From assembly GCA_902768975.1 (NCBI GenBank), contig CACXMZ010000004.1, positions 62,001 to 126,000 of the forward strand: DNA of 64,000 nt, in the 5' to 3' direction. Shown here piece by piece: positions 1 through 64,000 of the stretch (position 1 is the first letter of the stretch; the number at the start of each line of letters is the position of its first letter). Under the pieces are notes generated by a model that was not told where the DNA came from, made no database searches, and saw only the letters and a program-made list of their open reading frames with translations. Source of the DNA: an uncultured Coriobacteriaceae bacterium. GTDB taxonomy: Bacteria; Actinomycetota; Coriobacteriia; Coriobacteriales; Eggerthellaceae. The translations under genes and the position numbers were made by a program.

Positions 1-381
1 AACCTGCACGTAGAATTTGCGTGTGCGTGGGCCGTCGAACTCGCAGAAATAAATGCCCTGCCAGGTACCCAACACCAGCTTGCCGCCGCTTATGGGGATA
101 AGCTCCGAAGTGCCCACGACGCTCGACTTCATATGTGCGTGGCTGTTGCCTTCCGCGTGCAGGAATTCCTCGCGGTTGGGGAAGGTGTCCGAAAGCGCCA
201 TCTTCAGGTCGTGTAATACGTCGGGGTCGGCATTTTCGTTGATGGTAATGGCGGCCGTGGTGTGGGGGCAATACACGCAGCACAGGCCTTCTTCCACGCC
301 CGCCGCCGCAACTGCTTCGCGCACCTGCGCCGTGATATTTACAAATTCAAAAGATTTGGTCTGTAATTCAAAGGTCTTCAT
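1..381 (-). CDS. YjbQ-family (UPF0047) protein, 3' end cut by window edge
   Basis: The reading frame runs leftward from an ATG at 381 and leaves the window before its stop, so about 127 residues are visible. A clear Shine-Dalgarno (GGAGGTT) lies just upstream. The family signature is present: HTTAAITINENADPDV near residues 41-56, a downstream Asn-Ser-His-Ala-His-Met-Lys segment, and LVLGTWQGIYFCEFDGPR near the visible end. This family forms small soluble trimers; some members have weak thiamine-phosphate synthase activity, but the physiological role is not settled. It is divergent from ispD, with about 97 bp between the start codons. Confidence 0.85.
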   Translation of the reverse strand, partial: MKTFELQTKSFEFVNITAQVREAVAAAGVEEGLCCVYCPHTTAAITINENADPDVLHDLKMALSDTFPNREEFLHAEGNSHAHMKSSVVGTSELIPISGGKLVLGTWQGIYFCEFDGPRTRKFYVQV

Positions 382-478
382 TTTTAACCTCCAATTCTGC
401 ATTTTATTATCCCACTTTTACCATTAAAACAGGCGTTTCTCCTGGTATTATGGAAAAAATGAAACGAAGGGGGTTGCC

Positions 479-1369
479 ATGGTGCAACAGAACGAAACAA
501 GCAAAACGGCTAACGCAGCTACTGCGGTTGAAGCATCTTCTGTTGCCACGCCACCCATCGACGCCACCGAAGTGGTCGTTCCGCCCGACCTTCTGGCGGA
601 AATCGACATCGACGCCATTACGCAAAACCTCGCAGGCCTTGAAGGCAAGGTGGACCCAAAGGCCAAGACGGCTGCTGTTATCTTGGCTGGTGGTTCAGGC
701 GAACGCTTCGGGCGCGACGGTGGCAAGCAACTCGTTGAAATTGCGGGCAAGCCCATGCTCACCTGGGCGGCGGAAGCCTTCGACGCGGTGGGCGACATTG
801 GCTTAATCGTGGTGGTGTGCCCCGAAGAACGCATGGACGAATACCTGGCTACGGCCATAGACCCGTTCCCCTTTGTAACGCCCGTTACTATGGCGCCTGC
901 GGGTAGTATCCGTCAGGAAAGTGCCTTTTCAGGCCTGGAATTTGTGCCGGAAACGTTTGAATTCGTGGTGGTGCACGACGGCGCGCGCCCCTTGGTGCGC
1001 CCCGCGCTTATCGAACATACCATCAATACGCTTAAGGGCAATATCGACGCCGACGGTGCCGTGGTGGCGCACCCGTCTATCGACACGCTGAAGGTGGTTG
1101 AAGACGGCGTTATCGTGGGTACACCCGACCGCACGGTGTTCTGGAATGCGCAAACGCCGCAGGTGTTCCGCGCAGGTATTCTGCGCCGTGCCCATGCCAG
1201 TGCTTTGTCCGACGGTTTCGTGGGTACCGACGACTCTTCGCTTATTGAACGCTTGGGCGGGCGCGTGCTGGTAGTGGAAGGCAAGCGCGACAACATCAAG
1301 CTTACTGTGCCGGAAGACTACTTGATGCTCGCTGCGGTTGTGCGCCGCGTGATGAAAGAAGAACAATAA
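479..1369 (+). CDS. ispD: 2-C-methyl-D-erythritol 4-phosphate cytidylyltransferase
   Basis: Third step of the MEP isoprenoid pathway: CTP plus MEP gives CDP-ME. The nucleotide-binding signature [20 protein letters not shown] starts near residue 63, and [13 protein letters not shown] and [10 protein letters not shown] follow as expected for IspD. At 296 aa it is longer than the usual ~230 aa because of a roughly 60-residue N-terminal extension rich in Ala, Thr and acidic residues that shows no recognised domain. The ATG at 479 has a good ribosome site (AAGGGGG). A TATTAT -10-like element lies at 446-451. The stop overlaps the ispF start (TAATG), so the two are translationally coupled. Confidence 0.95.
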
Positions 1370-1863
1370 TGGCTGGTATTCAAGGTTTGCGCATAGGGCT
1401 TGGCTTCGACGTGCACGCGTTGGTTGAAGGCCGCGCGCTTATTATTGGTGGGGTGGAAATCCCTTACGAAAAGGGCTTGCTGGGTCATTCCGATGCGGAC
1501 GTGCTAGCCCATGCCGTGGCCGATGCCGTGCTGGGCGCCGCGCGTGCGGGCGACATTGGCAAGCTGTTCCCCGACACCGACCCTACCTTTAAGGACGCCA
1601 ATTCAATGAAGCTGTTGGCGGCTGCGGCTACCCATGTGCGCGACTTAGGTTTTGAAATCCTCGACATAGACAGCGTAGTAATGGCCCAGGCTCCGAAGCT
1701 GACGCCACATCGCGAAGCCATGCGCACGAACTTGGCGCAGGCCCTAGGCATTCCTGCGGCAAACGTGGGGGTTAAGGCCACGACAACTGAGCATCTGGGT
1801 TTTGAAGGGCGCGGCGAAGGCATTTCCGCGCAGGCCATTGCCCTGTTGACGACGAAAGATTAA
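1369..1863 (+). CDS. ispF: 2-C-methyl-D-erythritol 2,4-cyclodiphosphate synthase
   Basis: Fifth step of the MEP pathway: it cyclises CDP-ME 2-phosphate with release of CMP. At 164 aa it has the usual length. The zinc-site pattern GFDVHAL occurs near residue 13, followed by [32 protein letters not shown] and the C-terminal [18 protein letters not shown]. It overlaps ispD by one base, which makes an ispDF pair working on neighbouring steps. cysS follows 80 bp later with its own ribosome site. Confidence 0.97.
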
Positions 1864-1943
1864 GCAGGGCTTGAAACACTCGGCACTGCGAGGGAATATT
1901 TGAAAAGACCGAAAGCATTTAGAAGACCAGGAAAGACAAAACG

Positions 1944-3470
1944 ATGATCCGAATTTACAACACGCGCACGCGCACCAAGGAAGATTTCGAGTCCAAAGAA
2001 TTGGGCAAGATTGGCATGTATGTGTGTGGTCCGACCGTGTACAACTATATCCATATTGGCAACGCGCGCACCTTTATCGTGTTTGACGTGGTGCGTCGTT
2101 ACCTGCAGTGGCGCGGCTTCGACGTGACCTTCGTGCAGAACATCACCGACGTCGACGACAAGATTATCAACAAGGCCAACGAAGAAGGGCGCAGTGCCGC
2201 TGAAGTGGCGCAGGACTACACGGCTGCCTTTATTGAAGACATGCATGCGGTGGGCGTGCTCGACCCCGACGTGCGCCCGAAGGCAACCGAAGAAATTCCT
2301 GCCATGATCGAACTGGTGCAAACGCTTATTGAACGTGGCCATGCTTATGAAGCGGAAGGCGACGTGTACTTTGCGGTGCGCAGCTTTGCGGACTATGGCG
2401 CGCTTTCAGGGCGTAATGTGGACGAAATGGAGTCGGGGCATCGTGAACTGCGTGCGGAAGGGCAGGGCCTGGAAGACCGCAAGCGTGACCCCTTGGACTT
2501 TGCGTTGTGGAAGGCGGCCAAGCCCGGTGAACCCGCGTGGGATTCGCCGTGGGGGCAGGGGCGTCCGGGCTGGCATATTGAATGTTCGGCCATGTCACGC
2601 AAGTATTTGGGCCTGCCGTTCGACATTCATGGCGGCGGCGCGGACTTGTGCTTCCCGCACCATGAAAACGAAATGGCGCAGAGCTGTGCGGCCTATGAAG
2701 AAGGCTTTGCGAATTACTGGATGCATTCCGGCATGCTACAAATTAAGAACGAAGCCACGGGTGAAACCGAAAAGATGTCCAAAAGCCTGGGCAACTTCCT
2801 GCTGCTACGCGACGTGCTGAACGAAGTGCCGGCAAGCGTGCTGCGCATGTTGTGCGTGCAGACGCATTACCGCAGCCCCATGGAGTTTTCGCCCGAGCGC
2901 CTTGAAGAAGCCCGTGCGGCTTTGGAACGCATTGAAAACCTGGTGGCCCGCATCGACTGGGCTTGCGAAAACGCCCAGGACATCCCTTCGCCTTTCGAAG
3001 GAGCTGCCGAAGGTGGCGCCCTGGCTGCCCTGGTGCGCGAAACGCGCAACGACTTCGTGGCAACCATGGACGACGACTTCAATACCGCAGGTGGCTTGGG
3101 TGTTGTCTTTGGTTTCGTGAACCAGATGAACACGGAACTGGGCGACAAGACCGTTTCTGTTTCCGACGTGCCTTTCCTGCAGGAAGTGCGCGCCTTTGTG
3201 TGTGAGCTTATGCAGATTTTTGGCGTGGAAGTGGGCAGCGGTGCACAGGCTGCGGTGGCTTACCCCGCTGAAGTGGTGGACCTGGCGCGCGACCTGGCGG
3301 GCTTTGCGGGCGGCAGCGCAGAAGAAGCGGTGGAGGCCCTGCTGGCAGCCCGTGCAGAAGCTCGCGCGGCCAAGGACTTTGCAAAGGCAGACGCTGTGCG
3401 CGATGGCCTGACAGGCCTGGGCTTCACGATTGAAGACACGCCCCAGGGTGCTCGTGTTACGTTCGGCTAA
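1944..3470 (+). CDS. cysS: Cysteine--tRNA ligase
   Basis: Charges tRNA-Cys. This is a class I synthetase with the family signatures: MYVCGPTVYNYIHIGNARTF (HIGN as the HIGH motif, near residues 25-44), GGGADLCFPHHENE with zinc-binding and active-site residues, and KMSKSLGNF (KMSKS near residue 277). The length of 508 aa is somewhat above the common ~465 aa. The C-terminal helical part contains an Ala/Glu-rich stretch and ends in the DALR-type domain. It lies in the common ispD-ispF-cysS order. Its stop overlaps the convergent larE stop by 4 bp. Confidence 0.97.
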   Translation: MIRIYNTRTRTKEDFESKELGKIGMYVCGPTVYNYIHIGNARTFIVFDVVRRYLQWRGFDVTFVQNITDVDDKIINKANEEGRSAAEVAQDYTAAFIEDMHAVGVLDPDVRPKATEEIPAMIELVQTLIERGHAYEAEGDVYFAVRSFADYGALSGRNVDEMESGHRELRAEGQGLEDRKRDPLDFALWKAAKPGEPAWDSPWGQGRPGWHIECSAMSRKYLGLPFDIHGGGADLCFPHHENEMAQSCAAYEEGFANYWMHSGMLQIKNEATGETEKMSKSLGNFLLLRDVLNEVPASVLRMLCVQTHYRSPMEFSPERLEEARAALERIENLVARIDWACENAQDIPSPFEGAAEGGALAALVRETRNDFVATMDDDFNTAGGLGVVFGFVNQMNTELGDKTVSVSDVPFLQEVRAFVCELMQIFGVEVGSGAQAAVAYPAEVVDLARDLAGFAGGSAEEAVEALLAARAEARAAKDFAKADAVRDGLTGLGFTIEDTPQGARVTFG

Positions 3471-4276
3471 AGTTTATTCATGGAACCCGTGCGGTAACCA
3501 CGCAAATCGAGCGTGGCGGAATCCAGGCCGCAGGCTTCAAATCCAGCTACGATGTGCTCGCAGTTTTCAAGCACCAACCCAAAGTCTTCGGGCTTGGTTT
3601 CGATGCGTCCTTCGCTTCCATTAAGGCGGACGCGTACCACAGAAAGCCCCAGGTCAAGCAGGATTTGTTCAGCGGCATCAATCGTTGCAAGCTTTTCAGG
3701 CGTAATGGTTTCGCCATAAGGAATGCGCGTGGCTAGGCAGGCAAAGCTTTGTTTGGTAGCGGTGGGAAGGCCCATGGCGGCGGACGCGTCGCGGATGTCT
3801 TGCTTGGAAAAGCCGCATTCAACCAGCGGGCTTTGGATACCCAGTTCCTGGAGTGCCTTATGCCCGGGGCGGTAGTCGCTTAAATCGTCGGTATTGGAAC
3901 CGTCCACCACGATGTCAAAACCTTCGGCATGGGCTTTTTCGCAGATGCTTTCAAACAAGCTGCGTTTGCAGATATAGCAACGCTCGGGTGGGTTTTCAGC
4001 AAAGCCGTTCACGCTGAATTGGTCGGCATCGAAGACTATCTGACGAATGCCTCGCTGCGCGCAAAAATCGAGCGCTTCGGCATGTTCTCGAGCGGGGAAG
4101 ACGGGGCTTTGGGCCGTTATAGCAAGGGCATTGTTTCCCAATACTTCATGGGCAACTGCCAATAAAAAGGTGGAATCGACGCCTGCTGAAAAAGCCACGG
4201 CGACCTTTTTATAAGACCGCAGCGTTTCCTGCAGAGCTTCAAGTTTTTCTTCCCAGCTGTGTTCTGGCATTGCCAA
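3467..4276 (-). CDS. larE: LarE-family ATP-dependent sacrificial sulfur transferase
   Basis: PP-loop ATPase of the LarE family. In lactate racemase systems LarE donates sulfur from its own cysteine to the nickel-pincer cofactor precursor. The PP-loop AFSAGVDSTFLLAV is near residues 28-41. Cysteine motifs RCYICKRSLF and SFACLATRIPYGE match the family, and the latter contains the candidate sacrificial cysteine. The length of 269 aa is normal. No larA, larB or larC is in the window, so its substrate here is unknown. It is convergent with cysS, the stop codons sharing bases 3467-3470. Confidence 0.85.
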   Translation of the reverse strand: MAMPEHSWEEKLEALQETLRSYKKVAVAFSAGVDSTFLLAVAHEVLGNNALAITAQSPVFPAREHAEALDFCAQRGIRQIVFDADQFSVNGFAENPPERCYICKRSLFESICEKAHAEGFDIVVDGSNTDDLSDYRPGHKALQELGIQSPLVECGFSKQDIRDASAAMGLPTATKQSFACLATRIPYGETITPEKLATIDAAEQILLDLGLSVVRVRLNGSEGRIETKPEDFGLVLENCEHIVAGFEACGLDSATLDLRGYRTGSMNKL

Positions 4277-4517
4277 CCTTTCTCATTCGTTTTCATTCTA
4301 CCGCGAAAAATGCGGAGGAACTGTGAAAGGCGCCATTTTAGACGAGTGCCCAAAAATGCGGCTTCTGACCTGGTGTGAGACATTTTTGAGACCTTTTTGC
4401 TGAGCTTTTGTTGAGATTTCTGCGGACATATTGGTGACCTTTTCGAGACCTTTTTGATGAGCTTTCTGAGACCTTCGCCTGCCAAGATAGGACGCATAAC
4501 AGTCAGGCAGGTGGGAG
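4277..4517. repeat. Intergenic region with direct repeats upstream of the Tad locus
   Basis: This 241-bp gap separates larE (divergent) from cpaB. It contains two copies of GAGACCTTTTTG(C/A)TGAGCTTT, at 4388-4408 and 4445-4465, plus several weaker GAGAC/GTGACC-T(4-5) half copies between about 4376 and 4475. The T-rich pattern differs from the surrounding coding sequence. It could be a set of regulator sites or a curved upstream region for the pilus operon. No confident -35/-10 pair was assigned. Confidence 0.5.
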
Positions 4518-5147
4518 ATGAAAAAACGAAGCACAGTTATTGCTGCATTGCTTTGCGGGCTTGTATGCGCCGGTTCGGTGTTTATGTACATCGGCCAGTT
4601 GGAAGCCCAGGCTGAAGCGCAACGAAGCGAAGCCCTTGCCCGTTATGGGGGCGACCAAGTTGAAGTGTGTGTAGCTACGCGCACGATTGCAGCGGGTGAA
4701 GTGGTGGACGCCGCGAATGCAAGCACGCGCTTGTGGCTTGTGGACCTACTTCCCGAAGAACCCGTCACGAGCCTGGCTGAGGTTGCGGGCATGCAAGCAA
4801 CTTCTTCCATTGTTGCTGGGGAAGTGCTCAGTCATGCCCGCTTTGCCGAATCGGGTGAATATGTGGCCGTGCCAAAGGGGCTCCAGGCCCTGGGCGTTGA
4901 ACTGGGAAGCGCCCAGGCCGTGGGTGGGGCCGTGGTAGCCGGCGACATTGTGGACGTGTATGCAACAGGGGCAAGTGGTGCAGCGCTTTTGGCGAACAAC
5001 GTCTTAGTTGCTGCTATGGCCGAATTGGCTTCAGGCCGTTTCGCCGTGACTTTGGCTCTTGCTCCTGAACAAGTGGAAGAAGTAATAGCAACAACGCAGA
5101 CAGCAAACCTGTATCTAACGCTGCCTGCACGAGGGGAAGGTGACTAG
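4518..5147 (+). CDS. cpaB: Flp pilus assembly protein CpaB/RcpC
   Basis: 209 aa. An N-terminal membrane segment (about residues 5-28) is followed by an SAF-type domain (about 52-115, containing ATRTIAAGEVVDAANAS and SIVAGEVLSHARF) and a RcpC/CpaB domain (GGAVVAGDIVDVYATG). These proteins are periplasmic or extracytoplasmic parts of Tad pilus machines. It is the first gene of the operon: a 241-bp gap precedes it and tadZ follows after 1 bp. The ribosome site GGTGGGA lies 5-11 bases before the ATG. Confidence 0.85.
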   Translation: MKKRSTVIAALLCGLVCAGSVFMYIGQLEAQAEAQRSEALARYGGDQVEVCVATRTIAAGEVVDAANASTRLWLVDLLPEEPVTSLAEVAGMQATSSIVAGEVLSHARFAESGEYVAVPKGLQALGVELGSAQAVGGAVVAGDIVDVYATGASGAALLANNVLVAAMAELASGRFAVTLALAPEQVEEVIATTQTANLYLTLPARGEGD

Positions 5148-5148
5148 T

Positions 5149-6369
5149 ATGCCAAGTGTGATGCTTTGCGCGGACTCAACGAGTATTAAGTACCCAGAAT
5201 GCTTAGGGCTAGAAGCGGAAGCGCTTGTTTCCCAAGAGTGGCTTCGCGTGTTTTCTGGGGCACAAGAAACGCGGGTTAAGGTGCTCGAGTCGCGGCCCGA
5301 CGAAATTTGGGTTGCAGGGAGCGACGAAGTCGACGCTATTAATCTTGCGGCCGCACTCAAGCAGGACAACAAGGAACAAAAGGTGTGCTTGCTAGCTTTC
5401 CAAGGGAATGGGTCGCTTCTGAGCCGCGCACAAGCAGCGCATATCGACGAAGTGTGGGACAAACAAACCTTCCTGGAACATTATCGGCAAGCGAAGGCGG
5501 CACATTGCAGAATTGAACCCATTGAAGATCTCCGAAAGAACACCGGAGGTTTTGTTCCTGCTGCACAAAAGGCTGAACGTGGTTATGTGCTTTCAATTCT
5601 GGGAGCTGGTGGTGGCGTTGGCAAAAGCAGCGTTGCCGTTATTGCCGCCTATCTTTCGCAAAGCAAGGGTTACCGCACGGCCTTGGTAGACGCAGACCTT
5701 CAATTTGGCGACATCCAGTACCTTACGGGTAGGGAAGACACGCTGCCTATAGACGAAGCGCTTTCAACTCCAGGCCGCTTGGACGCCTTGGAAAGTCGTG
5801 GGCGCCAGCCTGCTATTCTTTCGGCCCCTACGCACCTTGAACGGTCCGAAGAACTTGCACAGAGCATGCCGGAGCTTATTAGTAAGCTGCGCGAACGCTT
5901 CGATGTGGTAATAGTAAACACGTCGCCTACCTGGGCAGACTTTCATCTGCACCTGTTGGAAACTGGAAGCAACGCCCTGTTCTTAATCGATCAGAGGCCT
6001 TCCTCAATTCGTTCTTGCAAGCACGCTCTTCAGCTGTGCGCTCGCTGTGGCATAGCGACGCAACCTATAGTCTTTGCGCTTAATAGGTGTTCGCGGCAGT
6101 CGCTGTTTTCTTCTATCGACGTGACCTGTGCGCTTAAGGGCGCCCATGTGGTCGAACTAGCGGAAGGTGGGCGAGACGTTGAAGAACTGCTTGGCACGGG
6201 CGCTCCGCTTGAACTTATCGACTCGGGGAACGCGCTGTGCCAAAGCATCGCACGTGTCTTGGCGGACCTTCTGCCCAAACAGCAGGGTGAAGCAGCTCCC
6301 GTTGTTGCCATGCCTTCGCGCAAGCGTCTTCGTTTTGGAACGCGGAGAAAGAAGGCGGCATGTCTTTAA
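5149..6369 (+). CDS. tadZ: TadZ/CpaE-like pilus-localising ATPase
   Basis: 406 aa from the ATG at 5149, preferred because GAGGGGAAGG (5131-5140) is well placed for it; a GTG at 5140 is possible. The N-terminal ~140 residues look like the atypical receiver domain of CpaE. They are followed by a MinD/ParA-type ATPase with a deviant P-loop, ILGAGGGVGKSSVAVIAAYL, and the switch LVDADLQFGDIQYL. TadZ proteins mark the cell site where the Tad machine is built. It overlaps tadA by 10 bp. Confidence 0.85.
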   Translation: MPSVMLCADSTSIKYPECLGLEAEALVSQEWLRVFSGAQETRVKVLESRPDEIWVAGSDEVDAINLAAALKQDNKEQKVCLLAFQGNGSLLSRAQAAHIDEVWDKQTFLEHYRQAKAAHCRIEPIEDLRKNTGGFVPAAQKAERGYVLSILGAGGGVGKSSVAVIAAYLSQSKGYRTALVDADLQFGDIQYLTGREDTLPIDEALSTPGRLDALESRGRQPAILSAPTHLERSEELAQSMPELISKLRERFDVVIVNTSPTWADFHLHLLETGSNALFLIDQRPSSIRSCKHALQLCARCGIATQPIVFALNRCSRQSLFSSIDVTCALKGAHVVELAEGGRDVEELLGTGAPLELIDSGNALCQSIARVLADLLPKQQGEAAPVVAMPSRKRLRFGTRRKKAACL

Positions 6370-7685
6370 TGGAGCGCGTCCAGGCGGCGGGTGCTGGGCA
6401 AGTAAGCAAACAGAGCAATAATGACTTTCAGGAGCTCAAGCAGCGTATTGCGGCAATCTTACCCCCGCAGCATTTAGCGCAGCTTGCAAGTGAAAATCCC
6501 AAACAGGCCGAAAACGAGATTCGAAATGCTTGTGAGCAGCTTTTTCAAGAAAGCCCCTGGCTTGCTACCCAGAACCAGTCGCCTGGCGTTCTCGCAGAAG
6601 CTTTAATACACGAAGTGTTTGGCCTTGGCCCTTTGGAACCGTATTTGGCTGACGACTTCATCACTGAAATCATGGTCAACGGCACCCATTCTTTTTATGT
6701 TGAACGCGATGGCAAAAACTGTGCGTTACCTGTACCTTTTGCCAGCGACGAAGCAATCCGGACGCTTATCGATAGAATCTTGGGGCCCTTGGGGCGGCGT
6801 GTGGACGAGTCATCGCCCATGGTGGATGCGCGCCTTATGTCGGGGCATCGCGTGAACGCGGTGATTCCGCCCATTTCACCCGACGGGCCCGTGCTTACCA
6901 TCCGTAAGTTTTCGCGAAGAGTGTATTCTTTGGCGGACCTCGAAGCAAAGGGAAGCCTGGACACCTGCATGCGCAAGCTGCTCACCTGGGCGGTGTTGGC
7001 GCGAAAGAATATCGCTGTTTCTGGGGGGACCGGGTCGGGCAAAACGACGCTCTTAAATGCGCTTTCTTGCGAAATAAGCCACGAAGAACGAATCCTTACC
7101 ATAGAAGATTCCGCAGAGTTGCGCTTTTTGTCTCACCCCCATGTGGTGCGTTTGGAAGCCCGTGCTGAAAACGCAGAAGGCAAGGGCGAGGTTACTATCC
7201 GCAAGCTTGTTAAAAATGCTTTACGTATGAGGCCCGACCGCATAATCGTAGGTGAAGTGCGTGGTGAAGAAGCCCTCGACATGCTTTCAGCCATGAATAC
7301 GGGCCACGATGGTTCGCTCACTACGCTCCATTCAAATTCTCCGTCCGACGCGGTGGTGCGCCTGGCGACTATGGTTCGCTTTGCGGCCGACTTGCCGCTC
7401 GACGCCATAGAGGCCCAGATTGGTGGTGCACTTGACCTGATTATTCAGATTAGCCGTTACCGCGACGGAAGCCGACGCATTAGCCACATCTGCGAAATTG
7501 AATTCGACTACGAGGCGCGCGCGTGCTGCATCAAGCCTTTGTTTGTGCGCGAAAACATAAGTGCGCCAGGCGAATGGTTTGCGGCGCCCTATTGGTTAAG
7601 CGTCGCCCAAGAAGACGGAATCATCACTGCCGAGGAGGTGCAAACATGGTTGCAGGCAACGTGCTTATTGCCGCCAGCTGCTTAA
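6360..7685 (+). CDS. tadA: Tad pilus assembly ATPase TadA/CpaF
   Basis: 441-aa secretion ATPase of the VirB11/GspE superfamily that powers pilus assembly from the cytoplasm. Visible features are an N-terminal helical part, a linker domain (EIMVNGTHSFYVERDGK), Walker A SGGTGSGKTTLLNALSCE near residue 220, an Asp/Glu box (ERILTIEDSAELRF) and the Walker B region RIIVGEVRGEEALDML, followed by HDGSLTTLHSNSP. All catalytic motifs are intact. The end overlaps tadB. Confidence 0.95.
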   Translation: MSLMERVQAAGAGQVSKQSNNDFQELKQRIAAILPPQHLAQLASENPKQAENEIRNACEQLFQESPWLATQNQSPGVLAEALIHEVFGLGPLEPYLADDFITEIMVNGTHSFYVERDGKNCALPVPFASDEAIRTLIDRILGPLGRRVDESSPMVDARLMSGHRVNAVIPPISPDGPVLTIRKFSRRVYSLADLEAKGSLDTCMRKLLTWAVLARKNIAVSGGTGSGKTTLLNALSCEISHEERILTIEDSAELRFLSHPHVVRLEARAENAEGKGEVTIRKLVKNALRMRPDRIIVGEVRGEEALDMLSAMNTGHDGSLTTLHSNSPSDAVVRLATMVRFAADLPLDAIEAQIGGALDLIIQISRYRDGSRRISHICEIEFDYEARACCIKPLFVRENISAPGEWFAAPYWLSVAQEDGIITAEEVQTWLQATCLLPPAA

Positions 7686-8611
7686 GCGCTTTCCTCGGTG
7701 CATTCATCGTGCTTGTACAGGGCTTCGATGCCCTGCATACCCAGTTTCGTTTCCAGCGGCTTCAACAAAGGCTGGGCGGTGGCTTACATCTACGAGTGCT
7801 CCAAACGGGCATCACTTGCTTTGAACCGCTTACGCGCAAGCTCTTGGGCATGCCTCGAGTTCAGCACTACTGCCAGCGCTTGTGCCTTGCTTTTGAACAG
7901 CGGAGTCTCTTAGCGCAGCCCCGAGGCATTCTTTCAGTAGAACTTCTTTTCTGCATGGTTTTGCTTATAGGCGGTGCTCTGTTCAAGCGAATAGCCTTGG
8001 GCTTTTTGGCAGCAGTGGCCTTCGTGTATTTCATGGGCACCTGGGCCGACCATGTTCAGGAATTGCGCGCCCAACGCATGCGCGACGCCCTGCCCGACGC
8101 CCTTTCGGCAATGAGCAGTTGTTTTGGTGCAGGCTTTACCCTCCAGCAAACCTTTTCGCATCTTGAACAGGAACTACGTGGTCCGCTCGCCCAATTATTT
8201 GGCAGAGCGGCACGGGCCCTCAAGACAGGATCTTCGCCCCAGCAGGCGCTTGCCCGTATCCGAAAGGAAGGGGGCATTGCTGAGCTGTCGTTTGTTTCGG
8301 TGGCGCTTGCCGTCCAGCATCAGACGGGTGGAAGCATGCAACGCGTGCTCGACGCCACGCGCGAATCTTTAAAGGAAGAACTTGAACTTGCTCAGAGCCT
8401 TCGCGTGCATACGGCGCAAGCGAAACTTTCCGCGCGGGTAGTGGTGGGGGTAACGGTAGGTCTCGTGGCTGCAATGATGCTTATTTCGCGTGACTTCCTG
8501 CAGCCTTTTTTTGAAAGCAGCGCTGGTTTTGCCTTGCTCGTGCTTGCCCTTGCCATGCAAGTAATAGGCATAGTTGCCGTGCGCCGCCTGCTGAATGTGG
8601 AGCTTGGTTAG
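7646..8611 (+). CDS. tadB: Tad pilus inner-membrane platform protein TadB
   Basis: 321 aa of the T2SSF (GspF-like) type. The start was set at the ATG at 7646 because GAGGAGG (7632-7638) sits in front of it; the open frame extends further upstream inside tadA. Hydrophobic segments occur at the N-terminus (VLIAASCLSAFLGAFIVLVQ), in the middle (two adjacent spans around residues 90-135) and at the C-terminus. The central cytoplasmic domain has RDALPDALSAMSSCFGAGFT and QHQTGGSMQRVLDATRESLK. It acts with TadC as the membrane platform for TadA. Confidence 0.9.
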   Translation: MVAGNVLIAASCLSAFLGAFIVLVQGFDALHTQFRFQRLQQRLGGGLHLRVLQTGITCFEPLTRKLLGMPRVQHYCQRLCLAFEQRSLLAQPRGILSVELLFCMVLLIGGALFKRIALGFLAAVAFVYFMGTWADHVQELRAQRMRDALPDALSAMSSCFGAGFTLQQTFSHLEQELRGPLAQLFGRAARALKTGSSPQQALARIRKEGGIAELSFVSVALAVQHQTGGSMQRVLDATRESLKEELELAQSLRVHTAQAKLSARVVVGVTVGLVAAMMLISRDFLQPFFESSAGFALLVLALAMQVIGIVAVRRLLNVELG

Positions 8612-8612
8612 C

Positions 8613-9536
8613 ATGGCGCTGGGGTATTCAACAATAGCTTGGATCAGCGGCCTTTTCTGCGGCTTGTTTGGCAGCCTTGCGGCTATGAGCTACCGCTTGC
8701 AAAACCAGAGGCAAAAAGCCTTGAAGCAGAGTTGGCAAGGGCTCGTTCCCCGTAAGCAGAACAGTGCGAGTTTGGCGGAAACCGTGCTTTCCCAGCTTGT
8801 TCGTTACGACATGGTGCATGCTTCCCATAATAGTTTGCCAGGGTCGCAGAAGGTCAGTCGCAAAGACGTGCGCCTCACTAAACAAATACAGCAGGCAGGT
8901 CTTGGTGAACTATCTTTGCCCAATGTGCGCACCTGGCGTCTTCGCAATGCCTGGTTGGGGGCAGTTATAGGGGGAATCCTCGGTCTGCTTTTGAGCACAC
9001 CTTTGGCAATCATAGCAACCTGCGCTGGTTTTTTGCTTGGGTGGGCAAGCCTTGCTTGGGCTTTGCAGAATAGTATTGCCCAGCGGAGTCATGCCCTTGA
9101 AAAGCATCTTTCTGAAGCCATAGAGGTCATGTGCTTGGGTCTGCGCGCCGGTCTTTCATTTGAACGTTCGCTCGAACTATATAGTTCAAATTTCCCGAGC
9201 CAATTAAGCGCTGAACTGAATAGCGCGCAGCAAATGTGGCATACCGGCCTCCTCACGCGTGAAGATGCTTTACGCAACCTTGCCCAGAGCTACGACTCGG
9301 TCCTGCTCGGACGCATGGTTGAAAGCATAGTGCGCTCCTTGCGCTTTGGTTCGCCTTTGGCAAATAGTCTCGAAGACCTTGCCCGCGAAGCACGTAAAGC
9401 TCACAGGGCTCGTGTCGAAGAAAAAGTTATGAAAGCTCCCGTGAAAATGATGCTGCCGGTTGGCCTGCTTATTTTGCCTTCCATGCTGCTGTTAGTCATG
9501 GGGCCTATCATGCTCGATTTACTCACAGGGTTTTAG
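8613..9536 (+). CDS. tadC: Tad pilus inner-membrane platform protein TadC
   Basis: 307 aa with a T2SSF domain, the partner of TadB. The ATG at 8613 follows the tadB stop by one base and has GGAG (8599-8602) about 10 bases upstream; an ATG at 8595 that overlaps tadB is the alternative and adds six residues. The N-terminal membrane span, two spans around residues 110-150 and the C-terminal hydrophobic tail (LPVGLLILPSMLLLVMGPIM) fit the family. The cytoplasmic signature HLSEAIEVMCLGLRAGLSFE is clear. Confidence 0.88.
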   Translation: MALGYSTIAWISGLFCGLFGSLAAMSYRLQNQRQKALKQSWQGLVPRKQNSASLAETVLSQLVRYDMVHASHNSLPGSQKVSRKDVRLTKQIQQAGLGELSLPNVRTWRLRNAWLGAVIGGILGLLLSTPLAIIATCAGFLLGWASLAWALQNSIAQRSHALEKHLSEAIEVMCLGLRAGLSFERSLELYSSNFPSQLSAELNSAQQMWHTGLLTREDALRNLAQSYDSVLLGRMVESIVRSLRFGSPLANSLEDLAREARKAHRARVEEKVMKAPVKMMLPVGLLILPSMLLLVMGPIMLDLLTGF

Positions 9537-9549
9537 AAAGGAGTGAGCA

Positions 9550-9762
9550 ATGAAGAATTACCTCGCACGTTTACAAACAAGTGTATGGCGCAAGCTCTAT
9601 TGCGTACGCGCAAAGCTGGCCTGCACGAAAGGACAGGGCACGACCGAATATGCCATCTTGGTGGGCGTGCTTGTTGTCATCGCAATTTTGGCCATTACCG
9701 TTTTTAGACCGAAGATCCAAGAGCTTTGGGATGCAATTGCAAATGGCATTAATGGGCTTTAA
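9550..9762 (+). CDS. flp: Flp-type major pilin
   Basis: 70-aa Flp/Fap pilin. A basic leader of about 30 residues is followed by GQGTTEYAILVGVLVV, the Flp processing and assembly region with the conserved Glu-Tyr pair, and then a hydrophobic helix ending near residue 55. The ribosome site AAAGGAGTGAGC is the strongest in the operon, consistent with high pilin demand. The leader is longer than in many Flp pilins. The peptidase that should cut it is not in the window. Confidence 0.9.
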   Translation: MKNYLARLQTSVWRKLYCVRAKLACTKGQGTTEYAILVGVLVVIAILAITVFRPKIQELWDAIANGINGL

Positions 9763-10033
9763 CAAGAACAAGCACAGCATGCAGGGCCACCGCTGTTACG
9801 GGCAGGCCACTCGGGTCCGCCACCGTTTGCGGGAGCTGTTTTCCAAGAGCTGCGGGCAGGCAACGGTGGAATTTGCACTGGTGCTATTTGCCTTTCTAGC
9901 CCTTGTGGCTGGGCTTGGCTCGCTCTGCGACTTTGGTCGTTCAGGAAAACTTGCAGAACATGCAAGCGCGGGTGCGTCCCATACGGTGGGGGGAAGCGAT
10001 GCAGGAGCGTGGGCAGATGTGCTGGCGTATTAA
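9752..10033 (+). CDS. TadE-like minor pseudopilin (1)
   Basis: About 93 aa. The start is uncertain: in-frame ATGs lie at 9731, 9743, 9752 and 9779, none with a strong ribosome site, so it is probably read by coupling to the flp stop at 9762. After a short basic region comes CGQATVEFALVLFAFLALVA, the TadE pseudopilin pattern (Gly, then Glu at +5, then a hydrophobic helix). The C-terminal part is only about 35 residues, short for TadE. It overlaps the next gene by 35 bp if that gene starts at 9999. Confidence 0.7.
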   Translation: MGFNKNKHSMQGHRCYGQATRVRHRLRELFSKSCGQATVEFALVLFAFLALVAGLGSLCDFGRSGKLAEHASAGASHTVGGSDAGAWADVLAY

Positions 10034-10589
10034 TGCACAGGGACCAAGGCTTCGGCGCACTCATACACGTCAATCAAAGCGTCGATTCATGGATTCGCGC
10101 GGGCAGGCAAGCGTCGAAGCGGCCTTTGCCATTCCTGTCTTGTTTACGCTTCTCCTACTCCTTCTTCAGCCGGGCATTATTTTGTATGACCGTATGGTTA
10201 TGCGCCAGGCTGCTGCAGAAGGCTGCCGCCTGCTTGCCACGCGGAGCGTGCAGGCTGGTTTGAGCGACGAACGCTGCATTGAATTAATCAAGCGGCAGCT
10301 TTCTGCCGTTCCCCCGCACGACTTGTTTCACGTACATAACTCGGGCTGTAGCTGGGACATTACGGTTTCAGGGGACGAGACGAGCGGGGTAGCGCGGGTG
10401 AATATCACGAACCGTCTGCGCCTGCTTCCGCTTTTTGACGCGGCGGGCGCCCTGGTTGGCATAGCCGACGCTTCGGGCTGTATACGCATCCAAATTGAAG
10501 AAGAGGCCCAGACTCAGCCTTCGTGGGCAAGCGCGGGGAGCATGGGGCTCAGCCCTGGTAGCTGGGTCCAAGCGCGGAAGGGGGCATGA
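9999..10589 (+). CDS. TadE-like minor pseudopilin (2)
   Basis: 196 aa from the ATG at 9999, chosen because GGTGGGGGGAAG precedes it; an ATG at 10089 would give a shorter protein starting directly at the pseudopilin helix. The TadE signature RGQASVEAAFAIPVLFTLLL is at about residues 34-53, followed by the typical DRMVMRQAAAEGCRLLATRS segment and an extracytoplasmic domain with few conserved features. TadE and TadF proteins are minor pilins required for pilus formation in other Tad systems. Confidence 0.75.
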   Translation: MQERGQMCWRINAQGPRLRRTHTRQSKRRFMDSRGQASVEAAFAIPVLFTLLLLLLQPGIILYDRMVMRQAAAEGCRLLATRSVQAGLSDERCIELIKRQLSAVPPHDLFHVHNSGCSWDITVSGDETSGVARVNITNRLRLLPLFDAAGALVGIADASGCIRIQIEEEAQTQPSWASAGSMGLSPGSWVQARKGA

Positions 10590-12736
10590 TGCGCGTTTTT
10601 TGTTACAGACCTTCGCGCCCCTTCTTCGAAGACGACGGAGGCTTTAGTACCGTAGGTATGGTGCTCGCGCTGCTCATTTCGGTTTCCTTGCTTATTGGCG
10701 CGACTCAGGTCTACAAGCTGCGCTCTGTCGCTGCCGACGTGCAAAACGTTGCAGATGCTTGCGCGCTTGCCGCAGAAAAACAGGTGGCGTCTTTCTATAT
10801 TGTTGCCCAGGTGTGCGACAGTGCCGTGCTGAGCCTTTCGGTCGCTGGGCTTACGAGCATAGGTATTGGAATCGTGGCGGCATGTATTCCGCCTACGCAG
10901 GCCATTTCGGTAAAACTAGTTGAAGCGGGTGAAAAGATCCTTGAGGCACGAACGCGTTTTTCGCATGCCTGTATTGAAGGACTTAATAAGCTTCAAGGAT
11001 TGCTTCCTGTCTTTGCCGCCCTTGACGCTGCGGCCCTCGCTCAGGCAAATGCAGGCCCAGACTCGAACTACTATGCCATTGCCGTACTAACACCTTTAGA
11101 AGGCAAAGAACTCGCATTGCCAGAGCATAGCGAAGAAGACGCACTTGGCGGCATTAAAGAGCAGCGGGACAACATTGCCAATGCCGCCCAGTCCGCCGAA
11201 GAGGCAGCTCAAAAGGCCAACGAACATAAGCGGAAGGCTTTCATGGCCGACTGCGGAAATAATCCTTCGTACTGCATGTATGAACGCGCTGGGACTTTAG
11301 CTGGTCTGTCTGGCCAGAGTAATCCGCACTATGCCCATGTAGACACCTGGTCGTTTTCTGTTGCTTTGAAGCGGTCGCAACACTACTATGCTCAGCGCTT
11401 CAGCCAGGAAGCGCCTGCAACGGACGCCATTGAAGAGCAGGCTCGTTCTGCGATTCGAAAGCGTTTTTATGCCTATGCGCTTGAACAGGTCAACCAAGGC
11501 TATGTGCACGAAAGCAGTGAATCCTTCGAAGCCTTCTTTCCGCTTTTGCCTCGCAATACCGAAGAAATGCGACAAACGAACTTGTACACGGAAGCGGCAT
11601 ACCCGCTAACCGAGTCAGCAGACGGCCTGCGCCATATGCACGCATGGCCGGGCTGCCCTGCAGCACAGGAAGAGTCATCCTGTGGCTTCGGGTCGGTTGC
11701 AGAATTGGAAACTCAAGGTCTTCCCGTCTGTGAAAGCTGCGGTTTTAGTGCGTCGAGCGTAGGGCACGTAGCTTCGGCTTCAACGTCTATTGAGAATGGA
11801 TTTGAATACCACTACCAAATAGTTGCTCATGAAGCTGAAAACTACGAGCGCGAATACGAAGCGCTTGCGCGGCAATCGCAGCAGGTTAAGGGTCCAGCGG
11901 AATCGCTTTTCGAATCCGTGAGCCAGTTGCTCAAGAACGCGCTTGATTACCGTATAGAAGTGTGCCCGCCTGGGCATATTGGCGCCATTGCCATAGTGGT
12001 AGACACCTCTGGTGTGAGCGCAGCAGACATTGTGCCAAATAGCTTGGTAGGGGGTCAGGCATACCTCGGGTCGCGCATGGCAATTTCTGCTGCTACGCTT
12101 GCGCGCGACGACGCGAACGAAGCGGACACCGTCATTTCGTCTTTCCTCGACGGCTTCTTTAGCGACACGTATCTTGGAGCAATTCCCGGTGCGGCCTTCG
12201 ATATATGGTCGAGCTTTTTGGTTTCGTATTCAAAAGGCAGCCAGGCCCTGAGCGAACGCATAAAGACAGTACTTAATTCGCTTCCTTTGGTGGGGGCATC
12301 GGGTTTGGGAACCTGGGCTTCGAATAAGTTTCAAAACACTATTGAAAGCGCCGGGCTTGCACCACCCGACCTCGTTTCCCATAAGCCGGTACTTGTTAAC
12401 ACCTACCACGTTGCCGCAGCAGACCAAAACGCTTTTACCCAAGGCTTATTGGGCGCCAAGCAGGCTTTTTCTGGGGCCTATGGCGGAATTGCGCAGGATC
12501 CACTTTCAGCCCTTGTAGGCATTGCGGGTGGCCAGCTACTTTCTTCTTATAACGCATGGGACGCCACGTTTGTTATTGCGCGTATTGAACTCTTTGGCGA
12601 AGACGGTCCTTCCATTCCGCTTGAAATAACCTTACCGCCCGCACTGAAGGAAGCTGGCGGTGGCTTTATCGAAGAAGCGATCAACGAATGGTATGTCCGA
12701 AGTGGGCAGTCAGTGGAGTTAAGACGATGGGAATAA
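10586..12736 (+). CDS. Large TadG-like pseudopilin/pilus tip protein
   Basis: 716 aa. The N-terminus has GGFSTVGMVLALLISVSLLIG, a pseudopilin-like membrane helix, followed by DVQNVADACALAAEKQ, which resembles the Tad-G region of TadG proteins. The rest is a large extracytoplasmic part with a further hydrophobic segment (about residues 85-110), a Lys/Glu helical stretch and three cysteines close together (residues ~365-385). No catalytic domain is recognisable. Size and position suggest a tip or anchoring pilin. It overlaps the previous gene by 4 bp. Confidence 0.65.
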   Translation: MMRVFCYRPSRPFFEDDGGFSTVGMVLALLISVSLLIGATQVYKLRSVAADVQNVADACALAAEKQVASFYIVAQVCDSAVLSLSVAGLTSIGIGIVAACIPPTQAISVKLVEAGEKILEARTRFSHACIEGLNKLQGLLPVFAALDAAALAQANAGPDSNYYAIAVLTPLEGKELALPEHSEEDALGGIKEQRDNIANAAQSAEEAAQKANEHKRKAFMADCGNNPSYCMYERAGTLAGLSGQSNPHYAHVDTWSFSVALKRSQHYYAQRFSQEAPATDAIEEQARSAIRKRFYAYALEQVNQGYVHESSESFEAFFPLLPRNTEEMRQTNLYTEAAYPLTESADGLRHMHAWPGCPAAQEESSCGFGSVAELETQGLPVCESCGFSASSVGHVASASTSIENGFEYHYQIVAHEAENYEREYEALARQSQQVKGPAESLFESVSQLLKNALDYRIEVCPPGHIGAIAIVVDTSGVSAADIVPNSLVGGQAYLGSRMAISAATLARDDANEADTVISSFLDGFFSDTYLGAIPGAAFDIWSSFLVSYSKGSQALSERIKTVLNSLPLVGASGLGTWASNKFQNTIESAGLAPPDLVSHKPVLVNTYHVAAADQNAFTQGLLGAKQAFSGAYGGIAQDPLSALVGIAGGQLLSSYNAWDATFVIARIELFGEDGPSIPLEITLPPALKEAGGGFIEEAINEWYVRSGQSVELRRWE

Positions 12737-13227
12737 TGAAGCAGCAACAATCTTGGGGTGCGAAACGAGTCAGGCAGGCTGGCCTTAGGTGCTGTATTTT
12801 TTCGAAACGAAGCACGCAAGGTCAGATGACGGTGGAACTTGCCGTGAGTATTCCTGCAATCATAGCGGTGGCCGTATTGGTGTTCAATGCGATGCTCTTT
12901 CTGGAAAACTGTGCTGCCTTTGACCGCATTGCCAAAGACGCCGTGCGGGTATATGCGGCAGCCCCAGCCCATGGGCAGAGTCCGGCCGACAGCGCAGCCC
13001 TCATACAAGGGGCTTTGGAAGAATCATTTTCTGCCGACTATTGTAATGTGAGCGTTCAGTCTGCTTCGGTTTCGTGGGGTTTCACGCAATACACCGCTAC
13101 CTTGCGCTTTACGCCCACGCTGTTTGGCAGAGCATTTTCAGGGGTGGTGTTTTCAACGGTACTGGGGCCCATTGAGCACCGTACCCAATTAACGGTTGAC
13201 CCCTACAAACCGGGGGTGGTCCTATGA
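12727..13227 (+). CDS. TadE-like minor pseudopilin (3)
   Basis: 166 aa from the ATG at 12727, which has GGAG at 12715-12718 and overlaps the preceding stop by 10 bp. After a basic leader comes QGQMTVELAVSIPAIIAVAV, a TadE-type processing and membrane region, then LENCAAFDRIAKDAVRVYAA as in other TadE proteins, and a C-terminal extracytoplasmic domain. It is the third TadE-type protein in this operon. Confidence 0.75.
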   Translation: MGIMKQQQSWGAKRVRQAGLRCCIFSKRSTQGQMTVELAVSIPAIIAVAVLVFNAMLFLENCAAFDRIAKDAVRVYAAAPAHGQSPADSAALIQGALEESFSADYCNVSVQSASVSWGFTQYTATLRFTPTLFGRAFSGVVFSTVLGPIEHRTQLTVDPYKPGVVL

Positions 13228-13724
13228 AAGCGCAAGAAAAGCGCCTGGGGCTTGCCTGTTTGTGCGTGCTCTTTTTGCTCGCCCTGCCTGGCATTTCTGG
13301 CCTTGCCGCACAGCGCACCAGCAAGGTGCCCACATATAGGAGTAGTACTCCTGGCGCGAGCCTTTCTACCTACTATGCAGAAGGCGACATGGTCGCAAGG
13401 CTTTTTGAACACCTCGCAGGGGTGCATGAACAAACAGATCTCCCCGAGCATTTCCGTAGTGAGCTTTTCGACCCTGCCCAGTGGGGCCCATGCCGGTCCT
13501 ATACGGCTGAAGGTTTTGTGGGCCTGTATTGGCCTGAACCACAAGGTGCTTCCGCAGACGCGGTTGAACAGGCGCTTGAAACATCTGGTTGGCAGCGCGT
13601 GGGTTTCAGTGAAGAGTCTTCGAGCTTCATTAAAGAGGGCGGTATGTATTCCTGGGTAAACCTGAGGGTGTTTTACAGCTCTGACTATATGAGTGTCGTT
13701 TTGAACTATAGGAAGGAGGACTAG
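13224..13724 (+). CDS. Secreted protein of the Tad operon, unknown function
   Basis: 166 aa. The N-terminus (KRLGLACLCVLFLLALPGIS) is a signal peptide or membrane anchor, with probable cleavage after the Gly-Leu-Ala-Ala segment. The mature part has no family I recognise; it contains several Tyr/Trp residues and ends in a beta-rich stretch (YSWVNLRVFYSSDYMSVVLN). It overlaps the third tadE-like gene by 4 bp and abuts the DUF192 gene, so it is almost certainly co-expressed with the pilus. A lipoprotein is unlikely because no lipobox cysteine is seen. Confidence 0.6.
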   Translation: MKAQEKRLGLACLCVLFLLALPGISGLAAQRTSKVPTYRSSTPGASLSTYYAEGDMVARLFEHLAGVHEQTDLPEHFRSELFDPAQWGPCRSYTAEGFVGLYWPEPQGASADAVEQALETSGWQRVGFSEESSSFIKEGGMYSWVNLRVFYSSDYMSVVLNYRKED

Positions 13725-14111
13725 ATGACACGGTTAAAAATATATCGGTCACGCTTTTCCCGTTTGCGTGGTCTTTTGGGGACTTTGCCAAACGACGATT
13801 TGGTCATGCTTGTTCCTTGTAGTGACGTGCATACCTTTGGTATGGCATATCCACTCGACCTTGCTTTTATCGACGCAAAAGGGCGCGTGATGAAGTCGTA
13901 TCGGAATGTGGAGCCAGGCTCGCGCCTGCGTTGCACTAACGCAAAAGCGGTGGTTGAACGCGCAAGTTGTGCCCATAAGAAGTGGTTTGTCCCGCGGCAT
14001 TTTGCTGGCGAATCAATCTATAAAGCATTGGTTAAACCTGAACCAGTGAAAAAAGTTTCTGCACAGAAAGGAAGTTCCAATGAAAACCTGTCCCGTGTGT
14101 CGTGCGACTAG
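13725..14111 (+). CDS. DUF192 family protein
   Basis: 128 aa. The core matches DUF192: LLGTLPNDDLVMLVPCSDVH, then TFGMAYPLDLAFIDAKGRVM and NVEPGSRLRC. Members usually have a signal peptide or stand alone; here there is none, so the protein is probably cytoplasmic. The start follows the upstream stop directly, with AAGGAGG in the preceding gene end. DUF192 genes are often found beside Tad loci, which fits this position, but the biochemical role is unknown. The last 32 bp overlap the next gene. Confidence 0.75.
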   Translation: MTRLKIYRSRFSRLRGLLGTLPNDDLVMLVPCSDVHTFGMAYPLDLAFIDAKGRVMKSYRNVEPGSRLRCTNAKAVVERASCAHKKWFVPRHFAGESIYKALVKPEPVKKVSAQKGSSNENLSRVSCD

Positions 14112-14460
14112 TTTTGACGATGCCCAAATTTGCTTTGGCTGTATGCATAGCTTCGAAGGCGATACTGAAGTCATTCCCGAAGTTGCTTCTAGGGTTGTTT
14201 CTGAAGTTACTCCTGAACTTATTACGGAAGTCGTTCCTGAAGAGCCCATGGTTGCAGAACCGCCAAAGCGTATAGAAATACCCCTGGTAGAACCACTTGC
14301 CGAATCCTTCGTGGATCCTTATTTGGACGCAGAGCCCGTGCAGGGTAAGCATGTGGCATTGCAGCAGCGCGCGTTCCCGCAAGCGGGCCAGGCGCGCTAT
14401 GAACTTGTGGTGAGCTTGCAGCCCGTTATTGCAGAAACGCTTGCACTGCCTGTTCGATAG
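14080..14460 (+). CDS. Zinc-ribbon protein with a Val/Glu/Pro-rich linker
   Basis: 126 aa. It starts at an ATG with AAAGGAAG upstream. The N-terminus has CPVC-x11-CFGC, a four-cysteine zinc ribbon (residues 4-22). A low-complexity region of repeated Pro-Glu-Val and Ser-Glu-Val units follows (about residues 29-60), then a segment ending in ARYELVVSLQPVIAETLALP. No membrane span is seen. It is last in the Tad operon. It could be an adaptor, but no function can be assigned. The 3' end overlaps the convergent thrC by 35 bp. Confidence 0.6.
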   Translation: MKTCPVCRATSFDDAQICFGCMHSFEGDTEVIPEVASRVVSEVTPELITEVVPEEPMVAEPPKRIEIPLVEPLAESFVDPYLDAEPVQGKHVALQQRAFPQAGQARYELVVSLQPVIAETLALPVR

Positions 14461-15967
14461 CAGCCGTGCTTGAATCTATAACGTCGGTAAAGCGCAAGGG
14501 CGTAGTGTCTAGGTTCGCAAGCCCTGCAGGGACGGGAGCCGCCTTGGTTTCGCTGGCAATGCGTTCGTTGAGCTGGCAGCCCGTAAGTGCGGCTACGTCT
14601 TCGGGAAGTGCCTCGCCCGGTGCAATGCCTTTCAAGGCGCGGTAGACGTTGTCGCCAAACTTAGCCCAGTGGGCGGTGCTTGCCACCAGGACAGGGTTTT
14701 CGCCACGCAGGCGCTGGGCCACTTCGTAGGCTACGGCGGTGTGGGGGTCCATCAGGTAGTTCTGGTCTTCGTAGCAGCTGCGGATGGTTTCGAGGCATTC
14801 AGCGCTGTTGACTGAATCGCTCACGAAGTCGGCGCGTAGCTTGGCGAAGGTTTCGGCATCGACGCGGAAGCTGCGCGTGGTGCTTAGGTCGTTCATCCAA
14901 GTGCGTATGGCTTCAGCATTGCGGCCCGTCAATTCGAACAGCTGGCGTTCCAAGTTCGAAGACACCAGGATGTCCATGGAAGGACTGGGGGTAAGTACAA
15001 AGTCGCGGTCTGAAATGTCGTAGGTGCCCGTGTTAATGAAGTCGGTGAGCACGCGGTTTTCGTTGCTCGCGCAAATAAGGCGTTCAATGGGTGTGCCCAT
15101 CTGCTTGGCATACCAGGCAGCTAGAATGTTGCCAAAGTTGCCCGTGGGAACGCACACGTCAATGGGCGCTCCTGCTTCGACCTGGCCTCGTGCCACCAGT
15201 TCGCTGTAGGCAGAAATGTAATAAACCACCTGGGGGAGCAATCTGCCCCAGTTAATGGAGTTGGCGCTGGAAAGAGCAATCTTGTGCTCGTCCATGAGTT
15301 TTGCCGCGAAGCTTTCGTCATTGAAGACGGTCTTGGCACCAGTTTGGCAGTCGTCGAAATTGCCACGCACGGCCCACACGTATACATTGTTGCCCGCCTG
15401 TGTTGCCATTTGCTTGCGCTGGATGTCGCTCACGCCGCCGTCGGGGTAGAGTACGCCAATGGAAACACCCTGCTTGTTGGCAAAACCTTCCAAGGCCGCC
15501 TTGCCCGTGTCGCCCGACGTGGCAACCAGGATCATAAATTCATGGTCAAGCTTGCCCGCTTCACGCAAATGCGCTGCGCTCGCAGAAAAGAACAGCGGCA
15601 GGCATTGCAGGGCCATGTCTTTAAAAGCACTCGTGGGCCCATGCCACAGTTCCAGTATATGGGTGCCGTCGGCCAGGGTGGTAATGGGGCAGATGGCTTC
15701 GTCGTCGAAATTGCTGCCATAGGCCGCCTGCATAAGTTCATCGATTTCTTCTTCGGGTAGATCGATGCCAAAGGCTTTGTAAATGCGCGCTGCGCGCTCG
15801 TAGTAGGGTAGCTTGGCAAGAGCAAGAATATCTTCCAAGTTTAGTGTGGGAACCTGTTCAGGGACGAACAAACCGCCCCCTTCAGCCAAGCCTTCAACAA
15901 CCGCCTGCGTAAAGGGGATAGGTTCCGCGATTTTTCCGCGTGTGTCGATGTAGTTATTGGTGCCCAT
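14426..15967 (-). CDS. thrC: Threonine synthase
   Basis: PLP enzyme that turns O-phosphohomoserine into threonine. The start is set at the ATG at 15967 (GGAGCACCC before it); the open frame upstream is a low-complexity artefact of the neighbouring gene. 513 aa, the long bacterial/fungal type with an N-terminal YIDTRGKIAEPIPFTQAV region. The PLP lysine lies in LWHGPTSAFKDMALQ; the phosphate loop is VATSGDTGKAALEGF. A divergent promoter region with AGTATA at 16007-16012 (TATACT on this strand) serves it. Confidence 0.95.
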   Translation of the reverse strand: MGTNNYIDTRGKIAEPIPFTQAVVEGLAEGGGLFVPEQVPTLNLEDILALAKLPYYERAARIYKAFGIDLPEEEIDELMQAAYGSNFDDEAICPITTLADGTHILELWHGPTSAFKDMALQCLPLFFSASAAHLREAGKLDHEFMILVATSGDTGKAALEGFANKQGVSIGVLYPDGGVSDIQRKQMATQAGNNVYVWAVRGNFDDCQTGAKTVFNDESFAAKLMDEHKIALSSANSINWGRLLPQVVYYISAYSELVARGQVEAGAPIDVCVPTGNFGNILAAWYAKQMGTPIERLICASNENRVLTDFINTGTYDISDRDFVLTPSPSMDILVSSNLERQLFELTGRNAEAIRTWMNDLSTTRSFRVDAETFAKLRADFVSDSVNSAECLETIRSCYEDQNYLMDPHTAVAYEVAQRLRGENPVLVASTAHWAKFGDNVYRALKGIAPGEALPEDVAALTGCQLNERIASETKAAPVPAGLANLDTTPLRFTDVIDSSTAAIEQAVQAFLQ

Positions 15968-16002
15968 GGGTGCTCCTGCAAAAGTTTCGGAATAGGTACA
16001 AA

Positions 16003-16034
16003 ACAAAGTATACCTGTAAGACGGGACTATAATA
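16003..16034. promoter_or_regulatory. Divergent promoter region thrC / zinc-ribbon gene
   Basis: TATAAT lies at 16028-16033 on the plus strand, in front of the gene at 16100. TATACT, read on the minus strand at 16012-16007, is placed to serve thrC, giving a leader of about 33 nt. The two -10 elements face away from each other about 15 bp apart. No strong -35 element is seen for either. Confidence 0.55.
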
Positions 16035-16099
16035 TTAAGATACGGTGGAATGAATGGTTTCGCCAGTATACGTGAAGCGAAAAAGAAGAGGGGACTTTC

Positions 16100-17443
16100 A
16101 TGTATTGTCAAAAATGCGGCCACGAAATGGCAGATGGAACGACCATTTGCTCTGCGTGTGGCGCCCCCGTTCAGCCTACGGTCCAGCCTACGGTCCAGCA
16201 GCCCGCGGCACAACCAGTAGCCCAGGCGCCCGCTCAAGCAGCGCCCCAAGCGGCAGCCCAGGCGCCCGCTCAGCCCACAGCGCAACCAGCGGCACAACAA
16301 GCCTATGCTCAGCCCGCGGCGCCCCAGGCCCCGCAAGCTGCGGCGCAGCAAGCCTACGCTCAGCCTGCGGCGCCCCAGGCCCCGCAAGCTGCGGCCGACC
16401 CAGGAACTTCGCCCTTGATAATGGGCATTCTTTCCATTGTGGTTGCCTTGCTCATTCCATTCGCAGGCCCCATTGCGGGTATCGTGCTGGGCGCACTGGG
16501 TATTTCTAAAGGCAGCAAGGTTCTTAAGGACGACCCGTCGAACAGCAAGGCGCGGGGCGGCAAGATTACGGGTATAGCTGGTGTTGTTCTTTCCGTCATA
16601 TTCTTCTTGCTCGCCGTTGCGGTTGTTACCTTTGGCGTCTTTGCAGCGTCAAATATAAACGAAGAAAACTTAGCTGAATTGCAGCAGCAAATTGAAACAG
16701 CCACAAGTTCTGCCGAAACGGGCAGTTCAGCGGCGGACCAAGCTCCGGGCAGTACAGACACGGGCAGTTCTGCAGCAGCAGGAACCAGTGCTAACAGTTC
16801 TGGCCAGGCAGCTAGTTCCCAGAGTACTTCAGGAACTGGTTCTGCTTCCGCTAAAGACTATACGGGGGGCCAGAAGTTCGATACCTGGGCGGCCGAATGC
16901 ACCGGCCCCAATAACCAACCCACGCTCTATGCTATTACCGAACTTAAGGGCTGGCAGTTCGAAACCTTGCTCCAGCAGCTCGGATATGAATATGTCGCAG
17001 CAGACTATGCGTGGCGTCGCTCGTCCGACAATAGCTACTATGGCATGGTTACTGGATCCAATGCCTTGACCGACGAAGAAATTGCCCAGGGCGACAAGGG
17101 TGGCCTTGGCACCCATGCCGGGCATATTCTGTGCGTAGGGCCCTTCTCTTCTGCCCGCGAAGCCATAAGCCAAATGTGCCAAGTGACAACGGAAGACATT
17201 ATCTTCACCGAAGACGACCAATCGGCCATGGCGGTAATTTATGGTCCGTCCATGTCTGAATACCTGCTCATGGTAAACGAAGACGAACAAGCAGGTTTCT
17301 ATGTCTTTATGGTACTGAGCGAAGAAGCCGTAGCCGACGGTGTCTTCACTTCTTTCTATGGCGAAGACATTGGTTCGAGCATTTCTGAAATATGGAAAAG
17401 CCTGACGGGTGTGGCCGTGGGTGAATACATAGGCAGCCGTTAG
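16100..17443 (+). CDS. Zinc-ribbon membrane protein with Pro/Ala/Gln repeats (DUF4190-like)
   Basis: 447 aa. Order: zinc ribbon YCQKCGHEMADGTTICSACG (residues 2-21); a Pro/Ala/Gln-rich stretch of about 75 residues that includes a 51-bp tandem duplication; a DUF4190-like pair of membrane spans (about 110-180) with the lysine-rich loop between them; a Ser/Thr/Ala linker (about 195-255); and a C-terminal extracellular domain of about 190 residues rich in Asp and Glu. Topology suggests a cytoplasmic zinc ribbon and an outside sensor or binding domain. A strong terminator follows. Function unknown. Confidence 0.7.
   Translation: MYCQKCGHEMADGTTICSACGAPVQPTVQPTVQQPAAQPVAQAPAQAAPQAAAQAPAQPTAQPAAQQAYAQPAAPQAPQAAAQQAYAQPAAPQAPQAAADPGTSPLIMGILSIVVALLIPFAGPIAGIVLGALGISKGSKVLKDDPSNSKARGGKITGIAGVVLSVIFFLLAVAVVTFGVFAASNINEENLAELQQQIETATSSAETGSSAADQAPGSTDTGSSAAAGTSANSSGQAASSQSTSGTGSASAKDYTGGQKFDTWAAECTGPNNQPTLYAITELKGWQFETLLQQLGYEYVAADYAWRRSSDNSYYGMVTGSNALTDEEIAQGDKGGLGTHAGHILCVGPFSSAREAISQMCQVTTEDIIFTEDDQSAMAVIYGPSMSEYLLMVNEDEQAGFYVFMVLSEEAVADGVFTSFYGEDIGSSISEIWKSLTGVAVGEYIGSR
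16295..16396 (+). repeat. 51-bp tandem duplication in coding sequence
   Basis: Two near-identical 51-bp units (16295-16345 and 16346-16396) each encode QAYAQPAAPQAPQAAA plus one further residue. The copies differ at only a few third positions and at the ends. They lie in the Pro/Ala/Gln linker of the zinc-ribbon membrane protein and could change length by slippage. Confidence 0.8.
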
Positions 17444-17475
17444 GTTTTCGTTTCTTGGGCTTGCCCGTTTATGAG

Positions 17476-17503
17476 AAGTGCCGGCGCTCTGCCGGCACTT
17501 TTT
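17476..17503 (+). terminator. Intrinsic terminator
   Basis: Perfect 10-bp stem AAGTGCCGGC / GCCGGCACTT (17476-17485 and 17491-17500) with loop GCTCT, followed by TTT. It ends the zinc-ribbon/DUF4190 gene. The A's before the stem mean it could also act on the opposite strand, where the convergent moaE-like gene ends at 17552. Confidence 0.85.
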
Positions 17504-17551
17504 CTGCGCGTTATTGCTTTGCAGACCATAGGCAAAGCACCTGGCAAAATC

Positions 17552-17944
17552 CTAGACGTAGATTTCTTTTTCAACCACGAGGTCGTTTTTAATGTGGCCC
17601 ACTAAACGCTGGAGTGCGTCGATGCAGCGCGGGCGAATGTCGGCGCCAATGAGCACATACATGATCGTGTCGCCCACGTCCAAAACACCTTCATTGAGCC
17701 AGGCGCGCACGTAATACACGCCTTCCCAGGTAAGCGCCTCTGCGACCGCAGCATCAAGGCCTTCGGCGTCGTAGGAAAAATCAACCTGGGCAACTGCGGG
17801 CATGTCTTGTCCTTCGCGTACCTGCGCCTTTGCCGTTTCACGCACCACGCCGTTGTGTACCAAAAACATTCCGCACTTATCGGCGTTTTCGCTCTGCTTT
17901 GCTTCTTCGAGCCATTGGTCCATGGAAGGGATTTCGCGTGCCAT
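17552..17944 (-). CDS. MoaE-like protein (molybdopterin synthase large subunit family)
   Basis: 130 aa from the ATG at 17944, chosen for the GGAGG ribosome site just upstream. The C-terminal half fits MoaE: YYVRAWLNEGVLDVGDTIMY, then IRPRCIDALQRLVGHIKNDL and a final VEKEIYV, giving lysines where MoaE has its two catalytic lysines. The N-terminal half (GMFLVHNGVVRETAK) matches more weakly. MoaE would put sulfur into molybdopterin, and a nitrate/nitrite-type transporter lies nearby, but no other molybdenum-cofactor gene is in the window. It may be a divergent paralogue. Confidence 0.55.
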   Translation of the reverse strand: MAREIPSMDQWLEEAKQSENADKCGMFLVHNGVVRETAKAQVREGQDMPAVAQVDFSYDAEGLDAAVAEALTWEGVYYVRAWLNEGVLDVGDTIMYVLIGADIRPRCIDALQRLVGHIKNDLVVEKEIYV

Positions 17945-17973
17945 AGGGGCCTCCTTTTTGCGGGCTTTTCTCA

Positions 17974-17988
17974 AGTATAATGGTCGCC
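17974..17988. promoter_or_regulatory. Overlapping divergent -10 elements (moaE-like / Nudix)
   Basis: The sequence AGTATAAT at 17974-17981 reads TATAAT on the plus strand (17976-17981) and TATACT on the minus strand (17979-17974). The plus-strand -10 is only 7 bases from the Nudix ATG at 17989, so that mRNA would start at or very near the start codon. Both genes appear to be fired from the same few bases within a 44-bp gap. Confidence 0.6.
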
Positions 17989-18495
17989 ATGGAAGAATTA
18001 GTTGACATTTACGACGTAAATCGCGTATTCACGGGCAAGACAGTGCCGCGCGCAGGCGCACGCATGGCGGCAGGTGAATTCGTGCTCTATGTGCTTGCCG
18101 TGGTGCAGGACGCCCAGGGCCGTTACCTTGTCACCCAGCGTTGCCTCGAAAAAGCTTGGGCACCCGGTAAATGGGAAGTAACAGGCGGCGGGGTCTTGGC
18201 GGGCGAAACGTCGGTCCAAGCCGTGGTGCGTGAAGTGCGCGAAGAAGTGGGTATTGACCTTGCGGGCCAGCCACTCGAACCATTCTTTTCATACAAAAAC
18301 GTCGATTCGGAATCTGGCGACAACTATATCGTGGATATGTATAAGTTCCAGCTTGACGTGACCAAAGCCGACGTGGTTTTGCAAGAATCCGAAGCCATTG
18401 ACTGTGCGTTTGTAACATGGGACGATATTTGCGCGTTGGCCGAAGCGGGGGAGTTTTTGCATTTCGAACGCCTACGTACGGCCTTGGGAAAATAG
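17989..18495 (+). CDS. Nudix hydrolase
   Basis: 168 aa. The Nudix box GX5EX7REUXEEXGU is complete: GGGVLAGETSVQAVVREVRE followed by EVGI (about residues 62-85). The N-terminal part (VFTGKTVPRAGARMAAGEFV) resembles IDI-like or YfcD-like Nudix proteins that act on (di)phosphates, but the substrate cannot be read from sequence. The start is set at the ATG at 17989, because the ATG at 17980 falls inside the -10 element. No Shine-Dalgarno is present, consistent with a leaderless mRNA. Confidence 0.85.
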   Translation: MEELVDIYDVNRVFTGKTVPRAGARMAAGEFVLYVLAVVQDAQGRYLVTQRCLEKAWAPGKWEVTGGGVLAGETSVQAVVREVREEVGIDLAGQPLEPFFSYKNVDSESGDNYIVDMYKFQLDVTKADVVLQESEAIDCAFVTWDDICALAEAGEFLHFERLRTALGK

Positions 18496-18528
18496 ACGCG
18501 CATAAAGATCACGGTTGAGGGGGTAATC

Positions 18529-19833
18529 GTGTCTATGGTATTAAGCGACCGTCCTACGCGTAAAGAAATTCTCGAGCACTGGGACCCAGAAGACGCCGAC
18601 TTTTGGGAACGGTTTGGAAAAGGCGTTGCCAATCGCAACTTGGTTGTATCTATCATTGCCCTGCTGCTTTCGTTTGTCATTAATACCTTGTGCGCTTTGG
18701 TGAGCGCGCAGTTGGGCAACGCTGGTTTTTCCTTTACTCCTTCGCAGCTCTTTTTACTTACGGCGCTTCCTGGTTTAATTGGTGCCACCTTGCGTCTTGT
18801 GTACACCTATATGCCTGCCATTTTTGGTGGACGCAATTTCACATTTGCCTGCACAGCCATTCTGCTGGTGCCCCTCGTTGGCTTGGGGCTCGCAGTTCAG
18901 GACCCCACAACGCCATTCGCGGCCTTTGCGTTTTGGTTTGCCTTTATGGGTTTGGCGCTCGCGAACTTTTCTGCATCCATGGCCAACATTGCCTACTTTT
19001 TCCCGGTGGCGAAGAAGGGAACCGCAAACGGCCTGAACGCGGGCATTGGTAACGCGGGCGTGGCGGTAGCTTATCTGGTAACCCCTGTGGTAATAGGTAT
19101 GTCGCTCGGCCTGGGGCACGGGGTAAACACCCCTGCGGGAACGGTCTTGTTCTTGCAGAATGCTTGCTTTGCCTGGGTGGTGCCAACCCTTATTACGCTA
19201 GTACTTGTGGCGGTGTTTATGGACAACCTGCCCATGCCGCGGCAAAGCTTTGCCCAGATGGCCTCCATCTTTAAAAACAAACATACCTGGTTCATGACCT
19301 GGATTTATACCTGCAGCTTTGGTTCTTTCATTGGCTATTCGATGGCCCTTGCGCTCATCATTGCGGTGGTATTCCCCGACGTGGACGCGCGTTACATGAT
19401 GTTTTTGGGCCCCCTTATTGGGGCTTCGCTGCGGCCCGTGGGCGGCTGGGTTTCGGACCGCATTCGGTCGGGTGCGAAGGTAGCATTCGTTTCCTTTGTG
19501 CTCATGCTTGCAGCAACGCTTGCCGCCATGGCGGGTATTGCAGCGCACAATTTTGCCTTGTTCTTCGGCGCTTTCCTCGTGCTGTTTATGACTACCGGTT
19601 TGGCGAATGGGGCAAGCTTCCGCATGATCCCCAATATCTTTACCGACCGCGCCCAGGGCTCGCAGGTTACGGGCTTCACGGCGGCCATCGCGGCATACGG
19701 CGCCTTTGTGGTACCTATTCTGTTTAGGTCTGACTACACGGTGGCGCTTACCGTTCTTGCCTTATTCACGGCAGCGACGGTTGTGCTTACATGGTTTGTG
19801 TATGTGCGTACCGGCGCGGAAATTAAGTGTTAG
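18529..19833 (+). CDS. narK: NarK-type nitrate/nitrite MFS transporter
   Basis: 434 aa with about 12 membrane spans. The N-terminal EHWDPEDADFWERFG and the transport motif LNAGIGNAGVAVAYL (the glycine-rich nitrate signature on span 5) are typical of NarK/NasA nitrate/nitrite porters. The GTG start at 18529 is preferred, with GAGGGGG five bases upstream; the ATG at 18535 is the alternative. No nitrate reductase gene is in view. Exact substrate (nitrate uptake, nitrite export or exchange) cannot be decided. Confidence 0.85.
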   Translation: MSMVLSDRPTRKEILEHWDPEDADFWERFGKGVANRNLVVSIIALLLSFVINTLCALVSAQLGNAGFSFTPSQLFLLTALPGLIGATLRLVYTYMPAIFGGRNFTFACTAILLVPLVGLGLAVQDPTTPFAAFAFWFAFMGLALANFSASMANIAYFFPVAKKGTANGLNAGIGNAGVAVAYLVTPVVIGMSLGLGHGVNTPAGTVLFLQNACFAWVVPTLITLVLVAVFMDNLPMPRQSFAQMASIFKNKHTWFMTWIYTCSFGSFIGYSMALALIIAVVFPDVDARYMMFLGPLIGASLRPVGGWVSDRIRSGAKVAFVSFVLMLAATLAAMAGIAAHNFALFFGAFLVLFMTTGLANGASFRMIPNIFTDRAQGSQVTGFTAAIAAYGAFVVPILFRSDYTVALTVLALFTAATVVLTWFVYVRTGAEIKC

Positions 19834-19856
19834 CCCTGCATACAATTATGCTTCTT

Positions 19857-20181
19857 GACGCGAGTACGGCTCAAGGCTAAAGTACTCAAACATAAACCTG
19901 TGAGAGGGAAGTGCCTTTTGCACACGCGCCCACAGCGAGCCGGGGGTGGTGGAAGCCCGGCGGAGATGCGGTCGTAAGGATGGGCCCTTGAGGGCTGGGG
20001 CAAAATTGTCCGTCTGGCGGTAACCAGAAGACAAGAGTAGTTTCGGACGTAGGCTGGCGTTAACAGCAGAAGCGTGATGGCGCTTCATGAGTGGGTATGA
20101 AAGTACCAAGCAGCGGTGGCACCGCAGGAGTTTTCAAAGCTCTTGTCCCTGCAAAAAGGAGGCAAGGGCTTTTTGTTTTGT
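19857..20181 (+). promoter_or_regulatory. T-box leader, tryptophan specifier (UGG)
   Basis: This untranslated region fills the gap between narK and trpB. T-box hallmarks in order: the distal stem I block AGCGAGCCGGGGGTGGTGGA (19936-19955); a specifier position GGA-TGG-GCCCTTGAG, with TGG (Trp) at 19981-19983; the T-box sequence GGTGGCACCGCAGG (20115-20128); and a terminator in which AGCTCTTGTCC (about 20140-20150) pairs with GGCAAGGGCT before TTTTTGTTTTG. Uncharged tRNA-Trp should stabilise the antiterminator and turn on the gene. A separate hairpin GAGTAC...GTACTC (19861-19889) lies at the 5' end. Confidence 0.88.
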
Positions 20182-20291
20182 CCTGGCCTCCTTGAAGGAC
20201 AAGGCGCCTGCCATCACGGGCGCATAAGGCTCAAAGCCGTTGGGCTTTGGGCCAGGAAGGCCACGAAGGGTGGCAGAAAAGGAGGCCAAAG

Positions 20292-21722
20292 ATGGCAGCA
20301 GTAGAAGGCATCAAGGACGTATTGGACAATCGAGGCGCTATGAGCGCGGCGGGCAATGACCCGTACAAAATCTATCTGGACGAAAATGAAATACCCACGC
20401 ACTATTACAATGTGCGCGCCGACATGGCAACCGACCATCGGCCTATCATGAACCCCGGCACGGGCAAGCCAGCAAGCTTGGAAGACTTGGAACCTGTGTT
20501 CTGCACGGAACTGGCTAAGCAAGAACTCAACGACACGGACGCCTTTATTGAAATCCCTGAAGAAATCCGCGAGTTCTATAAGATGTATCGTCCCAGCCCC
20601 TTGGTGCGTGCAACTTTTTTGGAAAAGCTCTTGGACACGCCCGCCAAGATTTACTACAAGTTCGAAGGTGGCAACACCAGTGGTTCCCACAAACTGAATT
20701 CGGCCATTGCCCAGGCCTACTATGCCAAGCAGCAGGGCCTGAAAGGCGTAACCACCGAAACGGGGGCGGGCCAGTGGGGCACCGCGCTTTCCATGGCTTG
20801 CAGCTTTTTCGATCTGGACTGCAAGGTGTATATGGTGCGTTGCTCTTACGACCAAAAGCCCTTCCGACGTGCGGTTATAGAAACCTATGGGGCATCCATT
20901 ATTCCGTCGCCTTCCGAAACGACCGAAGTGGGCCGCAAGATTTTAGCTGAATTCGAAGACCATTCGGGCAGCCTGGGTACCGCCATTTCCGAAGCAGTGG
21001 AAGTCGCGGTCACAAGCGATGGCTACCGCTATGTGTTGGGCAGCGTGCTCAATCAGGTGCTTTTGCATCAGTCGATTATCGGCTTGGAAGCCAAGGCGGC
21101 CATGGACAAGATTGGCGTGTACCCCGACATCGTTATTGGTTGTGCGGGCGGCGGCTCCAACTTGGGCGGGCTTATGGCTCCCTTCATGCGCGACAAGCTG
21201 CTGGGCAATCCCGCGCCCCACTTTATTGCGGTTGAACCTGCCAGCTGTCCGTCCATGACGCGCGGTAAGTTTGCCTACGACTTCTGCGATTCGGGCCAGA
21301 TTACGCCGCTTGCCAAGATGTATACCTTGGGCAATGGCTTCATGCCCAGCCCCAACCATGCGGGCGGTTTGCGCTACCACGGCATGAGCCCCATCCTTTC
21401 GCAGCTCTACCATGACGGCTTCTTGGACGAAGCCCGCGCCGTGGAACAAACGAGCGTGTTCGATGCCGCCGTGCAATTCGCGCGCGTGGAAGGTACCTTG
21501 CCGGCACCTGAAAGCGCCCATGCCATTCGCGTGGCTATCGACGAAGCGCTTAAGTGCAAGGAAACGGGTGAAGAAAAGGTCATTTTGTTCGGCCTGACGG
21601 GCACGGGCTACTTCGACATGTATGCCTACGATGCTTACCTGAAGGGCGAAATGAGTGACTATATTCCCACCGACGAAGACCTGGAACGCGGCTTTGCCAC
21701 CATCCCCGATTTCGGCTTCTAG
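20292..21722 (+). CDS. trpB: Tryptophan synthase beta chain, TrpB2 type
   Basis: 476 aa from the ATG at 20292, set by GGAGG at 20281-20285. PLP-dependent beta-replacement: indole plus serine gives tryptophan. The PLP lysine is in FEGGNTSGSHKLNSAIAQ; TTETGAGQWGTALSMACSFF and the Gly-rich loop CAGGGSNLGG are intact. It is longer than TrpB1 (~400 aa) and has the N-terminal DENEIPTHYYNVRADM region of the TrpB2 subfamily. No trpA or other trp genes adjoin it. Control by a tryptophan T-box and isolation from the pathway suggest an indole-salvage role. Confidence 0.92.
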   Translation: MAAVEGIKDVLDNRGAMSAAGNDPYKIYLDENEIPTHYYNVRADMATDHRPIMNPGTGKPASLEDLEPVFCTELAKQELNDTDAFIEIPEEIREFYKMYRPSPLVRATFLEKLLDTPAKIYYKFEGGNTSGSHKLNSAIAQAYYAKQQGLKGVTTETGAGQWGTALSMACSFFDLDCKVYMVRCSYDQKPFRRAVIETYGASIIPSPSETTEVGRKILAEFEDHSGSLGTAISEAVEVAVTSDGYRYVLGSVLNQVLLHQSIIGLEAKAAMDKIGVYPDIVIGCAGGGSNLGGLMAPFMRDKLLGNPAPHFIAVEPASCPSMTRGKFAYDFCDSGQITPLAKMYTLGNGFMPSPNHAGGLRYHGMSPILSQLYHDGFLDEARAVEQTSVFDAAVQFARVEGTLPAPESAHAIRVAIDEALKCKETGEEKVILFGLTGTGYFDMYAYDAYLKGEMSDYIPTDEDLERGFATIPDFGF

Positions 21723-21803
21723 CTTCGGCGAGTGTGTTGAAAGAACATGGCGTAATGAATCAAGGGCTTGGCAACGTGCCAGGCCTTTGTGCTTTTACCG
21801 GTT

Positions 21804-22529
21804 TTACCAGTCCATCATGGCGCCAATGGGCTGGCGGGAAACGAAGTCAGCTGAATTGTCGATGGACGTTTCACCCTTGTTTACCAGCGCCAGGCAGTCA
21901 CCTTGGAATGCGCGCAGGAAACCAGCAGCGGGGTAGACCACGAGGCTCGTGCCAGCAACAATAATCATGTCTGCCGAGCTTATTTCATGAAGCGCAGCTT
22001 CCACTACGGCGTCGTCCAGCGGCTCTTCGTAGAGCACCACGTCGGGGCGTATAACGCCGCCGCATTCGCAGTGGGGGATGCCTTCGCTTTCGGTAACAGC
22101 TTCCAGCCCGTAGGTCTTGCCGCAGCTTTCGCAATAGTTGCGGTGCACGCTGCCGTGCAGTTCAATGACGTTTTTGCTGCCCGCCGCCTGGTGCAGCCCG
22201 TCAATGTTTTGCGTAACGACCGAACTCAGCTTGCCCGCTGCTTCCAATTCGGCCAGTTTGCGGTGGGCGGCATTGGGTTGCGCGCTGGGGAAGATCATCT
22301 TTGTACGGTAAAAGTCGTAGAACCATTCGGGGTTTTGCTTGAAGTAGGAGCGCGAAACCATCACCTCGGGCGAGTGGGGCCACTTTTCGTCAAAGACACC
22401 GCCTGCACTGCGGAAGTCGGGGATGCCGCTTTCAGTGGAAACGCCCGCACCACCAAAAAATACGATGCGCTGGTGGGCGTCAATCAATTCGCGAAGCTTT
22501 TGCTGGTCCTGTTGTAACTGTTCGTCCAC
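21804..22529 (-). CDS. cobB: NAD-dependent protein deacylase (Sir2 family)
   Basis: 241 aa starting at the GTG at 22529, which is preceded by AAGGGGGG; the upstream ATG frame lacks a ribosome site. Sirtuin motifs: FFGGAGVSTESGIPDFRSAG near residue 24, VVTQNIDGLHQAAG, the catalytic histidine in IELHGSVHR, zinc cysteines CESC and CEC, and VAGTSLVVYPAAG. It removes acyl groups from lysines using NAD+. It is divergent from the CDF exporter with 41 bp between starts. Confidence 0.93.
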   Translation of the reverse strand: MDEQLQQDQQKLRELIDAHQRIVFFGGAGVSTESGIPDFRSAGGVFDEKWPHSPEVMVSRSYFKQNPEWFYDFYRTKMIFPSAQPNAAHRKLAELEAAGKLSSVVTQNIDGLHQAAGSKNVIELHGSVHRNYCESCGKTYGLEAVTESEGIPHCECGGVIRPDVVLYEEPLDDAVVEAALHEISSADMIIVAGTSLVVYPAAGFLRAFQGDCLALVNKGETSIDNSADFVSRQPIGAMMDW

Positions 22530-22558
22530 GTGTCCCCCCTTGGCTTGGTTTGTCTTGC

Positions 22559-22570
22559 TACAATTAAAGC
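22559..22570 (+). promoter_or_regulatory. -10 element for a leaderless CDF mRNA
   Basis: TACAAT (22559-22564) is followed by six bases and then the ATG at 22571. No Shine-Dalgarno can fit between them. The predicted transcription start coincides with the start codon. Confidence 0.5.
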
Positions 22571-23704
22571 ATGGAAAAGCAGCAAGAAACAACTGGGCAA
22601 ACGCGCGAGCAGCGCATTGTGCGCACGAGCGTGCTGGGCATTGTGGCCAACGTGGCGTTGGCGGCCTTCAAGGCGGCGGTCGGCTTGCTTTCGAACTCTA
22701 TTGCCATCGTTCTCGACGCCGTGAACAATGCCACCGACGCGCTTTCTTCTATTGTTACCATTGTTGGCACGCGCCTGGCAAACAGGGGCGCGGACTACAA
22801 TCACCCCTTTGGTCATGGGCGCGCGGAATACCTGACGGCCATCGTTATTGGCGTCATCGTGTTGTACGCAGGCGTTACGTCACTCGTGGAATCGGTTCAT
22901 CGCATCCTTAACCCCGAAGTGGCAAACTACAATACAACAGGCCTGGTCATCATTGGGGTTGCTGTGCTCGTGAAGCTTGTCCTTGGCTTGTATGTGCGCA
23001 AGGTGGGCGGCGAAGTAAATTCCGATTCACTTATTGCTTCGGGTACCGACGCCTTGCTCGACGCGGTCATTGGCGCATCCACGTTTATTGCGGCTATCGT
23101 CTTTATGATGACGGGCCTTTCGCTTGAAGCGCCGCTCGGTGCCATTATTTCGTTGGTCATTATAAAGGCGGGCTACGACATCCTGCGTGAAACCATTTCC
23201 AAGATTATTGGCCGCCGGGCCGACCCTGAACTGTCGCGCGGTATTAAGGAAACAGTAGGCGAAGTGGCAGGCGTGCGCGGCGTCTATGACCTCGTCTTAA
23301 CCGACTTTGGACCCGACCAATTTATGGGAACCGTCCATGTGGAAGTGGACGAAAATACCACGGCCACGGAAATCGACACCATGACGCGCACTATTCAGCA
23401 CCGTGTGGCACAAGAACACGGCGTGCCCATAGCTTCGGTGGGCATCTATACCACCAACACGGCGAATAAAGAGGCGGAAGCCATGCGCGCCAAGGTGGAA
23501 GAGATAGCATTTCGCCACCTGCACGTGAAGGAAGTCCACGGCTTTTACGTAGACGAAGACGCAAAGACCATGCAGTTTGACGTGGTCTTAACCTTCGAAG
23601 CTGAAAACCGCGAAGCTTTGTGGCGCCATATTATCGAAGACGTGCAAAAAGAATTTCCCGACTATGAAGTTCAGGTTATCTTGGACAGCGACATAAGCGA
23701 TTAG
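22571..23704 (+). CDS. Cation diffusion facilitator (probable manganese exporter)
   Basis: 377 aa with six predicted spans followed by a C-terminal cytoplasmic domain and an extra ~80-residue tail. CDF signature: SNSIAIVLDAVNNATDALSS, and NHPFGHGRAEYLTA after span 2. The span-5 motif is DALLD in SGTDALLDAVIGAS, a DxxxD pattern instead of the zinc-type HxxxD; from family knowledge this pattern is typical of manganese CDFs, so Mn2+ export is inferred. The C-terminal part has two acylphosphatase-like repeats of the CDF dimerisation domain. Confidence 0.88.
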   Translation: MEKQQETTGQTREQRIVRTSVLGIVANVALAAFKAAVGLLSNSIAIVLDAVNNATDALSSIVTIVGTRLANRGADYNHPFGHGRAEYLTAIVIGVIVLYAGVTSLVESVHRILNPEVANYNTTGLVIIGVAVLVKLVLGLYVRKVGGEVNSDSLIASGTDALLDAVIGASTFIAAIVFMMTGLSLEAPLGAIISLVIIKAGYDILRETISKIIGRRADPELSRGIKETVGEVAGVRGVYDLVLTDFGPDQFMGTVHVEVDENTTATEIDTMTRTIQHRVAQEHGVPIASVGIYTTNTANKEAEAMRAKVEEIAFRHLHVKEVHGFYVDEDAKTMQFDVVLTFEAENREALWRHIIEDVQKEFPDYEVQVILDSDISD

Positions 23705-23775
23705 GTGGTATGCTACGGCTAACAAATAGCTCGTATGCTTAAACTCACAAGCAACACGGTTCCTAAGGAGCACCT

Positions 23776-24045
23776 ATGTTTAAGACAACAGTAAAAATTG
23801 ACGGCATGATGTGCGGGCATTGCGAAGCCCATGTGAACGACGCAATTCGCGCAGCCTTCAACGTAGATAAAGTGAATTCTTCGCACAGCGAAGGCCAAAC
23901 AACTATCGTGGCTGAAGAAGCCCTTTCCGAAGATGCCGTCAAAGCCGCCTTGGCTGAAACGGGTTATACCGTGCTTGGCGTAGAAAGTGAACCTTACGAA
24001 AAGAAGGGTTTGTTTGGCGGCGCGTTTGGTGGCGGTGCTCGCTAA
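23776..24045 (+). CDS. Heavy-metal-associated (CopZ-like) protein
   Basis: 89 aa with one HMA fold. The metal-binding motif is GMMCGHCEAHV (residues 12-22). Such proteins carry Cu(I) or, less often, zinc to P-type ATPases and regulators. Unusually, a Gly-rich C-terminal tail (KKGLFGGAFGGGAR) follows the domain. AAGGAG at 23764-23769 is the ribosome site. It lies 71 bp after the CDF gene and may be cotranscribed. No copper ATPase is in the window. Confidence 0.85.
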   Translation: MFKTTVKIDGMMCGHCEAHVNDAIRAAFNVDKVNSSHSEGQTTIVAEEALSEDAVKAALAETGYTVLGVESEPYEKKGLFGGAFGGGAR

Positions 24046-24112
24046 AGAAGTTTTCTGTTATAGCCAGTCAGAGGCGTACCCCATTCATCATTATGCACAG
24101 GTATTACCGTGG

Positions 24113-24176
24113 GATGGGCCATATACCCCTTCCTCGTTACCGCATGATGGGCTAAATGCCCCTTCCTCGTTATCGC
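24113..24176 (+). repeat. 31-bp tandem direct repeats upstream of the BMP promoter
   Basis: Two copies (24113-24143 and 24146-24176), separated by 2 bp, share GATGGGC followed by CCCCTTCCTCGTTA and a final CGC. They differ at six positions. A TATACT -10 element is at 24194-24199, so the repeats cover the region from about -95 to -30, as expected for tandem activator or repressor sites. The remainder of the 249-bp gap shows nothing else clear. Confidence 0.65.
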
Positions 24177-24294
24177 GCCTAGGGGAACTGTTATATACTG
24201 TGTTTCATTAGTTCAAGCTGTTTGTTTCGTTTTACGTGAGCACAGAAACCTATTGTATTAAGCAGAAAACAGCTGGTCAGAGAAAGGTGCGAGT

Positions 24295-25374
24295 ATGAAG
24301 TCTATAACACGTCGCACATTCATTGGTGCAATGGGGGCGGGCGCCCTCGTCGCCTTAACAGGGTGTGGTTCACCGGCGGGGAGTAGTTCCGCAGCATCCT
24401 CCGCTTCAAGTTCCCCTTCGACAAAAAAAGAAGGGGTGCCCAAGATTATTCTCGTAACCGACATTGGCACCGTTCACGACCAGTCCTTCAACGAGCTTTC
24501 GTGGTCTGGTTTGGTAACGCTCAATGGCAAATATGGTTGGGACGTATCCTATATCGACTCGGTGGACGAACCGGACTATAAAACCCGCCTTGACCAGGCA
24601 GTTGCCGAAGGCGCCGACTTAATTTGGGGCGTGGGCTTTTTGATGGGTGACGCGGTGCGGGAAGCTGCCCAGGAATACCCTGACGTGCCCTTCGGCATCA
24701 TTGACGTGGCCTACGACGACCCTCTGCCTAACCTTACTGGCATCACCTTCAGGCAAGAGGAGTGCTCCTTCGCCGTGGGCTATATTGCGGCTCGCACTAC
24801 GAAAAGCAACAAGGTTGGGTTCGTTGGCGGCGTCGATTCCACCCAGATGCAGCTTTTTGAGCAGGGCTACTATGCTGGTATCGAATACGCAAATAAAGAA
24901 CAAGGGCTTTCGGTAACGTATCAGGGTGAATGGTCTGGTTCATTTACCGACGATGCCCTCGGGCAGAGCATGGCCTACGACATGATTACCGATGGCTGCG
25001 ATGTTATCTATCATGCTGCAGGTGTTGTTGGTCTCGGTGTAATTAGGGCCTGTTCTGAAGCAGGCGTGTGGGCCATTGGCGTCGACCAAGACCAGTCTTA
25101 TCTTGCTCCTGGAACCGTTATCACTTCGGCTCTTAAGCGCGTCGACCAGGCTATTGCTCATACCACTGAACGCATCATTTCGGGCGAGCTAAAAGGTGGT
25201 TCTAACATTGTTCTTGGCGCCACTGAAGAGGCGGTCGGTTTTGTTTCTTCGCACGACCTGCTACCAGACGACCTCAACAACGATGCGCTTCAGGTTATGG
25301 AAAAAATCAAAGCGGGCGAAATTATAGTTCCATGCACTGCCGATGAATTGAAGGCCTATGTGGCATCCTTGTAA
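24295..25374 (+). CDS. BMP-family (PnrA-like) substrate-binding lipoprotein
   Basis: 359 aa. The N-terminus RRTFIGAMGAGALVALTGC combines a twin-arginine-like start with a lipobox (Leu-Thr-Gly-Cys, Cys at residue 23), so it should be lipid-anchored outside. A Ser/Ala linker follows, then the BMP fold: HDQSFNELSWSGL, DLIWGVGFLMGD, GFVGGVDSTQMQLFEQGY and AIGVDQDQSYLAPG. Family members bind nucleosides or related ligands for ABC import. No ABC permease or ATPase is next to it; instead a GGDEF-EAL gene begins 6 bp downstream. Confidence 0.88.
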   Translation: MKSITRRTFIGAMGAGALVALTGCGSPAGSSSAASSASSSPSTKKEGVPKIILVTDIGTVHDQSFNELSWSGLVTLNGKYGWDVSYIDSVDEPDYKTRLDQAVAEGADLIWGVGFLMGDAVREAAQEYPDVPFGIIDVAYDDPLPNLTGITFRQEECSFAVGYIAARTTKSNKVGFVGGVDSTQMQLFEQGYYAGIEYANKEQGLSVTYQGEWSGSFTDDALGQSMAYDMITDGCDVIYHAAGVVGLGVIRACSEAGVWAIGVDQDQSYLAPGTVITSALKRVDQAIAHTTERIISGELKGGSNIVLGATEEAVGFVSSHDLLPDDLNNDALQVMEKIKAGEIIVPCTADELKAYVASL

Positions 25375-25380
25375 ACAGGT

Positions 25381-28119
25381 ATGATAAAAAGTGCCAACAT
25401 ATCGACTGCTCGAAAGCCATGGAGGAATAGAAGCCTTTTCCTGGCATTCTTTCTTCCTATGCTCTTCCTCCTTTTGGCTGAAGCTCTTTTGCTTGTCGGC
25501 ATTATTTGGAGTAGTGGCGCTATTACTGAAATCAACGCCCACGAAGAGGTCGTGGTAGACCGTGTTATGTCCGACAGGTCTAAGGCGCTTGAAGAACGCA
25601 TGCGCGACATTGCCAGTGAAGTGGATAGCTTTTCTGAACAGGCGAAAACTCAGGCCCAAGCACTGGCGAGCAGCAAAAACCTTGACGCTGCTGCCCTTGT
25701 TAACAATACGGAACTTGCCCAGGAGCTGCTGGGCGAACTTGTTGACCCCATGGTTGAAACGCTTGCCGAAAGTGGGGCGACGGGCATATATGTTGTTCTG
25801 AATTCGGACGACCTTTCGGCCCATGCATCGGACGGTGCCTATGGGGAAAAGCAGGCAGTATATATCATCGACATTAATCCTATTGCGAGCGCAACCTTGC
25901 AAAGCGACGACTTGGTATTCGCCTGTGCTCCTTCTGCTGTTGTCGAAAAGAGCGGCCTGGCAACACGGTTCGACTGGAATACCGAACTTTCCTTTGAAGC
26001 ACGTACGCGCCCTTCCGAATACGACTTTTTTGCCGTGCCCTTCCAGGCCGCCTACAACAATGCCAACAAAGAGGGAGACGTTTCGAGCAGCAAGTTTGGT
26101 TACTGGAGCGTGGCGATGTCCCCTCTGGGTGGCAGTCAGCAGCCTAATACTGCTTATTCAGTACCCCTTATGCTTGAAGATGGCAGTGTATTTGGTGTTG
26201 CCGGCATCGAGCTTTCGTACGACCACTTGCGGCACCTGCTGCCCTATGGCGAATTGAGCGAGTCGGGCCAAGGCTTTTATATGGTCGCCTTGGCTCCTTC
26301 GGGCCGCATGGGAATGAATAAGGGCGAAGTGACGCAGCTGGAACCAGTTATGAACACCGACATGGAACCGAAAGAAGGCCTCGAGTACGGCAGTTTGTTT
26401 TCGGTTGCAAAATCCGATGGCGGCCTAAGCTCTTTCTATTCTGTCGATGACCAGTACTTCGTGAGCGCAAAGGCACTCAACTTACACAAAAGCAGGCCCG
26501 AAGTTGACCCTGCTCAGTGGATGCTTTTGGGTATATTGCCTAAATCGGAGCTTTATAGTTTTGGCAATACACTGCGGGACAGAATCTTGGTGGCAACCTT
26601 GCTCATGCTGATTCTGGGTGTTGTTGGTTCATATTTTGTAGGTAAAAGCGTGTCGCGTCCCATACGAAGGCTTTCTGACGAATTGTCCCTAAGCGACGTG
26701 GAGGCAGGCAGCCAAATTCAACTTTCCAGCACGGGCATTACCGAAGTCGACAAGCTGACCGAAACCATTTCCGCTCTGTCTGGGAAAGTTGCAGAAACCA
26801 ACAAGCTGGTGCAAGAGCGGCTTGAAATTGAACGCGACCATGACTCCTTAACGGGGCTTCTTAATCGAGGAGCCTTTGTACGTACTTGCGGCGAAATCTT
26901 TAAAGACCCCAGCAAGATCAAGCATGCTGCCGTGGTTATGGCCGACTTAGACGACCTTAAGCATTACAACGACACTTATGGGCATAGTTACGGCGATCTG
27001 TATATTCGCCAGGCGGCTCTTTCCTTTACGCAAGGGCTGCCCGAAAATGCTGTCCTCGCGCGTGTTTCGGGCGACGAATTCTTCATGCTGTTCTATGGCT
27101 ATGAAACGCAAGAGCAGATGGAAAAGGATATATCCCAGATGTGGGAAACTTTCCAGCAAGGCACACTTGATCTGCCCGATGGCACGTCGGTTAAGCTGTC
27201 TGCTTCGGGCGGTGTGGCGCTTTACTTGAAGGACAGCACGGAATTTTCGGGCCTTATGGACTTGGCCGACTTTACCATGTACCAGGTGAAGAAGTCGGGC
27301 AAGAATGACATTGCCTATTTCGATTTCGACACCTACCAGGAAATGATGTCCATTCAACGTTCCAAGGTGGCCTTTGCCGAAATCATGAACGACTACAGTT
27401 TGGTCAGTTATCATTTCCAGCCCATCGTTGACGCAAGGACAGGAACGGTATTTGCCTACGAAGCACTTTTGCGTGTCCAGCACGGGCCTATCGAATCTCC
27501 CGCCGATATCCTCCAGCTTGCCGAAAAAGAAGAGCAGCAACACGAAGTCGAACGCCTTACGTGGGTGCGTGCCTTCGAATGCTTTGAGTCGTTTAGGCAG
27601 GAGTTGGACGATGCTCCCGCGCCCCATTTGTTCATTAATTCCTTTGGCAACCTTTCGCTTCCTGCTCAGGAACTGGAACAGATTTCGGCCAAGCATTCAG
27701 ACGTTATGAGTGGGCTCGTTGTCGAGATTACCGAACTACACAATTTGAATGACGAAGCCATGTTGGTAAAGCGTGCCATACCAGGTTTTTCGGGGATGTT
27801 TGCGCTTGATGACTATGGCAGTGGTTATCATTCCGACAATATCTTGCTCCGCTTGCACCCACGTTTTATCAAGATTGACATGTCTGTTATTCGCAATATA
27901 CAGCTGTCTTCGAATAAGCAAATACTCGTTTCCCATGCAGTTGAATATGCCCGTTCCAACGACATGCGTGTCATAGCCGAAGGTGTTGAAACCTACGATG
28001 AACTGAACACGCTTATCGAATTGGATATTGACTATGTTCAGGGCTATTGCCTTGCAAAGCCTTCGGCGGAACCTGCCGTGCTCGACGAAGAAGCGGTGCG
28101 CATTATTACGCAGCGCTAA
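25381..28119 (+). CDS. Membrane sensor GGDEF-EAL protein (cyclic di-GMP turnover)
   Basis: 912 aa. Order: membrane span about 20-42; extracytoplasmic Cache-like sensor about 45-395; second span about 405-428; HAMP-like linker; GGDEF domain about 490-650 with RVSGDEFFMLF at the active loop (SGDEF for GGDEF, a substitution seen in some active enzymes); EAL domain about 665-905 with FAYEALLRVQ, LDDYGSGYHSDN and VIAEGVETYDEL. EAL catalytic motifs look complete, so hydrolysis is likely, with synthesis also possible. The coding start lies 6 bp after the BMP lipoprotein, suggesting the lipoprotein delivers the signal. Confidence 0.9.
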   Translation: MIKSANISTARKPWRNRSLFLAFFLPMLFLLLAEALLLVGIIWSSGAITEINAHEEVVVDRVMSDRSKALEERMRDIASEVDSFSEQAKTQAQALASSKNLDAAALVNNTELAQELLGELVDPMVETLAESGATGIYVVLNSDDLSAHASDGAYGEKQAVYIIDINPIASATLQSDDLVFACAPSAVVEKSGLATRFDWNTELSFEARTRPSEYDFFAVPFQAAYNNANKEGDVSSSKFGYWSVAMSPLGGSQQPNTAYSVPLMLEDGSVFGVAGIELSYDHLRHLLPYGELSESGQGFYMVALAPSGRMGMNKGEVTQLEPVMNTDMEPKEGLEYGSLFSVAKSDGGLSSFYSVDDQYFVSAKALNLHKSRPEVDPAQWMLLGILPKSELYSFGNTLRDRILVATLLMLILGVVGSYFVGKSVSRPIRRLSDELSLSDVEAGSQIQLSSTGITEVDKLTETISALSGKVAETNKLVQERLEIERDHDSLTGLLNRGAFVRTCGEIFKDPSKIKHAAVVMADLDDLKHYNDTYGHSYGDLYIRQAALSFTQGLPENAVLARVSGDEFFMLFYGYETQEQMEKDISQMWETFQQGTLDLPDGTSVKLSASGGVALYLKDSTEFSGLMDLADFTMYQVKKSGKNDIAYFDFDTYQEMMSIQRSKVAFAEIMNDYSLVSYHFQPIVDARTGTVFAYEALLRVQHGPIESPADILQLAEKEEQQHEVERLTWVRAFECFESFRQELDDAPAPHLFINSFGNLSLPAQELEQISAKHSDVMSGLVVEITELHNLNDEAMLVKRAIPGFSGMFALDDYGSGYHSDNILLRLHPRFIKIDMSVIRNIQLSSNKQILVSHAVEYARSNDMRVIAEGVETYDELNTLIELDIDYVQGYCLAKPSAEPAVLDEEAVRIITQR

Positions 28120-28829
28120 ACTACCAAGTCGTTAATAACCTCGGCGGCAAGGAGCAAACCAGCGGCAGGCGGCACAGCGGGGTGTGTGCCGGGAATGCTG
28201 CGGCGGCCAGGGTCGGGTGCTTCACAGGCTTCGTCTGCACGGGGTTCAAGAACTTCTTCTTCGGAATAAACCACCTTGAAATGCTTGATGCCACGCTTGC
28301 CGCATTCTTTGCGAATGATTTTGGCGAGCGGGCAGATCTTGGTTTTGTTGATGTCGGCCACCTTGAAGCCCGCAGGATCCACTTTGTTCGCGGTACCCAT
28401 GCAGCTTATAAAGGGAATGCCTGCTGCGGTGGCGCGCTCAATAAAGAGGAGCTTAGCGGTGACTGTGTCGAGCGCATCGACGGCATAGTCAAAGGCAGCG
28501 AAGTCGAATTGGTCAGCCGTGTCAGGCAGGAAGAAACACTGAATGGCGCTTACCTGGCAGGTGGGGTTAATGGCTGCAATACGTGCGCGCATCGCATCAA
28601 CCTTGGCCTGCCCAACGGTTTCGTGGGTAGCCAGCACCTGTCGATTGATATTGGTTTCACCCACCACGTCTTTGTCCACGATGGTCAGGTGCCCCACGCC
28701 TGCGCGCGCAAGCGTTTCAGCGCATATGCCGCCTACGCCGCCGAGTCCAAACACGGCTACGTGCGCGTGCGCAAGCGCCTCAACTGCACTCGTGCCAAGC
28801 AATAATCGTGTCCGCGAAAACTGGTCCAT
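28116..28829 (-). CDS. tcdA: tRNA threonylcarbamoyladenosine dehydratase
   Basis: 237-aa E1-like (ThiF/MoeB/HesA) enzyme. The nucleotide-binding motif is VFGLGGVGGICAETLARAGV near residue 26, then the Asp/Arg/Lys set IVDKDVVGETNINRQ. Length and C-terminal region match TcdA (YgdL), which cyclises t6A37 in tRNA with ATP. AAGAAGGAC precedes the ATG. The 3' end overlaps the GGDEF-EAL stop by 4 bp in convergent orientation. Confidence 0.85.
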   Translation of the reverse strand: MDQFSRTRLLLGTSAVEALAHAHVAVFGLGGVGGICAETLARAGVGHLTIVDKDVVGETNINRQVLATHETVGQAKVDAMRARIAAINPTCQVSAIQCFFLPDTADQFDFAAFDYAVDALDTVTAKLLFIERATAAGIPFISCMGTANKVDPAGFKVADINKTKICPLAKIIRKECGKRGIKHFKVVYSEEEVLEPRADEACEAPDPGRRSIPGTHPAVPPAAGLLLAAEVINDLVV

Positions 28830-28882
28830 GTCCTTCTTTCATGAGTACTCTAAGCTTTGTTAATCATAACGCTTTAGGAAAG

Positions 28883-28911
28883 AAAAAGCGCCCCAGCGGA
28901 CGCCAGGGCGC
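28883..28911 (-). terminator. Intrinsic terminator after the Ser/Gln-linker lipoprotein
   Basis: On the minus strand, GCGCCC (28911-28906) pairs with GGGCGC (28893-28888), with further partial pairing inside the loop, and is followed by TTTTTCTTT. It lies 27 bp after the lipoprotein stop and separates it from tcdA. Confidence 0.75.
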
Positions 28912-28937
28912 GTTTACTTGCATGCGCGAAATGGAGT

Positions 28938-29558
28938 TTACATAATGGCGGGCACGAGGACAGACAGGTCGTCGGCCGAAAGGCCATAGTCGGTGTCGCC
29001 ACCTAAGCCTTCAACGGTAATGCTGTAGTATGCGCCGCCATTAGTCCAGGTGGTTATCATGGACGCGTCTTCGCGGTTGCCACTGCACTTTACTTCAATA
29101 CCGTCAATATCTTGTGTCCAGGTAAGGGAGCAGTCGCGGTAGTCGCCCGTAATGCCAACTTCGTCATCTGCGACAGAGGCGGCACCCTTGCGAATGGTCA
29201 TGCTTACTGCGGGGAATTCAACGTTTGCCTGTGCAAGGCTTTCCATGGCGCGGAAAGTGGTGTGTTCGGGGTCAAGTGCGCCCAGGCTTATTTCGCTACC
29301 CAAAGGTACAACGAAGCCACCCAAGCCCGCGCTCTGTGCAGCTTCTTCGGCGCTAGCTACGTCGGACCAGGGGTTGGCCATGCCAACTTGTGCTTCAGAA
29401 GATTCCTGAACCGAAGATTCTTGAACCGAGGATTCCTGGGCAGATGCTTCGGCGGAAGCTGCCGCAGAAGACGATGCTGCAGGTTGAGCGCCACCACAGC
29501 CTGCAAGCGCAAGTACCAGGACGGACGAAATGCCAATAAGAGTGATAAGTTTCTTCAT
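28938..29558 (-). CDS. Lipoprotein, unknown function
   Basis: 206 aa from the ATG at 29558 (GGGAGG upstream). Signal peptide ending in the lipobox Leu-Ala-Gly-Cys (Cys at residue 20), then a Ser/Ala/Gln linker containing repeated Gln-Glu-Ser-Ser-Val units. The folded part (about residues 65-206) has GGFVVPLGSEISLGALDPEH and alternating beta-type stretches. I do not recognise a named family. Such small lipoproteins are common in the class. It stands alone between terminator and MBL gene. Confidence 0.65.
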   Translation of the reverse strand: MKKLITLIGISSVLVLALAGCGGAQPAASSSAAASAEASAQESSVQESSVQESSEAQVGMANPWSDVASAEEAAQSAGLGGFVVPLGSEISLGALDPEHTTFRAMESLAQANVEFPAVSMTIRKGAASVADDEVGITGDYRDCSLTWTQDIDGIEVKCSGNREDASMITTWTNGGAYYSITVEGLGGDTDYGLSADDLSVLVPAIM

Positions 29559-29718
29559 GGTGCCTCCCTTTTCCCTATGCGGGATCAATGCTTTTACGTA
29601 CCTATATTTTACACCTGCATGCCCAGCTAATTAATCACTATCAGGATTCAATTCTGTTTAATTGAAGGCCATTGAGTGGTACAGTAGTCCTGTTAAAGCG
29701 ATGCCTGCTGGAGGAACC

Positions 29719-30519
29719 ATGAAGCTTACTATGCTTGGTACGGGCCATGCGGTGGTCACGGGCTACTACAATACCTGTTTTGTACTTGAAGACGAAGGCC
29801 AATACTTTTTGGTTGACGGTGGGGGCGGCGGCTTCCTGCTTAACCGCCTGGATGAAGCAGGTATTCCCTGGCATGAAATCCACGACATTTTTGTCACCCA
29901 TAAGCATACCGATCATATCCTTGGCATTATTTGGATGATTCGCCTGTGGCTTGCGGCGCTTTCGCATGGTAAGGCCAAGGGTGAACTGAACATCTATGGC
30001 AATGAAGTAGTTATTGAAGCATTACGCCTGTTCACGAAGGTAATTTTCACGGAGAAAGAAAATGAATTTGTGGACCACGGCTTGAACTTCGTGCTTGTGC
30101 AAGACGGCGACGAACACGAAATTATCGGCCATACGGTACGTTTCTTCGACATTCGTGCGTCGAAGATTTTGCAGTTTGGCATCGTGGTTGACTTGGGCGA
30201 GGGCCGTCGCCTGGTCTGCAATGGTGACGAAACCTTCAACGACGAATGCGCGCCCATTGCCGAAGGCGCGACGTGGTTCATGCATGAAGCTTTCTGCCTC
30301 TATTCCCAAGCAGACGTCTTCAAGCCTTACGAAAAAGGGCATTCCACCGCCAAGGATGCGGCTCAGATTGCCGAAGGGCTTGGGGTGGACAATCTCATTT
30401 TGTACCACACGGAAGACAGCAATGTGGGCACCCGCAAGGAACTCTACACCATGGAAGCCAGCCAGTTCTTTACGGGCAATGTGTATGTGCCCGAAGACCT
30501 GGAAACCATTGAACTCTAG
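29719..30519 (+). CDS. Metallo-beta-lactamase-fold hydrolase
   Basis: 266 aa from the ATG at 29719 with GGAGG just upstream. MBL motifs: MLGTGHAVVTGYYNTCFVLE with the Gly loop, DGGGGGFLLNRL, the metal site THKHTDHILG (HxHxDH, near residue 72), a further His/Asp set around VCNGDETFND, and LILYHTED near the C-terminus. The fold and motifs fit RNase Z-like or arylsulfatase-like small MBL enzymes. tRNA 3' processing is possible but not shown; the substrate is unknown. Confidence 0.75.
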   Translation: MKLTMLGTGHAVVTGYYNTCFVLEDEGQYFLVDGGGGGFLLNRLDEAGIPWHEIHDIFVTHKHTDHILGIIWMIRLWLAALSHGKAKGELNIYGNEVVIEALRLFTKVIFTEKENEFVDHGLNFVLVQDGDEHEIIGHTVRFFDIRASKILQFGIVVDLGEGRRLVCNGDETFNDECAPIAEGATWFMHEAFCLYSQADVFKPYEKGHSTAKDAAQIAEGLGVDNLILYHTEDSNVGTRKELYTMEASQFFTGNVYVPEDLETIEL

Positions 30520-30820
30520 GCGCGCATCCAGCCGCCAAAACAGTGGAGCTTTAGGCGCGCAGCCGGTCGCCAAAGCATGGGGCAGGCACCGTGCCGTACG
30601 CACCCCAAAAGCAGCAGCTTAGTGCGATTTTTGTGCATAAGAGTTAGGTGTGGCTGCCTCTTGCGCCAAAGAGCGCTATTATTTGTTCATTCCCCCAAAC
30701 ATTTTTGCAGAAGTATTGCGTAATTCCTAGTAATGCGCTAGGATTTAGCACGAAAGATACGTGCGGCGCAGACGAGATTCTAGACGTACCCTTACCGCAC
30801 ACAACTACATAGGAGAGGAA
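30518..30820 (+). promoter_or_regulatory. suf operon upstream region with promoter and palindrome
   Basis: This gap has a good promoter: TTGCGT (30716-30721), a 17-bp spacer and TAGGAT (30739-30744), giving a leader of about 75 nt to sufC. The spacer and -10 are covered by an imperfect palindrome AATTCCTAG-N7-CTAGGATT (30722-30745). Further upstream, GGCGCGCA-CC-GCCGCCAAA occurs twice (about 30518-30538 and 30553-30575). Nothing else coding is evident. Confidence 0.6.
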
Positions 30821-30825
30821 TAATC

Positions 30826-31722
30826 ATGGCAGATGCATTGCTAGCCGTGCAGGGCTTGTCCGCAAGTGCGGGCGAAAAGGCTATTCTGCATGGCATCGAC
30901 CTTGAAGTTAATAAAGGGGAAATCCATGTGCTCATGGGGCCCAATGGTGCAGGTAAGTCCACCCTTGGGCACGTGCTTATGGGTAACCCCGCTTTCACGG
31001 TAACGGGCGGTAGCATTAAGTTGGACGGCGCCGATATTACCGAAGATGACGTGGACAAGCGCTCCAAAGCGGGCCTGTTCATTTCTTTCCAGGCGCCTGT
31101 GGAAGTGCCTGGCGTGCCGCTGAACAGTTTCCTGCGCGCCATTGTTGCCCAGCATGAAGAACTGGACCTGAAGGGCAAGAAGTACAAGAAGCGTGTGGCC
31201 GAAATTATGGCCCAACTTGACATGGACGAAGCCTACTTGAATCGCGAGCTGAACGTGGGCTTTTCTGGTGGCGAAAAGAAAAAGGTTGAAATGCTGCAGT
31301 TGCTGCTGCTCCAGCCCAAGCTCGCCATCCTGGACGAAACGGACTCGGGCCTGGACGTCGACGCACTTAACGTGGTTTCCAAGGCCATGGCGGCATACCG
31401 CGAAGAATGCGACGGTACGATTCTGATTATCACGCACAACACGCGCATTCTTGAACACCTGCCCGTGGACCGTACCCACGTTATGGTGAAGGGCAAGCTG
31501 GTGGCCGAAGGCGATGCAAGCCTTATTACCAAGATCGACGCCGAAGGCTTCGAGCAATTTGGCCACGTGGAAGAAACCGAAGTGCTCCGCTCGGAAGATG
31601 ACCCCTTCGGTGGCTTCAACGTGGAAGACGTGCTGGCCGACGCTGAAGCGGCCCTGCGTGAAGCCGACGCAAAGCGCGCTTCCGAAAGCGGCGAAGCTAA
31701 CGAAGCCGGCGCTGCGGAATAG
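30826..31722 (+). CDS. sufC: Fe-S assembly ATPase SufC
   Basis: 298 aa. ABC-type ATPase of the SUF complex. Walker A GPNGAGKSTLGHVLMG near residue 40, signature NVGFSGGEKKKVEM, Walker B LAILDETDSGLDVDALNVVS. The core ends near residue 250; an acidic Ala/Glu-rich tail of about 45 residues (ending in Gly-Ala-Ala-Glu) is extra, since SufC is normally ~250 aa. AGGAGAGG upstream gives strong initiation. It heads sufC-B-D-S-U-dtxR. Confidence 0.96.
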   Translation: MADALLAVQGLSASAGEKAILHGIDLEVNKGEIHVLMGPNGAGKSTLGHVLMGNPAFTVTGGSIKLDGADITEDDVDKRSKAGLFISFQAPVEVPGVPLNSFLRAIVAQHEELDLKGKKYKKRVAEIMAQLDMDEAYLNRELNVGFSGGEKKKVEMLQLLLLQPKLAILDETDSGLDVDALNVVSKAMAAYREECDGTILIITHNTRILEHLPVDRTHVMVKGKLVAEGDASLITKIDAEGFEQFGHVEETEVLRSEDDPFGGFNVEDVLADAEAALREADAKRASESGEANEAGAAE

Positions 31723-31731
31723 AGGCCAGCT

Positions 31732-33147
31732 ATGTGTGCGAAGGAACGGTCGCAGGTAGCGGACATCGACCGCAGCCTGTACGACTTTACGAAATCTGAA
31801 GAGGGGAGTGAGAGGCTCGACGCGGGCCTGACTCCTGAAATCGTGCGTGAAATTTCCGCGCGCAAAAACGAACCCGAATGGATGCTCGAGCACCGCCTGA
31901 AGTCGCTCGAGATCTACCATCAGTTGCCTGTGCCTGACTGGGGCCCTTCCATCGAAGGCTTGGACATGGACAACATTGTTACCTACGTGAAGCCTCCTAC
32001 GGAACAGAAGAGCGACTGGGAAAGCGTGCCCGAAGACATCAAGGACACCTTCGAGCGCCTGGGTATTCCCGAAGCGGAACGCGCCTACCTGGCGGGCGTG
32101 GGTGCCCAGTACGACTCCGAGCTGGTTTACCACAACATCCAAGAAAGCGTATCTGAACTGGGCGTTGTCTATTCTGGTATTGAAGAAGCGCTTGAAGACC
32201 CGAAGTGGGAAGCCATCATCCGCGAACACTTCATGAAGCTGATTACCCCCGACGACCACAAGTTTGCTGCCCTGCACGGCGCAGTGTGGAGTGGCGGCAG
32301 TTTCGTGTATGTGCCCGCGGGCGTGAAGATGGACTTCCCCCTGCAAAGCTACTTCCGCTTGAACGCGAAGGGCGCGGGCCAGTTCGAACATACGCTCATC
32401 ATTGTGGAAGAAGGGGCAGACCTGCACTTCATTGAAGGCTGCAGTGCGCCGAAGTACAACGTAGCTAACCTGCACGCTGGTGCAGTGGAGCTCTTTGTGC
32501 GCAAGGGCGCCAAGCTGCGCTATTCCACCATCGAAAACTGGTCCAAAAATATGTACAACCTGAACACCAAGCGCGCCGTGGTTGAAGACGATGGTGTTAT
32601 TGAATGGGTGAGTGGCAGCTTCGGTAGCCACGTGGGTTACCTGTATCCCATGTCTATTCTGAACGGTGCTCACTCTACCTGCGAATTCACGGGCATTACC
32701 TTTAGCGGTGCGGGCCAGAACCTGGACACGGGCTGCAAGGTGGTACTGAACGCGCCTTACACCAGTGCCCATGTGGACACCAAGGGCATTTCCAAGGGCG
32801 GCGGCATCCAGACCTTCCGCTCTTCGGTGCTCGTTACCGAAAAGGCGGAGTATTCGAACGTGGCGGTGGCCTGTGCCAGCCTCATGCTCGACGATGAAAG
32901 CCGCTCCGACACCATTCCTGCTATGGACGTGCGCGCCGAACATGTGAATGTGGGGCACGAAGCAAGCATTGGCCGTATTGGCGACGACATGATGTTCTAC
33001 CTCATGAGCCGTGGTATTTCAGAAGCCGAAGCTTCGACCATGATCGTGAACGGTTTTGCCGACCCCGTTTCCAAGGAGCTGCCACTTGAGTACGCCGTGG
33101 AAATGAATAACTTAATCAAGCTCGAGATGGAGGGGGCGATTGGCTAA
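31732..33147 (+). CDS. sufB: Fe-S assembly scaffold SufB
   Basis: 471 aa, normal length. The beta-helix core includes WSGGSFVYVPAGVKMDFPLQ, EGCSAPKYNVANLHAGAVEL and the C-terminal EHVNVGHEASIGRIGDDMMF with RGISEAEASTMIVNGF. SufB with SufC and SufD forms the scaffold on which clusters are built. It starts 9 bp after sufC and overlaps the sufD start by one base (TAATG). Confidence 0.96.
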   Translation: MCAKERSQVADIDRSLYDFTKSEEGSERLDAGLTPEIVREISARKNEPEWMLEHRLKSLEIYHQLPVPDWGPSIEGLDMDNIVTYVKPPTEQKSDWESVPEDIKDTFERLGIPEAERAYLAGVGAQYDSELVYHNIQESVSELGVVYSGIEEALEDPKWEAIIREHFMKLITPDDHKFAALHGAVWSGGSFVYVPAGVKMDFPLQSYFRLNAKGAGQFEHTLIIVEEGADLHFIEGCSAPKYNVANLHAGAVELFVRKGAKLRYSTIENWSKNMYNLNTKRAVVEDDGVIEWVSGSFGSHVGYLYPMSILNGAHSTCEFTGITFSGAGQNLDTGCKVVLNAPYTSAHVDTKGISKGGGIQTFRSSVLVTEKAEYSNVAVACASLMLDDESRSDTIPAMDVRAEHVNVGHEASIGRIGDDMMFYLMSRGISEAEASTMIVNGFADPVSKELPLEYAVEMNNLIKLEMEGAIG

Positions 33148-34325
33148 TGACTACGCAAACAGCAATTAAAGCCAACCGCATGCCTGCTATTACGTGGCAC
33201 AAGTTTAAGGGCAATGAAGCGGAAATTGAACTGCCCGCTTTGGCGGCGCACGATGCAGGCGCGGTGGCCTTTACTGTGCCGCCTGCGCTCATGTTTATGG
33301 AAACAACCATCAATGGGGACGTGGCGCTCGACGCCGGTACAGCCCCCGTCAAGGAAGCCTTCGACGAAGCCTTAGCTGCTGCCCCTGAAGGCTTGCAGCA
33401 GTGGGAAACGGGCATGGGCGAAGCAGCCGACGCCTGGTTGGACGCTGCCGCCAAGCGCCGCCTGGCCGTGCTTGTTCCTGAAGGCCATACCGAAGAAAAC
33501 ACCCTGGTTATTCGCATACAGGCCCAAGACGGCGCCGCTGCGGTTGCAGCCGTGGACCTTGTGGCGCAGGCACATTCGCGCCTTAAGGTGGCGCTCCATG
33601 TGGACTCGCCAACGGCGGGTTCGGGCGTGGCAGGCAGCCGCGTGCGCGTGTTTGTGGGCGAAGGGGCGCGCGTGGAATTCGCGAGCGTGCAAACCCTCGA
33701 CGCCACTTGGCAGCACCTCGACAACATCGGTGCCTACGTGGCAGACAGTGGCCGCTTTATTGCGGAGCAAACCGTCCTTGGTGCAGCGGAATCTTACACG
33801 GGTTTCGCAAGCAACGTGGCGGGCCGCGAAGCCGACACCACGGTAGACACGCGCTACCTAGGTCACGGTGCCAATAAGATCGACTTCAACTACGTCATTC
33901 GCCAGCGTGGCGTGCAGTCCACCTGTACGCTTACGGCCAATGGCGTGCTCATGGATTCGTCCGCCAAGGTGCTGCGCGGCACCATCGACCTTATTCATGG
34001 CGCGAAGGGTGCGGTGGGCAAGGAAAACGAAACCGTGCTCCTGGTCAATGAAGACGTGCGCAACAAGACTATCCCGGTTATTCTCTGCGACGAAGACGAC
34101 GTGCAAGGTGCCCACGGGGCAACCATTGGGCACGTGAACCCCGAACAGCTGGGCTATATGAAAACCCGCGGGCTTTCTGCTGAACAAGTCGAAGACCTGT
34201 TCGCGGTGGCCACCTTCGACTACGCGGCTAGCCATGCCTTCGACGCCAGCGTGCGCGCAGCGGTTGAACGCCTCGGCACCCGCGTGTTGGGGGACGCCTA
34301 CGAACTGCTCCAGGAGGGTGAATAA
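33147..34325 (+). CDS. sufD: Fe-S assembly protein SufD
   Basis: 392 aa, the paralogue partner of SufB. The C-terminal beta-helix shows SNVAGREADTTVDTRYLGHG, VLRGTIDLIHGAKGAVGKEN and HGATIGHVNPEQLGYMKTRG with the SufD histidine, followed by RGLSAEQVEDLFAVATFDY. The N-terminal third is divergent. Translation is coupled to sufB, and the gene ends one base before sufS begins at 34327. Confidence 0.93.
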   Translation: MTTQTAIKANRMPAITWHKFKGNEAEIELPALAAHDAGAVAFTVPPALMFMETTINGDVALDAGTAPVKEAFDEALAAAPEGLQQWETGMGEAADAWLDAAAKRRLAVLVPEGHTEENTLVIRIQAQDGAAAVAAVDLVAQAHSRLKVALHVDSPTAGSGVAGSRVRVFVGEGARVEFASVQTLDATWQHLDNIGAYVADSGRFIAEQTVLGAAESYTGFASNVAGREADTTVDTRYLGHGANKIDFNYVIRQRGVQSTCTLTANGVLMDSSAKVLRGTIDLIHGAKGAVGKENETVLLVNEDVRNKTIPVILCDEDDVQGAHGATIGHVNPEQLGYMKTRGLSAEQVEDLFAVATFDYAASHAFDASVRAAVERLGTRVLGDAYELLQEGE

Positions 34326-34326
34326 G

Positions 34327-35640
34327 ATGACTGAACAGCGCATTCTCCATGGCGCCGACATGCTCACCGAACGTGGTCGCGCCGAATGGGACGCGGCGGG
34401 CGTGCAGGTTTCGGCCCTGGTCGACAACCCCTACAAGAAGGACTTCCCGCTGCTGGCTACCAAGCCATCCCTGGCCTTCCTCGACAGTGCGGCAACCGCT
34501 CAGCGGCCAGCCGTGGTGCTGGACGCCCAGCGCAACTTCTATGAAAGCATGAACGCGAATGCCCTGCGTGGCTTGTACAAGCTTTCCGTGGAAGCAACGG
34601 AAGCCATCAATGCGTCTCGTGCCCACGTCGCGCGTTTCTTGGGCCTGACCGACGCCGACGCACGCGACATCATTTTCTGTCGCAACGCGTCTGAAGCGCT
34701 CAATATTGTGGCTTCGTCCTACGGCGGTTCGGTTCTGGCTGCGGGCGACGAAGTGTGCATCACCATCATGGAACACCACAGCAATCTTATTCCGTGGCAG
34801 CAGGTATGTGAACGTGCGGGCGCCAAGTTGGTGTATATGTACGTGGGTGAAGACGGCGTGCTGACCGAAGAAGAAATGCGTGCCAAGATTGGTCCGAAGA
34901 CCAAGGTCGTTTCGGCCGCCCATGTGTCGAACGTGCTGGGTGTTGAAAACGACATCAAGCTGCTGGCAAGTATTGCCCACGAATTCGGTGCTGTTATGGT
35001 GGTTGACGGTGCCCAGTCGGTGCCGCACCTGCAGGTGAATGTGCGCGACCTGGACGTGGACTTCTTTGCATTTTCGGCCCACAAGGCTTTCGGGCCTTTG
35101 GGCATTGGCGTGCTGTGGGGGCGCCACGAATTGCTGGAAGCCATGCCTCCCTTCCTGACCGGTGGCGAAATGATCGATTCGGTAACCGAACAGGCTGCCG
35201 TGTGGGCTCCAACACCTGAAAAGTTTGAAGCGGGCACCCAGGACGCAGCGGGCATTTTCGCCCTCGACGCGGCGCTTACCTACATGGAAGGGGTGGGCTA
35301 CGAAGCCATTCAAATGCGCGAGTCTGCCCTGGTGCATACTTGCATGCACCGCCTGGCCGACCTGGACTTTGTGCGCATTATTGGTCCTGCTGACCCAGCG
35401 CTTCACCATGGGGTAATTAGCTTTAACGTGTGCGGTATTCATCCGCATGACGTGTCGAGCATTTTGGACATGGACAACGTGGCCATCCGCGCGGGGCATC
35501 ATTGTGCTCAGCCGCTGCTGGCGCACTTGGGTATTGAAAGTTGTTGCCGTGCCAGCCTGGCGTTCTATAACGACAGTGCCGACATTGACAAGCTTATTAG
35601 TGGCTTGCAGCACGTGTGGTCCATGTTCCACGGAGATTAG
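34327..35640 (+). CDS. sufS: Cysteine desulfurase SufS
   Basis: 437 aa from the ATG at 34327 (CAGGAGGGTG upstream). Group II desulfurase that supplies sulfur from cysteine. PLP lysine in FFAFSAHKAFGPLGIGVLWG, the catalytic cysteine in IRAGHHCAQPLLAHLG, and a PLP-stacking site MEHHSNLIPWQ. The N-terminus has about 30 extra residues before the usual start region. A perfect 12-bp hairpin follows the stop by five bases. Confidence 0.95.
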   Translation: MTEQRILHGADMLTERGRAEWDAAGVQVSALVDNPYKKDFPLLATKPSLAFLDSAATAQRPAVVLDAQRNFYESMNANALRGLYKLSVEATEAINASRAHVARFLGLTDADARDIIFCRNASEALNIVASSYGGSVLAAGDEVCITIMEHHSNLIPWQQVCERAGAKLVYMYVGEDGVLTEEEMRAKIGPKTKVVSAAHVSNVLGVENDIKLLASIAHEFGAVMVVDGAQSVPHLQVNVRDLDVDFFAFSAHKAFGPLGIGVLWGRHELLEAMPPFLTGGEMIDSVTEQAAVWAPTPEKFEAGTQDAAGIFALDAALTYMEGVGYEAIQMRESALVHTCMHRLADLDFVRIIGPADPALHHGVISFNVCGIHPHDVSSILDMDNVAIRAGHHCAQPLLAHLGIESCCRASLAFYNDSADIDKLISGLQHVWSMFHGD

Positions 35641-35645
35641 ATTAG

Positions 35646-35672
35646 ATTCCGCTGTTCTGCGAACAGCGGAAT
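35646..35672. repeat. Stop-proximal hairpin, copy A
   Basis: Perfect 12-bp stem ATTCCGCTGTTC / GAACAGCGGAAT with a 3-base loop TGC, five bases after the sufS stop. No T-run follows, so it is not a standard terminator. Related hairpins follow other stop codons near 63325 and 63674. Confidence 0.8.
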
Positions 35673-35780
35673 TGCCGACGCTGCGAAACGCTTAGGAACC
35701 TCATCTTGCCCCTTGTTTCGCGCTCGGCATGACACGAAAGGTATTGGCTGTCGTTCGAACGAACGGTAAGAGAGGTAGCA

Positions 35781-36206
35781 ATGGGAGAAGGCATTTACAA
35801 CGCGGCGCTTATGGAACATAACGCGCACCCCGACTACAAATATGAAATGGAAAACCCCACACACACGCATGAAGGCGTGAACCCCAGCTGCGGCGACGAC
35901 ATTATTTTGTCGCTGCGCGTGGTGGACGGTATTGTGGAAGAAGCGGCGTTCACAGGGAGCGGTTGTGCGGTAAGCCAGGCGTCTGCCGACATTATGGCCG
36001 ACCTTATTACCGAAGAACCTGTGGAAGAAGTGAAGCGTCTGTGCGAACTCTTCCTGGCCATGATTCGTGGCGAAGCATGCGAAGAAGAACTGGAAGATTT
36101 GGGCGAAGCAGCCGAGCTGAAGTCTATCGCGCTTATGCCCGCTCGGGTAAAATGTGCGGAATTAGGTTGGCGTACTGCCTTGACAATAATCGAGGAAGAA
36201 CTGTAG
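35781..36206 (+). CDS. sufU: SufU-type Fe-S scaffold / sulfur-relay protein
   Basis: 141-aa IscU-like protein of the Gram-positive SufU class. The ligands are present: NPSCGDDI (Cys and Asp), GSGCAVSQASADIM (second Cys) and ARVKCAELGW (third Cys). SufU takes sulfur from SufS through a zinc site. The 140-bp gap to sufS carries the hairpin and a CGTTCGAACG palindrome at 35752-35761, which is not clearly a known operator. It lies eight bases before the regulator gene. Confidence 0.93.
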   Translation: MGEGIYNAALMEHNAHPDYKYEMENPTHTHEGVNPSCGDDIILSLRVVDGIVEEAAFTGSGCAVSQASADIMADLITEEPVEEVKRLCELFLAMIRGEACEEELEDLGEAAELKSIALMPARVKCAELGWRTALTIIEEEL

Positions 36207-36214
36207 GGGGCATC

Positions 36215-36598
36215 ATGGTTGCACACAAAGTAACTGAATCGCATGAAGACTACTTGGAAGCCATCGTCATGCTGGGTGGCACCGACAAGGTGTCCGTGCG
36301 CCCTGTAGACGTGGCTAATAAGCTGGGCGTTTCTAAGGCTTCGGTGAACAAGGCGGTTTCAGTGCTCAAGGAAGCCGGCATGCTCGACCAGCCCTACTAT
36401 GGCGACATCACGCTCACCAAAAAAGGCTACCAGTATGGCTGCGAAGTTTTCGAACGCCATAAGGTGCTTACTCGTTTCTTGAAGGCGATTGGCGTGGACG
36501 AAGAACGCGCCGACGAAGAAGCTTGCATGATAGAGCACGACATTTCCGAAGACACCTTCCAGAAATGGGCTGCCTACGTCGAAAAGAACAAGCTCTGA
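36215..36598 (+). CDS. DtxR/MntR-family metal-dependent repressor
   Basis: 127 aa from the ATG at 36215 (GGGGG at 36206-36210). N-terminal winged helix: ESHEDYLEAIVML, VRPVDVANKLGVSKASVNKA and ITLTKKGYQYGCEVFERHKV. The C-terminal metal-binding and dimer part has EEACMIEHDISEDTFQKW. At 127 aa it lacks the SH3-like domain of full DtxR/IdeR. Its position last in the suf operon suggests it senses Fe2+ (or Mn2+) to control Fe-S assembly, possibly through the palindrome at 30722-30745. Confidence 0.9.
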   Translation: MVAHKVTESHEDYLEAIVMLGGTDKVSVRPVDVANKLGVSKASVNKAVSVLKEAGMLDQPYYGDITLTKKGYQYGCEVFERHKVLTRFLKAIGVDEERADEEACMIEHDISEDTFQKWAAYVEKNKL

Positions 36599-36611
36599 TT
36601 AAAGTACGGGC

Positions 36612-37220
36612 TTAAAGTATCGAACTAAAGTCACTCAGGCCGCTCAAGTCACTTTCCAAAAGGTACCATTGGCCGTCAATCTTGACGGTGGTTACGTTTT
36701 GCGGCGCGGATCCTAAATAGTCAGAAAGCGAAATGCTCTGCCCGAGGAATTCGAACTGGCCCGAAAGGTCAACCGTTACCATGGCGGCTTCTTGGAAGCT
36801 GTCGCCAAAGCCAGGAATGCGCCCGTTCCATTCGTTTTTCAAGCCCGCGAGGCCGTCTTCGCTGTAGTACGACACATCCTTGGTTTCGACGCTAATAAGC
36901 TTGAGGACATTGCGCGGGCTGATGCCAAATATTTTCGTTTGTTCTTCGAGTTCAGCCACCGAATTGTTCAAGTGGGCGACAAGATCTTCGCGGGTCGAAT
37001 AGCCTGCGCGGTTAATGCCGTACTCGAGCATTTGGGGCGGCAAGCTGTCGAGCATGCGGTCGAAGTCCAAGTCGAGTGCCGCTGCGGCCGCATTATCCAC
37101 GGCGCTCGTGGGGCTGCTTGTAGGACCAGGCTGCAGGTAGCCGCGCAGCATGGTAAAGGCAAAGAGCCCTGCTGCGGCGAGGGCAAGAACAATAAGGATG
37201 GTGACCAATGCCTTTTTCAT
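36612..37220 (-). CDS. Membrane-anchored extracytoplasmic protein, unknown
   Basis: 202 aa from the ATG at 37220 (GGAGT upstream). The N-terminus KKALVTILIVLALAAAGLFA is a signal anchor. A Pro/Ser-rich linker is followed by a folded domain of about 165 residues ending in VTTVKIDGQWYLLESDL. The layout (Ala-rich linker, helical first half, beta-rich end with a GQWYL motif) resembles Gram-positive DUF4878/DUF5105-type extracytoplasmic domains, but I cannot name the family. It is convergent with dtxR, 13 bp apart. Confidence 0.65.
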   Translation of the reverse strand: MKKALVTILIVLALAAAGLFAFTMLRGYLQPGPTSSPTSAVDNAAAAALDLDFDRMLDSLPPQMLEYGINRAGYSTREDLVAHLNNSVAELEEQTKIFGISPRNVLKLISVETKDVSYYSEDGLAGLKNEWNGRIPGFGDSFQEAAMVTVDLSGQFEFLGQSISLSDYLGSAPQNVTTVKIDGQWYLLESDLSGLSDFSSIL

Positions 37221-37273
37221 GCGTACTCCTTCGCGTGTGTACCCATGCATTATATATGTAGGGCTTTTCTCCT

Positions 37274-37321
37274 TGGGTTTTGCTACCAACTTGTAGTATG
37301 ATTATACAAACATTTGTTTGT
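37274..37321 (+). promoter_or_regulatory. ruvCAB promoter with LexA-like box
   Basis: TTGGGT (37274-37279), 17-bp spacer, TATGAT (37297-37302). Right after it the perfect inverted repeat ACAAAC-ATTT-GTTTGT (37306-37321) covers the predicted transcription start. The core CAAACATTTGTTTG differs from the Gram-positive LexA consensus CGAACATATGTTCG at only three of 14 positions. Confidence 0.55.
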
Positions 37322-37343
37322 GAAAGTTCGTAGTAGGGAAAAC

Positions 37344-37847
37344 GTGGCAGAACAACGCATCATACTCGGCATCGATCCAGGTTTAGCGCACACCGGCTGG
37401 GGTGTGGTGCAGCAGGCGGGCAGCCAGCTGTCGTGCATGGCTTATGGCTGTGTCGCCACGCCATCGCGGAACAGCCTACCCGTACGCTTGGCGAAAATCA
37501 ATGAACAGATTGCTGCGGTTATCGCTAAGTATGCCCCTACGGCCGTGGGCATCGAAAGCGTATGGTTTGGCGAAAATACCTCGAGCGCCTTTGCGACAGG
37601 TCAAGCACGCGGGGCAGCTCTGGTTGCTTGCGCCGGTTTGGAAATGGCGGAATTTACGCCACGCCAGATCAAGCTCGCCATCGTGGGAACGGGTACGGCT
37701 GAAAAAGACCAGGTGCAGTTTATGGTACAGAAATTACTTAAACTGCCCGCATTGCCCGAACCAGACCATGCGGCAGACGCACTCGCGGCCGCTATCTGCT
37801 TCACGTCGCAAAATGCCTTGTCTCAATTGGGGGCGGCTCAAAAATGA
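37344..37847 (+). CDS. ruvC: Holliday junction resolvase RuvC
   Basis: 167 aa from the GTG at 37344 (TAGGGA upstream), the usual RuvC length; a TTG at 37314 in the promoter palindrome is rejected as start. Catalytic acids are visible: Asp in LGIDPGLAHTGWGVV, Glu in GIESVWFGENTSSAFATGQA, and the C-terminal pair in EPDHAADALAAAICF. It cuts Holliday junctions and acts with RuvAB encoded downstream. Confidence 0.95.
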   Translation: MAEQRIILGIDPGLAHTGWGVVQQAGSQLSCMAYGCVATPSRNSLPVRLAKINEQIAAVIAKYAPTAVGIESVWFGENTSSAFATGQARGAALVACAGLEMAEFTPRQIKLAIVGTGTAEKDQVQFMVQKLLKLPALPEPDHAADALAAAICFTSQNALSQLGAAQK

Positions 37848-37919
37848 AACAGAGCAAAATTGAAACCGCTCAAGCTGCCATGCTTATTCATATAATGGAA
37901 GCATGCTGAAAGGAAACGC

Positions 37920-38492
37920 ATGATTGCATTCATTAAAGGAACGCTCGCCCATAAAGGCTTGGACTCTGCCATTGTTGAAGCGAACGGCGTGGGCTATGCG
38001 CTTGGCATGTCAAGCACTGCTTTGGCCACGTTGCCCGAAGTGGGGCAGGAAACCACCGTGTTTACGCACATACAAGCAAGTGACGCAGGCGTGGCGCTCT
38101 ACGGTTTTGCAACGCAGGAAGAAAAAGACATGTTCGAACAGCTCATTAGCGTTTCTAGCGTGGGTCCAAAAATGGCATTGGCGGCCCTTTCTACCTTTGC
38201 ACCGGCAGCCCTTTCGTCTGCTATTATGGCAACAGACGTGGACGCTATTTCGCGCATTCCTGGCATCGGGAAGAAGAAGGCAAGCCGCATTGTGCTGGAA
38301 CTGCAGGGTACGCTTGCCAAGGCTGCCGAAGGGGGTACCGCGGCGGCGGGTGGCGTGCTTGCCCAGGTAACGGAAGACTTGCTTGCCATGGGCTTTACGT
38401 CGGCCGAAGCGGACTTGGCGCTCAAGGGTGCACCTGAAAGTGCGGCGGAAGCGGAACTATTGCAATATGCGCTTAAGCGATTGGGGCAGTAA
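37920..38492 (+). CDS. ruvA: Holliday junction branch migration protein RuvA
   Basis: 190 aa. MIAFIKGTLAHKG at the N-terminus, SVGPKMALAALSTF and ISRIPGIGKKKASRIVLEL (helix-hairpin-helix) bind the DNA junction; the C-terminal domain III that contacts RuvB (LLAMGFTSAEADLAL) is present. TATAAT at 37892-37897 and AAAGGAAAC suggest an extra promoter in addition to readthrough from ruvC. The stop is directly followed by the ruvB TTG. Confidence 0.95.
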   Translation: MIAFIKGTLAHKGLDSAIVEANGVGYALGMSSTALATLPEVGQETTVFTHIQASDAGVALYGFATQEEKDMFEQLISVSSVGPKMALAALSTFAPAALSSAIMATDVDAISRIPGIGKKKASRIVLELQGTLAKAAEGGTAAAGGVLAQVTEDLLAMGFTSAEADLALKGAPESAAEAELLQYALKRLGQ

Positions 38493-39587
38493 TTGACTCA
38501 TGAAGTTGAAATAGAAGGCCTGGTGTACGACGCAGGGCAGGCCGCCGAAGCAGGCGAGTCTGCGGCTGCTGGTATGGGTGCTGCAACGGGTGAACGCATT
38601 ACTTCGGCCGAACTTGCCGAAGAAGACTTGGCGCTCGACCGGAGTCTGCGTCCCAAAATGCTGGCCGACTATATTGGCCAGCAGAGGGTGAAGGACTCGC
38701 TGCGCATTCTTATTGAAGCCGCCCAGCAACGTGGCGACGCGGTGGACCATATTCTGTTTTCGGGCCCTCCGGGCTTGGGCAAGACCACGCTTGCTTCGGT
38801 GGTTGCCAACGAAATGGGTGCCCATATTCGCACCACCAGTGGTCCCGCCATTGAACGCACGGGCGACTTGGCTGCCATCCTTACGAACCTTGAACCGGGT
38901 GACGTGCTGTTTATCGACGAAATCCATCGCATGAACCGCATGGTGGAAGAAGTGCTTTACCCCGCACTGGAAGACTTCGCGCTCGACATCGTGGTGGGCA
39001 AGGGCCCCGCCGCGCGTTCCATTCGCCTGGACCTGCCCCCCTTTACTTTGATTGGCGCCACTACACGCACGGGTTTGCTGACGGGCCCCTTGCGCGACCG
39101 TTTTGGTGCGTCCTTTAGGCTGGACTATTACGAGCCGGAAGAACTAGCGCACATTGTGCAGCGTTCGGCTTCTATCTTGGACGTTTCGGTGGACGAAGAA
39201 GGTGCCCTCGAAATTGCGCGCCGCAGCCGTGGCACGCCGCGCTTGGCAAACCGCCTGCTCAAGCGCGTGCGCGACTGGGCACAGGTGGAAGGCCAGGGTG
39301 CTATCGACGAAGACACGGCGGCCCAGGCACTAGCTTTCTTCGAAGTAGACACGCTTGGCCTGGACGCGGTAGACAATCGCATTTTGGACTTGTTGTGCAA
39401 CCAATTCGGCGGCAGGCCGGTTGGCCTAACCACGCTGGCTGCGGCTCTTTCCGAAGACACGGATTCGCTCGAAGACGTCTACGAGCCTTACCTTATGCAG
39501 CAGGGCCTCTTGCTGCGTACGCCCAAGGGCCGCCAGGCGACGGCGAAAGCTTACGAGCATTTGGGGCAGGTGCCTCCGCAAGAGTAG
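38493..39587 (+). CDS. ruvB: Holliday junction helicase RuvB
   Basis: 364 aa starting at the TTG at 38493, immediately after ruvA. AAA+ motor: Walker [21 protein letters not shown], Walker [13 protein letters not shown], arginine-finger region [16 protein letters not shown], and a C-terminal winged helix ending [20 protein letters not shown]. The N-terminal ~48 residues before the [15 protein letters not shown] start of the family are an Ala/Glu-rich extension. Rare TTG initiation may keep RuvB level tied to RuvA. Confidence 0.95.
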
Positions 39588-39632
39588 TTCTAGCCTATTT
39601 CGCGGCGTATAACCCGACCGAGGAGTTTAATA

Positions 39633-40085
39633 ATGTTTGAGCACGACTACCTCATGCGCATGTTCTTCCAATTGTTCGACGCTATTCAGCGCAGCTTGCG
39701 TCTTTCTCGTGGTGACAACCCGGACCCTCAGGCACAGGCACGTCTGCTTGAAGACGCCATTGGAGTGGCAACGGAGCTGGACGGCGGAGTGCTGCTTTCG
39801 CTTTCGCCCGACAGCATTGCCAGCATCATGGAAGTTTCTGGCACCGACCCGCGCGTGGCGGAATACGTTGCCCGCACCATGTACTTAATTTCGGGCTACT
39901 TGGCCGAAGCGGGCAAGACCGACCTTGCCACCTTGCGCGCCGAACAAGCCCTGGCATTGGCAGACCATTATGGCTTTAGCTTGGACGAAGACCTTGGGCC
40001 TGAGGCGGCTATGGAAGCTTTCCTCGAGCACGAACAAACCGACGGTATTCTTTCCATTTCTCCTGGTAAGGACGATGCTCATTAA
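39633..40085 (+). CDS. Helical protein, possibly DUF6483-like
   Basis: 150 aa, predicted all-helical, with a TPR-like second half. N-terminal HDYLMRMFFQLFDAIQRSLR resembles a domain of unknown function (DUF6483-like) found in Firmicutes and Actinobacteria; this match is from memory and weak. No signal or membrane span. GAGGAG lies seven bases before the ATG. Its last bases form one arm of a 20-bp inverted repeat whose other arm is the end of queHA. Confidence 0.6.
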   Translation: MFEHDYLMRMFFQLFDAIQRSLRLSRGDNPDPQAQARLLEDAIGVATELDGGVLLSLSPDSIASIMEVSGTDPRVAEYVARTMYLISGYLAEAGKTDLATLRAEQALALADHYGFSLDEDLGPEAAMEAFLEHEQTDGILSISPGKDDAH

Positions 40086-40251
40086 GGGCTAATCGCGACC
40101 GCTTCTGCTGTTCGTGCAAACAATTCACTGGATTGTTTGCACTCATGCGCTCTCGCTTGACGCTCGTCAACTTTTAAAGTGCAATTTTCGGCAACAGCGA
40201 AAATTGCGAAGTTTGAACTCACGACATCGCTTTAGCCCTTAATGAGCATCG
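40073..40251. repeat. Long inverted repeat with nested hairpins between convergent genes
   Basis: CGATGCTCATTAAGGGCTAA at 40073-40092 has an exact 20-bp reverse complement at 40232-40251. Inside are two perfect hairpins: GTGCAAACAAT / ATTGTTTGCAC (40114-40124 and 40132-40142, 7-base loop) and GCAATTTTCG / CGAAAATTGC (40181-40190 and 40198-40207). The arms overlap the stop codons of both convergent genes, so either mRNA would fold into the structure. Confidence 0.85.
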
Positions 40252-41923
40252 CATCGCCAAAACTTAAAAACCTGTACTCATGTGCGAGGGCGTGTTGGTA
40301 GGCTGCCATAACGTGGTCACGGGTGCTGAATGCCGAAACTAACATCATGAGTGTCGAGCGCGGCACATGGAAGTTCGTGATTATCCCATCCACCACATGG
40401 AATTCGCTTCCCGGCGTGAGGAAGAGGTTCGTGCTGGCATTGTCGCGTGCGATCAGCTTGCCCTGCGCCACATCCCAGGCAGACTCCAGGCTGCGCACAC
40501 TCGTGGTGCCTACGGCAATGACGCGCTTGCCCGAAGCATGGGCGGCATTACAAGCATCCACCACGTCCTGCGGCACGCTATAGGTTTCGGTATGCATGGC
40601 ATGGTCGGCGGGGCAGTCTTCTTCCACAATGCGGAAGGTATCTATGCCTACCTGCAACTCAACCGTCTTCCATACCACACCAGCATCTTGTAGCCGGGCA
40701 ATAAGCTCGGGCGTGAAGTGGAGGCCAGCCGTGGGTGCCGCAGCGCTCGTTTCGCGCTGGGCGTAGACCGTCTGGTACATTTCTTCGTCGCCCGCGTAGT
40801 CGTGAATATAGGGCGGCAGCGGCGTGTGGCCAACGGCATGCATGGCTTCGTCGAGGCCGGCAAGCGGGGTGGTCAGGCGCACGATGCGCTCACCCTTGCC
40901 TTCTTCGGCAAAGTCCAGCACTTCCGCTGAAAGAATGGGCTCTTCACCGTTGTTTGCCGTGTCACCTGCACCCGAAGCAAAGAAGTCGACAATGGCACCT
41001 GGCTTCAGGCGTTTGCCAGGACGCACGAGTGCTTCCCAAACGGCTGAGTGGGCGGTATGGGCTTCGCGGCCCAATACTTCACGGAGCAAGAATACTTCGG
41101 CGGCACCACCGGTTTCACGCTTTGCCCCCAGCAAGCGCGCAGGGAGCACGCGTGTCTCGTTGGCAACGAGTACATCCCCGGGCTCCAGGTAGTCCACGAT
41201 GTCGCGGAAGATCTTGTCCTCAAGCGCACCCGTCGCGCGGTCCATAACTAACAGCTTGCATTCGTCGCGCACCGGCCAGGGTTCCTGGGCTATAGCAGCT
41301 TCGGGCAAGTCGTAGTCGAAGTCGGCCGTCTTCAGCTTGCGGCGCTTTTTTAAAACCGTCCGTTCTACCTTGCGCTCGGCGCGTTCCGCGTCTGCCTCTG
41401 CTTTTGAATACAAGCACCCGCAGTAGTTTTGGCGATACATGCCCAACTCGCGGCTGCGTGTGGTGGCAGTGGGGTAGTAGGGGCGAAAGTCTTCCCAAAT
41501 GCACGCCAGCCCATGGCGCGCTGCAGCTGCCCCCAGTTCTTCGTGGCACACTTCAGAAAGCTGGTAGGGCGAAACCGCCAGCGTAGTGGAAAGGGCCTCG
41601 AAGCCATGTTCGGCACCCCAGGCCGCAGCCGCTTCAAGGCGTTGCGCATAGCAGGCCCGGCAGCGGTCTTCGCGCGGCCCACCCGCTGCTTCCACGGCAC
41701 CCGCCGTTGCCTTCCAGCCTTCCAGGTCGTAGGGAAGGTCGACCACGGGAATGCCTTCTTCAGCTGCCCATGTGCGCAAGGTGTCTAGGCGCAGGTCGTA
41801 TTCTTCACGTGGTTGAATGTTGGCATTCGCAAAGCAAATGCTTATGTCGTGGCCCGCTTCTTGGAGCAGGCGCACGGGTTCCAGCGAGCAGGGCCCGCAA
41901 CAGGCATGTAAAAGCAATTTCAT
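40232..41923 (-). CDS. QueH-QueA fusion (epoxyqueuosine reductase and tRNA ribosyltransferase-isomerase)
   Basis: 563 aa. Residues 1 to about 190 are QueH: LLLHACCGPCSLEPVRLLQE, EDRCRACYAQRLEAAAAWG and RQNYCGCLYSK supply the cysteines for the Fe-S cluster and metal. From about 195 a complete QueA follows: FDYDLPEAAIAQEPWPVRDE, VLVANETRVLPARLLG, APTAGLHFTPELI and VVDGIITNFHVPRSTLMMLV. QueA makes epoxyqueuosine in tRNA from SAM; QueH reduces it to queuosine. The fusion is in one unbroken frame. A TACCAT -10 six bases before the ATG suggests a leaderless mRNA. tgt lies nearby. Confidence 0.93.
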   Translation of the reverse strand: MKLLLHACCGPCSLEPVRLLQEAGHDISICFANANIQPREEYDLRLDTLRTWAAEEGIPVVDLPYDLEGWKATAGAVEAAGGPREDRCRACYAQRLEAAAAWGAEHGFEALSTTLAVSPYQLSEVCHEELGAAAARHGLACIWEDFRPYYPTATTRSRELGMYRQNYCGCLYSKAEADAERAERKVERTVLKKRRKLKTADFDYDLPEAAIAQEPWPVRDECKLLVMDRATGALEDKIFRDIVDYLEPGDVLVANETRVLPARLLGAKRETGGAAEVFLLREVLGREAHTAHSAVWEALVRPGKRLKPGAIVDFFASGAGDTANNGEEPILSAEVLDFAEEGKGERIVRLTTPLAGLDEAMHAVGHTPLPPYIHDYAGDEEMYQTVYAQRETSAAAPTAGLHFTPELIARLQDAGVVWKTVELQVGIDTFRIVEEDCPADHAMHTETYSVPQDVVDACNAAHASGKRVIAVGTTSVRSLESAWDVAQGKLIARDNASTNLFLTPGSEFHVVDGIITNFHVPRSTLMMLVSAFSTRDHVMAAYQHALAHEYRFLSFGDAMLIKG

Positions 41924-41935
41924 AGGGCTATGGTA
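41924..41935 (-). promoter_or_regulatory. -10 element for leaderless queHA mRNA
   Basis: TACCAT on the minus strand (41935-41930) is followed by six bases and the ATG at 41923. No Shine-Dalgarno is present. The distance fits transcription starting at the start codon. Confidence 0.45.
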
Positions 41936-41967
41936 TCACGCTACACAGCGCGCGGTGTGCTGTGCAC

Positions 41968-42780
41968 TTATTCTTCGCTGCCAATGCGTAGTTCGTCGGC
42001 GCGGTCACGCCAGCCGAGAGCATGGGTGCTCGTGCAGGGCGGCAAGCTTTCAACCCAGGTGGCAAATTCTTCCATGCTGCCGTGCTTGACTTCGTCGACG
42101 TCGAAGAAATTGTCGTTGATTAAATAGTCAGTTATAAGGTAGGCGTCCATGTCCAGCTTCATGCAGTCCAAGTCGTCTTCGGTGTTGTTGCCCACCATCA
42201 AAATGCGTTCGGATGGCACGTCGGCCAGCGCAATATTTTCTTCGTAGTAAGCCAGGTGCGGCTTGACCGCCGTGGAGTTGTCGAAGGTGGTTACGCGGTC
42301 AAACATAGTAATGTCGCAGTTGGCCCACTTCATGCGCCATTCGATTGCCCGGTAGGGGAACATGGGCATGGTGGTTAAGTAGAGCGGGTAGCCTTTTTGC
42401 GCGAGCGTAGCAAGCGCACGGGCCGAAGCGGGGTTGGGCACGACGCCTTCGCCCGCTTTGTTGAATTCGTGTTCGTAAAACTCTTCGAAGAAGTGGCGCA
42501 TGGCGTCCTTTTGCTGCTGGCTGGGCTCTTCGCCACCATAGAGTTCGTCAAAGAATACGCGCCAAAAAGCCGTTTCATTTGTTTCCGTGGTGGGGTGGTC
42601 GTACATGCTAAAGATACCCGTATTGAGCGCCTCGCGGAAATGGTGCGGGTCCCAGCCTTCACGGGCACAGGCTGCCTGCATAAGTTCATAATAGGGCAGC
42701 AGAAAGTCCTTCACTTCAAGGGGCAGCAAGGTGCCGTCCATGTCGAAGAAGATTACGTCGTATGGTGCTTGGTTACTCAT
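41968..42780 (-). CDS. HAD-superfamily hydrolase
   Basis: 270 aa from the ATG at 42780. HAD motif I IFFDMDGTLLPLEVK (two catalytic Asp), motif II threonine in YPLYLTTMPMFP, motif III lysine in STAVKPHLAYYEE, and motif IV MVGNNTEDDLDCMKL. The cap domain inserted after motif I is helical. It is a phosphatase-type HAD; the substrate is unknown. It sits between queHA and tgt, divergent from tgt with 34 bp between the start codons. Confidence 0.88.
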   Translation of the reverse strand: MSNQAPYDVIFFDMDGTLLPLEVKDFLLPYYELMQAACAREGWDPHHFREALNTGIFSMYDHPTTETNETAFWRVFFDELYGGEEPSQQQKDAMRHFFEEFYEHEFNKAGEGVVPNPASARALATLAQKGYPLYLTTMPMFPYRAIEWRMKWANCDITMFDRVTTFDNSTAVKPHLAYYEENIALADVPSERILMVGNNTEDDLDCMKLDMDAYLITDYLINDNFFDVDEVKHGSMEEFATWVESLPPCTSTHALGWRDRADELRIGSEE

Positions 42781-43999
<1,219 letters not shown>

Positions 44000-44169
44000 A
44001 GCGGGTTTTACGTTACATTTTGTGTAGTCACTCAATATCACACACCCGTATTCCTGTCCTCATACTATAATTTGAAAGTTCGTGTTTTACAGCGGCGTTA
44101 TAGCGTGGCTGTGTAGTATAAAAGGCGCGCTAACTGAGTGAGTAGCGCACGAAAAGAAGGAAAAGAGTA

Positions 44170-47100
44170 ATGGCAGAACAGGACAACAAAAAAACGCACA
44201 CGACCAGCACCGATAGGCGCAATTTGTGGCTGCTTATCCTGACCACTTTGCTGGTCTTGGCATCCATCTTTGTGTTCACGCCCCCGCAAGAGCGTATCAA
44301 CCAGGGCTTGGACATTCAAGGTGGCCTTTCCGTGGTACTGCAGGCCGACGCGACAGACGGCAGCACTATCACCGAAGAAGCCATGGACGCGAGCCAGTCA
44401 ATTATTGAAAGCCGCGTGAACGCGCTTGGTGCTTCGGAAGCAACTGTGCAGCGCCAAGGCACGAACCAAATTCTTATCCAGATCCCTGGTCTTTCCGACA
44501 CGCAGGAAGCCCTCGACGCCATTGGGCGTACGGGTAATCTGGAATTTGCCCGCCTCGATTCCTTCACCGACGAAACGGTGAAAAATGACATCGACAGTGG
44601 TGCTATGTACAGCCAGGGTTACTACACCGACGACTTTGGCAACCAGTTCCCTTCGGGTGAAAGCACCGACTATACCGTTGAGTCGGGCATTTATACGCCC
44701 ATCGTAACCGGTGCCAATATCAACACGGTTAACGTGGACTTGGAAAACGGCATTGGGCCCAACTACGCGGTCGACATTACCCTCGACGCCGAAGGCACCC
44801 AGGCCTTTTCTGAAGCAAGCCGCGACCTGGTCGACGAACATGGCAAGATTGTCATCATCCTCGACGGCGTGGTGAATTCTGCGCCTGCCGTACAGTCGGT
44901 TATCGACAACGGCCGCGTGCAGATCACGGGCAACTACACCAAGGCTGAAGCCGACGCCCTGCGCACCGTGCTTGAAAGTGGTTCGCTGCCGGTAAGCTTT
45001 AGCTATGCACAGAGCCAGACTGTAGGCCCCACCCTCGGCCAGGACGCCCTGAAGAGCGGCGTGTTGGTAGCGGGCATTGGCCTTATTCTGGTTATGCTCT
45101 ATCTGCTGTTCTTCTACCGCGGGCTTGGTATGGTTACCGCAGGTGGCATGGCAGTTTTTGCCTGCTTGTATCTGGGTATTTTGGCCCTGCTTTCCCGCTT
45201 CGGGCTGTTTAGCCTTTCGCTTTCTGGTGTGGCTGGTATCGTGCTGACCATTGGTATGGCGGCCGACTCGTCCATCCTCACACTCGAACGTTTCCGCGAA
45301 GAAATTCGCTTTGGCCGCAGCGTGCGCGCCGCATCTATTACGGGCGTGCGTCACGGCATCATGACATCCATCGACGCCGACTTGGTGTCCTTGGTTACCG
45401 CCATCATGCTGTTCATCTTTGGTGCTTCGGGCGTCAAGGGCTTCGGCGTTACGCTGGCGTTGGGTATTTTGTGCGACATCCTTATGATGCTCATCTTCAA
45501 GGCGCCTACCATCCGCCTTCTTGCCCCGCGCGCCATTGCCAAGAACCCCGGTTTCTGGGGCATCAACGACTGCCTTTCTGCCACCGAGGTCTACCAGCAC
45601 CTGGCCGACCTTGAAGGTGAAACTGTTGAAACCACGGCTTCCGCTGAAGCCATTAGCACGAGCGACAACCGTGCGCTTGCCATTCGCAAGGCGGGTGCAG
45701 AAGGTGCCGCAGCGTGCGACGCCGTTTCAGGCATCAAGGGCCGCTTTATAAAGCACGACATCAACTTCCTGAAGTACCGCCATATTTTCCTGGGCCTTGC
45801 CGGTGCCGCCATGGTGCTTTCACTTGGCCTGATTGGCATTAAGGGTTTGAACCTGGGTATTGAATTCCAGGGCGGTACGTCCATCGACTTTACGAATACT
45901 GCTGAAATTACGCTCGACCAAATGCGCAGCGCCTTTAATGATGCGGGCGAACCCGACGCGGTTATTCAAACCACGGAAACCAACGGCGCACCGGGCTTCT
46001 TGGTGCGTATTACCCAGGACGACGCAGCGGCAGCAGCTGGTACGGCAGCCACCGTGTCTGAAGCACTCGGCCTTTCCACCGAAGCCTACGAGGTGAATAC
46101 CATTTCACCTGACTGGGGACCCACTATTGTGCGGGCCATGTTCTTGGCGCTACTCGTTTCGTTTATCGCCATCATTCTTTACATTACCGCGCGCTTCCGC
46201 GCCTTCAAGATGGGCGTTATTGCTGTTATCGTTCTTATCCACGACATCTTGTTCGTGGTGGGAATCTATGCGCTGTTTGGCCGCGAATTGAACCCCAATA
46301 CTATCGCGGCACTGCTTACCATCTTGGGTTATTCGCTTTACGACACGGTGGTTGTGTTCCATCGCATCGTTGACAATATGCAGTCATCTGAAATCAAGTG
46401 CACCTTCATGACTATGGCGAACCATTCGCTTAACCAGGTGCTCATTCGCTCCATTAATACGTCTATTACCTCGCTCATTCCCGTTGTCTTCATGCTGATC
46501 TTCGGTAGCGAAACGCTGAAGGACTTCGCCTTCGCCATGGTAATTGGCTTGTTCATTGGCTTCTATTCGTCCATTGCTATTGCGGTGCCGCTCTACGCCA
46601 TTTGGAAGAGCCGCGAACCCGAATACAAGCGCCTGGAAGCCAAGTATGGCACCGAAGTTGGCCGCTTCGAATTCGAACACGGTGCTTTGAGGTCCGGTCG
46701 CGCTAACGCGACGACCGAACGTGTCGACGCTGCGGCTTCCGCTGGCACCCAATCTGCCGTCGCCGCGAGCGGCTCACCTACCGAAGTAGGCTTCGCCTCC
46801 GCGGAAGGCGGCATCTCGGGCACCAGCGAAACCCTCGCTGGCTCTGTGTCTGCTAGTACGTCAACGCATGCTGCAACAGCCACGCTCACGGGTGCCCAGG
46901 CAGCCAAAGCCAAGCGTTCCAAGGAACGCAAGAAGCAAGCTGCCAAGATGGTGGAAGATGCTGCGCAGAAGAAGCGCGTTGCCACCCCTGAAGTGCGCAT
47001 TGTCGACCAGGAAAAGTTTGAGGCTTCAACGGCGCCAGAGCCAGAAGCTCCTAAGCGTGGGGCAGGGCGCTATTCCGATGCGAACCGTGCTGCCGCTGCG

Positions 47101-47319
47101 CTGCAGGCAGAAGAGCTGGAAGCCCTGCGCGAAAGCAACGCCAATCTGGACGACGAAATGGCTTCCGCTGCTGCTTTGGCAGAAGCCTTTGAAGCTGAAG
47201 AAACGGCTGCTGAACGTGCCGAGCGCATGCGCCAGATTGAACGTGCTGAACAAGCCGCGCGCGACAAGGCCAAGGCCGCTGCTCGCCGCGAAAAGCGCAA
47301 GCGCAACACCAACAAGTAG
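44170..47319 (+). CDS. secDF: Fused preprotein translocase SecDF with long C-terminal tail
   Basis: 1049 aa. SecD half about residues 1-470 (span 1, GLDIQGGLSVVLQAD, P1 domain, GMAADSSILTLERFREEIRF in span 4 with the conserved Asp); linker about 470-520; SecF half about 520-830 (LGIEFQGGTSIDFT, then LTILGYSLYDTVVVFHRIVD, where Tyr and His replace the usual Asn and Asp). A tail of about 215 residues is Ala/Ser rich then Lys/Glu/Arg rich with coiled-coil character. SecDF uses proton motive force to pull secreted proteins. AGAAGGAAAAG precedes the ATG. Confidence 0.95.
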   Translation: MAEQDNKKTHTTSTDRRNLWLLILTTLLVLASIFVFTPPQERINQGLDIQGGLSVVLQADATDGSTITEEAMDASQSIIESRVNALGASEATVQRQGTNQILIQIPGLSDTQEALDAIGRTGNLEFARLDSFTDETVKNDIDSGAMYSQGYYTDDFGNQFPSGESTDYTVESGIYTPIVTGANINTVNVDLENGIGPNYAVDITLDAEGTQAFSEASRDLVDEHGKIVIILDGVVNSAPAVQSVIDNGRVQITGNYTKAEADALRTVLESGSLPVSFSYAQSQTVGPTLGQDALKSGVLVAGIGLILVMLYLLFFYRGLGMVTAGGMAVFACLYLGILALLSRFGLFSLSLSGVAGIVLTIGMAADSSILTLERFREEIRFGRSVRAASITGVRHGIMTSIDADLVSLVTAIMLFIFGASGVKGFGVTLALGILCDILMMLIFKAPTIRLLAPRAIAKNPGFWGINDCLSATEVYQHLADLEGETVETTASAEAISTSDNRALAIRKAGAEGAAACDAVSGIKGRFIKHDINFLKYRHIFLGLAGAAMVLSLGLIGIKGLNLGIEFQGGTSIDFTNTAEITLDQMRSAFNDAGEPDAVIQTTETNGAPGFLVRITQDDAAAAAGTAATVSEALGLSTEAYEVNTISPDWGPTIVRAMFLALLVSFIAIILYITARFRAFKMGVIAVIVLIHDILFVVGIYALFGRELNPNTIAALLTILGYSLYDTVVVFHRIVDNMQSSEIKCTFMTMANHSLNQVLIRSINTSITSLIPVVFMLIFGSETLKDFAFAMVIGLFIGFYSSIAIAVPLYAIWKSREPEYKRLEAKYGTEVGRFEFEHGALRSGRANATTERVDAAASAGTQSAVAASGSPTEVGFASAEGGISGTSETLAGSVSASTSTHAATATLTGAQAAKAKRSKERKKQAAKMVEDAAQKKRVATPEVRIVDQEKFEASTAPEPEAPKRGAGRYSDANRAAAALQAEELEALRESNANLDDEMASAAALAEAFEAEETAAERAERMRQIERAEQAARDKAKAAARREKRKRNTNK

Positions 47320-47327
47320 TGGTATGT

Positions 47328-47361
47328 AAGGCGCGTCCGGGGAGGGGCGCGCCTTGTTTTT
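47328..47361 (+). terminator. Intrinsic terminator after secDF
   Basis: Stem AAGGCGCG (47328-47335) / CGCGCCTT (47348-47355) with a 12-base loop, followed by GTTTTT. It lies a few bases after the secDF stop at 47319. Confidence 0.85.
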
Positions 47362-47460
47362 GACTATGTGCCCACGGTGGCAAGCCGCCAGCCGACTAAT
47401 AACGGCAATAAGCGGCGCAAGTAGTATAGAGTCGTTTGAGTTTTAAGGTTGTGAGGTCTT

Positions 47461-47784
47461 ATGGTACGTGAAGGTTCAGCCCCCAATTTTTGCCCGCCCG
47501 TTGAAGAAGGCATAGTCTTTACCTTTGCCGACGAAAATGACGACCTGGTCAACCTGGAATTCTTGGGGCTCGTGCTTATTGGCGAAGCCCGCTATGGCTT
47601 TTTCTTTCCGGTAACCGAAGACGCCCCCGCCACTAGTTCGGGCGAAGTGGTGGTGTTGGAAGTTACCGACCTGGACGAAGAAGGCCAGCCCGACAGTTTC
47701 GAGTTGGTGGACGACGAAGCCATTGCTGCTACCGCCTGGGAAGCCTTCAAAGAAGCTACGAAAGACCTCTACGACTTCGAATAA
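47461..47784 (+). CDS. DUF1292 family protein
   Basis: 107 aa. The DUF1292 core is seen in IVFTFADENDDLVNLEFLGL, YGFFFPVTED and VVVLEVTDLDEEGQPDSFEL. Small acidic cytoplasmic protein, common next to yrrK-yrzB in Firmicutes; function unknown. It is separated from secDF by a terminator and has its own TATAGA-like -10 near 47424. A separate promoter region and riboswitch follow. Confidence 0.8.
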   Translation: MVREGSAPNFCPPVEEGIVFTFADENDDLVNLEFLGLVLIGEARYGFFFPVTEDAPATSSGEVVVLEVTDLDEEGQPDSFELVDDEAIAATAWEAFKEATKDLYDFE

Positions 47785-47865
47785 AGCCAGGCCAGTTGTT
47801 TTCTTTAAGCCTGCGCTACCTTGCCAAATAGGGCGACTAGTCGTATAGTTCCAAGCTATGAATTC

Positions 47866-48018
47866 TGTTTCAGGGCGGGGTGAGATTCCCCACTGGCGGT
47901 AGAGCGGTGCAGGTGCCAAGCCTGCAAACCGAAAAGTCCGCGACCTTGGGCCGTGTGCCTAGGCTGACTTGGGTTAGATTCCCAGACCAACGGTTATAGT
48001 CCGGATGGAAGAGGCAGG
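47866..48018 (+). promoter_or_regulatory. FMN (RFN) riboswitch
   Basis: The RFN element is easily recognised: CAGGGCGGGGTGAGATTCCC (47871-47890), CACTGGCGGTAGAGC, a variable helix GCAGGTGCCAAGCCTGC, AGTCCGCGACC (47935-47945), a helix GGTTAGATTCCCAGACC, and the closing AGTCCGGATGGAAGAGGCAG (47999-48018). When FMN is bound it should switch the downstream riboflavin transporter off. A T-run TTTTTCTTTTC at 48099-48109 may belong to the expression platform. TATAGT at about 47844 is a possible -10. Confidence 0.95.
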
Positions 48019-48161
48019 GTTTCCGCAGTGCGGTGTTTATGAAGCATGGTCGCAGCGGCAACTTAAGGTGAGCCTGTATGAAGAAGAATTCATGCGGGCG
48101 TTTTTCTTTTCTGGCGAAAAACGATTCCGAAAGACGGGCCAGGAAGAAAAGGAGTTGTGCT

Positions 48162-48743
48162 ATGTCGGCTGCAACACAAAACTACGTGAATACGAACCGG
48201 TGGGACACGCGCACCCTGGTAACCATGGCGCTCATGTGTGCCATTAGCGTGCTTTTAAGCTTCATTGAAACGCCTCCACTGTTTGCAGGCGGCTTCTTAA
48301 AGCTGGACGTTTCGCTCACGCCTGCCATGGTGGTGGGCTTTGCCTATGGTCCGGGTGCGGGCGTCCTGGTGGGCGTGGTTGCTGCACTCGTTCACGGCAT
48401 GTTTACGGGCAATTGGGTAGGGGCGCTTATGAACATTATTGTTGCGGCAGCCTATATTTACCCAGCGTGCGCCATTTACAAACACAAGCACACCTTTACT
48501 GGCGCTGTTATTGGTTTGGTGGTAGCAACCATTGTGCAGGTAGTGGTGGCCGTGGTGGCCAACTTGGTCATTGACCCCATCTTCTATGGTTACCCCTTCG
48601 ACGCAGTGGTTGAACTTATTGCCCCGGCGCTCATTCCTTTCAACATCATTAAGGGCGTCGTGAATGGTGCCTTGACCCTTCTGGTATACAAGAGCATTTC
48701 AAACCTCATAACACCGAAAAAAGACCAGGTGAAAGGCCTCTAG
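48162..48743 (+). CDS. ribU: Riboflavin ECF transporter S component RibU
   Basis: 193 aa from the ATG at 48162 (GGAG at 48151-48154). About six membrane spans. RibU-like features: FIETPPLFAGGFLKLDVSLT near residue 42, ALVHGMFTGNWVGALMN, and ELIAPALIPFNIIKGVVNGA. An FMN riboswitch directly upstream supports riboflavin as ligand. The energising ATPases and EcfT are encoded just downstream in the same direction. Confidence 0.93.
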   Translation: MSAATQNYVNTNRWDTRTLVTMALMCAISVLLSFIETPPLFAGGFLKLDVSLTPAMVVGFAYGPGAGVLVGVVAALVHGMFTGNWVGALMNIIVAAAYIYPACAIYKHKHTFTGAVIGLVVATIVQVVVAVVANLVIDPIFYGYPFDAVVELIAPALIPFNIIKGVVNGALTLLVYKSISNLITPKKDQVKGL

Positions 48744-48800
48744 CTTAACGTGGGTAAAGCTCCTAGGCAACGGCCGGTTTCGAGATAAACGAGCGGAAAT

Positions 48801-49628
48801 ATGATTGATTTCAAAGACGTGCGATTTACTTACGACGGGCAGCAGTACGCCCTCGACGGAGTGAACTTGCATATAGAACCAGGTTCCTTTGTGTGCATTC
48901 TGGGCGGGAATGGCAGTGGTAAGTCGACGCTTGCCAAACATATTAATGCCTTGCTTCTGCCCGACGGCGGCACGGTTACCGTCCTGGACAAGAAAACAAG
49001 CGACCCCGAAAACACTTTCTTCATTCGCAGTAACGCGGGCATGGTGTTTCAAAACCCCGACGACCAGTTGGTAGCAAGCCTTATCGAAAATGACGTGGCC
49101 TTTGGCCCGGAAAACCTGGGCGTCCCTGCACCCGAGTTGCGCGAACGCGTGACCGAAGCACTGCGTGCAGTAGGCCTTCAGGGCTTCGAAAAAAAGGAAA
49201 CAGCCGCTCTTTCGGGTGGGCAGAAGCAGCGCGTGGCTATTGCGGGCATGTTGGCCATGCAGCCCCAGATTCTGGTGCTCGACGAAGCTAGTGCCATGCT
49301 CGACCCGCGCGGTCGTGCGGGCCTTATGCGCGTGTGCAAGGAACTCAACGAAGCGGGCATGACCATCGTCATGATTACTCACTTTATGGAAGAAGCAGCC
49401 GCCGCCGACGTGGTGCATGTCCTTAGTGGGGGCAAGATTGCCCTTTCGGGCACGCCTGAATATGTGCTCGGCCAGGTTGAAGTCATGGAAGATCTTTCGC
49501 TCGACATTCCTTTCGCGGCGCGCGTGTCGCACGACTTGCGTGCTGCTGGCCTGCCCCTTGCCATGCACGTGGACGAAACGGGCTTGGTAAACGACCTTAG
49601 CCGCCTGTTGAAAGGCGGTGCCCAATGA
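48801..49628 (+). CDS. ecfA1: ECF transporter ATPase EcfA1
   Basis: 275 aa. Walker A LGGNGSGKSTLAKHINALLL, Q-loop FQNPDDQLVASLIENDVAFG, signature AALSGGQKQRVAIAGM, and Walker B ILVLDEASAMLDPRGR. The Q-loop pair NPDDQ is typical of EcfA. It overlaps ecfA2 by 4 bp and forms an ATPase pair with it to drive RibU and possibly other S components. Confidence 0.94.
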   Translation: MIDFKDVRFTYDGQQYALDGVNLHIEPGSFVCILGGNGSGKSTLAKHINALLLPDGGTVTVLDKKTSDPENTFFIRSNAGMVFQNPDDQLVASLIENDVAFGPENLGVPAPELRERVTEALRAVGLQGFEKKETAALSGGQKQRVAIAGMLAMQPQILVLDEASAMLDPRGRAGLMRVCKELNEAGMTIVMITHFMEEAAAADVVHVLSGGKIALSGTPEYVLGQVEVMEDLSLDIPFAARVSHDLRAAGLPLAMHVDETGLVNDLSRLLKGGAQ

Positions 49629-50554
49629 TAGAGTTCAAGAACGTGTGGTATTCCTACGATTCGCACGAAGCCAACAAGGCCGAAGGTGGCAAAGAAACCA
49701 AAGGGGCCTCTAAAACCCAGGCCGACTGGGGTAACGCGCCCGACTCGCCTTGGGCACTCGAAGACATTTCCTTTGCGGTGCAAAAAGGCGAATTCATTGG
49801 CATTGCGGGCCACACGGGCAGTGGCAAGAGCACGCTCGTGCAGCATATGAATGGCTTGCTTGTGCCCACGCGTGGCCAGGTGCTGGTGGACGGGGTAGAC
49901 ATCGCAAACAGGCAAGCTGCGGCTGATGCGCGCCGGCATGTTGGCCTGGTCTTTCAGTACCCAGAGCATCAGCTTTTTGCTGCCAGCGTGTACGAAGATG
50001 TTGCCTTTGGTCCGCGCAATATGGGTATGCCAGAAAACGAAATGGACAGTATCGTGCGTGAAGCGCTCGAACTGGTCGACCTGGACTTTGAAGCCCTGCG
50101 TGACGTGAGCCCCTTTGAACTTTCGGGCGGGCAACAGCGCCGCGTGGCACTGGCGGGCGTGCTTGCCATGCGCCCATCCACGCTTATCTTGGACGAACCT
50201 GCCGCTGGCCTCGACCCTGCGGCTCGTCGTGAATTGCTTGCCTTGGTGCGGCGCCTGCACACGGAACTGAATGCAACCATTGTGCTTATTTCCCACAACA
50301 TGGACGACCTTGCCCAGTTGTGCGACCGCATTCTGGTGCTCAATAAAGGCCGCGTGCATGCCTTTGGCGAACCTGCACGCGTTTTTATGGATTCCGCTGC
50401 CATGAAAAACATTGGCCTTGGCGTGCCGAGCGCCCAACGCCTTGCCAACCTGCTCAAGGAACAAGGTTTGTTCCTGCCAGTTCCTTCAAGCGGGCTCTTC
50501 ACACCAGAAAGTCTGGTTGAAACCCTGGTTAAAGCCTATAAGGAAGGCATCTAG
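49625..50554 (+). CDS. ecfA2: ECF transporter ATPase EcfA2
   Basis: 309 aa. Walker A AGHTGSGKSTLVQHMNGLLV, Q-loop FQYPEHQLFAASVYEDVAFG, signature FELSGGQQRRVALAGVLAM, Walker B LILDEPAAGLDPAARRE. An insertion of about 25 residues, Lys/Gly/Ala rich, separates the first two strands (after HEANKAE) and is unusual. It follows ecfA1 with a 4-bp overlap and precedes ecfT by 3 bp. Confidence 0.94.
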   Translation: MIEFKNVWYSYDSHEANKAEGGKETKGASKTQADWGNAPDSPWALEDISFAVQKGEFIGIAGHTGSGKSTLVQHMNGLLVPTRGQVLVDGVDIANRQAAADARRHVGLVFQYPEHQLFAASVYEDVAFGPRNMGMPENEMDSIVREALELVDLDFEALRDVSPFELSGGQQRRVALAGVLAMRPSTLILDEPAAGLDPAARRELLALVRRLHTELNATIVLISHNMDDLAQLCDRILVLNKGRVHAFGEPARVFMDSAAMKNIGLGVPSAQRLANLLKEQGLFLPVPSSGLFTPESLVETLVKAYKEGI

Positions 50555-50557
50555 TAG

Positions 50558-51364
50558 ATGGCGCAGTCGGCACTTTTCGGGCGTTACTGGCCAGGCGAAA
50601 GCCCCATCCATGCGCTGGACCCCCGCATGAAATTGACAGGTGTGGTCATTGCTATGGTGGCTATCTTTTTGGCGCAGGGCTACGCCGCCCTGGGCGTGGC
50701 CGCCCTCTTCGTTGCCGCTTTTTTCATTGTTGCGCGCATTCCCTTTGGGCAAGCGTTTAAGTCCATTGCCCCGCTGCTGTTTATTGTATTGCTGACGGCA
50801 TTCTTAAATCTGTTTTTCATTCAGAGTGGGGAAGTGTATGCCCAGGCAGGACCCTTCGTTATTTCGCAGGGTGGTATCGATTCGGCCATCTTTCTCAGTA
50901 TTCGCCTCACCTTGCTGCTGCTTTGTGCAAGCTTGCTTACGCTTACTACTACGAGCATCGACCTGACGGATGCCTTCGAGTCTATGCTTGGGCCCTTTGC
51001 GCGTTTTGGTTTTCCGGCGCACGAGTTCGCCATGGTTATGGGTATTGCCCTGCGTTTCTTGCCGCAATTCATGGACGAACTGCGCACCATTCGTGCTGCC
51101 CAGCTTTCCCGTGGGGCCCACGTGAGCGCCAATCCCTTCCATGGCGGCCTGCAGGGCCTTTCGAGCCTTATGGTGCCCCTGTTTACGAGTGCGTTTCGCC
51201 ATGCGGAAACCTTGAGCAACGGCATGGATGCGCGCTGCTACCATGGCGGCACTGGGCGAACGCGCTTGGACCCGCTCGCGTTTTCCACGCGCGACCTCGC
51301 AGGCATCGTCATCCTGCTCCTTATGGTCGCCTGCGTCGTCGCCACCAACTTTCTCGTGCGCTAA
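50558..51364 (+). CDS. ecfT: ECF transporter membrane component EcfT
   Basis: 268 aa with about five membrane spans. The two ATPase-coupling helices are recognised by TIRAAQLSRGAHVSANPF and HAETLSNGMDARCYHGG, the Ala-Arg-Gly type motifs of EcfT. It bridges EcfA1/A2 and the S component. It is the last gene of the ribU-ecfA1-ecfA2-ecfT cluster. Confidence 0.92.
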   Translation: MAQSALFGRYWPGESPIHALDPRMKLTGVVIAMVAIFLAQGYAALGVAALFVAAFFIVARIPFGQAFKSIAPLLFIVLLTAFLNLFFIQSGEVYAQAGPFVISQGGIDSAIFLSIRLTLLLLCASLLTLTTTSIDLTDAFESMLGPFARFGFPAHEFAMVMGIALRFLPQFMDELRTIRAAQLSRGAHVSANPFHGGLQGLSSLMVPLFTSAFRHAETLSNGMDARCYHGGTGRTRLDPLAFSTRDLAGIVILLLMVACVVATNFLVR

Positions 51365-51365
51365 C

Positions 51366-51394
51366 AAAAAGAGGGGCCGGAGCCCCTCGTTGTT
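51366..51394. terminator. Bidirectional terminator between ecfT and the AGCS gene
   Basis: Stem GAGGGGC (51371-51377) / GCCCCTC (51382-51388) with loop CGGA. On the minus strand it is followed by TTTTTG, so it mainly ends the AGCS gene; on the plus strand the tail is only GTTGTTG, a weaker stop for ecfT. Confidence 0.8.
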
Positions 51395-51408
51395 GCATTG
51401 AAAACTCA

Positions 51409-52935
51409 CTAGAGGCTTGCGCCGCGGGTCCATTCAGGAATTTCCGATGTGTCGATTTCTTCGATGTTGCCATCGTAGATGTAGTGCTGTGTTTCCTTGG
51501 AAATGACGTTCGCAAGAGCCCACATGGCTATAACGTTGGGAACAACCATGAGGCCATTCATGATGTCGGCGAAGTCCCATACGGCAGATGCCAGGGCGGC
51601 AGAACCACCAATCGCACCCAGAATAATGAAGACCAGGAAGAGTGCCTGGTAGGGGCGCTTGGCGCGTTCGCCCAGCAGGTAGGTGACTACGCGGTCGCCG
51701 TACCAAGACCAACCGATCATGGTAGTGAAGCTAAACAGCACCATACCCACAATAAGTACCAGTGGTCCAAGTACGGGAATCTGGTTGAAGGCCGTGGTAG
51801 TGAGCACGAGACCCTTGGTGAAGCCTTCGCCCAATGAAGGATTGTTGGCAGTTGCGGCCGCAACCACGCTTGCGTCGGGCGTACCACCTACGGCAAGGGT
51901 GTTCGTAACTTGGTAAGCCGCTGAAAGGTCGGGGTTAGCAAGGATGGTGGTAAGCAGCGTGAGGGCTGTCATGAGGCAGATAACAACCGTGTCCCAGAAA
52001 GCACCACTCATAATAACCAGGCTCTGGCGGGCAGGGTTCTTGGACGCACCATTGGCAGCAGCCAGCGGGGCAGACCCCATGCCGCTTTCGTTGGAAAACA
52101 GACCGCGTGCGGCACCAAAGCGAATGGCTTGCATAACCGCAAAGCCTACGCCGCCACCGACCATGGCCTGCGGGCTGAAAGCGCACACCACAATCCACTG
52201 CAGGGCAGGTACGAGGTAAGCGCCATTCATAGCAATAATGAAGAAGCAGCACACTACATAGAACAAGGCCATGAAGGGCACAACTTTTTCGCACACGCGG
52301 GAAATGGACTTAATGCCGCCAAAGATAACCAGGCCTACGAACAGGGCGGTTGCTACACCTATAGCCCAGATGGGAACACCAGGAATGTACTGGTCGACAA
52401 TACCGCACACGCTGTTGGACTGCACAGCGCCGCCAATACCAAAGGAGGCGAGGGCGGTAAACAGGGCGAACAGGAAGGCAACAATCTTGGCCCAACCCTT
52501 GCCTTCAAAGCCGCGCTCAAGCGCAAACATGGCGCCACCGAGCATGTCGCCATTCTTGTCCTTCACGCGGTACTTCATGGCAATAAAGGTTTCGGCATAC
52601 TTGGTGGCAATGCCCAGTATGCCAATGATCCACATCCAGAACACGGCACCCGGGCCACCGCTGACGATGGCGGTTGCCACGCCCACAATGTTGCCAGTAC
52701 CAATGGTGGCAGAAAGTGTGGTGGTCAGCGCGCCAAACTGGCTAATATTGCCTTCGGCTTCTTCGTCATGCGTAAGCGAAAGCTTGATAGCCGTGCCAAT
52801 CTTACGCTGGATAAACTTCGTGCGAATGGTCATATACAAATGCGTACCAACCAGCACGATAATAAGCGGCCAAGACCACAGCCAGCCGTCTATAGAGCTA
52901 ATAACGCCACCAATACTTTCAATTAAGCCTTCCAC
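51409..52935 (-). CDS. Sodium:alanine/glycine symporter (AGCS family)
   Basis: 508 aa from the GTG at 52935, chosen because GGAGG lies five bases upstream; a TTG at 52947 would overlap this site. About 11 spans. Family signatures: ISQFGALTTTLSATIGTGNI (Na+ and substrate site), GPGAVFWMWIIGILGIATKY, SNESGMGSAPLAAANG and FSFTTMIGWSWYGDR. It takes up alanine or glycine with sodium. It is convergent with ecfT, with the terminator between. Upstream of it the accessory island begins. Confidence 0.93.
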   Translation of the reverse strand: MEGLIESIGGVISSIDGWLWSWPLIIVLVGTHLYMTIRTKFIQRKIGTAIKLSLTHDEEAEGNISQFGALTTTLSATIGTGNIVGVATAIVSGGPGAVFWMWIIGILGIATKYAETFIAMKYRVKDKNGDMLGGAMFALERGFEGKGWAKIVAFLFALFTALASFGIGGAVQSNSVCGIVDQYIPGVPIWAIGVATALFVGLVIFGGIKSISRVCEKVVPFMALFYVVCCFFIIAMNGAYLVPALQWIVVCAFSPQAMVGGGVGFAVMQAIRFGAARGLFSNESGMGSAPLAAANGASKNPARQSLVIMSGAFWDTVVICLMTALTLLTTILANPDLSAAYQVTNTLAVGGTPDASVVAAATANNPSLGEGFTKGLVLTTTAFNQIPVLGPLVLIVGMVLFSFTTMIGWSWYGDRVVTYLLGERAKRPYQALFLVFIILGAIGGSAALASAVWDFADIMNGLMVVPNVIAMWALANVISKETQHYIYDGNIEEIDTSEIPEWTRGASL

Positions 52936-53030
52936 AATGTCCTCCAATTCACCCTTTTAGGAATACGCTACAGCGCAGTAGTGTGATAGCAATGCAGCAT
53001 TATACGCGAGATTAGCCCCTAGATTGCTGA

Positions 53031-53306
53031 CATCTTGCCGGCACCGAGGGCAAGACATCCATTGCGGTCAACGCAGAAGGCCAGGACTTAAGCGGCTACA
53101 AGCGGGTCCTCTTCCCGGCCACTGTGGCTTCCGTCACGACGCCGCCTGCAGGGAAGAGCCTTCCCTGCACTGGCAAGCCCCAGGAGCTGGCGGTGGCGGG
53201 CGTAGCCAGCGGCGCCGTGCCATACGCGGCTCCCATAGCCACAACTCTCGTGGCCCTTGCCGCTGCGGCACTCGCGCTCGCGGTCCGCAAGCGCACGCGC
53301 GACTAG
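53031..53306 (+). pseudogene. C-terminal remnant of an LPxTG surface protein
   Basis: An open frame with no proper start runs from after a TGA at 53028 to a TAG at 53304-53306. It encodes TSIAVNAEGQDLSGYKRVLF, then a sorting signal: LPCTG at about residue 51, a hydrophobic stretch (TTLVALAAAALALAV) and the basic tail RKRTRD. This is the classic C-terminus of a sortase-anchored protein, with the N-terminal part missing. The bases upstream to 52936 hold no recognisable gene. Confidence 0.7.
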
Positions 53307-53325
53307 GCGAAAGACCGCAGGCTAT

Positions 53326-53571
53326 GTGCGGCTCGCAACGCGGCCGAGGTCGTATCGGCAGGCACGTGCGGCGTTATGCGCAGAGGTATGCCGTAAGCTG
53401 GTCGATTTGCCCGTCGGTCATGCCTGCAGGACAGTAACCGAGGTGTACGACCTGATCAAAAGCGAAGGATTCGAACTTACTGACAAAGAGCTCAGGGGGA
53501 TTTCGGGTGGATGGAGTGACATTTGCGCCAGTTTGTGCTGGGATCACAGCTGCAAGGAGTTTTTAAGGTAA
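53326..53571 (+). CDS. Candidate ribosomal-peptide (RiPP) precursor with Nif11-like leader
   Basis: About 81 aa if started at the GTG at 53326; the start is uncertain. The C-terminal part reads TVTEVYDLIKSEGFELTDKE, then LRGISGG, which closely resembles the end of Nif11/nitrile-hydratase-type leader peptides with a double-glycine cleavage site. The 19 residues after the Gly-Gly (WSDICASLCWDHSCKEFLR) would be the core, with three cysteines and serines. No modifying enzyme, protease or ABC exporter is in the window. The N-terminal region matches the family poorly, so it may be a broken copy. Confidence 0.45.
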   Translation: MRLATRPRSYRQARAALCAEVCRKLVDLPVGHACRTVTEVYDLIKSEGFELTDKELRGISGGWSDICASLCWDHSCKEFLR

Positions 53572-53579
53572 CACACGTC

Positions 53580-53608
53580 TTGAATACAGCATAGAAGGCC
53601 TGTACAAT
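53580..53608 (+). promoter_or_regulatory. Promoter of the repeat-like region and surface-protein gene
   Basis: TTGAAT (53580-53585), 17-bp spacer, TACAAT (53603-53608). Transcription from here would begin near 53615 and give a 5' leader of about 218 nt before the surface-protein ATG at 53833. The leader contains the asparagine-codon-rich stretch. Confidence 0.6.
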
Positions 53609-53640
53609 GATAGACAAGGACAGGGTTGAAAGGGCTTTAA

Positions 53641-53754
53641 CTGGTGGCTCCGTTCGCCCGGTAACAACAATAACAATGCCGCGAATGTCAATGGTGACGG
53701 TAACGTCAACAACAATGGCAACAAAGTAGACAACAAAAACGGCGTGCGTCCTGC
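53641..53754 (+). repeat. Asn-codon-rich repeat resembling a DGR template repeat
   Basis: A 114-bp stretch that, read in one frame, gives WWLRSPG, then 24 codons of which 13 are AAC/AAT, then KNGVRPA. No start codon begins this frame and a TGA stop lies just upstream (53628-53630), so it is probably not translated as such. Its ends match the coding sequence at 54381-54509. Such AAY-rich copies flanked by conserved ends are the form of template repeats in diversity-generating retroelements. No reverse transcriptase is found nearby. Confidence 0.5.
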
Positions 53755-53832
53755 ATTGCCTTATCCGCCAGAAGCGCAGCTGAAGGTTCGGCTCGCCATG
53801 CTCCCCGTTAGCCACAAACAATCGGAGGACAA

Positions 53833-56800
53833 ATGAAACAACTAAGGAAAAGAAGAGGGCTAGCCATAGTGGTGTCCCTTGCCATGGCAATCACCATGAT
53901 GCCGGTGTTTGTAATGACTGCATACGCTGCAGCAGGCGACCCTGCCATGGTAGAAGGCACAGATGTGCTGCAGAGTACATCCAATACAAAAGATGCCCAG
54001 ACAGTTTACATGGCAGACAAGGCATGGCGTGTGATCGGCTATGGCGGTGAAGGCGTTGCAAGCGCTACAAATACCATGACCCTGCTCTCTGCCGGAATTC
54101 TCAAAACAGATGTCGTCTTCAGAGAATATATCAGAGACGAAGGGTCTGACAGCTGGTACCATCAGAGCATTCTCCAATCAGAGGTGGAGGCGATAGCAAA
54201 TACGTTCTCGGCTGGCGAGAAAGCAGGCATAGCAACAAGGAAACTTAGAGCCGGAGATTATAACGGTTATGACACAGACACGGTATCCAGATACTCAGTT
54301 GATAACGCTCTTCTATGGCCTCTTTCCACAAAGGAGGCACATTATACACTGAACGGGGATATTCGAAACGTCCATGACTTCTGGTGGCTCCGCTCGCCCG
54401 GTTACACATCGCCCCCTTTCTTCACTTGCCACATCTCGTACGTCAAAAGTGATGGCAATGTCGACGAAGAGGGCTGCTTGGTCACTGAGAAAAATGGCGT
54501 GCGTCCCGCTTTTAATTACAAACTGAACTCTGTCATCTTTTCATCTGCCGCGACTGGCGGCAAAGTTTCCGGCACTATAGGTGCCGATTCATTAATGACG
54601 GTTGGCAGTAATGACAGCGGTGAGTGGAAGCTGACACTGTTGGATGATGGCACAATTTACGGATTTAATAGTCATCTTAATGGTCATGAGGGATTTACTG
54701 CATCCCGAGCGGATAGCGGTAATGTCGTAGCCGGTGGAAAAATTAAGATCAAATATAACGGTGGACGGACCGGAACTAATGAGTATGTCTCCGTATTTCT
54801 TAAGGATTCCACGGGTAAGATAGTCTACTACGGACATCTGGCAGAGAATAGTGAATCAGCCACGGGAGCAGCGCTTACCATTCCATCCGACATAGCACTG
54901 GGAACATATACCGTGGGGGTCTTTGCAGAGCAGTGCAACGGAGATAATAAGACAGACTATGGAAGCGCAATATCGACATTTGATATTACTGTTGTTAATC
55001 ACTCTCACGAATTAACCTATTCCGCAGATGGGCCGACCATCACGGCGACTTGCGCCAATACAGACGGCAACTGTCCCTTGACAGATTGTAAGGCTACCCT
55101 GACCATTACAAAGCCATTGCACGATACCTATGGTGACGGCAAAAGCGCAGAAGCGGGAATAACCGACGAAAACAGCATTCAGGGAGATGCAAAGGTCAAA
55201 TATCAGAAAAAGACCGGTGAATCATCTTATGATACAGAAACTGAAACCGCGCCTACAGACGCGAGAACGTACAAGGCTAGTATCACGGTGGGCGATACTA
55301 CCGCATCTGTGGAATACACCATAGCCAAGGCAGATATCACACCGGAGGTCAACATAGAGGACTGGGACTACGGCGATACGCCGAATGATCCTTCTGTGAC
55401 TTCCGCAGGCAACCCGGGAGGCGGTGAAGTCACATACAAGTACTATACAGACGAAGAGTGCGCAAAAGAGACCACTTCCGCCCAGGGCGCATCGGAAGAA
55501 GGTAGTGTGCCTTCATATGGCGGAGATTACTGGGTCAAGGCTACGGTAGAAGAGACCGACAACTACAAGTCCGGCACAGGTATAAAGAAGTTTACGATAA
55601 ATACCGCAGCCATCACGGTCACGGGTCTTAAAGGCGACTCAAAGGTATATGACGGAACGACTTCAGCGACACTCGGTGTATCTGACGCAACTCTTGTTGG
55701 AGTGAAGTCGGGCGACGAAGTGCGAATCGCATCTGCAACAGGCACGTTTAATGATAAGAATATAGGCACAGATAAGACCATAAGCAGCATTACCATAGTG
55801 CTTGAAGGTAAAGACGCCGGCGGATATAAAGCTGCAGTCGATTCGGCAACAGTTACCGGTGCAATCACGGCGAAGGAGGTAAAGGTCAGCGGCATCGCAG
55901 CATCAGACAAGACATACGACGGGAACACAACGGCAATACTCACATTTACCGGAGCATTATTTGATGGGATGATTGATGGTGATGATCTTTCCGTAAAGGG
56001 AAAGGATAGTCAGGACGGAACCTTCGATAATATGAACGTCGGAAGCGGTAAGACCGTCACTCTTCCTGCCCTTGCATTGGACGGAAATGACTCGGCAAAC
56101 TACACGATCAGTGACGACAGCCAGACAGCAGCCAGTGCGGCAATCACTGCGAAGGAGCTTAGTGTAACAGCCGATAATAAGTCCAAGACATACGGCGAGG
56201 ATGACCCGGAGTTTACCTACACCTCAGATGGACTCATAACAGGTGATACATTCACCGGAGCTCTTGAGAGAGCAAAGGGAGATGATGTCGGCACCTACGA
56301 TATCAATCAGGGAACTCTGAGTGCAGGAGATAACTACACAATTAAATATACAAAAGGAACGTTCACCATAAATAAGGCGGCGACCAACAGCGTAACAGCT
56401 TCAATCGAAGGCTGGATATACGGAGATGATCCGAATAAACCGAACGCCACCGCTACCCATGGTCAGGAAACAGCCATTTTTACATACAGCGATGCGGCAG
56501 ACGGGACTTATACAGAAACGGTTCCGACGGGTGCTGGTACATGGTATGTAAAGGCGACAGTTTATGAAACAGATAATTATGTCGGTGCAGTAAGCGAGCC
56601 TGTAGAGTTCACAATCGCAAAGAAGGAAGTCGGCCTTGAATGGAGTGATACAGAGCTTACATACAACGGTGAAGATCAGAAGCCAAAAGCGACCGCGACA
56701 GGGCTTGTTGGTCAGGATGAATGCACAGTTACCGTAAGTGGAGAGAAAACTGACAGCAATGCCAAGAGTGGCGAAACAAGCTACACGGCCACTGCTGAAA

Positions 56801-57867
56801 GCTTAAGCAATGACAACTACAAGCTGCCGGATAACACAACAACAGAATTCACTATCGTACCTAAGAAACTGACACAGGCCATGATCAGCCTTAACAGCGA
56901 TACATTCAAGCATGATGGCACAGAGAAGAGCCCTGCTGTTTCAATGACGGATTCGGACATCCTGGAAGATGATGCTCCCAAACAGATGAAAGTTGACGAA
57001 GACTATACCTTGAGCGGAGATTTAAGCTCTTCGGACCTTGGGACTCACTTCATCACGGCAAAGGGAGAGGGCAATTATACCGGATCCATCGACACGAGTT
57101 GGATGATTTACAACAACAAATCCGGCGAAGATAAGGAAGAGGGAACCAGTGGCAAGGGTGATTTTGAAGTATTTGTCGATATAGAAAGCAACACTTCAAC
57201 CTTGACAGTGGACAACTTCAATATCAGCATGGCAAAGGGATTCCTCACGCAAGAGGATATGACTAGATACAATAAAGGCGAGAACATCCTTGTTTATATG
57301 ATCATTAAGGAACAGCTGGAAAGCGAGGTAGAACCGACTGACAGTTCTCTTCTCGGCGGATTGTTCAGAACTGAAGGCGCCATGGACATATCCTGGTACG
57401 ATATCACAGTCTGGAAGAAGATTGGAAGCAGTGCAGCAACGAAGGTGCATGACACGAAAGATGAACTGAGCATGGGCGTTGAGGTTCCGGATAAGTACAA
57501 GGATGCCCCTGAGGGATACACGCGTGAATTCTATCTGGGAAGAGCACACGACGGCATGGCGAGCTTGCTCGCGAATACCTCAGAAGTAAAGGTTGGATTT
57601 AGCTCAGATAAGTTCTCTACATACGCTCTGGCGTACAAGGATACCGAAATCCCTGAGCCAGACAAGGACAAGCCGGACAACCCGGATGATTCTGACGACA
57701 AAGGCAGCAGCAATGGTAATGGCAGCGGTAAAGGAAGCAGCTCCTCAAAGGCCGCCGCGAAGACCGGCGATTCTAACGACATTGCGGGGCTGCTGGCACT
57801 GATGCTAGCATCAGGTGGAGTGCTTGGAGTGATAGGACACAGACGCAGAAGAGAAACGGATAAGTAA
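53833..57867 (+). CDS. Large cell-wall surface protein with DUF6273-like and MBG/YDG repeat domains
   Basis: 1344 aa. Signal peptide residues 1-33; DUF6273-like domain about 35-240 ending WWLRSPG...EKNGVRPAF; an Ig-like part about 240-400; then several repeat domains of YDG/MBG type (for example VYDGTTSATLGVSDATLVG, SKTYGEDDPEFTYTSDGL and ITAKELSVTA) to about 1080; an unclassified domain about 1100-1260; an acidic Asp/Pro/Ser linker; a sorting-like C-terminus AAAKTGDSNDIAG, hydrophobic span and HRRRRETDK. LPxTG is replaced by AAKTG. Codon use (AGA, ATA) and lower GC than the neighbours suggest recent transfer. GGAGG precedes the ATG. Confidence 0.85.
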   Translation: MKQLRKRRGLAIVVSLAMAITMMPVFVMTAYAAAGDPAMVEGTDVLQSTSNTKDAQTVYMADKAWRVIGYGGEGVASATNTMTLLSAGILKTDVVFREYIRDEGSDSWYHQSILQSEVEAIANTFSAGEKAGIATRKLRAGDYNGYDTDTVSRYSVDNALLWPLSTKEAHYTLNGDIRNVHDFWWLRSPGYTSPPFFTCHISYVKSDGNVDEEGCLVTEKNGVRPAFNYKLNSVIFSSAATGGKVSGTIGADSLMTVGSNDSGEWKLTLLDDGTIYGFNSHLNGHEGFTASRADSGNVVAGGKIKIKYNGGRTGTNEYVSVFLKDSTGKIVYYGHLAENSESATGAALTIPSDIALGTYTVGVFAEQCNGDNKTDYGSAISTFDITVVNHSHELTYSADGPTITATCANTDGNCPLTDCKATLTITKPLHDTYGDGKSAEAGITDENSIQGDAKVKYQKKTGESSYDTETETAPTDARTYKASITVGDTTASVEYTIAKADITPEVNIEDWDYGDTPNDPSVTSAGNPGGGEVTYKYYTDEECAKETTSAQGASEEGSVPSYGGDYWVKATVEETDNYKSGTGIKKFTINTAAITVTGLKGDSKVYDGTTSATLGVSDATLVGVKSGDEVRIASATGTFNDKNIGTDKTISSITIVLEGKDAGGYKAAVDSATVTGAITAKEVKVSGIAASDKTYDGNTTAILTFTGALFDGMIDGDDLSVKGKDSQDGTFDNMNVGSGKTVTLPALALDGNDSANYTISDDSQTAASAAITAKELSVTADNKSKTYGEDDPEFTYTSDGLITGDTFTGALERAKGDDVGTYDINQGTLSAGDNYTIKYTKGTFTINKAATNSVTASIEGWIYGDDPNKPNATATHGQETAIFTYSDAADGTYTETVPTGAGTWYVKATVYETDNYVGAVSEPVEFTIAKKEVGLEWSDTELTYNGEDQKPKATATGLVGQDECTVTVSGEKTDSNAKSGETSYTATAESLSNDNYKLPDNTTTEFTIVPKKLTQAMISLNSDTFKHDGTEKSPAVSMTDSDILEDDAPKQMKVDEDYTLSGDLSSSDLGTHFITAKGEGNYTGSIDTSWMIYNNKSGEDKEEGTSGKGDFEVFVDIESNTSTLTVDNFNISMAKGFLTQEDMTRYNKGENILVYMIIKEQLESEVEPTDSSLLGGLFRTEGAMDISWYDITVWKKIGSSAATKVHDTKDELSMGVEVPDKYKDAPEGYTREFYLGRAHDGMASLLANTSEVKVGFSSDKFSTYALAYKDTEIPEPDKDKPDNPDDSDDKGSSNGNGSGKGSSSSKAAAKTGDSNDIAGLLALMLASGGVLGVIGHRRRRETDK

Positions 57868-57953
57868 GAATAAACTTTCTGCTAAAGATTGAAAAAGAAG
57901 GGTCATCAAAAAATAGTTTGGGGTTTCTCTAAAGCAACCTGCCTGGCATGCGC

Positions 57954-58160
57954 CTAGTCGGGCAAGGTGCGTGTGCAGCGCCTGAGGTAGCTCGCACTCA
58001 GTTTTTCCGCCTCGCGCGTAAGCTGATCGAGCGTCGGTTTCATTGCTTCTTCGTAAGAGCTTCCCGACTGGATAGATTCGGCCACCTGCCATGCCGACAA
58101 GAACGCCAGATGGATGCCGCCGCCCATGTCGTTAGCAAGGCCTGCGGCACCGCCGATGAG
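57954..58160 (-). pseudogene. 3' remnant of an FAD-dependent oxidoreductase gene
   Basis: On the minus strand an open segment ending in TAG encodes LIGGAAGLANDMGGGIHLAF, then LSAWQVAESIQSGSSYEEAM and a final ...RRCTRTLPD. This resembles the C-terminus of FixC/geranylgeranyl-reductase-type flavoproteins, whose motif is GDAAG (here GGAAG). The 5' part is absent and the frame is lost upstream at about 58160. Confidence 0.6.
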
Positions 58161-58495
58161 ACTTCAGTTGCAAAACAGCGTCTTCCAGGTTTCGCCTGTT
58201 GGAGAGCTGTGTTGTGTAATTCTGTAGCGCAACGTTGTATTCTGCTCCCTGTTGGCTTGAGTAGCCCTATTGCGCCGCGGCTTTCAAGTGCAGCTTGATT
58301 TGTGGCAAGCGTTGCACCTGCGACGACTTTCTGTGCATTAATATCAAGAAGAGATTTATTATCTGCAGTGCCCACATCATTTTTAGAGCCAGACGTGACC
58401 TTTTCGACGCTACCATGTCGTTTTTTCAGTTCTGAGAGTTCTTTTTCGATATCGGGAGAGCGTAAAAAATGGGTAGTATCCACTGCTTTTATCAC
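58161..58495 (-). other. Possible coding remnant, unidentified
   Basis: On the minus strand an open stretch from a GTG at 58495 (AAGG just upstream) reads with protein-like composition, including PDIEKELSELKKRHGSVEKV. It then runs out of frame into the flavoprotein remnant and stops at 58040. No family is recognised. It could be a short hypothetical protein or a fragment. Confidence 0.25.
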
Positions 58496-58562
58496 TAACC
58501 TTAATAGGCAATAAATGGCGCACTGGAAATATGTATGCTTTCTGTATGCCAACAGGTCTTTC

Positions 58563-58703
58563 TTGCGTAGCTTGTGTTTCGCGCGTACAATAGCGAAGTT
58601 TCTAATCACACATGCGTGTGGGACTGGTCTTCGCAAGTGGCCACCGAAAAAGGCTGCGAAGTAAGGGACGATCGCACGCAGAGGACTAACGAATGGAGTA
58701 GAC
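58563..58703 (+). promoter_or_regulatory. rpsB promoter and structured leader
   Basis: TTGCGT (58563-58568), 17-bp spacer, TACAAT (58586-58591). The ~105-nt leader can fold: CACAC-ATGC-GTGTG (58608-58621) and CTTCGCA (58630-58636) pairing with TGCGAAG (58655-58661). In other bacteria S2 represses its own mRNA through such a leader; that is inferred here. Confidence 0.5.
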
Positions 58704-59564
58704 ATGGAAAAGGTCTCTGTTCAGACCCTGCTTGAAGCAGGCGCCCATTTCGGGCATCAAACCCGTCGCTGGAACCCCAAAATGAAGCCGTATATTTTCG
58801 GCAGCCGTGGCGACATCTACATTATCGACTTGGTGAAATCCCTCGAAGGCATGGACAATGCGTACAGCTTTGTTTCCGAAGTTGCCGCCAAGGGTGGCAC
58901 GGTGCTGTTCGTGGGCACGAAGAAGCAGGCCCAGGAAGCCATCGCCGACGCTGCAAACAGCTGCGGCATGCCTTATGTAAACGCTCGTTGGTTGGGCGGC
59001 ATGCTCACAAACTTCACCACCATCCGCACGCGTGTGCAGCGCATGGAAGAACTGGAAGCCATGGACTCTGACGGCCGCATGGCGGTTTTGCCCAAGAAGG
59101 AACAAATCCTGCTGCGCAAGGAACTGGTGAAGCTGCAGACCAACCTCAATGGCATCCGTAACATGAAGAAGACGCCGGACGTGGTATTTGTCATCGACAC
59201 CAACAAAGAAGCTATTGCTATTCAGGAAGCCAAGAAACTGGGCATTCCGGTAGTGGGCACCCTGGATACCAACTGCGACCCGGACGACGTTGAATTTGGT
59301 ATTCCTGCCAACGACGACGCTATTCGTACGGTTAAGCTGCTTGCTGAATTCGTGGCCCATGCGGTAACTACGGCCATGGGTGCACCGGTAACAGCTGCTG
59401 AAATGCAGGCTGCTGCCCCTGCTGTCGAAGCTGCCCCTGAAGCCGCCGCAGAGCCCGTAGAGGCCGAAGCCGCTGCTGAAGAAGTTGTTGAAGAAGCCGC
59501 TGAAGCTCCTGCCGAAGTTGCCGAAGAAGCAGCTGAAGCCACCGAAGAAGAAGCCGCTGAATAA
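58704..59564 (+). CDS. rpsB: 30S ribosomal protein S2
   Basis: 286 aa. S2 signatures: [20 protein letters not shown] near residue 7, [20 protein letters not shown], and VDTNCDPDD-type [20 protein letters not shown]. The core ends near residue 230; a tail of about 50 residues, almost all Ala, Glu and Val, is extra and typical of several actinobacteria. tsf follows in the common rpsB-tsf order. Confidence 0.98.
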
Positions 59565-59665
59565 CAATGCGAACACCTGGGCTCAAAACTTTTAGAGCTG
59601 CGAGCCAGGAATGGCGAAAAAGTAAACCTATGCGGCCCGCGCCGCTTACAAGAAAGGAAACTCCC

Positions 59666-60526
59666 ATGGCTGAAGTAAGTGCATCTATGGTAAAAGAACT
59701 CCGCGAAATGACAGGCGTTGGCATTCTGGAATGCAAGAACGCCCTGGCAGAAGCTGAAGGCGATCTGAATCGTGCTGCTGACATTCTGCGCGAACAGGGT
59801 ATTGCCAAGCAGATCAAAAAGGCCGAACGTGCAGCCAACGAAGGCACCGTTGTGGCCCTGGTATCCAACGACTGCAAGACGGGTTCGGTTGTTCAGCTGA
59901 ACTGCGAAACCGACTTTGTAGCTATCAACGACAAGTTCAAGGCCTACGCCGAACGCATTGCCCAGATCGCTCTGGACAACAAGTGTGCCGACGTGGATTC
60001 CCTGAAGGCTGCGGGCGACGGCAATGAAACCGTTGAAGAAATCATCACCGACTGCGTGCGCGTGATGGGCGAAAACACCCAGCTGACCAAGGTGGCTAAC
60101 GTTGAAGCCGACGGCGTATGCGCCTACATCCATGCTGGTGGCAAGATTGGTGTGCTCGTAACCTTCGAACTCGAAGGCATCGATCCCGGTTCCGACGCTT
60201 TCACCACCTATGGTCGCGACGTGGCAATGCAGGTTGCTGCTATGTCGCCGGTTGCTGCTAACCGCGAAAACGTTCCCGCCGACGTGGTTGAACATGAACT
60301 GGAAATCTACAAGGCCCAGGCTGCTGAATCTGGCAAGCCCGAAGAAATTCAGCAGAAGATGGCTGAAGGTCGCCTGGAGAAGTTCTACAAGGAAAGCTGC
60401 CTGACTGAGCAGGAATTCGTGAAGAACCCCGACATGACCATCAAGTCCTACACCGAACAGGTTGCCCAGAACATGGGTGGCAAGATTAGGGTTGTGGACT
60501 TCATCCGCTTTGCTTTGGGTGAATAA
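59666..60526 (+). CDS. tsf: Elongation factor Ts
   Basis: 286 aa from the ATG at 59666 (AAAGGAAAC upstream). Nucleotide exchange factor for EF-Tu. N-terminal UBA-like part with REMTGVGILECKNALAEAEG, then VVQLNCETDFVAINDKF and a two-part core ending FIRFALGE. The 101-bp gap after rpsB has no gene. A half-copy of the stop-proximal repeat (TTCCGCCGTTC) follows the stop at 60530-60540. Confidence 0.97.
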   Translation: MAEVSASMVKELREMTGVGILECKNALAEAEGDLNRAADILREQGIAKQIKKAERAANEGTVVALVSNDCKTGSVVQLNCETDFVAINDKFKAYAERIAQIALDNKCADVDSLKAAGDGNETVEEIITDCVRVMGENTQLTKVANVEADGVCAYIHAGGKIGVLVTFELEGIDPGSDAFTTYGRDVAMQVAAMSPVAANRENVPADVVEHELEIYKAQAAESGKPEEIQQKMAEGRLEKFYKESCLTEQEFVKNPDMTIKSYTEQVAQNMGGKIRVVDFIRFALGE

Positions 60527-60564
60527 TTAGTTCCGCCGTTCTTCAGAAACCTGGGAGTTTTTGA

Positions 60565-61851
60565 ATGGCTGAAGAAGTAATCATAGCGCGCGAAACGCAC
60601 GAGCTGAAAGGCACGGTGCAGGTTGCGGGTGCGAAGAATTCCGCACTCAAGCTGATTGCTGCAGCCATTTTGGGGCAGGGCGAAACCACGCTCGAAAACA
60701 TCCCCAAGATTTCCGACATCGACATTATGAGCGAAGTGCTCGAACGCCTGGGCGCCCACGTCCAGCGCGACGAGCACTCGCTGCATATAGACACGTCTTC
60801 GGTTGAAAGCTTTGAAACGCCCTACGAACTGGTAACCAAGATGCGGGCAAGCATTTCGGTTTTAGGCCCGCTGGTAGGCCGTTTTGGCCAGGCGCGTGTT
60901 GCCATGCCAGGTGGCTGCCAGATTGGCGCGCGCAACATCGACATGCACTTAGTGGGCATGCAGGTGTTGGGCGTTGAATTCGCCGTCGACCACGGTAACC
61001 TGGTTGCCACTACGCCCAATGGCCTACACGGCGGCAACATCTTGCTCGATTTCCCCAGCGTGGGTGCTACGGAAAACACCATGATGGCTGCTTGCGTGGC
61101 CGAAGGTACGACTGTTATCGACAACGCTGCGCGCGAACCCGAAATCGAAGACCTTGCCAATATGCTCAATGCCATGGGCGCGCACATCACGGGCGCAGGC
61201 ACGTCTACCATTACCATTGAAGGGGTGCCGCTCGCAAGCATGCACCCATGCACCCATCGCTGCGTGGGCGACCGCATCGAAGCGGGCACCTTCCTGGTGG
61301 GCGGGGCGCTTTTGGGCGGCCCCGTGACGGTTCAGGGCATCAACCCCAGCTTCTTGCGCATGGCCCTTACCAAGCTGGAAGCATTCGGTTGCACGGTGGA
61401 AATGGGCGATGACTCCATTACGGTTTCGCGCACCCAGCCCCTGCGTGCGGCCGACATTCAAACGCTTCCGCACCCCGGTTTCCCGACGGACTTGCAGGCT
61501 CAGTTCATGCTGCTGGCGTCACTTGCCCAGGGTAGTTCCATCATCACGGAAAACGTGTTTGAAAATCGCTTCATGTTTGCGGCTGAAATATGCCGTATGG
61601 GTGCCGACGTGCAAATCGACGAACATCATGCCGTCGTTACGGGCGTCGACCACCTCCAGGGCGCGCCCGTGGAGTCGACCGACCTGCGTGCTGGTGCTGC
61701 ACTGGTGCTGGCGGGCTTGGCGGCCGAAGGCGAAACCATCGTGCGTCACATCGAACATATCGATCGTGGCTATGAAGACTACGTGGGCAAGTTACGTTCC
61801 CTGGGCGCCAATATCGAGCGCGCCACGATTGAGTCGCTCAGTGCGCGTTAG
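60565..61851 (+). CDS. murA: UDP-N-acetylglucosamine 1-carboxyvinyltransferase
   Basis: 428 aa. First committed step of peptidoglycan synthesis: PEP plus UDP-GlcNAc. GAKNSALKLIAAAIL near residue 20; the reactive cysteine lies in MPGGCQIGARNIDMHLVGM, so fosfomycin sensitivity is expected from family knowledge; FPTDLQAQFMLLASLAQG and GLAAEGETIVRHIEHIDRGY complete the fold. It is followed by the LCP gene after 8 bp, probably as an operon. Confidence 0.97.
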   Translation: MAEEVIIARETHELKGTVQVAGAKNSALKLIAAAILGQGETTLENIPKISDIDIMSEVLERLGAHVQRDEHSLHIDTSSVESFETPYELVTKMRASISVLGPLVGRFGQARVAMPGGCQIGARNIDMHLVGMQVLGVEFAVDHGNLVATTPNGLHGGNILLDFPSVGATENTMMAACVAEGTTVIDNAAREPEIEDLANMLNAMGAHITGAGTSTITIEGVPLASMHPCTHRCVGDRIEAGTFLVGGALLGGPVTVQGINPSFLRMALTKLEAFGCTVEMGDDSITVSRTQPLRAADIQTLPHPGFPTDLQAQFMLLASLAQGSSIITENVFENRFMFAAEICRMGADVQIDEHHAVVTGVDHLQGAPVESTDLRAGAALVLAGLAAEGETIVRHIEHIDRGYEDYVGKLRSLGANIERATIESLSAR

Positions 61852-61859
61852 GGGCTGTC

Positions 61860-63323
61860 ATGCCAGGCCCACGTCGCAGAGCAACATCGCGCCGCTCCCG
61901 CAGAGTTGAGCAGGCCGCGGTGGGCACACATGTTAATCGTTCGTCGCGCAATTCCGTAAAGCACAACAGCGTAAACCTGAAAGCGCGTGCGGCTTCACGC
62001 ACGGGCGAAATTAGTCATGTGGTACCGCAGACATCTTCGCGTGAAAGCAGGTCGGCCTATGCTCATCGCGCGCGCCAGAAGGGTTTCACCTGGCGTAGCC
62101 AAACCAAAGAAAAGGTGCGCACCATTATTTTGGCAGTGCTGGTTATTGCGGCACTTATTGGTGTGGCCCTGGGCGTTACCTGGCTGGTATTCAAAGCCCA
62201 GGTCGACGGTAAAATGCACTTAAACGACGCGGCACTTTCCGAAGTGCTTTCGGCGCCTGAAGAAAAAGGCGACCCCTATTTTGTTTTGATTGCGGGGGCT
62301 TTCAACGACAGCATGCGTGAAGACGACGGACCGCATCTGCTTACTCTGGCGCGTGTTGACGAAACGAATCAAGCCATCACGCTTGTTAACCTGCCCCACA
62401 ATATCGAAATGACCATGTCGGACGACGAATACCACGTCTTGTCCTACGCGCAGTTGCTGGGTGGCAATGCGGAATTGGTTACCCAGGTTGAAAACCTCTG
62501 CGGGGTAGAGCTTTCGCATGTCGTCCTGCTCGACGATGCGGGCTTTGTGGACATCGTGGACAAGATGGGCGGCGTAACGGTGGACCTTGCCCTAGAAGCC
62601 GACGACCCCGACACTGGCTCCATTTACATTCCTGCGGGCGTGCAGCACCTAGACGGCCAACAGGCGCTCACCCTCGTGCGTTGCGATAACTACACCACGC
62701 CGCTCGACACGCGGGCTCAGGTGCAGGCGCAGGTGATAGAAGCCTTGCTGCAGCAGCTCTTATCGAAGTCGCGCTTCGGCAAGATGACGTCGCTTGATGC
62801 GGTGGCTAAAAACGTGAAAACCACCATGTCCTTCGACGAATTGTGGCAGCTTGTTAAATCATTTGGATCGGGCAATGGCATTACCTTCTATTCTGGCATC
62901 GTGCCAGGACAGATTTCAGTCGACCCCGACGGCACCTTCTATAGCGTGAACCGCGCGCCCTTCGACAATATGATGGAAGCGGTGAAGGAAGGCCGTAATC
63001 CTGACGAAGCGGCTACGATTTCTGGCTTGACGCCCAACATTGTGCGCGTAAGCGTGAAGAATGGTGCAGGCATCGTGGGTGGTGCTGCGGACGTTGCTGC
63101 CGTGCTTGAAGCGGCGGGCTACCAGGTGCCCGAAAAGGGCAATGCCGACAACTATGTCTACGATGAAACGCTCGTTGTGTACAAGAGCGACTTGTACAAG
63201 CCAACGGCTGAAGATATTCTGTCTATCCTAGGGAATGGGCGTACGGTTGAAGCTGGCCTGTTCTACGAATTCGACGAAGACATCCTCGTCATTGTCGGCA
63301 AGGATTGGATCCCTACTAATTAA
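61860..63323 (+). CDS. LytR-CpsA-Psr (LCP) family cell-wall ligase
   Basis: 487 aa. A basic cytoplasmic N-terminus of about 88 residues, one membrane span (about 89-111), then an LCP domain (about 140-320) with the residues DDGPHLLTLARVD, NLPHNI and the Arg in ALTLVRCDNYTTPLDTRAQV, and a LytR_C domain (about 390-470, VRVSVKNGAGIVGGAADVAA). LCP enzymes move glycopolymers from lipid carriers to peptidoglycan. The typical Arg-Gly-Asp stretch is modified here. It follows murA. Confidence 0.9.
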   Translation: MPGPRRRATSRRSRRVEQAAVGTHVNRSSRNSVKHNSVNLKARAASRTGEISHVVPQTSSRESRSAYAHRARQKGFTWRSQTKEKVRTIILAVLVIAALIGVALGVTWLVFKAQVDGKMHLNDAALSEVLSAPEEKGDPYFVLIAGAFNDSMREDDGPHLLTLARVDETNQAITLVNLPHNIEMTMSDDEYHVLSYAQLLGGNAELVTQVENLCGVELSHVVLLDDAGFVDIVDKMGGVTVDLALEADDPDTGSIYIPAGVQHLDGQQALTLVRCDNYTTPLDTRAQVQAQVIEALLQQLLSKSRFGKMTSLDAVAKNVKTTMSFDELWQLVKSFGSGNGITFYSGIVPGQISVDPDGTFYSVNRAPFDNMMEAVKEGRNPDEAATISGLTPNIVRVSVKNGAGIVGGAADVAAVLEAAGYQVPEKGNADNYVYDETLVVYKSDLYKPTAEDILSILGNGRTVEAGLFYEFDEDILVIVGKDWIPTN

Positions 63324-63324
63324 T

Positions 63325-63350
63325 TTCGCTGTTCTGCCGAACAGCGAAAC
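63325..63350. repeat. Stop-proximal hairpin, copy B
   Basis: Perfect 11-bp stem TTTCGCTGTTC / GAACAGCGAAA with loop TGCC, two bases after the LCP-gene stop. Sequence is close to copy A at 35646. Confidence 0.8.
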
Positions 63351-63353
63351 CCT

Positions 63354-63587
63354 TTATAGCCTAGGACCGTTCTCGAGGAAGAAGCGGCAGAACCAGCAGT
63401 TTTCTTTGACCGTGGCACTGCGGTCGACGTCGGGGTTCATGAGAGCATCGAGCGGTTCGACGCGTTCGTAGGTTGGGCGGGTGCAGTGCGTGTTATAGCA
63501 GTCTGCAGGGCAGTATTCACCTGGGGTATTGTGTGGACAGCGCGTCTGCCACTCTTCGTCGCAGCCGCGTTCTTCCCAACATTTCAT
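63354..63587 (-). CDS. Small cysteine-rich protein with two-CW-like motif
   Basis: 77 aa with eight cysteines: MKCWEERGCDEEWQTRCPH, EYCPADCYNTHC and a final ENCWFCRFF. The CW...C start resembles the small 'two-CW' domain seen in many bacteria and archaea; the rest may bind zinc or an Fe-S cluster. No signal peptide. The ATG at 63587 has only a weak ribosome site. It is convergent with the LCP gene, leaving a 30-bp gap that carries hairpin B. Confidence 0.6.
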   Translation of the reverse strand: MKCWEERGCDEEWQTRCPHNTPGEYCPADCYNTHCTRPTYERVEPLDALMNPDVDRSATVKENCWFCRFFLENGPRL

Positions 63588-63615
63588 AGCAGTAATCTTT
63601 CTTGCTCAAGTGAAC

Positions 63616-63661
63616 AAAAAGGGCTTTAAGAGGGCATGCAAAGATGCCTCTTAAAACCCTT
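63616..63661 (-). terminator. Intrinsic terminator after the NifU-like gene
   Basis: On the minus strand, AAGGGTTTTAAGAGGCAT pairs with ATGCCCTCTTAAAGCCCTT around loop CTTTGC (stem arms 63661-63644 and 63637-63619), followed by TTTTTGTT. It lies about 43 bases after the NifU-like stop. Confidence 0.8.
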
Positions 63662-63673
63662 CGCAGCGCAATA

Positions 63674-63700
63674 ATTCTGCCGTTCGGGAAACGGCGGAAT
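63674..63700. repeat. Stop-proximal hairpin, copy C
   Basis: Stem ATTCTGCCGTT / AACGGCGGAAT (one G-T pair) with loop CGGGA, four bases beyond the stop of the NifU-like gene. It is the most divergent copy. Confidence 0.65.
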
Positions 63701-63703
63701 ACC

Positions 63704-63934
63704 TTACTGTACGGGCACTACGCTCGTAACGCCAGGTACGCGTTCCTTCAGGATGCGCTCTACGCCGTGGGCCAGCGTCATCTGGCTCATGGGGCAACCC
63801 TTGCAGGCACCCTGCAGTTCCACGCTTACGACGCCTTCGTCATTAACGTCGACGAGCGCAACGTCGCCACCGTCGGCCTGCAGACTCGGGCGGATAAGCT
63901 CCAGAACGCTTGCTACTTGTTCCTTATCTACCAT
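63704..63934 (-). CDS. NifU C-terminal-domain Fe-S scaffold protein
   Basis: 76 aa from the ATG at 63934, with GGAGGAG nine bases upstream. It is just the NifU_N-lacking C-terminal domain: LELIRPSLQADGGDVALVDV and the cluster motif ELQGACKGCPMSQMTLAHGV (CxxC). Nfu-type proteins carry [4Fe-4S] clusters to targets. It is unlinked to the suf operon in this window but works in the same pathway. Confidence 0.92.
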   Translation of the reverse strand: MVDKEQVASVLELIRPSLQADGGDVALVDVNDEGVVSVELQGACKGCPMSQMTLAHGVERILKERVPGVTSVVPVQ

Positions 63935-64000
63935 GGTTTTCTCCTCCGTTTGGATTTCGCTTTGCAGCGCCATTCTACCACAGCGCACGTTTACGTTTTA

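Follow-up and report, generated by a model that had tools for sequence, protein, structure and literature searches.

A probable template-repeat relic, lacking its reverse transcriptase, of a DUF6273-type diversity-generating retroelement in an uncultured Coriobacteriaceae bacterium

We describe an element at 53617-53796 of a 64,000-nucleotide stretch of DNA from an uncultured Coriobacteriaceae bacterium, a gut-type actinobacterium (the whole of this stretch, which was analysed throughout, is referred to as the window). We interpret it as the truncated relic of a template repeat (TR) from a Clostridia-type diversity-generating retroelement (DGR) with a DUF6273 target, now without its reverse transcriptase (RT), and we put the probability of this reading at about 0.85. 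The remnant would comprise a 5′ box, a complete TR and the first part of a spacer RNA (Table 1). Diversification is impossible from the genes that are seen in this genome.

Table 1. Coordinates of the TR-like element and its surroundings in the window
Feature	Position	Strand	Remarks
Accessory islet holding the TR	52946-58558		About 110 bp instead in congener G004
5′ box AGGACAGGGTTGA	53617-53629	+	Counterpart of the conserved GGGATTTGGTTGA just upstream of the TRs of related DGRs, near the avd 3′ end
TR core	53642-53757	+	Reads WWLRSPGNNNNNAANVNGDGNVNNNGNKVDNKNGVRPAL; 66-84% nucleotide identity to 29 RT-adjacent TRs
IMH*-like TR 3′ end AACGGCGTGCGTCCTGCATT	53738-53757	+	From alignment with 29 TRs; putative role by analogy to the BPP-1 DGR (PMC12875486)
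Spacer helix P1, 5′ arm ATTGCCTTAT	53755-53764	+	3′ partner missing
Spacer hairpin P2	53774-53796	+	Sequence of its own; 8/9 model pairs form; folding agrees; top window match of model R1
Inferred breakpoint zone	53797-53832	+	Without P1 3′ arm, AAAGG or P3; holds the next gene's leader and ribosome-binding site
Large surface-protein gene	53833-57867	+	DUF6273, YDG and MBG_2 (Pfam); signal peptide by eye
DUF6273 C-terminal stretch corresponding to a variable repeat	54381-54516	+	15 nt longer than the TR

Template repeat or broken target gene

Thirteen of the 24 codons that follow WWLRSPG in the TR reading are AAC or AAT (AAY), exactly as a first-pass annotation of this DNA had counted for 53641-53754, and no unrelated 24-codon stretch of the window exceeds 7, whichever frame is read. 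That annotation had also called such a density hard to explain in a GC-rich genome; the density is real, but the genome is no more than moderately GC-rich (50-60% in this region). Read in the same frame from 53630, the sequence gives KGFNWWLRSPGNNNNNAANVNGDGNVNNNGNKVDNKNGVRPALPYPPEAQLKVRLAMLPVSHKQSEDK, and the TR reading matches the C-terminal part of DUF6273 (Pfam, E 3e-7). The frame stays open for 68 codons (53630-53833), with a TGA codon at either end, and because it holds no plausible start codon the stretch is not an intact gene, in agreement with what had been noted earlier.

We wrote the TR core as a degenerate DNA pattern, TGG TGG L R S P G N xxx N A A N V N, and scanned 84,980 species genomes with it. 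Outside the window the pattern occurs at 29 loci, in Clostridia and Coriobacteriales, in both MAGs and isolates. An RT with DGR motifs (GLPLGNxxSQWF...YMDD) lies downstream of the TR on the same strand at 24 of these loci, and at the other five the RT was recovered with a profile built from those enzymes (E 3e-38 or better). Since an RT stands directly downstream in 29/29 motif loci, all 29 are DGR template repeats. Variable repeats (VRs) are present at 20 of the 29, and in them 402 of 678 template adenines differ, versus 54 of 1616 other bases; the DGRs of these 20 loci behave like the known kind. One complete case from the same taxonomic order, L029/L058, runs from a DUF6273 target through one further gene and Avd to the TR and the RT; its Avd matches NF033474 with an E of 1.5e-12, which is under that model's curated cut-off.

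A further observation from these loci concerns AAY content: coding DUF6273 tails contain 0-4 AAY per 24 codons (50 distinct tails, from all loci at hand), whereas TR-like non-coding copies contain 9-16, a range that includes the 13 of the window. Two of the non-coding copies are low-AAY outliers, one of them a chance frame and the other a short piece of a target. These data bear on a caveat attached to the first-pass annotation, namely that the stretch might simply have come from a duplicated DUF6273 target gene, as its broken end, and have changed by ordinary substitutions. Such an origin could explain why the protein motif (WWLRSPG...GVRPA) is the same, why a DUF6273 gene adjoins, and why other gene pieces lie directly upstream of the TR. 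It is, however, already contradicted by an AAY content far beyond the coding-tail range, by a TGA codon located three codons 5′ of NWW with no DUF6273 domain in frame upstream, and by a 5′ box and a 3′ hairpin that are both TR-type (see below), so that we regard it as highly improbable. Judged from sequence, the identification of the window copy as a TR, which the first-pass annotation had proposed, is well supported by its AAY content, its TR-type flanks and its 29/29 RT-linked relatives.

Flanking elements and the spacer RNA

Scored with a PWM built from 26 loci, the 5′ box of the window reaches 8.0 bits at -25 from TGGTGG, where 0.006 matches are expected for the 33 positions searched. Its spacing falls within the range seen in relatives, and it is weaker than most of their intact boxes.

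On the 3′ side, the spacer RNA of the relatives consists of three helices. The outer one, P1, begins immediately downstream of the IMH-like end; P2 is an inner hairpin; and P3 follows the motif AAAGG. In a model alignment of 16 sequences AAAGG is invariant, both sides have changed in 15 of 21 pairs, and 91% of cells are paired; the shuffles reach 79% and the slid controls 39-53%. We note that this covarying P1-P2-AAAGG-P3 RNA is conserved between TR and RT in the DUF6273-type DGRs (L057-L085, 3′ of each TR), and that no Rfam family corresponds to it at the three DUF6273-type loci searched.

The window contains a truncated copy of this structure, in which P2 still forms (Table 1), 0/7 pairs of P1 form, and AAAGG is absent. 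The P1 5′ arm is near-identical to that of L057 (ATTGCCTTGAT), whose partner reads ATAAGGCAA. Bearing in mind that the P1 partner, AAAGG and P3 are all gone, homology to the spacer ends at about 53796, and it is there that the next gene's leader starts.

The covariance model made from the 16 sequences (R1) finds its best window match, considering both strands, at 53744-53825 (16.9 bits, E 0.05, which is weak), and a spacer profile HMM returns the correct place and strand as its fourth-ranked match in the window, a result that alone is not significant. Some VR ends score like the window under the spacer model. We therefore rejected the spacer covariance score alone as proof of a TR, since it does not separate TR ends from VR ends, and our argument uses P2 and the AAY content instead; the evidence in the 3′ flank is mainly the P2 hairpin together with the arm common with L057. 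The spacer RNA of DUF6273-type DGRs is useful for finding templates without the RT.

Searches for the reverse transcriptase, avd and other copies

The genome (G000) comprises 1.89 Mb in 10 contigs and is 96% complete and not closed. No RT was found in it with RVT_1, and a profile of 20 RTs from DUF6273-type DGRs gave no match there or in five congeners; the same profile does detect DGRs of the family, with RTs in 18 of 140 genomes. A residual chance remains that an RT lies on a piece missing from this 96%-complete assembly. For avd, NF033474 matched nothing in 140 family genomes, in a search for which no positive control rang, and the window gave no match to a profile built on 16 related Avds. 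Searches for remnants of RT and Avd in the window gave noise-level scores only, which bears out the earlier statement that neither gene is present within it.

Nor was a second TR copy found in the genome, or a cognate VR differing at template adenines. Apart from the TR itself, the sole notable matches lie in the downstream gene, where two short anchors of 26 nt and 23 nt are 92% and 87% identical. Both of the genome-wide checks that the first-pass annotation had suggested, for a DGR RT and for further copies of 53641-53754, thus came back empty apart from these anchors. A TR-like 3′ match at locus L040 of the same genome was rejected as coincidental, being antisense to a DUF6273 gene. The genome also contains three more DUF6273 domains in two genes (G000:C5:279907-281259 and 355731-356198; L032, L036 and L040), with no detectable DNA similarity to the TR.

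Across the order, the TR motif occurs in 4 of 399 genomes, three with an RT (L078, L083 and L058) and the window alone without one. The window element was found in none of the 139 other family genomes searched. Furthermore, the family DGRs that we examined (L086-L107) carry other TR types such as NWWERSPN and NWWLRSVMGG, so that within this family the window TR looks foreign. No match to the window TR was found in phage, plasmid and viral collections, and in the viral collection the DGR RTs compared were at most 48% identical.

The first-pass annotation had offered two possibilities for the TR, action in trans or a relic. We favour a relic, given that no RT was detected in the genome or in five congeners, the spacer is truncated and no cognate VR is found; action in trans is unlikely. 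Decay of the TR core is slight, in that only NK and VD stand in place of NN and VN, and such a near-intact core could mean either recent loss or continued use. Continued use might take the form of a live TR that is served in trans by a DGR RT residing on a plasmid, in a prophage or in other strains: the TR of L075 is 84% identical to the window core, and DGR RTs of other types are present in the 18 family genomes mentioned above. Yet no RT was detected in the genome itself or in the congeners searched, the genome contains no target that agrees with the TR at non-adenine positions, and the DGRs of the family have a different TR type. The window spacer also lacks the AAAGG region and P1, and in the best-studied DGR, that of BPP-1, the TR-RT spacer takes on a folded structure, recruits RT-Avd and primes cDNA synthesis at an adenine inside it (PMC12875486). 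Because the window is without most of the spacer, an RT acting on it in trans would, by analogy to BPP-1, the spacer of which differs in sequence, probably fail. We consider a live TR of this kind quite unlikely. A free-standing, RT-less TR that is kept as a passive donor, to be used in trans upon entry of a DGR-bearing mobile element, appears very unlikely too; if it did exist, RT-less genomes could still diversify their surface proteins, and RT-based DGR surveys would overlook such templates.

Relation to the adjoining surface-protein gene

Over the last 24 codons, the downstream gene differs from the TR at 13 of 44 non-adenine positions and at 13 of 28 adenines. Foreign VRs, when compared with the window TR, show non-adenine mismatches at 10-13 of 44 positions (10/44 for L077, 11/44 for L065). 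With a non-adenine mismatch as high as that of foreign targets, the downstream DUF6273 gene is, on this alignment, not the current partner of the TR, and in the same comparison it shows no sign of a past partnership. A special case of the relic would be that the two do form a cognate pair, the VR having drifted after RT loss. The TR and the DUF6273 gene adjoin, and the gene order TR-RT-target is known in L066, L070 and L078; from an ancestor of that order, deletion of the RT would put the TR beside its target gene. A mismatch of 13/44 that is not below the values for foreign VRs, together with the 15-nt difference in length, makes such a pairing unlikely.

Two further claims of the first-pass annotation concern this boundary: that the TR occupies the leader of the surface-protein gene, and that it lies downstream of a good promoter. 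The former is true as a statement of position, but a regulatory role finds no support. As to the latter, a TTGAAT-17-TACAAT site is indeed present upstream of the TR, but its 9/12 match to the consensus is at chance level (one site, versus 0.8 such sites expected from shuffles of the region), and we rejected it as evidence. We also observed that the stop codon of the TR frame shares bases with the ATG that starts the surface-protein gene (ATGA, 53833-53836), which is probably a coincidence. That overlap and the promoter-like site might suggest co-option of the TR for regulation of the surface-protein gene, either as a leader RNA or as a leader peptide. On the other hand, the promoter score is that of chance, there is no start codon with a ribosome-binding site for a peptide, and the element was found in none of the other family genomes, so we attach almost no likelihood to this idea.

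Genomic setting and proposed history

The interval between the AGCS symporter gene and rpsB, which holds the TR, is 5.6 kb longer than its counterpart in congener G004, with aligned flanks at 52945 and 58559; in congener G003 this slot is occupied by an unrelated surface-protein gene. The slot is variable across the genus, being occupied by the 5.6-kb islet, by about 110 bp (G004) or by another surface-protein gene (G003) (L119, L120). Upstream of the TR, the islet contains gene debris at 53024-53306 and 53422-53571: a C-terminal fragment of the LPXTG type, and another that is Nif11-like by eye. A small gene in G001 (L022) is 81% identical to the latter.

As the simplest history, we hypothesize that a DGR of the DUF6273-target type, which is otherwise seen here in Clostridia and a few Coriobacteriales, arrived in the islet of the symporter-rpsB interval. 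In its intact state the TR would have been transcribed, and the RT (with Avd), starting within the spacer and making errors at adenines, would have copied that RNA into a cDNA, which would have replaced the matching tail of a DUF6273 gene. The cassette would later have been cut in the spacer just past P2, by a deletion that extended from the spacer through the RT; avd would have been lost too, and the surface-protein gene would now start at the cut. It should be emphasized that we infer the order of these events, the horizontal arrival and the former presence of avd.

Comparison with known systems

The relic reading implies that the reduction of a DGR can go as far as the template alone, and surveys that are keyed to the RT are blind to such cases. 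Further templates can be found with a simple DNA motif test, given that 29/29 of its matches here are RT-linked templates.

DUF6273 is a known DGR target domain, with targets in Faecalibacterium phages (PMC11792537). The window TR has in common with the DUF6273-target DGRs (L058/L029, L057 and L075) the TR motif, the 5′ box, the IMH-like end and the P2 hairpin, and both are of the DUF6273 C-terminal variable repeat type. Those DGRs differ from it in having an RT 0.2-0.4 kb downstream, avd usually upstream and a complete P1-AAAGG-P3 spacer, none of which the window has, and in most of them there is a matching VR, which the window also lacks. In the DGR of Bordetella phage BPP-1 the TR is followed by IMH* and a structured spacer, as in the window type (PMC12875486), but that DGR is complete and active, and its spacer sequence and its target (Mtd) differ from those of the window.

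Partial loss of a DGR cassette is itself known. Anabaena sp. 90 has a degraded DGR with the RT only, and the cyanobacterial paralogue all3226 shows remnant TR-VR homology without an RT (PMC7517822); in isolates of Treponema denticola, targets are present without RT or TR (PMC4891356). We found no description of a template-only DGR relic in the DGR literature that we surveyed. Whereas the cyanobacterial and Treponema denticola relics retain the RT or the target, the window retains only the template and part of the spacer; having lost part of its cassette as they have, the element belongs with these known DGR relics and is not a new kind.
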